Origin: a virus
Length of the DNA stretch: 28,967 nucleotides
Virus record (IMG/VR): IMGVR_UViG_3300023184_000409
Coordinates: 1 to 28,967 of that record
Strand: one strand, 5' to 3'
Shown: positions 1 through 28,967 of the stretch, one piece after another
Layout of the letters: every line of letters begins with the position of its first letter
Position numbering within the stretch: position 1 is the stretch's first letter
Program-made: the position numbers and the translations under genes
Notes under the pieces: model-generated
Seen by the model: only the letters and a program-made list of their open reading frames with translations
Database searches by the model: none
What the model was told of the DNA's origin: nothing

Positions 1-727
1 TTTCTATATTTTTAAATAATTCATCAGAAGATACCGAAGCTGGATCATTTTGAGTTGGCACATACTTATGAGTATGCATAAAATATCCATATGATAGCTG
101 TACTGATTTATCCGATTCAGGAAAATCTAAATATCCAATTGCTTTATTTTTTACTACGGTAATTCTCATCCAATCTTGAGGAATTGTTGCGAAAAAACTA
201 TGTGGAGTTGTTAAATTTTTAGTTCTGAGTCTAATAATATAATCTAAAATATCCAATTCTTTACCATTAAAGAAACGTTCATCAAAATAACCATTATTTT
301 TTACAATACCACTAGCTAAAAATAAAAAATCACTATTTAATTTTGAAGAAACGTTTAATTCTAAATTAGAATCATCTTCTATGGTTAATGCTTTATTTTC
401 AAATCCAGTTAAAAACCAAGTGCCGAATGTTTCTGCTAATTTTATAGTATCATTCCATAAATTTTCATTTTTAATAGTTTGATTTGAATGTATTATAAAG
501 AAATATTTAAGATTTTTAATTCTAAATTGTGATATTATGTGATTTCTTAATGTAGCTAAGGGTGTTTGTGTTGTATACGTTCTATGATTTTTGAGAATAG
601 AACTATTTTTTGTTAATGAAGCAACTATTATGTTTTCTTGTGGTATATTTTTTATACTATTTAAACATTCGTTTAAATTATCTTGATCATATAAATCAAG
701 AATTCCTATTCCTATTTCCATATTCAT
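1..727 (-). CDS. Glycosyltransferase-like protein (partial, C-terminus off the left edge)
   Basis: The frame opens with ATG at 725-727 and stays open to base 1, giving about 242 residues with no stop, so the gene continues outside the window. Its start overlaps the stop of the upstream gene 47 in an ATGA, which implies translational coupling. The N-terminus (MEIGIGILDLYD) and the later stretch FLFLASGIVKNNGYFDERFF resemble the GT-A fold pattern, in which an acidic site is followed by a 'G..FDE.F' acceptor loop. The gene at 10814-11497 has the same layout (LDGLFIAVDVSKLL..FDENF). The sugar donor and acceptor cannot be told. A role in modifying DNA, a virion protein or the host surface is possible. 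The family assignment rests on motif resemblance only. Confidence 0.6.
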   Translation of the reverse strand, partial: MNMEIGIGILDLYDQDNLNECLNSIKNIPQENIIVASLTKNSSILKNHRTYTTQTPLATLRNHIISQFRIKNLKYFFIIHSNQTIKNENLWNDTIKLAETFGTWFLTGFENKALTIEDDSNLELNVSSKLNSDFLFLASGIVKNNGYFDERFFNGKELDILDYIIRLRTKNLTTPHSFFATIPQDWMRITVVKNKAIGYLDFPESDKSVQLSYGYFMHTHKYVPTQNDPASVSSDELFKNIE

Positions 728-1767
728 GTTAATTTATTATAAAGGTCTTTTATATATTCTGCAACTTCTTTTTTATGTTCCATATCTAAAGTTTCTATAA
801 AATCTTCTATCGATTTTAGAATGTTTGACGAGTTGTAATCGTTATTATCAGATGATAATGATATTTCAGCATCATTATCATCATAATCTATTCTTAATGA
901 ATGTGGATTTAACGTATTGATCTTATCTTTTAATGAAATAATCTCTTCTGGTGTTGTTTTTTCATCAATAACTAAACTTAATATGTTATTTTTACTTAAT
1001 TCTATTAAATCTTTGGTTTTAATTTGATTATTTTTTAATTTTTTAATAGATATTTTAAAAAATTGAGGTGAAATGTCATTTTTAATGAATTCGAACGTGT
1101 TTTCTTCTAAATTAAACTCATATATACCTCTTTCATCTAAAGAATCGCCGAAATTTTGTTGATATGGGCTACCTACATATAAAATTTGACCATTTGAGTA
1201 TGTTCTATGGTCTTTTTTATGAAAATGACCGGATATGACGTATGGAGACTTCTTTAAAAGATCACCAGACTTCATTCCGTGCTCGCATACTTTATATGAA
1301 TTCATGTAAAATGATGATATTTCAAAGTGACCGATGCAAATATCAGTTTCTGGTATTTTATCAAACGAAACGCCCCATGGGATCATTGATATTTTTTTAT
1401 TTTTATATGTTAATATTATGGGTTCATTATCAATGATTTTAATATTATTCCACCCATCTAAAATAGATATTGAGTTAACTATGCTATTATTTTTAAAATA
1501 ACAACAATGATTTCCGGTCGAAATAAATATCTCGAAGTTTTTAAAATAATCAAAAAATTTTTTAGCAACCGATAACGTATTAACATTTATTTCATTTCTA
1601 TTATGAAATATATCACCCGGTATCAATATTTGATTGATATCTCTTTCAGAGTAAACTCGACTAGCCCATTTTGCAAAATTTAAAGCAGTATTATGCCAAA
1701 GTTCATCGTCTTGATATAGTCCAAGGTGAATATCCGAAAATATTCCTATTTTTCTGTCTAACTTCAT
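724..1767 (-). CDS. 47: gp47-like recombination nuclease subunit (SbcD/Mre11 family)
   Basis: A 347-residue metallophosphoesterase, close to the length of T4 gp47. Visible motifs, numbered from the chosen start, are DIHLG at 12-16, GDIFHNR at 51-57, GNH at 85-87, GHF at 146-148 and GHFH at 180-183. Together these form the two-metal nuclease site of the Mre11/SbcD family. In T4 the protein pairs with the ATPase gp46 to resect DNA ends for recombination-dependent replication; gene 46 is not in this window. I chose the ATG at 1765-1767 because it sits just before the first beta strand (KIGIFSD). The longer frame would need a TTG at 1851 and add 28 residues that look unlike the family. No Shine-Dalgarno or late-promoter motif precedes it. 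The downstream glycosyltransferase-like gene starts inside its stop codon. Confidence 0.93.
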   Translation of the reverse strand: MKLDRKIGIFSDIHLGLYQDDELWHNTALNFAKWASRVYSERDINQILIPGDIFHNRNEINVNTLSVAKKFFDYFKNFEIFISTGNHCCYFKNNSIVNSISILDGWNNIKIIDNEPIILTYKNKKISMIPWGVSFDKIPETDICIGHFEISSFYMNSYKVCEHGMKSGDLLKKSPYVISGHFHKKDHRTYSNGQILYVGSPYQQNFGDSLDERGIYEFNLEENTFEFIKNDISPQFFKISIKKLKNNQIKTKDLIELSKNNILSLVIDEKTTPEEIISLKDKINTLNPHSLRIDYDDNDAEISLSSDNNDYNSSNILKSIEDFIETLDMEHKKEVAEYIKDLYNKLT

Positions 1768-1820
1768 TAGTAATAATGTAACATATTTTTTAAAAAAATC
1801 AATTGAATCATGATTGTTAG

Positions 1821-1828
1821 TATAAATA
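1821..1828 (+). promoter_or_regulatory. T4-type late promoter element (TATAAATA)
   Basis: An exact TATAAATA ends 7 bases before the ATG of the GIY-YIG gene at 1836. In T4 this octamer is the gp55-dependent late promoter, with transcription starting about 5-7 bases downstream. A transcript from here would start at or next to the start codon. The assignment is by motif and position only. Confidence 0.5.
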
Positions 1829-1835
1829 TTATTAT

Positions 1836-2687
1836 ATGGAAATAATACCAAAAATAAATCAAGGATTTGTTTATATGCATACTAATATAAATAAAAATCA
1901 TAAAAATTATAATAAAAAATATATAGGTTATAAATCATTTTTTAAATACAACGGAAAAGAATCAAATTGGAAAACGTACATTGGTTCTAAAAATGTAGAA
2001 TTATTAAAAGATTTTAAAGAAATGGGGTGGAATGGATTTAAAAGAGATTATCTTTTTATAGGAAAATTAAAAGATGTTAGAGAGAAGGAAGTATATTATC
2101 ACAATTTGTATAATATAAATCTTAATAATGAATTTTACAATAAAGCTAAACAAACAAATTTTAAGTTTTCTACTAGCGGTAAAAAAATGTCAAATGATGA
2201 AAAAATTAAAAGAAGTAATAAAATGATGGGATATAGACATATTTTTAATAAAAAAACTATGGAATCGAAAATGGTTCCTCCTAATTTTAAAATAAATTTT
2301 AACGAATGGCAATATGGTAGACCATCAAATACCTCAAGGATATGGATTCATAACATGATAACCAAAGAAGAAAAATATATTTTAAATGTTTTATTAAAAA
2401 ATTTTGATAAGAATTTATGGAAAATTGGTAGGAATGAAAAAATGAAAGAAATTACTAAAAAAAATTTATTTTTTGGATGTAGGAAAAAAAAATCAATAAA
2501 CGCTAAAAGAAATATGAGTATTTCAAATATTAAAAATAAAAAATTTAAAGTTTTAAATATAAAAACAAAACAAGAATTTTGTTTTTATAGTTTAACTAAT
2601 TGTAAAAATGAATTAAATATGTCTATACATTTTGTTAATAAAATATATAACGGAAAAATTATAAATGATTATGTAAGAATTATGTAA
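1836..2687 (+). CDS. GIY-YIG homing-endonuclease-like protein
   Basis: A 283-residue, Lys/Asn-rich protein. Residues 10-31 hold GFVY followed by KKYIG, the two halves of a GIY-YIG core, and a Seg-like ESNWKTYIGS block follows at 42-51. A possible catalytic Glu lies near residues 83-85 (REKEVYY). Residues about 133-200 carry two 'HN..T.E' segments with a W.YGRPS linker, as seen in DNA-binding repeats of phage homing endonucleases. The last 50 residues (KVLNIKTKQEF..SLTNCKNELN) look like a NUMOD/IENR-type helix-turn-helix repeat. The gene runs plus strand between minus-strand 47 and 55, as expected for a free-standing mobile endonuclease gene. A late-type TATAAATA lies 7 bases before its ATG. 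Its target site is unknown. Confidence 0.75.
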   Translation: MEIIPKINQGFVYMHTNINKNHKNYNKKYIGYKSFFKYNGKESNWKTYIGSKNVELLKDFKEMGWNGFKRDYLFIGKLKDVREKEVYYHNLYNINLNNEFYNKAKQTNFKFSTSGKKMSNDEKIKRSNKMMGYRHIFNKKTMESKMVPPNFKINFNEWQYGRPSNTSRIWIHNMITKEEKYILNVLLKNFDKNLWKIGRNEKMKEITKKNLFFGCRKKKSINAKRNMSISNIKNKKFKVLNIKTKQEFCFYSLTNCKNELNMSIHFVNKIYNGKIINDYVRIM

Positions 2688-2720
2688 AAATGCCTATTTT
2701 TTTATTTTTAATGTTATACA

Positions 2721-3368
2721 TCAATTAAAATTTTTATTTGAAGTAGAATTTTTATTTTTAACTATATTGTTGTAATTACAAGAAAGCAGAGTTAACTCTT
2801 CTCTATATTTCTCATGAGTTTCATGTATATGTTTTTCCTTTTTAATTCTATTTCTAAATGCATTAAATGCAATTCTAGTAAAATACGAGAATGGATTCGT
2901 TCCTTTTTCTCTATTATATTTTTGTGCTATTAATGCTTTCATCATTCGAATGATTCCATCTCCTGCCATTTCTTCTCGATATGAATAGTTTATAAAGTTA
3001 CTAGCAAAACTTAATTTATTTGATATTTTACTAATCATTTGTGCTAAATTATCTGTTATATGTCCACTATCATAATAATTCATTATCTCCTCGTCAAACT
3101 CTTTTGGGTCTACGTAGAATTTCTTCTTATCTAAAGATTTTTTTTGTTTTTTATCTAATATTTCTTCTACTTCTGGGGTATCCTCTTCGTCAATATCATC
3201 GATATCAACATCCGCTTCGTAAGATTCGATTGGTAATAACCCTAAACGTGAATATTGTTCGGTTTCATCATCATCTAAATCTAGATTTTCAATTTCTGAT
3301 AATTGATCGTCTTCGATTAATTCTTCAAATCCGTAATTATCATCCGCTTTATATTTCTTTTTTCTCAT
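2721..3368 (-). CDS. 55: Late-transcription sigma factor gp55
   Basis: A 215-residue protein. Residues about 84-190 match the T4 gp55 core: KFYVDPKEFDEEI, then LSFASNFINYSYREEMAGDG (120-137), then NPFSYFTRIAFNAFRNRIKKEK (158-179). T4 gp55 has the equivalent 'QEMIADGI' and '[22 protein letters not shown]'. The family binds host RNA polymerase core and recognises the TATAAATA late promoter. Two oddities stand out. The first ~80 residues are a very acidic, Asp/Glu-rich extension compared with T4 gp55. The C-terminus (NKNSTSNKNFN) shows no sign of the hydrophobic SLDFLYE-type tail that binds the sliding clamp in T4. The gene overlaps the end of uvsW by 20 bases, so the two are probably co-translated. 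Confidence 0.9.
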   Translation of the reverse strand: MRKKKYKADDNYGFEELIEDDQLSEIENLDLDDDETEQYSRLGLLPIESYEADVDIDDIDEEDTPEVEEILDKKQKKSLDKKKFYVDPKEFDEEIMNYYDSGHITDNLAQMISKISNKLSFASNFINYSYREEMAGDGIIRMMKALIAQKYNREKGTNPFSYFTRIAFNAFRNRIKKEKHIHETHEKYREELTLLSCNYNNIVKNKNSTSNKNFN

Positions 3369-4767
3369 AATTGTATTTTTCTATCATATATAATTCTTCT
3401 CGTTCGATTAAATGTTTTTTACCATAAAATGTATTGTCTGCTATATCAAATATAAACGCCATATTTTTAGTTGGATGTAAACGCAATGCTCGACCAATCG
3501 ATTGCATGATTTTTATCTTTGCTTTCCCCGCAGTTGCAAAAATTATATTATGTAGATTAGGTATATTGATACCCGTACTAAAAATTTTTGAAATCGCCAC
3601 TACGATAACATCATTTCTTTCCTCCATTAAAGCTCTTATTTTTTCTCTTTCTTCGATTTCAGTAGATCCTCTAATAAAATAACATGGTCTTTGGGTTGTT
3701 TTTTGAAGTTCATCAAAAATATTAACACCATGATCTATTCTATCTACCATTATAATTGTATTGTTACTTAATTTCTTAGATAAATTACATATAATTTCAT
3801 TTCTTCTGACATTATTCATTAGAAATTCTAATTCGTTTTCGTATGCTTCGGTTGGTTTATCTCTATTGATTTTAATTTTAGGAATATTTCTGTGATTTAC
3901 CTTTAATATAAAAATTTTAAAATTTGAAATGTAGTTTTTTTGTTTTAAATCGTCTGTTTTTTCCTCATATACAATCGGTCCAAATTTTCCAATAATATTC
4001 CAACAATCCAATTTGCATGTAGGCATTGTTCCCGTAAACCCAAATCTATAATTCGTTGTTAAAAAATTAAAAATGTTATTTATTTGGTTATCTTTTTTAT
4101 TCCCATGACACTCATCTCCTAAAAATATTTTAACATCCGCTAAAAATGATAAATCCGTTTTTTCTGATAATAATATCTGCGAACCAGCAATAATAGTGGT
4201 CGCATCTGGGTCTGGTTTATTGTTTCCCGACCATTTAGTGACTTTACCCATACCGTATGATTTAAAGTCTTCTGCGGTCTGTTCTACGAGTTGTATTGAT
4301 GGTACTATAACAAGCGATTTTGCGTCATTATCTTTAATATTTTTTCTCATACTCTCTATTATAGAACACATGATGAGTGTTTTACCCCCCGCTGTAGGTA
4401 TTACGACTACTCCTCTACCTTGTTTAATTGCTTTATATATAGATTTCTGTTGATGTTCTCTATATGATAAATTATACATCTTAATATATGGCGTTTCAAA
4501 TCCAATATCGAAACACTTTGATAAATCCGAATCTATATTGAATTCTATTTGATTCAACCAAAGGAATTGTTTTATCTCATACAAAAGTCCTATGTCAAAC
4601 TTTCCAGATGGAGTTATCGCATATTTCCTTTGGGGTGCGAATCTTTTATTTCTAGAAAAAGATTTGAATGGAATTGAAAAATTTTCACGTATTAATGAAA
4701 ATATATTCTGATTAGATGTTAAAATCTGAGCTTGTTTTTTATTCTTCGATAATTCTAAAGTTATCAT
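3349..4767 (-). CDS. uvsW: UvsW-like DNA/RNA helicase
   Basis: A 472-residue superfamily 2 helicase. Motif I is PTAGGKT at 124-130, motif II is DECH at 218-221, motif III is TGT at 245-247, and motif VI is QSIGRALR at 422-429. The Q-like YREHQQ motif sits at 102-107. T4 UvsW is about 500 residues; it unwinds R-loops and branched DNA and switches replication from origin-initiated to recombination-dependent initiation. The first ~95 residues would be the small UvsW-type N-terminal domain. The gene starts 1 base after the stop of the uvsY-like gene and overlaps gp55 by 20 bases, forming a compact uvsY-uvsW-55 operon. No Shine-Dalgarno is seen. Confidence 0.95.
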   Translation of the reverse strand: MITLELSKNKKQAQILTSNQNIFSLIRENFSIPFKSFSRNKRFAPQRKYAITPSGKFDIGLLYEIKQFLWLNQIEFNIDSDLSKCFDIGFETPYIKMYNLSYREHQQKSIYKAIKQGRGVVVIPTAGGKTLIMCSIIESMRKNIKDNDAKSLVIVPSIQLVEQTAEDFKSYGMGKVTKWSGNNKPDPDATTIIAGSQILLSEKTDLSFLADVKIFLGDECHGNKKDNQINNIFNFLTTNYRFGFTGTMPTCKLDCWNIIGKFGPIVYEEKTDDLKQKNYISNFKIFILKVNHRNIPKIKINRDKPTEAYENELEFLMNNVRRNEIICNLSKKLSNNTIIMVDRIDHGVNIFDELQKTTQRPCYFIRGSTEIEEREKIRALMEERNDVIVVAISKIFSTGINIPNLHNIIFATAGKAKIKIMQSIGRALRLHPTKNMAFIFDIADNTFYGKKHLIEREELYMIEKYNYEKKEI

Positions 4768-4768
4768 A

Positions 4769-5167
4769 TTATGATAATTCTAACGCTAATAATTTAGAAG
4801 CATTACCTATGTCAAACGTCATAGAACTGAATATTTTTTCAATTTTTTCTAAATATTCAATCAATAAATCACATTCTTCTATAGTTAAAGAAATTTCCGA
4901 AATAGTTTTAGTAGAATCTACTTTTTCTTTTATAGCAACCTTCGGAACACCTTTTGGAAGTCCCGTTTCTTCAAATTTTCTAAGAACATCTTCTCTTAAT
5001 GATTTTTTCTTTTTTTCTAATTCGTTTTTTTGTCTCTTAGTTAAAATTAACCGCGAAACCCACTTATGTTTTAATGCTGGAAGCATTAGTTGTTTATCGA
5101 GAATGTTTATTTGATCTAATTTTAGATCCTCTAACAATTCTTCATTATATTTTGATAAAATATCCAT
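4769..5167 (-). CDS. uvsY: UvsY-like recombination mediator
   Basis: A 132-residue charged, helical protein, about the length of T4 UvsY (137). Residues 29-62 (PALKHKWVSRLILTKRQKNE..) parallel the T4 UvsY stretch with the 'YSKWLNKHSSIKKEM' pattern that contributes to ssDNA and UvsX contacts. The C-terminal third is helical with a DLLIEYLEKIEKI segment. The family loads the UvsX recombinase on gp32-coated ssDNA. Placement directly before uvsW supports the call. The sequence is divergent, so the call rests on this local pattern, length and context. Confidence 0.75.
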   Translation of the reverse strand: MDILSKYNEELLEDLKLDQINILDKQLMLPALKHKWVSRLILTKRQKNELEKKKKSLREDVLRKFEETGLPKGVPKVAIKEKVDSTKTISEISLTIEECDLLIEYLEKIEKIFSSMTFDIGNASKLLALELS

Positions 5168-5195
5168 AAGTATTAAGGTAGGATAATAATAGCAT

Positions 5196-5423
5196 ATGTT
5201 TAATAATTTTCAACTGTTAGTGGATAATTTACTGGAAAATATGAATTCTGTAGGTGATGTTTTCATGTCAGGAAATCAAGCTACGGGTAATGTTGTAACG
5301 GATCCTAACGTTAAGGTTGCAATGTCTATTGTTGGTGGAACTAATATTAAACGAAAGAAAAAGAAAAAGAACAGTAAAAGAAAATTTCCTACATTTAGAA
5401 GAACATTAGACACCTCCCTTTAA
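5196..5423 (+). CDS. Small basic protein with capsid-targeting-like N-terminus
   Basis: A 75-residue protein I do not recognise. Residues 1-14 (MFNNFQLLVDNLLE) form a short amphipathic helix ending in L-x-E, which fits the T4 gp21 prohead-protease site pattern. The middle is Gly/Asn/Val-rich. Residues about 52-70 are strongly basic (KRKKKKKNSKRK), which would suit DNA contact. An internal head protein is one possibility, by inference only. The gene is divergent from uvsY. Its TAA overlaps the ATG of the next gene as TAATG, so the two are translationally coupled. Confidence 0.6.
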   Translation: MFNNFQLLVDNLLENMNSVGDVFMSGNQATGNVVTDPNVKVAMSIVGGTNIKRKKKKKNSKRKFPTFRRTLDTSL

Positions 5424-5845
5424 TGGATACTGGACATTGGATATTGGAAGAAAATGTTAATATAGAACAAAAGTCTTTTGGTTTTATATATTGTATTGAA
5501 AATAATATAAATAAAAAAAAATATTTAGGAAAAAAACAACTGAATTTTAAATTAAGGAGAAAACCACTAAAAGGTAAAAAACGAGTTAGAATAGATTTTA
5601 AAGAATCAGACTGGAAATCTTATACCGGATCATCTAATGATTTAAATTCCGATATTATAAAGTATGGAATTGAAAATTTCACATTTAAAATATTAAAAAT
5701 ATGTAATTCTAAATGGGAATTGTCATATTATGAATGTAAATTTCAAATAGATTTCAATGTTTTATTACGAGATGATTATTATAATGGAACAATTCAATTA
5801 CGTATTGGAAGACCACCCAAGGGATTAAAAATTGTTGATAATTAA
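5423..5845 (+). CDS. Seg-like GIY-YIG endonuclease
   Basis: A 140-residue protein with GFIY at 20-23 and KKYLGKK at 32-38, the two GIY-YIG halves. An ESDWKSYTGSS block follows at 61-71, and YGIENFTFKIL leads to ELSYYECKFQI, whose Glu (about 104) is a candidate catalytic residue. The length and order match the catalytic domain of T4 Seg-type free-standing homing endonucleases. It lacks the extended DNA-binding region of the copy at 1836, with only a short basic tail (RIGRPPKGLK). The start overlaps the preceding stop as TAATG. Its target is unknown. Confidence 0.75.
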   Translation: MDTGHWILEENVNIEQKSFGFIYCIENNINKKKYLGKKQLNFKLRRKPLKGKKRVRIDFKESDWKSYTGSSNDLNSDIIKYGIENFTFKILKICNSKWELSYYECKFQIDFNVLLRDDYYNGTIQLRIGRPPKGLKIVDN

Positions 5846-5868
5846 TATATTTTTCATATAATGTATGT

Positions 5869-6351
5869 ATGAACATACATGATAGAATATATTTTTCTTA
5901 CTATATAAAAGAGAATATTATCATTTTTGATGTATTTGAATATATAGAACAGTTGGGTGCTGATAATATTGATTTTATGTATGAGTGGAATCTATTTAAA
6001 AATAATAAAGTAGTTTTTAAATCTCAAACTATAAAACAATTTTTAGAAAATAAAATTAAAAATGATATTCAAAAAATTATAAATCATTCTACTAAAATAA
6101 ATTGTAGGATTCTATGTTTTTTTACTATGAAAGATAGTTTTACTGAATGGGCTTCATATTTTGATGATCCACATAAGTTTATCAAATTATGTAAAACAAT
6201 TTGTAAGAAAAATTTACCAAATTTCATTGAAAATAAAGAAATTTTAGTTTCATTTCAAAATAAAAAAGGTACATTTTGTGAAATTCCTTGCTTGATACCG
6301 TCAGGTGAAGATGAGGACTTATTACATCATTTAATAAAAAAGATAAAATAA
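5869..6351 (+). CDS. Hypothetical protein
   Basis: A 160-residue protein with no motif I recognise. It is rich in Ile, Lys, Phe and Asn, with no signal peptide or membrane segment. A central Lys-rich helical part (EWNLFKNNKVVFKSQTIKQF) is followed by a Cys-containing C-terminal half. It lies 23 bases after the GIY-YIG gene. A TATAATGT box ends 4 bases before the ATG and may be a weak late-type promoter. Confidence 0.6.
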   Translation: MNIHDRIYFSYYIKENIIIFDVFEYIEQLGADNIDFMYEWNLFKNNKVVFKSQTIKQFLENKIKNDIQKIINHSTKINCRILCFFTMKDSFTEWASYFDDPHKFIKLCKTICKKNLPNFIENKEILVSFQNKKGTFCEIPCLIPSGEDEDLLHHLIKKIK

Positions 6352-6398
6352 ACACTTGACATTGAATTTTTTTTTTGTAAGATAATAATGTCAGTGTT
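6351..6398. repeat. Imperfect inverted repeat around a T-tract in the convergent gap
   Basis: AACACTTGACA (6351-6361) pairs with TGTCAGTGTT (6389-6398) apart from one bulged T. The 27-base loop contains a run of ten T. It lies just after the stop of the plus-strand gene ending at 6351, and the minus-strand gene ending at 6479 converges on it. A structured transcript end is possible, as is a TTGACA (6356-6361) promoter reading right. The rest of 6399-6478 is AT-rich with no feature I recognise. Confidence 0.35.
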
Positions 6399-6478
6399 TA
6401 AGTTCTATAGTTCATTTTAGTAAAAATAAAATACTTAAGTTATTATAGTATAATACTACTATTATAATATATTATAAT

Positions 6479-6679
6479 TTATTGGAACTTTTTTTTTAAT
6501 TCTGCGAGTTCCTTTATAGCATCTTCGAAAGAAACTGTTCTTACGCTATCTCGTTTTTGAACTACAATAACATCATCTTTAGTTAGTTCTCTTAATTGAT
6601 CAAAAACATTCCTTTCGATATCCGAGAAAATAGGATCTCTTTCTCGGTGTATCATTTGAGTGTTAAATCCACTAAACAT
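6479..6679 (-). CDS. Hypothetical small protein downstream of endolysin
   Basis: A 66-residue soluble-looking protein with no recognised family. It has a charged C-terminal helix (EDAIKELAELKKKFQ) and a short VVQKRDSVRTVSFEDA stretch. There is no signal peptide or membrane segment, so it is not an obvious spanin. It starts 3 bases after the endolysin stop and is probably translated with the lysis genes. Confidence 0.6.
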   Translation of the reverse strand: MFSGFNTQMIHRERDPIFSDIERNVFDQLRELTKDDVIVVQKRDSVRTVSFEDAIKELAELKKKFQ

Positions 6680-6682
6680 AAT

Positions 6683-7312
6683 TTAAATGCAATTATCAAC
6701 TAACGATGCTTCATCATCTCGTCTACGTAATAATCCATCAACATTTTTACCAACCCAGATTCTTTTCATCTTCCGAAATTCGTTTGCAATGTCTTTATAT
6801 TTCTTTTTCGGTACTAAATTTTTAATGTTTCTCATCTCTAATCTCCTCTCTCCCGTTAAACTGGTGCCTCTATTGAAAACTAGTGATACTATAGCACCAT
6901 AGGCATCATCACATAAGTTTTCTAAACCCGGAAAAGTTTTTTCAGCTAACTTTGAAAATTTATTCCATGTTAAATTATTAAAAATTGAAAGAGCATCATT
7001 CCAACTAACCTTTATATGAGCTGATTTTAAAATTTTAGTATATTCTTTACCCTTTAAACCCGTTTTCCCAGATGATTTTTGTATTAATTTGATTTGTTTA
7101 TCATCTAAAAATGAAAAAATGTCAGCTAATTCGTCTTGAGTGTAATAGGCACAATCAATTCCTATAGCAATAGTGGGTCCGCTTGCCTCACCCGGCCAAG
7201 TAAAACCAGATAAAAATTTTTCATAATATTTTTGTCCACCCCCAACCTCATGTTTTAGTAATAAATCAAGAGTATTAGGCGATGGTTGTCGTATAGTCGT
7301 CTTCTTTAGCAT
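6683..7312 (-). CDS. Lysozyme-type endolysin (GH24-like)
   Basis: A 209-residue peptidoglycan hydrolase candidate. KHEVGG at 20-25 holds the likely catalytic Glu22. PTIAIGIDCAYYT at 46-58 matches the 'T-I-G-x-G' substrate-cleft strand of phage lysozymes. The C-terminal half has the hallmark DAYGAIVSLVFNRGTSL helix, RRLEMRNI, and an IWVG..GLLRRRDDEASL ending. No signal peptide is present, so release would need a holin. Its start lies 38 bases inside the end of the upstream holin-like gene, the usual holin-endolysin order. The only in-frame ATG before the catalytic motif is the one used. Muramidase specificity is inferred. Confidence 0.82.
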   Translation of the reverse strand: MLKKTTIRQPSPNTLDLLLKHEVGGGQKYYEKFLSGFTWPGEASGPTIAIGIDCAYYTQDELADIFSFLDDKQIKLIQKSSGKTGLKGKEYTKILKSAHIKVSWNDALSIFNNLTWNKFSKLAEKTFPGLENLCDDAYGAIVSLVFNRGTSLTGERRLEMRNIKNLVPKKKYKDIANEFRKMKRIWVGKNVDGLLRRRDDEASLVDNCI

Positions 7313-7700
7313 TGTTAGTTAGTTTTTCTATTATTTCTTCTTTAATTGTTTCAGATTTTAAATCTACGGTGGTTGATGAGTTGTGTTTCCAATCAACCAT
7401 ACCCTGTATACCGACTAAAGTTCCGGCGATTGTTGCTATAGCAACAATCATATCTTTATACATGCTCACCAAAGCGGACACATGAGGATCCGCTTTAAAT
7501 AAAAACAAACAAGCTAAAGATGAGAAATACATGAATGCTATTACAAAAATAGCAACCATAGTCATTGCAAATTTTTTAGATGACATATGATTAATATCTT
7601 GTAAATCTTTTTTGTGTTTGTCTGATGTATTTTTAGGCGGTATACCACTATGCATGAACCACGTAGCTTCTTTAGCTATTGTTAATAGTTTGCTTATCAT
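7275..7700 (-). CDS. Holin-like two-transmembrane protein
   Basis: A 141-residue membrane protein. Hydrophobic segments lie at about residues 44-68 (FAMTMVAIFVIAFMYFSSLA..) and 82-103 (KDMIVAIATIAGTLVGIQGM), followed by a charged C-terminal tail. I chose the ATG at 7698-7700: it gives a clean amphipathic N-terminus, and a GATAAATA late-type box ends 5 bases before it. The longer frame to 7811 would cross that promoter. The 38-base overlap with the endolysin gene supports a holin role. Topology and function are inferred; I cannot name a holin family. Confidence 0.65.
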   Translation of the reverse strand: MISKLLTIAKEATWFMHSGIPPKNTSDKHKKDLQDINHMSSKKFAMTMVAIFVIAFMYFSSLACLFLFKADPHVSALVSMYKDMIVAIATIAGTLVGIQGMVDWKHNSSTTVDLKSETIKEEIIEKLTNNAKEDDYTTTIA

Positions 7701-7705
7701 ATAAA

Positions 7706-7713
7706 TATTTATC
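7706..7713 (-). promoter_or_regulatory. Late-type promoter element (GATAAATA) for the lysis genes
   Basis: On the minus strand GATAAATA is followed by 5 bases and then the ATG of the holin-like gene. It matches the T4 late octamer at 7 of 8 positions. A T4-like start site would place the first transcribed base at about the start codon. Confidence 0.45.
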
Positions 7714-7750
7714 TTTTTTTTTAAAAAGATATTTAAATTTGGATAAAAAA

Positions 7751-7758
7751 GATAAATA
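7751..7758 (+). promoter_or_regulatory. Late-type promoter element (GATAAATA)
   Basis: GATAAATA ends 7 bases before the ATG at 7766. It forms a divergent pair with the same octamer on the other strand at 7706-7713, in a 65-base gap between the lysis genes and the 7766 gene. Confidence 0.45.
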
Positions 7759-7765
7759 GTCATAA

Positions 7766-8203
7766 ATGAATAGTAAATTCTTAACAATATGTGAACAGAT
7801 ACGGAAAACATTAAATGAAGCCGATAACGGAACAGTTAATCCAATAGTTGGAGGTGGAAATAATACTATGATGGGTCAAACGAATGACAATCCAGATGTT
7901 CAACCCGCCGAAGAAATGAAAGTATCGGATGAATTGGAAACTAAAACGCAATTAATACCTAACGAGCAAATAATATCAGTAGCGGAATCTCTTAAAAGGT
8001 TTTTACAAAACGATAAACTTCAAAAATTTCTAGTTAACGAAAAAATTTTAGATGATTTGGATATTAATAAAATTTCAATGATGCCTAATATAGTTTCTGA
8101 TAAAAATGCATTTGAAGTATTTTCACAATTAAATACTATCTTTAATATCGATAAAAACTCTGAGATTAAACCCGAATTAGTACCAAATTCTGATTTAACA
8201 TAA
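7766..8203 (+). CDS. Hypothetical protein with capsid-targeting-like N-terminus
   Basis: A 145-residue protein not recognised by family. The N-terminus (MNSKFLTICEQIRKTLNEAD) is a short amphipathic helix with L-N-E at 16-18, an L-x-E pattern like T4 prohead-protease sites. A Gly/Asn linker (GGGNNTMMGQTNDNPD) follows, then an acidic helical region and a C-terminal segment ending ELVPNSDLT. The layout resembles the 5196 protein: targeting-like helix, Gly/Asn linker, then a body. A packaged or structural protein is a guess. Confidence 0.6.
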   Translation: MNSKFLTICEQIRKTLNEADNGTVNPIVGGGNNTMMGQTNDNPDVQPAEEMKVSDELETKTQLIPNEQIISVAESLKRFLQNDKLQKFLVNEKILDDLDINKISMMPNIVSDKNAFEVFSQLNTIFNIDKNSEIKPELVPNSDLT

Positions 8204-8246
8204 TAAAAAATTGATTTTTATAAAAATATATATATAATATTTTTAT

Positions 8247-8528
8247 ATGATTGATAAAAAATATATTTTAAATTGTAATAAAGATGAAATTAGATTAATA
8301 ATAGAATCTTTATTATACTCATCAAGCGTTGATGTCATGGGACAATTTGATATTGATTACTGTAAAAAGTTTTTAACGCTCGCCGAAAAAATTAGAACCT
8401 TAAATACTGATGTGTTATTAGAAAATTTAGAACTATTAAAAATGGACAATAGCAAGTTTGAAGATGAACATTCAAATCAAATTGTAAGTTTATTCCCTGA
8501 AATAGTTATAGAAAACCTTGACGTATGA
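8247..8528 (+). CDS. Hypothetical small helical protein
   Basis: A 93-residue acidic, helical protein without a recognised domain (DEIRLIIESLLYSSSVDVMG, then KKFLTLAEKIRTLN). Its last codons overlap the ATG of the kinase-like gene (ATGA), so the two are probably co-translated. A TATAATAT box ends 6 bases before the ATG and may be a weak late-type promoter, though in such AT-rich DNA this is uncertain. Confidence 0.65.
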   Translation: MIDKKYILNCNKDEIRLIIESLLYSSSVDVMGQFDIDYCKKFLTLAEKIRTLNTDVLLENLELLKMDNSKFEDEHSNQIVSLFPEIVIENLDV

Positions 8529-9196
8529 AAATAGCAGTAATAGGAACTCAATGTATAGGTAAATCAACGTATGTTAATGACTTTTTACAAAAATGGTCGA
8601 TGTATAAAAGGCCGGAGAAATCATATCGTGATTTAATCAAAGAAAAAAACTTAACTTTAAACGAAAACGGAACAGAAGCATCTCAAAAGATCATTCTGGA
8701 TTATTTAGTTGATCAAGCTATTGAATGTTCTAATGATGAGTTTGTAATATTAGATCGTTGTGTACTAGATAATCTTGCATATACAGCTTGGCTCAATATG
8801 GATGGGAAAGTATCAGATGAATTCTTCGAACAATCGAGAATAATAGTTAAAGAAACATTGAAACTATATGATGTTTTATTTTTTCTTCCTCTTACAAAAT
8901 TTTCAAAGATTGAAATTCAAGATGATGGAGTGCGAAGTATAGATGAGGCATATAGACAAGAAATCGACTATTTATTTAAAGTATTTCAAATATCTTATAA
9001 TAAAGCGGACGGTAGAGTATTCCCAGCTGACGACTGCCCCGCATTAATTGAAATATATGGCAACCCACAGGAACGCATGACGATGACGGAGATGTATATC
9101 TTACCGGATGGAACCTCATACGGAGAGGATAAAAGTTTAATGTCTGATATCGTTCAAGTCACGCCAAAAATACATTTACCGGAAAATATTACTTGA
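8525..9196 (+). CDS. P-loop NTPase/kinase-like protein (AAA_28/NadR-type)
   Basis: A 223-residue protein. The Walker A motif GTQCIGKST is at 7-15 and LDRCVLDNLAY (76-86) supplies the Asp-Arg motif common in nucleoside/nucleotide kinases. LYDVLFFLPL (114-123) is the following core strand. This order fits small P-loop kinases of the AAA_28/thymidylate-kinase-like group. A role in nucleotide supply is plausible because primase follows, but the substrate cannot be read. It overlaps the upstream gene by 4 bases. Confidence 0.75.
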   Translation: MKIAVIGTQCIGKSTYVNDFLQKWSMYKRPEKSYRDLIKEKNLTLNENGTEASQKIILDYLVDQAIECSNDEFVILDRCVLDNLAYTAWLNMDGKVSDEFFEQSRIIVKETLKLYDVLFFLPLTKFSKIEIQDDGVRSIDEAYRQEIDYLFKVFQISYNKADGRVFPADDCPALIEIYGNPQERMTMTEMYILPDGTSYGEDKSLMSDIVQVTPKIHLPENIT

Positions 9197-9228
9197 CGTT
9201 TACATATAGAATTATTATTCTATATTAG
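9193..9228 (+). promoter_or_regulatory. Possible promoter plus 9-bp hairpin before primase
   Basis: TTGACG (9193-9198) overlaps the kinase stop codon and resembles a -35 box. TATTAT and TATATT candidates follow at poor spacings of 14 and 22 bases. ATATAGAAT (9204-9212) and ATTCTATAT (9217-9225) form a perfect 9-bp inverted repeat with a 4-base loop, ending 5 bases before the primase ATG. No T-run follows, so it is not a typical terminator. Confidence 0.3.
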
Positions 9229-9230
9229 TT

Positions 9231-10190
9231 ATGGCGAAGATACCTTCTCAATATGTTTTAAATAAATTTTTATCATATTCACTCGAACCAACTCATAGGA
9301 AAAGTGATAATACATATAATGCCGGATGTCCCATATGTAGAGAAGGTAGAAGTCTAGGTAAGAAAAAAAGATTATTTTTCTATCCAGAATCAAACACGTT
9401 CCACTGTTTCAATTGTTCTAAAACATGGTCGTCTTTTAATTGGATAACTGAAGTATGCGGTATTTCAAAAGATGAAATGGATTCGGAGATATTAACAAAT
9501 GATAATTTTATCAGTATCGATAAACGTTTATTAGGTGTTATGTCGCCCAATAAAAAAGAATTACCCGATCTACCATTCGATTCAATTAATCTGTTTGATG
9601 AATCTCAAATAAAATTTTACAATAAAAATATTTCCTTTAATAACGCATTATCATATATAAGAGAAAGAAGATTGAATCGAGCCATTAATAGACCTAATAA
9701 TTTATATATATCTCTTTCTGATTTTTTACATAAAAATAGATTATGTATACCATTTAACGATAGAAATAAAAAAGTAATATTTTATCAAACACGAGCTTTA
9801 GATAATTCAAATCCAAAGTATCTTGGAAAAACCGGATATGAAAAAAGTATATTTAATTTGGATAAGATTGATGTGAATATACCATATATTTTTATATTTG
9901 AGGGTCCAATCGATTCGATGTTTGTTAAAAATGGAGTATCATCTGCGGGTTTAAATTTAACCAAGTCTCAGAATTTACAACTAGCACAATTTCCGTTGCA
10001 TAAAAGAATATGGGTTTTGGATAATCCATATGTTGATGAATCTTCTCGGAGTAAAATATCCGAGTTAATAAATAAGGGAGAATCCGTTTATAAATGGACG
10101 TCCGGATCTTATAAAGATTTTAATGAAATGGCTATGTTTGAAGAACTAAATGAAATATCTTCAGAATTTATTTTGAATTCTTTATATTAG
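9231..10190 (+). CDS. 61: DNA primase (T4 gp61/DnaG-type)
   Basis: A 319-residue primase. Zinc-binding Cys pairs are at C33/C36 (CPIC) and C59/C62 (CFNC), as in DnaG-type primases. The TOPRIM-type core follows, with FIFEGPIDSMF at 221-231 (catalytic Glu in EGPID) and WVLDNPYVDE at 261-270. The length is close to T4 gp61 (342). In T4 gp61 works with the gp41 helicase to make pentaribonucleotide primers; gp41 is not in this window. The 3' end overlaps the stop codon of the convergent gene at 10187 by 4 bases. Confidence 0.9.
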   Translation: MAKIPSQYVLNKFLSYSLEPTHRKSDNTYNAGCPICREGRSLGKKKRLFFYPESNTFHCFNCSKTWSSFNWITEVCGISKDEMDSEILTNDNFISIDKRLLGVMSPNKKELPDLPFDSINLFDESQIKFYNKNISFNNALSYIRERRLNRAINRPNNLYISLSDFLHKNRLCIPFNDRNKKVIFYQTRALDNSNPKYLGKTGYEKSIFNLDKIDVNIPYIFIFEGPIDSMFVKNGVSSAGLNLTKSQNLQLAQFPLHKRIWVLDNPYVDESSRSKISELINKGESVYKWTSGSYKDFNEMAMFEELNEISSEFILNSLY

Positions 10191-10783
10191 AATTGATTCC
10201 AACCAGCTTGACCTTCAGTGTCACGCAATTTCTTAGGAGCTGTAATGATATAAGTATTAAGTATTTCTTTTAATTTTTCTACTTCTCCGGCTATTCTAGT
10301 TATAGAATCTGAAGCTTTTCTAGTTACACCTCTTAGTAAGCTTCCGCTTCTATCACCATCGGATAAAACTTTATGAAGAGATGGTTTACCTTCACTAGTT
10401 ATTCTGGCTGGATTATTTAAAAATTCAGCAAATTCATCTAATTTTATAGACCATTCTCTAATAGTGCTTATAGTTTCGGCTGTTGACTCCGGTGAAACAC
10501 CTTTAGTGTTAAATTGATTAGGATCGGTTTCTTTATCTAAAGAATCGGTAAAATCTTTTTGATTTACATCTGGTGTAAATTCATCTGGACTTTTTTGAGA
10601 ATCAACACCAGAATTCGCAACATCACTTGGAGAAACATCTTCAGAATCTGGTAAGGCATCTTGCTCCTTTAAAAGTGAATATAAAAATCTTGATACGTAA
10701 GGAATATCCGAATCTTCGGTTATATTATAACGCGCTGAATTTTTATTTAAAATATTTTTAACTTTAATGGTGTTGCTTTTCAT
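10187..10783 (-). CDS. Hypothetical acidic protein, possible structural role
   Basis: A 198-residue protein I do not recognise. Residues 27-41 (IPYVSRFLYSLLKEQ) form an amphipathic helix ending in L-x-E, like the N-termini of the 5196 and 7766 products. Residues 42-105 are Ser/Asp/Pro-rich and probably disordered. Residues 105-180 are helical (TISTIREWSIKLDEFAEFLN). It is a lone minus-strand gene between primase and the 10814 gene. A GATAAATA box (10799-10806, minus strand) ends 15 bases before the ATG. Confidence 0.6.
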   Translation of the reverse strand: MKSNTIKVKNILNKNSARYNITEDSDIPYVSRFLYSLLKEQDALPDSEDVSPSDVANSGVDSQKSPDEFTPDVNQKDFTDSLDKETDPNQFNTKGVSPESTAETISTIREWSIKLDEFAEFLNNPARITSEGKPSLHKVLSDGDRSGSLLRGVTRKASDSITRIAGEVEKLKEILNTYIITAPKKLRDTEGQAGWNQF

Positions 10784-10798
10784 ACAAATGTATAGTAT

Positions 10799-10806
10799 TA
10801 TTTATC
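10799..10806 (-). promoter_or_regulatory. Late-type promoter element (GATAAATA)
   Basis: GATAAATA on the minus strand ends 15 bases before the ATG at 10781-10783, giving a predicted leader of about 9-10 bases. It lies in the 30-base gap shared with the divergent plus-strand gene at 10814. Confidence 0.4.
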
Positions 10807-10813
10807 TTAATAT

Positions 10814-11497
10814 ATGACAAATACTATTAATTTTTATAAAATCGTGTCCGCTACTCCAAAAACAAAAACACTATTTACTAATGATAGTCAACTAGGGTTG
10901 TTTTTGGATAAACAAAATATTAATGATATTTCATCTATTACATACGAAAATCAAGAAGGTTTACCTAAAATATACAATAGTTATATAACAGAAGAAAATA
11001 GAGGTAAAAAAATTATATTTGTACATGATGATGTATTAATAGAAGATATGTTTATGTTCGAGAAACTTGATGTAGCGTTTCAAAAATATGATGTAATTGG
11101 ATTAGCGGGATCAAAAGCTTGTAATATAAACGCTGAAATACCAGCATGGCATTTAATGTGTGATAGAAAAGACATGGTGGGCGAAGTAGCACATAGTAAA
11201 GATAAAAAAGTATGGACTAGTATTTTTGGAGACACGGATTCCAGAGCATTAATACTTGATGGATTATTTATAGCAGTGGATGTTTCTAAATTGCTTGATA
11301 GCGGAACAAGATTCGATGAAAACTTCAAATTTCACCATTATGATATAACATTTTGCTTGAATGCTAATAAAAATAAGTTAAAAATGGGTGTATATCCAAT
11401 CAGAGTGATTCATTTTGGTCTTGGGGATAGCATGATGTCTGACGATTGGAGAATGTCTGCAAGTTTATTTAAACAATTATATACAAATGCAAAATAA
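10814..11497 (+). CDS. Glycosyltransferase-like protein (GT-A fold)
   Basis: A 227-residue protein. KKIIFVHDDVLI (65-76) is a beta strand ending in a DxD-like acidic pair, the metal/nucleotide-sugar site of GT-A enzymes. ALILDGLFIAVD (145-156), TRFDENFKFHHYDITFCL (165-182) and VIHFGLGDS (198-206) follow in the usual family 2 order. The sugar and acceptor are unknown. Virion glycosylation, DNA modification or host-surface change are all possible. It overlaps the next gene by 11 bases. Confidence 0.75.
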   Translation: MTNTINFYKIVSATPKTKTLFTNDSQLGLFLDKQNINDISSITYENQEGLPKIYNSYITEENRGKKIIFVHDDVLIEDMFMFEKLDVAFQKYDVIGLAGSKACNINAEIPAWHLMCDRKDMVGEVAHSKDKKVWTSIFGDTDSRALILDGLFIAVDVSKLLDSGTRFDENFKFHHYDITFCLNANKNKLKMGVYPIRVIHFGLGDSMMSDDWRMSASLFKQLYTNAK

Positions 11498-11858
11498 CAT
11501 ATTCAGTATACTAGATTTTACGTTAAAAAAGACAAAAATTGATATTTCAGAAATAAATATTAATAACTTCTATTTAATTAATAGATGGTTGTCTATGAGT
11601 GATCCAAATATAGCTGTTATAGTTAACACTATAACAAATAGATGGTGTTTAAATAATAAAAATATTGATATTTTAAAATTTTATAGAATTTTTTTACCAA
11701 AAATAACTAAAAGTATAAAATATATCAAGAAAACATCAACAAATAAAGAATTAGAAGATAAAGACTTATCTAAAATAGCAAATAATTTTGAAATCTCTAC
11801 GCGAGAGGTTGAAATATATGAAGAAATGTTTGATTTTTTAAGTATGAAAACTAATTAG
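11487..11858 (+). CDS. 62: Probable clamp-loader small subunit gp62
   Basis: A 123-residue helical protein. FYLINRWLSMSDPNIAVIVN (28-47) followed by a helical LKFYRIFLPKITKSIKYIKK segment matches the pattern of gp62 from T4-like phages (T4: '[21 protein letters not shown] ... PRGKRYGKWAK'). The shorter length is like gp62 of distant T4 relatives, from memory. The C-terminal KDLSKIANNFEIST segment supports this. In T4 gp62 joins gp44 to load the gp45 clamp; gene 44 is not present here. The match is weak enough that another helical protein is possible. Confidence 0.55.
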   Translation: MQNNIFSILDFTLKKTKIDISEININNFYLINRWLSMSDPNIAVIVNTITNRWCLNNKNIDILKFYRIFLPKITKSIKYIKKTSTNKELEDKDLSKIANNFEISTREVEIYEEMFDFLSMKTN

Positions 11859-11866
11859 TAGTTAAT

Positions 11867-12244
11867 ATGATATCCAGACCAAAACAAGAAGATAAAATCG
11901 GCGGTAAAGTTCAATTAGATCATTACATAGGAAGCACTATGAATCTAGAAGATTGGAGATTAACAAAAGTACTTGATGATATTTTAATGTGTCAATATAT
12001 AGACGTTAATGATGATGGAACTGAAGTAAAAAGGGGCAGCATATGGGTTCCTATTAACACTGTTAACTTCACATGGAGATTAGCTAAAGTATTATTAGCG
12101 GGTCCAGACTGTAAAACAGTTAAAACTGGAGATACTATCATTTTCCCTAATGATAAAGGAATTCAAGTATCCAATCTGAATGATTTAAAACATATTGTAT
12201 TCCTAAATGAGTCTAGAATATTTGGTGTATGTGAACCTAAATAA
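11867..12244 (+). CDS. GroES-like co-chaperonin (gp31-like candidate)
   Basis: A 125-residue beta-rich protein. Residues about 38-122 follow the chaperonin-10 layout: LMCQYIDVNDDGTEVKRGSI (a strand and a mobile-loop-like insert), then AKVLLAGPDCKTVKTGDTII (hydrophobic strand and 'V..GD.I.F' turn), then HIVFLNESRIFGV at the end. T4 gp31 replaces host GroES for folding the major capsid protein, and that role would fit here. No sequence identity to gp31 is claimed; the call rests on the strand and turn pattern. It lies 8 bases after gene 62. Confidence 0.55.
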   Translation: MISRPKQEDKIGGKVQLDHYIGSTMNLEDWRLTKVLDDILMCQYIDVNDDGTEVKRGSIWVPINTVNFTWRLAKVLLAGPDCKTVKTGDTIIFPNDKGIQVSNLNDLKHIVFLNESRIFGVCEPK

Positions 12245-12249
12245 ATTAC

Positions 12250-12714
12250 ATGACTGTTATTGGACTAGAAAGAATATGCGACACTCACGTAGTGGAACTT
12301 AATTTTGCGAGACGTAGAGTAAAAAATGGATTTCCACCTAAGCGAAGAATTTTATGTACTAGAAGTAGAATTCTTTTAAATTCCACATTAGGACAGGAGA
12401 TTTTAAATTTTAAAAAACCAACTCAACCCCATCCATATAACGCACCCAGTAAAGGATTAGTAACCGTATGGGATATCTTATTACAAGATTGGAGAAATAT
12501 TCCAGCTGAAGCATGTCAAGTTATAACCGCAGTATCTGTTGAACCACAGGATAGATTTTGGAAATGGTTTTCTTTAAAAATTAAACCAATGTCTTCCGCA
12601 GCTAAAGAAGATTTTATTAGAGAAGCAACAACGACATCATACGGAACAAAGCCGTCTGGTCAAAAGTTTTATAATATTAGAAGTTATGGTGGTAAATTTT
12701 ACAAGGTCAAATAA
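12250..12714 (+). CDS. Conserved-looking hypothetical protein
   Basis: A 154-residue basic protein. Visible features are VELNFARRRVKNGFPPKRRI (15-34), a CTRS motif, LLNSTLGQEILNF, LVTVWDILLQDWRNIP (69-84) and FWKWFSLKIKPMS. I recall similar small proteins in T4-like marine phages, possibly described as WYL-type or SH3-barrel domains, but I cannot confirm that. The stop codon overlaps the next ATG (TAATG), so the genes are coupled. Confidence 0.65.
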   Translation: MTVIGLERICDTHVVELNFARRRVKNGFPPKRRILCTRSRILLNSTLGQEILNFKKPTQPHPYNAPSKGLVTVWDILLQDWRNIPAEACQVITAVSVEPQDRFWKWFSLKIKPMSSAAKEDFIREATTTSYGTKPSGQKFYNIRSYGGKFYKVK

Positions 12715-13067
12715 TGTCTATAACCGGAACAAATTTAGAAAAAATATGCAAACTTCTTTTACAGAAAGAAGTTTCGTTTGAAATTAACAATAAAGTTTTT
12801 AAAAGAGGAAAAATAATAATTTTTCATCAAAAAAATTTTTATATAACATTTATGTTATCTAATGATAAAAAAATAAACGATAAAATTGAGATACCGATAC
12901 CATATGATGTAGAATCTCATATTGATGAGAATTTATTTTTCTTCGATTATAGAATTAAAACATTATCAAAACAATCACCAGAAATAGAACCAAATTTGTT
13001 ATTTTATCCTCAAAAAACAACAGGAAATAAATTTTGGGATAATATATTAACTATACATGCAAACTAA
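12714..13067 (+). CDS. Hypothetical protein
   Basis: A 117-residue protein of unknown family with alternating short strands (VSFEINNKVFKRGKIIIFHQ, then NFYITFMLSN). No motif, signal or membrane segment is recognised. It is coupled to its neighbours: it starts in the stop of the preceding gene and overlaps the next gene by 11 bases. A 4-base AAGG lies 7 bases before its ATG, the only weak Shine-Dalgarno match I noted. Confidence 0.6.
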   Translation: MSITGTNLEKICKLLLQKEVSFEINNKVFKRGKIIIFHQKNFYITFMLSNDKKINDKIEIPIPYDVESHIDENLFFFDYRIKTLSKQSPEIEPNLLFYPQKTTGNKFWDNILTIHAN

Positions 13068-13314
13068 AAAAACAAAATTAATTTATAGTGTTTTTTCCGG
13101 AACATTATATGAAACACCGGAAGATGACGTTTCTTTATTAGATATAGGACATCTACCTCTAATACATAACCCTAAAAATAACTGTAAAAAATGTTTTAAT
13201 AAACGTCATCTCGGTAGAGATATAAATAATTTTACATATACAATATGTAGTTGTATTAAAAATATTATAGATTTAGATTTAATTAAAAAAAATATCCCAA
13301 TTTCAAATATTTAA
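13057..13314 (+). CDS. Small zinc-ribbon-like protein
   Basis: An 85-residue protein with CKKC (43-46) and, after about 20 residues, CSC (64-66), which could coordinate zinc as CX2C...CXC. Between them KRHLGRDINNFTYTI resembles the loop of small phage zinc-ribbon proteins. Its function is unknown; nucleic-acid binding is a usual guess. It overlaps the preceding gene by 11 bases and ends the run that begins at 10814. Confidence 0.65.
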   Translation: MQTKKTKLIYSVFSGTLYETPEDDVSLLDIGHLPLIHNPKNNCKKCFNKRHLGRDINNFTYTICSCIKNIIDLDLIKKNIPISNI

Positions 13315-13339
13315 AATAAAATATCTTTTTTACACTAAA

Positions 13340-13347
13340 TATAAATA
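13340..13347 (+). promoter_or_regulatory. Late-type promoter element (TATAAATA) before gene 15
   Basis: Exact TATAAATA ending only 2 bases before the GTG start at 13350. A T4-like start site would fall within the first codons, so either the start site is shifted or initiation differs from T4. Confidence 0.45.
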
Positions 13348-13349
13348 GC

Positions 13350-14111
13350 GTGAAAAGATATACATATAATTGGGAGATACAAACACTTGTAGAACAATTT
13401 GTTTCAGCTTTTAACGATATTATCATTAAAAGATACACATCTAATGAAAAAACACCAGACTCTGAAATCAGTCAGCATAAGGTTTCTTTTGTTTATGCAC
13501 CCAAACAGAGAGTTTTTTCATCATTAACTAATGCAGCACCTGGGGGAATGACCGTTCCTATAGTTGCTGTAAATATAAATAGAATATCAAGAGATCAGGA
13601 TAGAGTTTTTAATAAAACCGAGGGGTTTAATATAAATTACACACAAAAAAGCAACTCAGAACAATTAATTAAAAAGGTACCGCCACCCGTACCTATAAAC
13701 ATAGGATTAAATATGTCTATAATAACAAAATATCAATCTGATATGGATCAGATAATAACAAATTTTGTACCATATTGCGACCCATATATTATAATTTCAT
13801 GGAAAATACCAGCATTACAAAAATCGAAAGTTGATTACGAAATAAGAACTGAAATTTTATGGAACGGTGATATCAATATACAGTATCCAATCGATATACA
13901 GGGAAATCAACCATTTAGAGTAGTTGCAGATACATCATTTACAATCAAAGGCTGGATTTTTAAACATGTTGATGATATATACAAGAAAATATATAATATA
14001 GATTCTGAGTTTTTAGATTTAAATTGCATAGAAAAAAATTTACAAGACGATTCTATTTTAAATTTTGATGATTTAATGGAAGATCTTGAAGATTTAGGAA
14101 AAAATTGTTAA
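13350..14111 (+). CDS. 15: Tail completion / sheath terminator protein gp15
   Basis: A 253-residue protein close to the length of T4 gp15. The N-terminus (YTYNWEIQTLVEQF..IIIKRY) matches the T4 'YFYNSSFRRYATLM...IQIKR' pattern. KVSFVYAPKQRVFSSL (44-59) matches 'VPITYASKEHFMMKL', and LNMSIITKYQSDMDQIITNFVPYCDP (120-145) matches 'YELSIFTRYEDDMFQIVEQILPYFQP'. In T4 gp15 caps the tail tube and sheath and joins the tail to the head. The start is GTG; the next in-frame ATG lies about 70 residues on and would remove conserved sequence. It is the first tail gene before the portal. Confidence 0.85.
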   Translation: MKRYTYNWEIQTLVEQFVSAFNDIIIKRYTSNEKTPDSEISQHKVSFVYAPKQRVFSSLTNAAPGGMTVPIVAVNINRISRDQDRVFNKTEGFNINYTQKSNSEQLIKKVPPPVPINIGLNMSIITKYQSDMDQIITNFVPYCDPYIIISWKIPALQKSKVDYEIRTEILWNGDINIQYPIDIQGNQPFRVVADTSFTIKGWIFKHVDDIYKKIYNIDSEFLDLNCIEKNLQDDSILNFDDLMEDLEDLGKNC

Positions 14112-14114
14112 TAT

Positions 14115-14648
14115 ATGAAATGTAGAAAAGAAGTTTCAAAATTTTCAGTAAAACCTGAAATTAAAACAGTTAATAAAGAAAAAATAACATTATTCAGAAC
14201 TGAATTATCATCATCAAATAATTTTGAAATAATATTAAAAGGTAATTTTTTAAATATTTCAAATGTATATTTAAGTTCGTCTGAAACCAATATGTTTTTA
14301 GATGCAACATATTACAATCCATTTTCCGGCATTAAAAATCTTTCAGCTGGAAATTTAGCATTTTTTGCTAAAAAAATAAATAATTTTACTTTTTGTAAAA
14401 ATATATTAATATTTGATATACCAAAAGAAATAAATTCTAGCGGTTACGTAGATATAATAATTGAAAATGAATATAGTTATACCAAACTAACAAATGATTC
14501 GGTTTTAAATACAACATGTAAACAAAATTCACAATATATTAGTCCAACTATAAATGGAGTATATATAAATTTAATTTTCCCTTTCCTTATTTTACAAGAT
14601 TACTCTGGATTTGTATTACAAGAAAACTATGATAGAATTATATTATAA
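14115..14648 (+). CDS. Hypothetical protein, possible virion component
   Basis: A 177-residue protein with repeated short hydrophobic strands (NNFEIILKGNFLNISNVYL.., SGYVDIIIENEYSYTKL, INGVYINLIFPFLIL) suggesting a beta-sandwich. It lies between tail gene 15 and portal gene 20, which points to a structural role, but I recognise no family. It starts 3 bases after the gene 15 stop. Confidence 0.6.
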   Translation: MKCRKEVSKFSVKPEIKTVNKEKITLFRTELSSSNNFEIILKGNFLNISNVYLSSSETNMFLDATYYNPFSGIKNLSAGNLAFFAKKINNFTFCKNILIFDIPKEINSSGYVDIIIENEYSYTKLTNDSVLNTTCKQNSQYISPTINGVYINLIFPFLILQDYSGFVLQENYDRIIL

Positions 14649-14679
14649 AAATAATGATTTATTTTAAAAAATAATAAGT

Positions 14680-14687
14680 AATAAATA
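14680..14687 (+). promoter_or_regulatory. Late-type promoter element (AATAAATA) before portal
   Basis: AATAAATA followed by 5 bases, then the portal ATG. It differs from the T4 octamer only at the first base and has the same spacing as the lysis (7706-7713) and 18424-18431 boxes. Confidence 0.35.
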
Positions 14688-14692
14688 AAAAA

Positions 14693-16537
14693 ATGCCTTC
14701 TATAATCCCAACACCAAATAAGCAATTAGATTCTGGTAGAAGTTTTGTATCATCGATACTACAAAAACTTCCATATGTTCAGTCTACAACAGAAGCAGAT
14801 GTAAATAATCCAAGATACGAACTATTCGAAAGAATATCTAAAAACAGACAATTACGGGTGATGAAACAATCCGTAATAACGGGTCCATATTATCAGGATG
14901 ATGCATCGGCGGGGACATTTGGATCTGATAGAGCATATCACAAGTATATATATGCAAATGTAGACTCAGATAAAACGAGAAGATTATCGGAATATAGAAG
15001 AATGGCATCATATGCTGAAATTTCAGATTGTTTAGATGAAATATGTGATGAATTTTTAACAAAAGATGAAAACGGTAAATTTATAAAAATAATTTTTACC
15101 GGTATTGGTAAGTTAGATTCGGAAGCAAGAACAGAAATAGAAAAAGAATTTTACAAATTTATAAAAATATTCGATATTGATTCTAGAGGCTGGGGATATT
15201 GTAGACAGTTTTTAACTGAAGGTGAATTATTTTTTGAAAACGTGGTCCATGAACAAAAGAAAGAGTTAGGTGTGATTGGGGCGCTAGTCATTCCGGGGGA
15301 ATTAATAAATCCAATTTATGACAATATTCAAAATGAAATTATTCAAAATTTTATTTTTCAAAAACCTATAAATTTACAAGATAAAGATCATAAACCAATA
15401 AATAATCAACAAAATCCAGCCAATACTCTTCAACAGCAACTAATAACACTAGAGGGCAATCAAGTTACATATGTTCATTCCGGTTCGTGGAATGATGATT
15501 TAACAGTTAGAACGCCATTTATAGAACAATCACGACGAGCATATAAACAATTATCATTATTAGAGGATGCTATTGTGATATATAGAATGGTTAGAGCGCC
15601 AGAAAGATTAAAATTTAAAATTGATGTAGGAAATATGCCACCCGCTAAAGCAGAAGCATATTTAAAACAATTAATGCAATCATATTGGTCAAAAAAAACA
15701 TACGATTCCAGTTCAACTCAAGGTGCGGGTAATGTATATGACCCACAATCGATGTTAGATTCGTTTTGGTTTGCTAAAAGATCAGGAGAAACTGGTTCTG
15801 ACGTTGAAATGTTACAGGGCGGTGCTAATTTGGGTAAACTTGAGGATCTAATGTATTTTGTAAACAAATTATACAAATCTTTAAAGGTACCATTGACTAG
15901 AATTAATCCAGAATCTGGTTATAAAGATGGTTCTGAAATATTAAGAGAAGAATTAAAATTTGCAAAATTTGTAATAAGATTACAAAATCAATTTGCGGAA
16001 GCATTTAAAAAATCTTTTATCGTACATTTAAAATTAAAAAATATGTGGAAGGGTTTAAAGTTAAACGAAACTATGTTTAATTTAGAATTTAACCCACCAT
16101 CAAACTTTTTTGCAATTAGAAAAAATCAAGAATTTGAATTAAAATATAAAATATTTTCAGACATATCTCAAACAGATTCTATATCTAAAACTTTTGCTCA
16201 AAGACATTATCTATCATTCGGAGATAGTAAAATTAGTGAAAATATGGAATGGTTGAGAAAAGATGCAGCATTTAAATGGGAACTTGATAAAATAGCTCAA
16301 TTAGGACCTAACTGGAGAGAACATATGGAAGCGACTGAGAATACGGAAGCAGAAGCTATGGGTGGTAGTCCAGAAGCATCTCCAAGCGGATTGGGGGGAG
16401 CTTCTGGAGGCACATCAATACCTGATTTTGGCGAAGCATCAACAAACGCAGAAACTGGAGAAACGCCAGAGGCAACATCAGAAGGCGAAACAACACAAAC
16501 CGATCAAAATACAAGTGAAACTCCACAACCAATATAA
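14693..16537 (+). CDS. 20: Portal vertex protein gp20
   Basis: A 614-residue portal protein. Diagnostic stretches include YRRMASYAEISDCLDEICDE (101-120), DSRGWGYCRQFLTEGELFFE (162-181), WNDDLTVRTPFIEQSRRAYK, YRMVRAPERLKFKIDVGNMP and the clip/stem-type KFAKFVIRLQNQFAEAF helix. This is the gp20 order in T4-like phages. The portal forms a dodecamer at the unique head vertex, nucleates head assembly and conducts DNA. It exceeds T4 gp20 (524) mainly through a C-terminal ~60-residue Gly/Ser/Glu/Thr-rich tail, likely disordered. Confidence 0.97.
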   Translation: MPSIIPTPNKQLDSGRSFVSSILQKLPYVQSTTEADVNNPRYELFERISKNRQLRVMKQSVITGPYYQDDASAGTFGSDRAYHKYIYANVDSDKTRRLSEYRRMASYAEISDCLDEICDEFLTKDENGKFIKIIFTGIGKLDSEARTEIEKEFYKFIKIFDIDSRGWGYCRQFLTEGELFFENVVHEQKKELGVIGALVIPGELINPIYDNIQNEIIQNFIFQKPINLQDKDHKPINNQQNPANTLQQQLITLEGNQVTYVHSGSWNDDLTVRTPFIEQSRRAYKQLSLLEDAIVIYRMVRAPERLKFKIDVGNMPPAKAEAYLKQLMQSYWSKKTYDSSSTQGAGNVYDPQSMLDSFWFAKRSGETGSDVEMLQGGANLGKLEDLMYFVNKLYKSLKVPLTRINPESGYKDGSEILREELKFAKFVIRLQNQFAEAFKKSFIVHLKLKNMWKGLKLNETMFNLEFNPPSNFFAIRKNQEFELKYKIFSDISQTDSISKTFAQRHYLSFGDSKISENMEWLRKDAAFKWELDKIAQLGPNWREHMEATENTEAEAMGGSPEASPSGLGGASGGTSIPDFGEASTNAETGETPEATSEGETTQTDQNTSETPQPI

Positions 16538-16543
16538 TATAAT

Positions 16544-16888
16544 ATGAATTATAAGTTTCCTAAACATATAACTGGCGATACGTGGGATGGTATAAGTTCA
16601 ATAACTATATTATCACAAGGTTCTGCTATAGATTTAACTAATTGTGATGTTAATGTACAAATAAGATCTTGGAAAAATTTAGCATCACCAATTGTATTTG
16701 AATTTTCAACAATAACGAATAATATATTAATTATCTTACCAACATTAGGAGTTATAAATATACCTCCGCAAATAGTTGATATTCCTGTTGGATTATACCG
16801 GTATGATTTAAAGGTAAAATTCCCAACAGGGGTTATTAAAACTTATTTACAAGGAGATTGGGAAATTATCCCAAGTATAACAAGATGA
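16544..16888 (+). CDS. Small beta-sandwich structural protein
   Basis: A 114-residue protein of alternating short strands. The HITGDTWDGISSITIL (8-23) start, the AIDLTNCDVNVQIRSW strand and the VGLYRYDLKVKFPTGVIKTY end recall small Ig-like or baseplate/tail accessory proteins in phages. I recognise this 'GDTW..DLT..G.Y.YD' pattern but cannot name the family. It sits 6 bases after the portal stop, and its stop overlaps the next start as ATGA. Confidence 0.65.
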   Translation: MNYKFPKHITGDTWDGISSITILSQGSAIDLTNCDVNVQIRSWKNLASPIVFEFSTITNNILIILPTLGVINIPPQIVDIPVGLYRYDLKVKFPTGVIKTYLQGDWEIIPSITR

Positions 16889-17271
16889 GTGATTGTAATG
16901 TTGTTATAGATCAAAATATAGAAAATATAAATGTCATAATAGACGATAAAAATCCAAATTTGGGAGTTTATTACACATTATTATCCAATATAAATTCAAA
17001 TTACAATAATATTTCTAATGTTACGAATAATGTAATGATGTTATCTGCTAAGTGGGTAGAAACCGCTATAGAAATGGATACATTACAAGATTCAGCAACT
17101 GCTAAGTGGGTAGAAACCGCTATAGAAATGGATACATTACAAGATTCAACAACTGCTAAGTGGGTAGAAACCGCTATAGAAATGGATACATTACAAATTG
17201 GATTTAGTGGCGGCTGGCAAGACACGACAGAATATATCAGTAAAGGCGTTATTGATATGGGATATTTTTAG
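16885..17271 (+). CDS. Repeat-containing fibre-like protein
   Basis: A 128-residue protein started at the ATG overlapping the previous stop (ATGA), rather than at an upstream ATG at 16858 that would overlap the previous gene by 31 bases. Residues about 55-107 hold three tandem 18-residue repeats (AKWVETAIEMDTLQDS plus two residues). The C-terminus SGGWQDTTEYISKGVIDMGYF differs and may be a tip or attachment domain. The 18-residue period, with Trp, Val and Leu spaced along it, suits a straight coiled coil (18 residues is about five turns). Confidence 0.6.
   Translation: MSDCNVVIDQNIENINVIIDDKNPNLGVYYTLLSNINSNYNNISNVTNNVMMLSAKWVETAIEMDTLQDSATAKWVETAIEMDTLQDSTTAKWVETAIEMDTLQIGFSGGWQDTTEYISKGVIDMGYF
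17047..17200 (+). repeat. Three tandem 54-bp repeats in the 16885 gene
   Basis: Copies start at 17047, 17101 and 17155, exactly 54 bases apart. The first two are near identical; the third is cut short before the C-terminal domain. The DNA identity, including codons, suggests recent duplication. Confidence 0.9.
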
Positions 17272-17336
17272 TAAAAATGAATTAAAATGGAATAGATTAA
17301 GTTTTAGTAAAATTTAATTAAATGGAATAGATTAAG
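17266..17336 (+). repeat. 36/35-bp tandem duplication spanning a stop codon
   Basis: TTTTAGTAAAA... (17266-17301) is repeated at 17302-17336 with a few changes; both copies end ATGGAATAGATTAAG. The first copy includes the stop codon of the 16885 gene, so the noncoding gap before the next gene was extended by duplication. Confidence 0.75.
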
Positions 17337-17359
17337 TGTAAGTATTTTTACATACCACT

Positions 17360-18304
17360 ATGTCTACAATCAATACAATCTTAATCAAACGTCGTCTTGC
17401 TGATAGTCTATTAAATTCATTACCAGTATTATCTGGTGGTGAGTTGGCATTCAGCGAAAAAAATAACACTCTATACTATGGAGCAACTGGAGGTGCTCTT
17501 GCTATAGGTGGTGATGGAGCATTTGTAAGCAGAACGCTAAATCAAAATATTCTTGGTGATAAAGTTTTCCTTGGATCCACCACATTATCATCAACAACAT
17601 TTTCAACTAATTCATTAATCAATGTTGGTGGTAATTTATTAACCAACGTCGCAACTCCAAGTGCTAACAACGACGCGGCAAATAAAGTTTATGTTGATAA
17701 TTTAGCAGCATCAGTTGCGTCGAACTTTGTTGACCGAACAAATGCTCAAGATGTTTCGGGCGTTAAAACTTTCTTTGACAATACGATTTTCAAAAAGTAT
17801 ATAAGCGTAACCGATTACGTTTCTACTAGCGCATATAAAGTAGATAACACAGTGGTTATCGATAATAGTAAAAATGCGAGCTTTGCGAACATTGATGCTT
17901 CTGGTAATTTAACGGTTCAAGGTGATTTCAAAGTATTCGGTGCAAGTTCAGTAATTGACACTATCGTAACCACCACAAGTGCATTTTCAGTCACTAATAG
18001 TGGTTCTGGCCCAGCATTAACAATTACTCAGACTGGTGCTAATGATATTGCTACATTCTTAGATGATTCTACTACAGCATTAATCATTAAAGATGGTGGT
18101 AATGTTGGTATTAATACCGCAACCCCAAATGAAAAGTTAACAGTTAGTGGTAATGTTTCTGCTACTGGAAATATTTATGGAGTAAGTGCCAATCTAACCG
18201 GAACATTATTTGTAAATTCTACACTAGCTCTAAACAGTAGTCTATCTGGTAATTATGTAACATCTTCAATTACAGGGTTTTCTATAGATGGTGGTTCGTT
18301 CTAA
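17360..18304 (+). CDS. Tail fibre / adhesin protein
   Basis: A 314-residue Ser/Thr/Asn/Gly-rich fibre-like protein. The N-terminus (INTILIKRRLADSLLNSLPV.. GGELAFSEKNNTLYYG) shares the ILIKR..PVLS..EL pattern with the 18577 protein and is probably the virion attachment domain. The body has TPSANNDAANKVYVDNLAAS and DRTNAQDVSGVKTFFDN, segments usual in phage fibres, and a late GNVGINTATPNEKLTVSGN segment typical of trimeric fibres. No catalytic motif is seen. It lies between the tandem duplication and the terminator at 18326-18362. Confidence 0.75.
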   Translation: MSTINTILIKRRLADSLLNSLPVLSGGELAFSEKNNTLYYGATGGALAIGGDGAFVSRTLNQNILGDKVFLGSTTLSSTTFSTNSLINVGGNLLTNVATPSANNDAANKVYVDNLAASVASNFVDRTNAQDVSGVKTFFDNTIFKKYISVTDYVSTSAYKVDNTVVIDNSKNASFANIDASGNLTVQGDFKVFGASSVIDTIVTTTSAFSVTNSGSGPALTITQTGANDIATFLDDSTTALIIKDGGNVGINTATPNEKLTVSGNVSATGNIYGVSANLTGTLFVNSTLALNSSLSGNYVTSSITGFSIDGGSF

Positions 18305-18325
18305 AAAATAAAGTAAATAAAATTA

Positions 18326-18362
18326 GAAAACTCTAGATTTTAAATCTAGAGTTTTCTTTTTT
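18326..18362 (+). terminator. Strong intrinsic terminator
   Basis: GAAAACTCTAGATTT (18326-18340) pairs perfectly with AAATCTAGAGTTTTC (18342-18356), followed by a run of T. This is a 15-bp arm inverted repeat with almost no spacer; the real loop probably opens over the central AT pairs. It lies 21 bases after the stop of the fibre gene and would end its transcript. Confidence 0.85.
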
Positions 18363-18372
18363 ATATTTAAAC

Positions 18373-18380
18373 TATAAATA
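18373..18380 (+). promoter_or_regulatory. Possible late promoter element (TATAAATA) after the terminator
   Basis: Exact TATAAATA 10 bases beyond the terminator and 56 bases before the small gene at 18437. It could restart transcription of the downstream fibre genes. The remainder of 18305-18436 holds only the terminator and the two promoter-like boxes. Confidence 0.4.
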
Positions 18381-18423
18381 AACTAATTATAAAGAAATAT
18401 AAGTTTGAAATTTATATTTTCCG

Positions 18424-18431
18424 TATAAGTA
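18424..18431 (+). promoter_or_regulatory. Late-type promoter element (TATAAGTA)
   Basis: TATAAGTA followed by 5 bases and the ATG at 18437. The same variant octamer precedes the gene at 27972. Confidence 0.4.
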
Positions 18432-18436
18432 ATTAC

Positions 18437-18574
18437 ATGTTTTTTAAAAAGATAAAAGATATGGTTAATGGTTTATATAAAAAGTTTTTCAATAGGAAAA
18501 AAGAAGTATTTTTGGTTGAACACAACGAAGCATCAACAATAAATATACCAAAAATAAAACAACTTAAAAAATAA
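18437..18574 (+). CDS. Small basic protein (45 aa)
   Basis: ATG at 18437 to TAA at 18572-18574. The product is highly basic at the N-terminus (MFFKKIKDMVNGLYKKFFNR), an amphipathic Lys/Phe helix, then EVFLVEHNEASTINIPKIKQ. It is placed between the terminator and the 18577 fibre gene with a 2-base gap, and a TATAAGTA box is correctly spaced. No family is recognised; it could be a fibre assembly peptide or membrane-associated. Its small size keeps confidence moderate. Confidence 0.5.
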   Translation: MFFKKIKDMVNGLYKKFFNRKKEVFLVEHNEASTINIPKIKQLKK

Positions 18575-18576
18575 TT

Positions 18577-20052
18577 ATGTCATCGGGATATAATAAAATT
18601 TTAATTAAAAGAAATAATAACACGAATTGTATTCCGGTGTTATCCTCTATAGAGGTTGGCGAGTTATCATTGAATACTGCTGATGGTAAAATTTTTACTA
18701 AAACCATTAATGGGTCAATAACATCGATTGCTTCTTTTTTAAATGATAATGATTATCCTTATACTTTAAATCATTACTACAGCTCTGTTAATTTTAAATA
18801 TGGTAATAACACAGTAAATCAAGTATATGCCGGTGTTCTTGGTGGTTATAACAATGATATATCTGGTGGGGGATCTTCTGTAATAAATGGTGAAGACAAT
18901 GATATATCTGGTGACTTTTCTTTAATAGGATCTGGATTAAAAAACAAAATAAATTCTAGTGGAGATTATTCTTTTATTGCTGCTGGTTCTGGAAATTTGA
19001 TAAACCATCAAAATGTTTTTACACTTGGTTCAAATCTCTCAAGTCATGCTCCTAATTTTACTTATGTTAATAACATTAGTGCTCAAGGAGTATTGTATGG
19101 TAATGGTAGTGGTCTAACAAATTTATCGGTTGCGGCTACTCCTGATACTGTAGTAAGGGCATTAACATCTAATTGGCAAAGTACATATACGACTGTAAGT
19201 TCATTATCATCAATTATAACTTTAACAAGTTCAGTAACCTCTGACGTTGAGGTTGGTGGAATCACAATGTCTCAAATTTTACCAATAAGCACATCATTAC
19301 AACAATTTGTAGAAACTTTATTAACTAAAATATATTATCCAACAATAACAGCACCATCAGCAACAATGTCTTCCAGTATAGGAACAAATGTTGAAGCTGG
19401 AACAGAAGGAATCACATTAACAGTCAATTTAAATAGAGGAGCAATAACAGGAAAAACCGTTTCTAGTATTTGGGATCCCAATACATTACAAGATTATAGA
19501 TCAGGAACAGCAACTCAATATATAATACTTGGTGTAAACAATGGAACAACATCAGCTTATACATCAGCTACTGCGATAATACAAGAAGGAACAAATACTT
19601 TCAACGGAAGCGTAACTTATGCAACCGGACCTCAACCAGTTGACAGCAAAGGACAAAACTATCTATCACCACTTGCATCTAATACAATAGCTATATCGAC
19701 TCCAGTTTATGGAAGAAGAAAAGCATTTTATGGTGTTGATAATACAGCATCAAATAGCGCACAGATAAGAAGTCTTGCTGGATCATTATTAAACCCATCA
19801 AACGGATCAACTTTTACAATATCTATTCCGATAGGAACAGTTAATGTTGTATTTGCATATCCAAGCTCATTAAGAAATGTAAATTCCGTTTTATATCAAG
19901 AAGGATTTGATGCTGACGTTAAAGCAAACTTTACACAAACTACAATTTCTGTTGAAGGTGCAAATGGATATAGTGCTACAAACTATAAAGTTTATAAATA
20001 TACACCAGTTGCATCTTTTACACAAGCAGCAACATATAACGTAACAATATAA
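18577..20052 (+). CDS. Tail fibre protein
   Basis: A 491-residue protein. The N-terminus NKILIKRNNNTNCIPVLSS..VGELSLNTADGKIFTK is a typical phage fibre head that tethers to the tail. Residues about 80-150 (GVLGGYNNDISGGGSSVING.., LIGSGLKNKINSSGDYSFIA) look like the left-handed beta-roll repeats of YadA-type trimeric adhesins. A short Trp-anchored repeat (RALTSNWQSTYTTVSSLSS) follows, then a C-terminal Ser/Thr-rich beta domain ending FTQAATYNVTI. No catalytic residues are seen. It starts 2 bases after the 18437 gene and is followed by the 20054 gene 1 base later. Confidence 0.75.
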   Translation: MSSGYNKILIKRNNNTNCIPVLSSIEVGELSLNTADGKIFTKTINGSITSIASFLNDNDYPYTLNHYYSSVNFKYGNNTVNQVYAGVLGGYNNDISGGGSSVINGEDNDISGDFSLIGSGLKNKINSSGDYSFIAAGSGNLINHQNVFTLGSNLSSHAPNFTYVNNISAQGVLYGNGSGLTNLSVAATPDTVVRALTSNWQSTYTTVSSLSSIITLTSSVTSDVEVGGITMSQILPISTSLQQFVETLLTKIYYPTITAPSATMSSSIGTNVEAGTEGITLTVNLNRGAITGKTVSSIWDPNTLQDYRSGTATQYIILGVNNGTTSAYTSATAIIQEGTNTFNGSVTYATGPQPVDSKGQNYLSPLASNTIAISTPVYGRRKAFYGVDNTASNSAQIRSLAGSLLNPSNGSTFTISIPIGTVNVVFAYPSSLRNVNSVLYQEGFDADVKANFTQTTISVEGANGYSATNYKVYKYTPVASFTQAATYNVTI

Positions 20053-20053
20053 T

Positions 20054-20734
20054 ATGGCTAGTTTATTATTTCCACTTCAATTTGAAAGACAGTATAGCGG
20101 ACCACTTGATCAAGACCAAGTGTTTACGAATACTTCTGATAGACTAACATATCTAACCAACCCTCTTAGATATGCGGGTCAAATTGTATCAGATTTACAA
20201 ACACAAAAAATATATCAATTAAATACAGCAAAAGACACTTGGATTGAAATTGGTTCTGGATCTGGTTCTAGTTCCACCGATACTGAAGTCCGATCACTAA
20301 CATCAAATTGGAACTCTACATATTCAACAGTAAGCTCATTGTCATCTAACTGGGATTCTACGTACACAAATGTACAATCCAATTCTGCAAACTGGCAAAC
20401 AGCTTATGCTTATGTTAGTGCTAATTCTGTAAATTTAACAGCTAATAATATTTTTGTTACAAATGATTTAACAGTTACTGATACTGTTTCTGCGAAATAC
20501 TTTCAAGGAACTTTAATTGATTGGATGACATTAGTTAGAGGATATAAGACAACACCAACATTATTAGCAACAATAGGAACTGGGGAAGTATATACATATG
20601 TATATGCAACCACAGCATCCGATAAAACATATTATAGATACATAGCAACCAATGGAAGTGAAGATTCTTTCTATGGAAATTTCACCAACCCTAGTCTAAG
20701 TAATCTGATAACAACCAAAAAAATAATTTTATAA
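20054..20734 (+). CDS. Fibre-associated protein with 14-residue repeats
   Basis: A 226-residue protein. Residues 1-70 (LFPLQFERQYSGPLDQDQVF..) may be an attachment domain; IGSGSGSSS is a linker. Residues about 82-125 carry three 14-residue Trp-anchored repeats (SNWNSTYSTVSSLS, SNWDSTYTNVQSNS, ANWQTAYAYVSANS). The C-terminal part, after LIDWMTLVRGYKTTP, is a Thr/Ser-rich beta domain. I recognise no receptor-binding family. It is the third gene of the fibre run. Confidence 0.65.
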   Translation: MASLLFPLQFERQYSGPLDQDQVFTNTSDRLTYLTNPLRYAGQIVSDLQTQKIYQLNTAKDTWIEIGSGSGSSSTDTEVRSLTSNWNSTYSTVSSLSSNWDSTYTNVQSNSANWQTAYAYVSANSVNLTANNIFVTNDLTVTDTVSAKYFQGTLIDWMTLVRGYKTTPTLLATIGTGEVYTYVYATTASDKTYYRYIATNGSEDSFYGNFTNPSLSNLITTKKIIL

Positions 20735-20738
20735 TTTT

Positions 20739-23700
20739 ATGGCACAAAGACAAGTATACACAGATACCAATTATAGCTCATTAACATTTCTTGATAATGA
20801 TACAATATATGTTGACTATTTGGCAACTCTCACAATAACTACGGATACTTCCGCAATTGGTGGTATTACTTTTGGTGGAAACGGTGCTGGAAAAGTTGTT
20901 ATAAATAATACTTCAACTACAACGCCGATTTTTATAAAAGTTTCTGGTTCTATTACTCTGGTCAGAGATGCTATTTTTGAATCTAATGGGAATCTTATTG
21001 AAATAGGAACTGGAGATGGTTCAACGAGAACATACAATCTACCTACAGGGGCTGGTAGTTCTAAGTATAGTGATTTAGGAGCATGTTGGGTTGATAGAGG
21101 AGCTACATTTAGAGATGGTACATCATATAAAACAACTTACGCTCAAGTATCTAGTTTAAGTAATAAGCTTTCCGCTTATACATTTGGCGATGTTTTTTCT
21201 CAAGATACAACAGCAAACACAATTACTTTTTTAAAACCCGTTCCAAACGGCTGTAAGGTTTATGTACCGAATATACAAATAATTGGAACGCATGTTTCAA
21301 ATTCTGCATTTTCAAATGCTGGAAGAATGAATTTGAACTACACTTCTCTTAGCAAAATTGTTAATTTTTTTCTCAACGGAGCGGTAGATTTTAAACTCAA
21401 TTATTGCGGATTAGGTTTCTGTCAAACTACATCTTTTTCAAACTCAAGAAGAATGGCTGGTGGGGTTACTATTTTAAATACTGGGTTTAACTGGTCATAT
21501 TATTTGGATATATATGGTAGTGCTATTGGAGCAGTAATAAAAAATGTTTATTATGTATCCAACCTACATGCTGGGAGTATTTACCCAACAGCCCAAGGAC
21601 CAGGATTATATATAGAAAAATATACTTCAATTTTTGATAAAGACGATTGTGGAGATCCAACGTCAGGTAACAGTAACAATATCTTGTTACAAATTTCTTG
21701 TCCAGCTGGAAAAGTGTATGATGTTTATCTTGGATCCGCAAGTCAAGTTTTTAGTATTAATACTACTGGTACTACATATGACAATATAGTTATAGTCCCT
21801 ACGGGGAATATTGTTTCATTTTTTAGTAGATCAATATCTAATGTTACAAATAATGGTTCGGGCTTAATAAGAATAACCACAAGTGCAAATATAATTGTCG
21901 GCACTAATCAAATTGTAAAAATTACCGGTGTAGGGGGTGTTACTAATGCAAATGGTACGTGGAGAATAAATCAAATTAGCAATACACAATTTGATTTAAT
22001 TGGAAGTTCATTTAGTGGTACATATACTTCTGCTACTGGTATAGCAAATAGCTATGCAAGTAACAACAGGACATTATTTTATGTTTCAGATAACGCAACA
22101 AAAAACGTACTTACAAACATTTCTATAATACCAGCATATGAAGTGCCTGTGGATCCGACTCACGGAACATTACATCGAGGCATTTATACAATTTTTTCAA
22201 ATACTGGAAACAACTATAACACATTTACTAACTGTACATTTTCTCTACAAAGCAATTACGGAGCAGCTCCAATGTTAGTTGAACGTGGTACATATAATAC
22301 ATATAATAAAGTAACAATAACCGATTCTACAGGCACTACATACGCACAAAGAAATTTTCAATTAGACCAAGAATCTTATGGTATAGTAGTTGCCAATTGG
22401 ACTAGTTTATCAGCATCTCAAATATCTAATCAAGGTGGAACATATACTTATTTTGGATCAAGAATTGAACGTGTGTTATTGGATGAAGATACACCAGCTA
22501 CTGATTTTGGATATACTTTTTCCTATACTGGAATTGATTCTCCTTCCATACTTGCTTTTACAAATATAAACAAAACAACAGGTAGAGTGTTTGCTCTCAA
22601 TTCTTTATCAGCCTCCATTCTATCTATGGTACCGAGTCCATTAAACACTGGACCTTATACAGTAAAAGAATCTAAACTGTATATAAGAAATACTGGTGAT
22701 AGTGTTGCCTATGAAACGTCTGTATATGGAGGAATTACAGGTATAGACAGCTTCTGTGCAAGAGATGATTCGATGGGAACCGTACAGGCTAAGGATTTTG
22801 CTTCTACTATTGATACTCCATATCAATATGCTCTTTCAATGAGGCGTCCTAATGGGGCATATACCACTCCAGTACTGGTTTATGGTTCTAGGCTTACTGG
22901 TGGAGCTAGTCAAGTAGCAAACTATAACGTTGGAAACACTGTTGCTCAAACTATAGCTACCGGACTAACTGCATTTGGAACTGTGGATTTTATTAATTCC
23001 TCAGAATTAAGAATATGCAACATCACAACACTTTCCTCAACACCAAACCCAAATTATCTATGGGGTCATTTTTTAGATAACGTAACAACATCAGGACTGA
23101 GCGGTACAGCACAAGGTATAAGAAATATTACTACAGGCTACGTGCCCCCGTCAAATGTTTTTACTAACCAATACGAATATATACCTAGCAAAACTATTGA
23201 TACTTTAAATAGTGCTCTCACCAGTCTTCCAGCAGAAACTAGAATAAAAAACCAAGTACAATTTAAAGTACATGTCATTAGAGATATTAAAGACTATTAT
23301 AATAGCACATATGATCAAAGGTTTTTTGGTGCAGCTATCGATGTTAAATTAGATCCAAATTACATCGCTCCTGTGAGCGATTTGACTTATTTAAATTTAA
23401 CCCTCAATGGCGGTTATATTTCAATATATGATGATATAGGTGAATTAAAATATTACACTAATCAAGATCAACTTATAACGTTACCTTTGGATTCTGTTGG
23501 CACGTGGACTTATAAATATGCAAAATATGGATATAAATTAGGTCAAGGCCAATTTAGTATCAACCAAAAAACTAACGAAATAGCTCCAATAGTATCTCCG
23601 GATTTTTATTTGACAGAACTATCTGTATATCTGGTTTCTGCTTATAATACATTTTCTACTACGCAGAATATTTATGATTATCTTTCATTCTACAGAACAA

Positions 23701-25781
23701 CGAGTGCTGGTCTAGCATATGGAGATTTAAATCAATATTCCTCATCTTTAGATATTGGTTCTAAACGATTAATTTTATCTGATACTGCTTCTCCAGCGTT
23801 TAGTTATGATGGTTCTAAATTTATTATAAAATCACCATCTATTCAAGGTAGAGACATAGCAACAACTGGTGGTATAATTTTATCCGGATCAAACACATTT
23901 TCAAATATCACGTTAAATGCCAACGTTTCTTCAAATGCTGTTAATAGTTTAAATACAGTAAACGTAAACGGAATTTTAACATATAATACGAATACATCGT
24001 ACAACATATCTTACACTAATACTAATGTACTAACTGCAAAAAATGATGGTACTGGTATAATCAACATTAAGCGTATTAATTCATCTATTACAGATGCTAC
24101 TGATCCACAAATTCAATCATTTGAACCAACATATATTAGTTTAACCTTACAAAGTGGTTATATTGCAATTTATGATAACAATGGTGTGCAGCAATATTAT
24201 ACAAATTCCGATCAAACAATTGAATTACCGTATGCTGCTACGGGAACATGGACATATAAAATTGCTAAATATGGTTACAAATTAGCATCTGGTTCATTTA
24301 CTATTAATTCAGCTGTTGGTGGAACAGTAACAATTGCACCAATCTATGTTCAAGATATATATGTCTCTGATACTGTTGGAAACGTAATATCATATACAAC
24401 ATTTTATAAGACTCAGCAAATTTATGATTATCTATCATACTACAGAACAACGAGTGCTGGTCTGTCTTCTGGAGATTTAAATTCTTACATTTCTACATTG
24501 GATATTGGTTCTAAAAATATTATTCTGTTTGATTCTGCTTCACCAGCATTTAGTTATAATGGTTCTACATTTACTTTAAATACTTTAAATCTGTCTGGTG
24601 CAGCTATTACAACAACTGGTACAATAAGTTTATCTGGTAATAGTTCAATTTCTGATATTACATTAACAACAGATGTAATCGATCAAACACCAGCCAATTT
24701 AACAAACGTTAATATCAATGGTACGTTAGCTTACAACACTAATTCACCAGCAACAATTACATATACCAATACAACAGTATCGACTGTGGTTAATAATGGT
24801 TCTGGTACTGTTTTAATTAAAAGAATTAATTCCAGTATTAATAATGCAACTGATCCGGAGATTGATGATTATGCACCGACAATTATAAACATAACACCAA
24901 ACGGGGGTAGTGTTGCAATCTATGATAATTCAAACGTAAGACAATATTTTATTACTACGACATCGACCATAGTTCTTCCTTTTGATGCTACTGGTACGTG
25001 GTCGTATAAAGTTGCAAAATACGGTTTCCATTTAATAGATCAATCATTTACTATAAATTCATCTACGGGAGCAACAATTACTATTACTCCAAATTACATT
25101 CCAGATAATTTCATTGATGCGCTTGAAGCCAATGTAGTAAACTACACAGATTTAAATAATGCATCTGAAATACATGACTATCTTATGTATTTCCAAACTT
25201 TATCTACTGGAATTAATTTTGGTGATTTGGAATCCGAATCATTTGGAACTATCACATTTACTAATGGTCTTGCATTGAGTGCAAATGCTTCTTCTATGGT
25301 ATCCTTGTCTGGTAACACTACAATATTAAATTCAACATATTTGACTGATGATATCACATTAGTTTCAACAAACGGGAGTATTACACAACACAATGGAAAT
25401 ACAATTTCTGATGGTATTAAATTGAGAGCAAATAATCTTGATAGTGAAATTTATTTTAATACCGTTGATTCAATTACATTTTATCCAAATGCAACAGACA
25501 GAGATAATAACGTTAACGGCAACATTACACTAACGAGTGCTACTATTTACAGATTTAAATATGGATCTACGGTAAGTGGTATAACATTTACAAATTATGC
25601 ATATGCAAGAGTTACGGTAGGAGGAGCTACATTATTAGTTGCTACTCCAATTGCTCTCGGTACTAATACAATTGATTTTGGTGTCACTGGTAACTTGCAA
25701 ACTCTTAACAACAATCTAAGAATCGTTAATACTGGTGTGCAGAAGTCAAGTATATTAGTTCCACACACACAAAATATATAA
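20739..25781 (+). CDS. Very large fibre / adhesin-like virion protein (1680 aa)
   Basis: The largest protein in the window. Residues 1-105 are beta-rich with a TYNLPTG turn. The middle ~780 residues are Ser/Thr/Asn-rich beta structure with many short strands, such as TNANGTWRINQISNTQFDLI. From residue ~887 come three copies of a ~250-residue module. Each has a G[TS]W[TS]YK.AKYG[YF] Ig/PEGA-like strand pair, then IYDYLSYYRTTSAGL..GDL, then DIGSK..L.D.ASPAFSY; the third copy is degenerate. The end of the protein (IALGTNTIDFGVTGNLQTLN) is a different beta domain. No enzyme motif was recognised. It is probably part of the adsorption apparatus, judged from composition and context. Confidence 0.7.
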   Translation: MAQRQVYTDTNYSSLTFLDNDTIYVDYLATLTITTDTSAIGGITFGGNGAGKVVINNTSTTTPIFIKVSGSITLVRDAIFESNGNLIEIGTGDGSTRTYNLPTGAGSSKYSDLGACWVDRGATFRDGTSYKTTYAQVSSLSNKLSAYTFGDVFSQDTTANTITFLKPVPNGCKVYVPNIQIIGTHVSNSAFSNAGRMNLNYTSLSKIVNFFLNGAVDFKLNYCGLGFCQTTSFSNSRRMAGGVTILNTGFNWSYYLDIYGSAIGAVIKNVYYVSNLHAGSIYPTAQGPGLYIEKYTSIFDKDDCGDPTSGNSNNILLQISCPAGKVYDVYLGSASQVFSINTTGTTYDNIVIVPTGNIVSFFSRSISNVTNNGSGLIRITTSANIIVGTNQIVKITGVGGVTNANGTWRINQISNTQFDLIGSSFSGTYTSATGIANSYASNNRTLFYVSDNATKNVLTNISIIPAYEVPVDPTHGTLHRGIYTIFSNTGNNYNTFTNCTFSLQSNYGAAPMLVERGTYNTYNKVTITDSTGTTYAQRNFQLDQESYGIVVANWTSLSASQISNQGGTYTYFGSRIERVLLDEDTPATDFGYTFSYTGIDSPSILAFTNINKTTGRVFALNSLSASILSMVPSPLNTGPYTVKESKLYIRNTGDSVAYETSVYGGITGIDSFCARDDSMGTVQAKDFASTIDTPYQYALSMRRPNGAYTTPVLVYGSRLTGGASQVANYNVGNTVAQTIATGLTAFGTVDFINSSELRICNITTLSSTPNPNYLWGHFLDNVTTSGLSGTAQGIRNITTGYVPPSNVFTNQYEYIPSKTIDTLNSALTSLPAETRIKNQVQFKVHVIRDIKDYYNSTYDQRFFGAAIDVKLDPNYIAPVSDLTYLNLTLNGGYISIYDDIGELKYYTNQDQLITLPLDSVGTWTYKYAKYGYKLGQGQFSINQKTNEIAPIVSPDFYLTELSVYLVSAYNTFSTTQNIYDYLSFYRTTSAGLAYGDLNQYSSSLDIGSKRLILSDTASPAFSYDGSKFIIKSPSIQGRDIATTGGIILSGSNTFSNITLNANVSSNAVNSLNTVNVNGILTYNTNTSYNISYTNTNVLTAKNDGTGIINIKRINSSITDATDPQIQSFEPTYISLTLQSGYIAIYDNNGVQQYYTNSDQTIELPYAATGTWTYKIAKYGYKLASGSFTINSAVGGTVTIAPIYVQDIYVSDTVGNVISYTTFYKTQQIYDYLSYYRTTSAGLSSGDLNSYISTLDIGSKNIILFDSASPAFSYNGSTFTLNTLNLSGAAITTTGTISLSGNSSISDITLTTDVIDQTPANLTNVNINGTLAYNTNSPATITYTNTTVSTVVNNGSGTVLIKRINSSINNATDPEIDDYAPTIINITPNGGSVAIYDNSNVRQYFITTTSTIVLPFDATGTWSYKVAKYGFHLIDQSFTINSSTGATITITPNYIPDNFIDALEANVVNYTDLNNASEIHDYLMYFQTLSTGINFGDLESESFGTITFTNGLALSANASSMVSLSGNTTILNSTYLTDDITLVSTNGSITQHNGNTISDGIKLRANNLDSEIYFNTVDSITFYPNATDRDNNVNGNITLTSATIYRFKYGSTVSGITFTNYAYARVTVGGATLLVATPIALGTNTIDFGVTGNLQTLNNNLRIVNTGVQKSSILVPHTQNI
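23397..25640 (+). repeat. Three ~250-residue modules in the 1680-aa protein
   Basis: Copies begin at about 23397 (LTLNGGYISIYDD), 24141 (LTLQSGYIAIYDN) and 24891 (ITPNGGSVAIYDN), 744 and 750 bases apart. The Trp/Tyr strand pair and the IYDYL/SAGL/GDL block are kept in the first two. In the third the later half diverges (IHDYLMYFQTLSTGINFGDL). The end of copy 3 is approximate. Confidence 0.85.
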
Positions 25782-25820
25782 TATTAATATTTAGTATCAA
25801 TTAGAACTAAATATTAATAT
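25781..25820. repeat. 15-bp perfect inverted repeat covering the start of the 25819 gene
   Basis: ATATTAATATTTAGT (25781-25795) and ACTAAATATTAATAT (25806-25820) are perfect reverse complements with a 10-base loop. The left arm starts on the last base of the previous stop codon and the right arm includes the first two bases of the next ATG, so the hairpin fills the whole gap. No T-run follows. Confidence 0.85.
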
Positions 25821-27939
25821 GTCAGATAAAAGAATTACCGATTTACCAGAATTATTATACCCATCATTAAGTGCCGTATTTCCAATTGTAGATGTTGATA
25901 ATACAACTAAGAAAATAAAGTTTTCAACATTAAATTCTTTTTTAAATGCTGATGCTATAGGTGAGATGAGAACGTTGATGCGTAATAATTCCGCACAATG
26001 GGATTATCAAGGAACAGATTTAAAAATATTAAGTTCTTTATGGGATAACTCATCAACATTAGTACAAGATAATTCATCTAAATGGGCAGTAGATACAACT
26101 ATAAGAGGATTATCTTCATTTTGGCAATCTGTTTATAGTGTAGTTAATACTAATAGTTCTATTAATTGGAATTATCAAGGTACAGATTTAAAATCATTAT
26201 CATCATACTGGCAAAATGTTACTACGTGGGTTAATAGTAATAGTTCTATATTGATAGATGCTAAAACTTGGACAAATAGTAATAGTGCTACATTAATAAG
26301 TTCTAAAACATGGGTAAACTCCAATAGTGCTACTGAATTAGCTGCTACATCATGGGTAAACTCCAATAGTAGTAAGGAATTAGCTGCTACATCATGGGTA
26401 AACTCCAATAGTGCTACTGAATTAGCTGTTACATCATGGGTCAACTCTAATAGTAGTAAGGAATTAGCTGTTACTACTTGGGTAAACTCCAATAGTGCTA
26501 CCGAATTAGCTGTTACATCATGGGTAAACTCCAATAGTAGTAAGGAATTAGCTGTTACTACTTGGGTAAACTCCAATAGTGCTACCGAATTAGCTGTTAC
26601 TACTTGGGTAAACTCCAATAGTTCTACCGAATTAGCTGTTACATCATGGGTCAACTCTAATAGTAGTAAGGAATTAGCTGTTACTACTTGGGTAAACTCC
26701 AATAGTGCTACCGAATTAGCTGTTACATCATGGGTAAACTCCAATAGTAGTAAGGAATTAGCTGTTACATCATGGGTCAACTCTAATAGTAGTAAGGAAT
26801 TAGCTGTTACATCATGGGTCAACTCTAATAGTAGTAAGGAATTAGCTGTTACATTATGGGTAAACTCCAATAGTGCTACTGAATTAGCTGTTACATCATG
26901 GGTAAACTCCAATAGTTCTACAGAATTAGCTGTTACATCATGGGTAAACTCCAATAGTGCTACCGAATTAGCTGTTACATCATGGGTCAACTCTAATAGT
27001 AGTAAGGAATTAGCTGTTACATCATGGGTAAACTCCAATAGTAGTAAGGAATTAGCTGTTACTACTTGGGTAAACACCAATAGTTCTACCGAATTAGCTG
27101 TTACATCATGGGTAAACTCCAATAGTTCTACAGAATTAGCTGTTACATCATGGGTAAACTCCAATAGTTCTACAGAATTAGCGGTTACATCATGGGTAAA
27201 CTCCAATAGTTCTAATTTTGATTCGATTTATAGTACAGTAAACACAAATTCATCATCTTGGTTATCCGATTTACCGAAAACTCAAGAATTTTTTGATGAT
27301 TTTTTAACATTAGATTCGTCTATATCATTACCGAATTCATTTTTAAATAGAGCAAATGCTGGCGGAACTATTTATATTGAAAGTGAAGATTCAAAACAAG
27401 GAATATTGGTTATAAATTGCAATACAATTCCAAATACATTTCAACGTGGAGGTGTAACATCCAATAAAACAATTCATTTCGGGCAGGGAACCGAATATCG
27501 ATTAATATTTTCAGCAAGAATTGGATCAAATCAGTTTGATGGAACTATTTTAGGACAATTAGAAATGGGATTCCATGACCAGTTATTAACAAATAGTACG
27601 GTTGCTCAAAATGGATGTTATTTTATATCGGAAAACGGTATGACGTGGCAAGCGGTAACAATTTCTGGTGCCGCATCACAAACGACAAATACATTTATTC
27701 CTTGCGATAATAGTTGGAGAGTTTTTGAAATAAACGTTGACCGATTTGCGAACAAAGTGGATTTCAAAGTAAATAATATAGTTGTAGCAACACACACAAC
27801 CGGAATACCACAAGCATCAGGCGCGCAAACGTGTATAGGATATAGAACATTTAGATTAACAAACGACGCATATAATGTTGAATTGAGATTAGATTGGCAA
27901 TCTCTAATTATCAAAAGACAAGTTAATCTATGGTTATAA
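25819..27939 (+). CDS. Repeat-stalk fibre with lectin-like tip
   Basis: A 706-residue protein. The N-terminus DKRITDLPELLYPSLSAVFP is a fibre-type attachment head. Residues about 45-135 hold degenerate Trp-anchored repeats (SSFWQSVYSVVNTNSS). Residues 137-472 are 24 copies of a 14-residue unit, typically WVNSNS[SA][KT]ELAVTS, likely an elongated trimeric shaft. The last ~215 residues (FFDDFLTL.., IYIESEDSKQGILVINC, YRLIFSARIG, FEINVDRFANKVDFKVNNIVVAT) have the alternating-strand pattern of concanavalin-A-like lectin/jelly-roll domains and may bind the host receptor. The lectin call is by pattern. Its start codon lies inside an inverted repeat. Confidence 0.75.
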   Translation: MSDKRITDLPELLYPSLSAVFPIVDVDNTTKKIKFSTLNSFLNADAIGEMRTLMRNNSAQWDYQGTDLKILSSLWDNSSTLVQDNSSKWAVDTTIRGLSSFWQSVYSVVNTNSSINWNYQGTDLKSLSSYWQNVTTWVNSNSSILIDAKTWTNSNSATLISSKTWVNSNSATELAATSWVNSNSSKELAATSWVNSNSATELAVTSWVNSNSSKELAVTTWVNSNSATELAVTSWVNSNSSKELAVTTWVNSNSATELAVTTWVNSNSSTELAVTSWVNSNSSKELAVTTWVNSNSATELAVTSWVNSNSSKELAVTSWVNSNSSKELAVTSWVNSNSSKELAVTLWVNSNSATELAVTSWVNSNSSTELAVTSWVNSNSATELAVTSWVNSNSSKELAVTSWVNSNSSKELAVTTWVNTNSSTELAVTSWVNSNSSTELAVTSWVNSNSSTELAVTSWVNSNSSNFDSIYSTVNTNSSSWLSDLPKTQEFFDDFLTLDSSISLPNSFLNRANAGGTIYIESEDSKQGILVINCNTIPNTFQRGGVTSNKTIHFGQGTEYRLIFSARIGSNQFDGTILGQLEMGFHDQLLTNSTVAQNGCYFISENGMTWQAVTISGAASQTTNTFIPCDNSWRVFEINVDRFANKVDFKVNNIVVATHTTGIPQASGAQTCIGYRTFRLTNDAYNVELRLDWQSLIIKRQVNLWL
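26227..27234 (+). repeat. 24 tandem 42-bp repeats (14-aa units)
   Basis: TGG of the first copy is at 26227 and of the twenty-fourth at 27193, a separation of 966 = 23 x 42 bases. Period is exact. Units fall into three protein types (SSKELAVT, SATELAVT, SSTELAVT) and two DNA types (GTAAACTCC and GTCAACTCT), mixed along the array. Outer copies 1-2 and 24 are degenerate. Confidence 0.95.
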
Positions 27940-27954
27940 TTAGTATTAAATATA

Positions 27955-27962
27955 TATAAGTA
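27955..27962 (+). promoter_or_regulatory. Late-type promoter element (TATAAGTA)
   Basis: TATAAGTA ends 9 bases before the ATG at 27972 in the 32-base gap after the lectin-tip fibre gene. It is the same octamer as at 18424-18431. Confidence 0.35.
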
Positions 27963-27971
27963 TTAAAAAAT

Positions 27972-28967
27972 ATGTCATATAATATAACTCCTATACTTTC
28001 AACGGGACCCTTAAATTCAAACGTAGGATTTAATAATTCCTGGGTTACGATTGATAATGATTTTTCTAGACCGTTATTCGCTCAATTAACTTATGCAACA
28101 AATTTAAACGAATTAATAACATATATTGATGATGTAGAATCTTTAATTATAGTATCAAATACTCTTTTAGATACACTAACATCAAATATTCAATATGTTT
28201 TAAATTCTATAGATGCATATACGAGTTACTTTTTATCATTAACAGCAGACGCTAATAATATAAAACTTAATAGTGATGAATTGGTATTATTATCATATAA
28301 TATAACATCAATATTAGTAGACAAACAAGATCAGTTAATAGGACTAAGTCATTCTCTTACTTCTATACAAGTAGATAAGCAAGATCAGTTAATTTCATTA
28401 GGTAATAGTTTAACTTCTATTCAAGTAGACAAACAAGATCAGTTAATAGGACTAAGTCATTCTCTTACTTCTATACAAGTAGACAAACAAGATCAGTTAA
28501 TTTCACTAAGTCATTATTTAACTGCCAGCATAACTAATATAGATTCGAATACTGATCATTTAGAGAATCTAATAGGAACAACTAATAATTTTTTAAATTT
28601 AATTTATGCATTTGAAGGTATTATTGATAATAGTATTATTAATCTACAGTCTATCGTAATAGATAAACAAGATCAGTTAATAGGACTAAGTCATTCTCTT
28701 ACTTCTATACAAGTAGACAAACAAGATCAGTTAATTACTTTATTACATCAATTAACTGCTAATACTGATACATTAGAGATTAATACTGATACATTGGAAT
28801 CTTTAATAGAATCTTTAACTTCTATTCAAGTAGATAAACAGAATCAGTTAATTACTTTAGGTCATAGTTTAACATCTATTCAAGTAGATAAACAAGATCA
28901 GTTAATAGGACTAAGTCATTCTCTTACTTCGATTCAAGTAGATAAACAAGATCAGTTAATTACTTTA
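27972..28967 (+). CDS. Repeat-rich fibre-like protein (partial, right edge)
   Basis: ATG at 27972 opens a frame of 332 codons with no stop before the window end, so the gene is incomplete. The first ~110 residues (GPLNSNVGFNNSWVTIDNDF..) include a helical region. From about residue 113 there are nine copies of an 18-residue unit near SIQVDKQDQLIGLSHSLT in three groups, separated by related helical segments (NTDTLEINTDTLESLI). Hydrophobics at unit positions 2, 10, 13 and 17 fit a 7+11 coiled coil. A fibre or tail-spike shaft is likely. Confidence 0.75.
   Translation, partial: MSYNITPILSTGPLNSNVGFNNSWVTIDNDFSRPLFAQLTYATNLNELITYIDDVESLIIVSNTLLDTLTSNIQYVLNSIDAYTSYFLSLTADANNIKLNSDELVLLSYNITSILVDKQDQLIGLSHSLTSIQVDKQDQLISLGNSLTSIQVDKQDQLIGLSHSLTSIQVDKQDQLISLSHYLTASITNIDSNTDHLENLIGTTNNFLNLIYAFEGIIDNSIINLQSIVIDKQDQLIGLSHSLTSIQVDKQDQLITLLHQLTANTDTLEINTDTLESLIESLTSIQVDKQNQLITLGHSLTSIQVDKQDQLIGLSHSLTSIQVDKQDQLITL
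28308..28967 (+). repeat. Nine 54-bp (18-aa) repeats in three groups
   Basis: Four tandem copies at 28308-28523, two at 28650-28757 and at least three at 28821 to the edge. Copies share long identical DNA blocks (GATCAGTTAATAGGACTAAG recurs), so recombination between copies would change shaft length. Confidence 0.9.

Follow-up and report, generated by a model that had tools for sequence, protein, structure and literature searches.

A regular array of twenty-four 14-residue units in a fibre-like gene of a predicted T4-like phage fragment

The window analysed here, that is the whole stretch of 28,967 bases of a virus record taken from a metagenomic virus collection, contains a gene in which a unit of 42 bp is repeated 24 times in frame. 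What does such an array build, and how did it reach its present length? The reading that we prefer, with a probability of about 0.58, is that the product of this gene is an accessory protein of a T4-like phage, a fibre or adhesin composed of an attachment domain, a mainly alpha-helical trimeric rod and a globular tip.

Genomic setting of the array

Judged by its sequence, the source of the window is a fragment of a T4-like phage. Its portal protein belongs to phrog_213 and matches those of T4-like phages at approximately 29%; for the capsid protein, taken from one relative (L009), the figure against such phages is about 33-34%. Other matches in the window are to a late sigma factor, a helicase, a primase and a tail sheath stabiliser. 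The array-bearing gene sits within the block of structural genes, downstream of the tail sheath stabiliser and portal genes. The features to which we refer are the following.

20739-25781, + strand: large upstream gene, 1680 aa, presumed to be of fibre or baseplate type; C-terminal part kept in L007, L009 and L010
25819-27939, + strand: array-bearing fibre-like gene, 706 aa, open frame; match to phrog_24159 (tail fiber protein), E 1.5e-8
25819-25950, + strand: RITDLPEL-type N-terminal domain, presumed to serve virion attachment; likeness to a 214-aa protein of L022
25951-26226, + strand: irregular coil segments, akin to coils that relatives carry in other genes
26227-27234, + strand: repeat array, 24 units of 42 bp; core unit WVNSNS[AS][TK]ELAVT[ST] (14 aa)
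26419-26558, + strand: copied block of 140 bp, with an exact second copy at 26629-26768, five units on
27235-27936, + strand: C-terminal domain, 234 aa, presumed globular tip; sub-threshold match to PF22237, no confident AlphaFold2 fold
27972-28967, + strand: next gene, open at the window end; 18-aa (54-bp) repeat VDKQDQLIGLSHSLTSIQ

The 1680-aa gene gave no informative family match. In L007 and L009 its homologue runs straight into the neck genes without any array gene in between; those of L007, where the families were tested, are of the head-tail adaptor and head-closure types. In L010 the homologue is 87% identical over the last 552 residues and the array gene is absent as well: one finds instead a 90-aa open reading frame on the minus strand, then a gene of 210 aa that weakly matches the repeats of the gene starting at 27972. 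As the array gene is missing from the same place in all three relatives, it looks like accessory cargo.

The first-pass annotation had described the array as a fibre shaft. This is supported by the position of the gene, which lies between large structural-type genes and what in relatives are the neck genes, and by the diverged 14-residue units which the long fibre-type genes of relatives hold; the phrog_24159 match adds weakly. The best stretch of that match (residues 355-505) covers only the repeats and the first residues beyond them, neither the tip alone nor the N-terminus alone matched this family, and composition may drive it.

Several minor observations concern the surroundings of the gene. 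The repeat VDKQDQLIGLSHSLTSIQ, at 28297-28961 in the gene starting at 27972, is a second candidate for a repeat-built coil; for the N-terminus of that gene, matches were obtained to an open frame of 550 aa in the L014 record (L040; 44% over 41 aa) and to one in the L006 record. The contigs L002, L003 and L004 end at or shortly beyond their homologue of gene 20054-20734, which suggests that the gene block which follows breaks assemblies. The T4 late-promoter word, TATAAATA, occurs at chance level and was set aside.

Period of the array and variation between its units

Each of the 24 units begins with a tryptophan, in frame, from 26227 to 27234, and all 23 spacings are exactly 14 residues, without insertion or deletion. 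The array and its perfect period, as first annotated, are therefore real. Tandem Repeats Finder reported 26309-27214 with period 42, 21.6 copies and a score of 1238 (reporting threshold 50). The description "exact 42-bp repeat" is right about the period but not about the sequence, since the 24 units comprise 12 different 14-mers and 17 different 42-mers. Units 1, 2 and 24 are diverged; the 21 core units (3 to 23) have a mean DNA identity of 88.5% and 14 DNA variants. Likewise, the three protein variants announced earlier exist at residues 7-8 only (Ala-Thr in 7, Ser-Lys in 9 and Ser-Thr in 5 of the 21 core units), and the two synonymous DNA variants at codons 2 and 4 only, where linked silent states divide the same units 16 to 5, one of the 16 having an extra change in codon 4.

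Could the array be a flexible or disordered linker, regular only because it was amplified recently? Its content in Ser, Asn and Thr is indeed high, and both AlphaFold2 models described below are low in mean confidence, residues 143-179 lying under pLDDT 50 in the aligned one. Against this stand the exact period, free of indels, the invariance of Trp1, Asn3, Asn5 and Ser6 in 24 of 24 units, and that of Glu9, Leu10, Ala11 and Thr13 in the 21 core units despite silent changes at codons 11 and 13. We consider such a linker unlikely.

Two further candidates from this region were rejected. A 343-aa open frame on the minus strand opposite the array (26175-27206) was judged an artefact, since a repeat period divisible by three is probably all that keeps it open, and a match of the array to Pfam BBS2_GAE was put down to chance or composition.

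Related units in other records

We searched 16 related records with the array protein. Nine gave matches, over the coil segments or the N-terminus and mostly at residues 48-190, and only the L004 record gave one across the array itself. The L004 protein has a super-repeat of 42 residues; of the three distinct 14-residue units that compose it, one, TNTNSAFDLAARTF, resembles the unit of the window. The 214-aa protein of L022 has a similar N-terminus (38% identity over 61 aa, pairwise E 8e-8), a single V-S-S-N-S unit and then a different C-terminal domain.

The fibre-type coils of relatives (L004 6680-10897, L024, L026 and L022) are built on the same 14-residue unit with V/T..N/T-S-A, in L004 with up to 15 units in register. 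Their units are however more diverged than those of the window (126-bp period and 70-75% match in L004; 42-bp arrays and 71-89% match in L024), and where they carry a tryptophan it is mostly at position 9, whereas it is at position 1 in the window array. No related array of this length and uniformity occurs in the 24 sources scanned. One protein, at 2343-6107 on the minus strand of L026, combines NTASG beta-roll repeats (matching PF21300, LbR_Ice_bind) with 14-residue coil units, and recalls the way in which trimeric adhesins join a head to a stalk.

Searches of viral contigs with the whole protein and with the tip returned no close relative, and none of the collections searched yielded a near relative that spans the array. 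Records very near the genome of the window may be omitted from both, so that a near relative may well exist in nature. Two restrictive exact patterns of the array were unmatched in viral contigs, the second in genome contigs too.

Hydrophobic periodicity and fold of the array

The annotation had stated that no heptad register puts only hydrophobic residues in the core. This is true of the array: on each of three scales, a period of 3.5 residues explains only 0.00-0.02 of the variance in hydrophobicity of the averaged unit, and the second heptad has a Glu at an 'a' position. On the Kyte-Doolittle scale, 0.24 of the power lies at period 2.0 and none at 3.5. This favours a shaft of beta type, in which each unit would form a 10-residue strand (E-L-A-V-T-S-W-V-N-S) followed by a four-residue turn (N-S-x-x), the strands stacking into a sheet or solenoid at approximately 0.5 nm per unit. 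On the other two scales, however, the period 2.0 holds only 0.05-0.09.

The related units behave differently. In 112 sequence windows from 22 locus/strand sets, which take in the array gene itself, the hydrophobicity of the non-anchor positions has its peak at 3.5 residues; positions -10, -3, +11 and +18 are hydrophobic in 76, 88, 56 and 51% of cases. We rechecked this on three scales with all 112 windows, with 104 (8 windows from unrelated proteins removed) and with 39 (at most 50% identity): 3.5 was the top period in 9 of 9 combinations, with p of 0.0007 or less in a shuffle over positions, which does not fully correct for relatedness. Two of the three scales rank a register with Asn at position d (N@d) first; on the third, the register Ser6/Trp9/Tyr13/Val2 is equal or slightly better, and since this second register comes so close, the Asn need not be a core residue. 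Not every stretch gives the same signal: in a 280-residue stretch of L004, 3.5 leads on one of three scales and 2.0 and 2.34 lead on the others; in the averaged 14-mers of L004 the period 3.5 accounts for only 0.04-0.20 of the variance; and residues 45-136, the irregular stretch upstream of the array, have no significant period between 3.3 and 3.75 (p 0.09-0.14). A first positional profile was dropped because it mixed in the beta-roll NTASG repeats and left out L004.

Structure models were divided too. AlphaFold2 run on the single sequence of the last eight units and the tip gave 10-residue strands in the array, with block pLDDT values of 53-87, and Foldseek found no PDB match to this model at E<=0.001. 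PMC11795689 describes confident but unrealistic beta-solenoids given by AlphaFold2 for perfect repeats, and we regard these strands as an artefact of that type. When 16 relatives were aligned to residues 1-206 (17 sequences), AlphaFold2 gave helices instead: 44-58, 65-86, 93-114 and 122-142 before the array and 169-203 within it, all with low confidence. The model is a weak one, with a mean pLDDT of 56 and few of the aligned rows extending into the array, and a comparison of the family profile with solved structures gave no match. Caution is needed, as single-chain AlphaFold2 gave opposite folds for such an array, depending on whether an alignment was supplied and on the stretch given.

The earlier suggestion of a beta or mixed fold is thus retained in part: beta may still hold, but related units show a heptad pattern and a helix appears when an alignment is given. 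We consider the beta shaft rather unlikely, and lean towards a helix for the array.

The two ends of the protein

In the aligned model, again with low confidence, the N-terminal domain has short strands at residues 25-27 and 32-34. As for the C-terminal domain, the name "lectin-like" given to it at first has a single Pfam match behind it: PF22237 (SO2946-like_C), at E 4.1e-5 and 24.1 bits, below the curated cut-off of 27. A lectin-like tip is possible. The tip matched nothing in phage records at E<=1, nothing in the 16 related records (a search run without a positive control) and nothing in NCBIfam; the PDB gave no credible match, and AlphaFold2 without alignment no confident fold. Matches to nanobodies were attributed to chance or composition.

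A proposed helical rod and its comparison with known systems

We propose that the N-terminal domain would attach the protein and that the rod would hold out a C-terminal binding tip. The rod would be a parallel trimer, mainly alpha-helical, each 14-residue unit making two heptads. The first, V-x-x-N-S-x-x, would be similar to an N@d layer in a trimeric coiled coil (V occurs in 23 units, N and S in all 24), while the second, E-L-A-V-T-S-W, would be atypical. With a helical rise of approximately 0.15 nm per residue, the 336 residues of the array, if helical, would span about 50 nm, or about 2 nm per unit. We infer the trimer, the helix, the attachment, the function of the tip and the change of length by unit number.

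Trimeric adhesin stalks provide one comparison. According to PMC6839023 and PMC4786415, such stalks contain V/IxxNxxx heptads in which the Asn at position d binds chloride. The V-x-x-N heptad of those N@d stalks (UspA1, SadA) is also found in the window, once per unit, and there too a repeat-built rod would stand between anchor and head. The second heptad of the window differs by its Glu at 'a', and no sequence match to a solved stalk was obtained. A putative tail protein of Aeromonas phage 13AC503A (OQ622094) has the same 42-bp period in approximately 18 copies; its unit PYGLTAGYLPDLVA is unrelated in sequence, and we rejected it as a relative, keeping it as an analogy only.

The array seems to follow a well-known plan of phage-fibre construction with unusual regularity, and does not look like a new kind of system. 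It is a tidy natural example in which to study how the rods of phage fibres grow longer: out of a mixed, older coil, a single sub-unit seems to have been multiplied into 24 near-uniform copies.

History of the units and repeat number

By which process would this have happened? In the mechanism that we propose, one type of 14-residue unit would have been amplified by recombination or slippage from an older and more varied coil. Repeated unequal exchange had been suggested at the outset. In its favour, units are mosaic: all four combinations occur at 14 of 45 site pairs (10 sites with the minor state in at least 2 of the 21 core units), and a block of 140 bp is exactly copied. Neighbouring units, however, do not resemble each other more than units far apart do (Mantel r 0.007, p 0.40), and 0 of 20 neighbour pairs are identical. 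The data fit exchange or conversion across the array; recurrent mutation may be the source of the mosaic site pairs.

The number and order of the units could also be partly a product of the assembly of a repetitive locus. The metagenomic origin of the record, the 140-bp exact repeat inside the array and the ends of L002, L003 and L004 within the same gene block speak for this. On the other hand, that block is the only exact repeat of at least 84 bp at unit-multiple distances in the array, and the frame is intact through all 24 units. We find an assembly effect hardly probable.

A bolder reading would make the array a tunable ruler, the unit number changing by recombination within a phage population and setting the reach of the tip. 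Each module of 14 residues would contribute a Trp and a buried Asn ring, or else a single beta strand, perhaps in a rod fold not yet solved; the collections searched gave no related array of such modules. This reading appears unlikely to us. In the literature on fibre repeats with copy-number change, we found no title on this type of array. PMC4546147 reports that the numbers of repeat units differ between related Campylobacter group II phages and proposes recombination or slipped-strand mispairing; the repeat regions concerned link genome modules, whereas the array of the window sits in a fibre gene.

Within the present group of phages, two observations are indirect signs that copy number may change: the single unit of the 214-aa L022 protein, and a differing repeat number in another gene, at 16858-17271 on the + strand. 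The 54-bp repeat WVETAIEMDTLQDSTTAK of that gene (17045-17196) gives three 18-aa units in the window and likewise in L002; L003 and L012, which do not differ from one another there, have two, and one related segment is present in L005, L007, L008, L009 and L011 (L007 and L011 being the same there). The repeat number of this gene is different between related phages.
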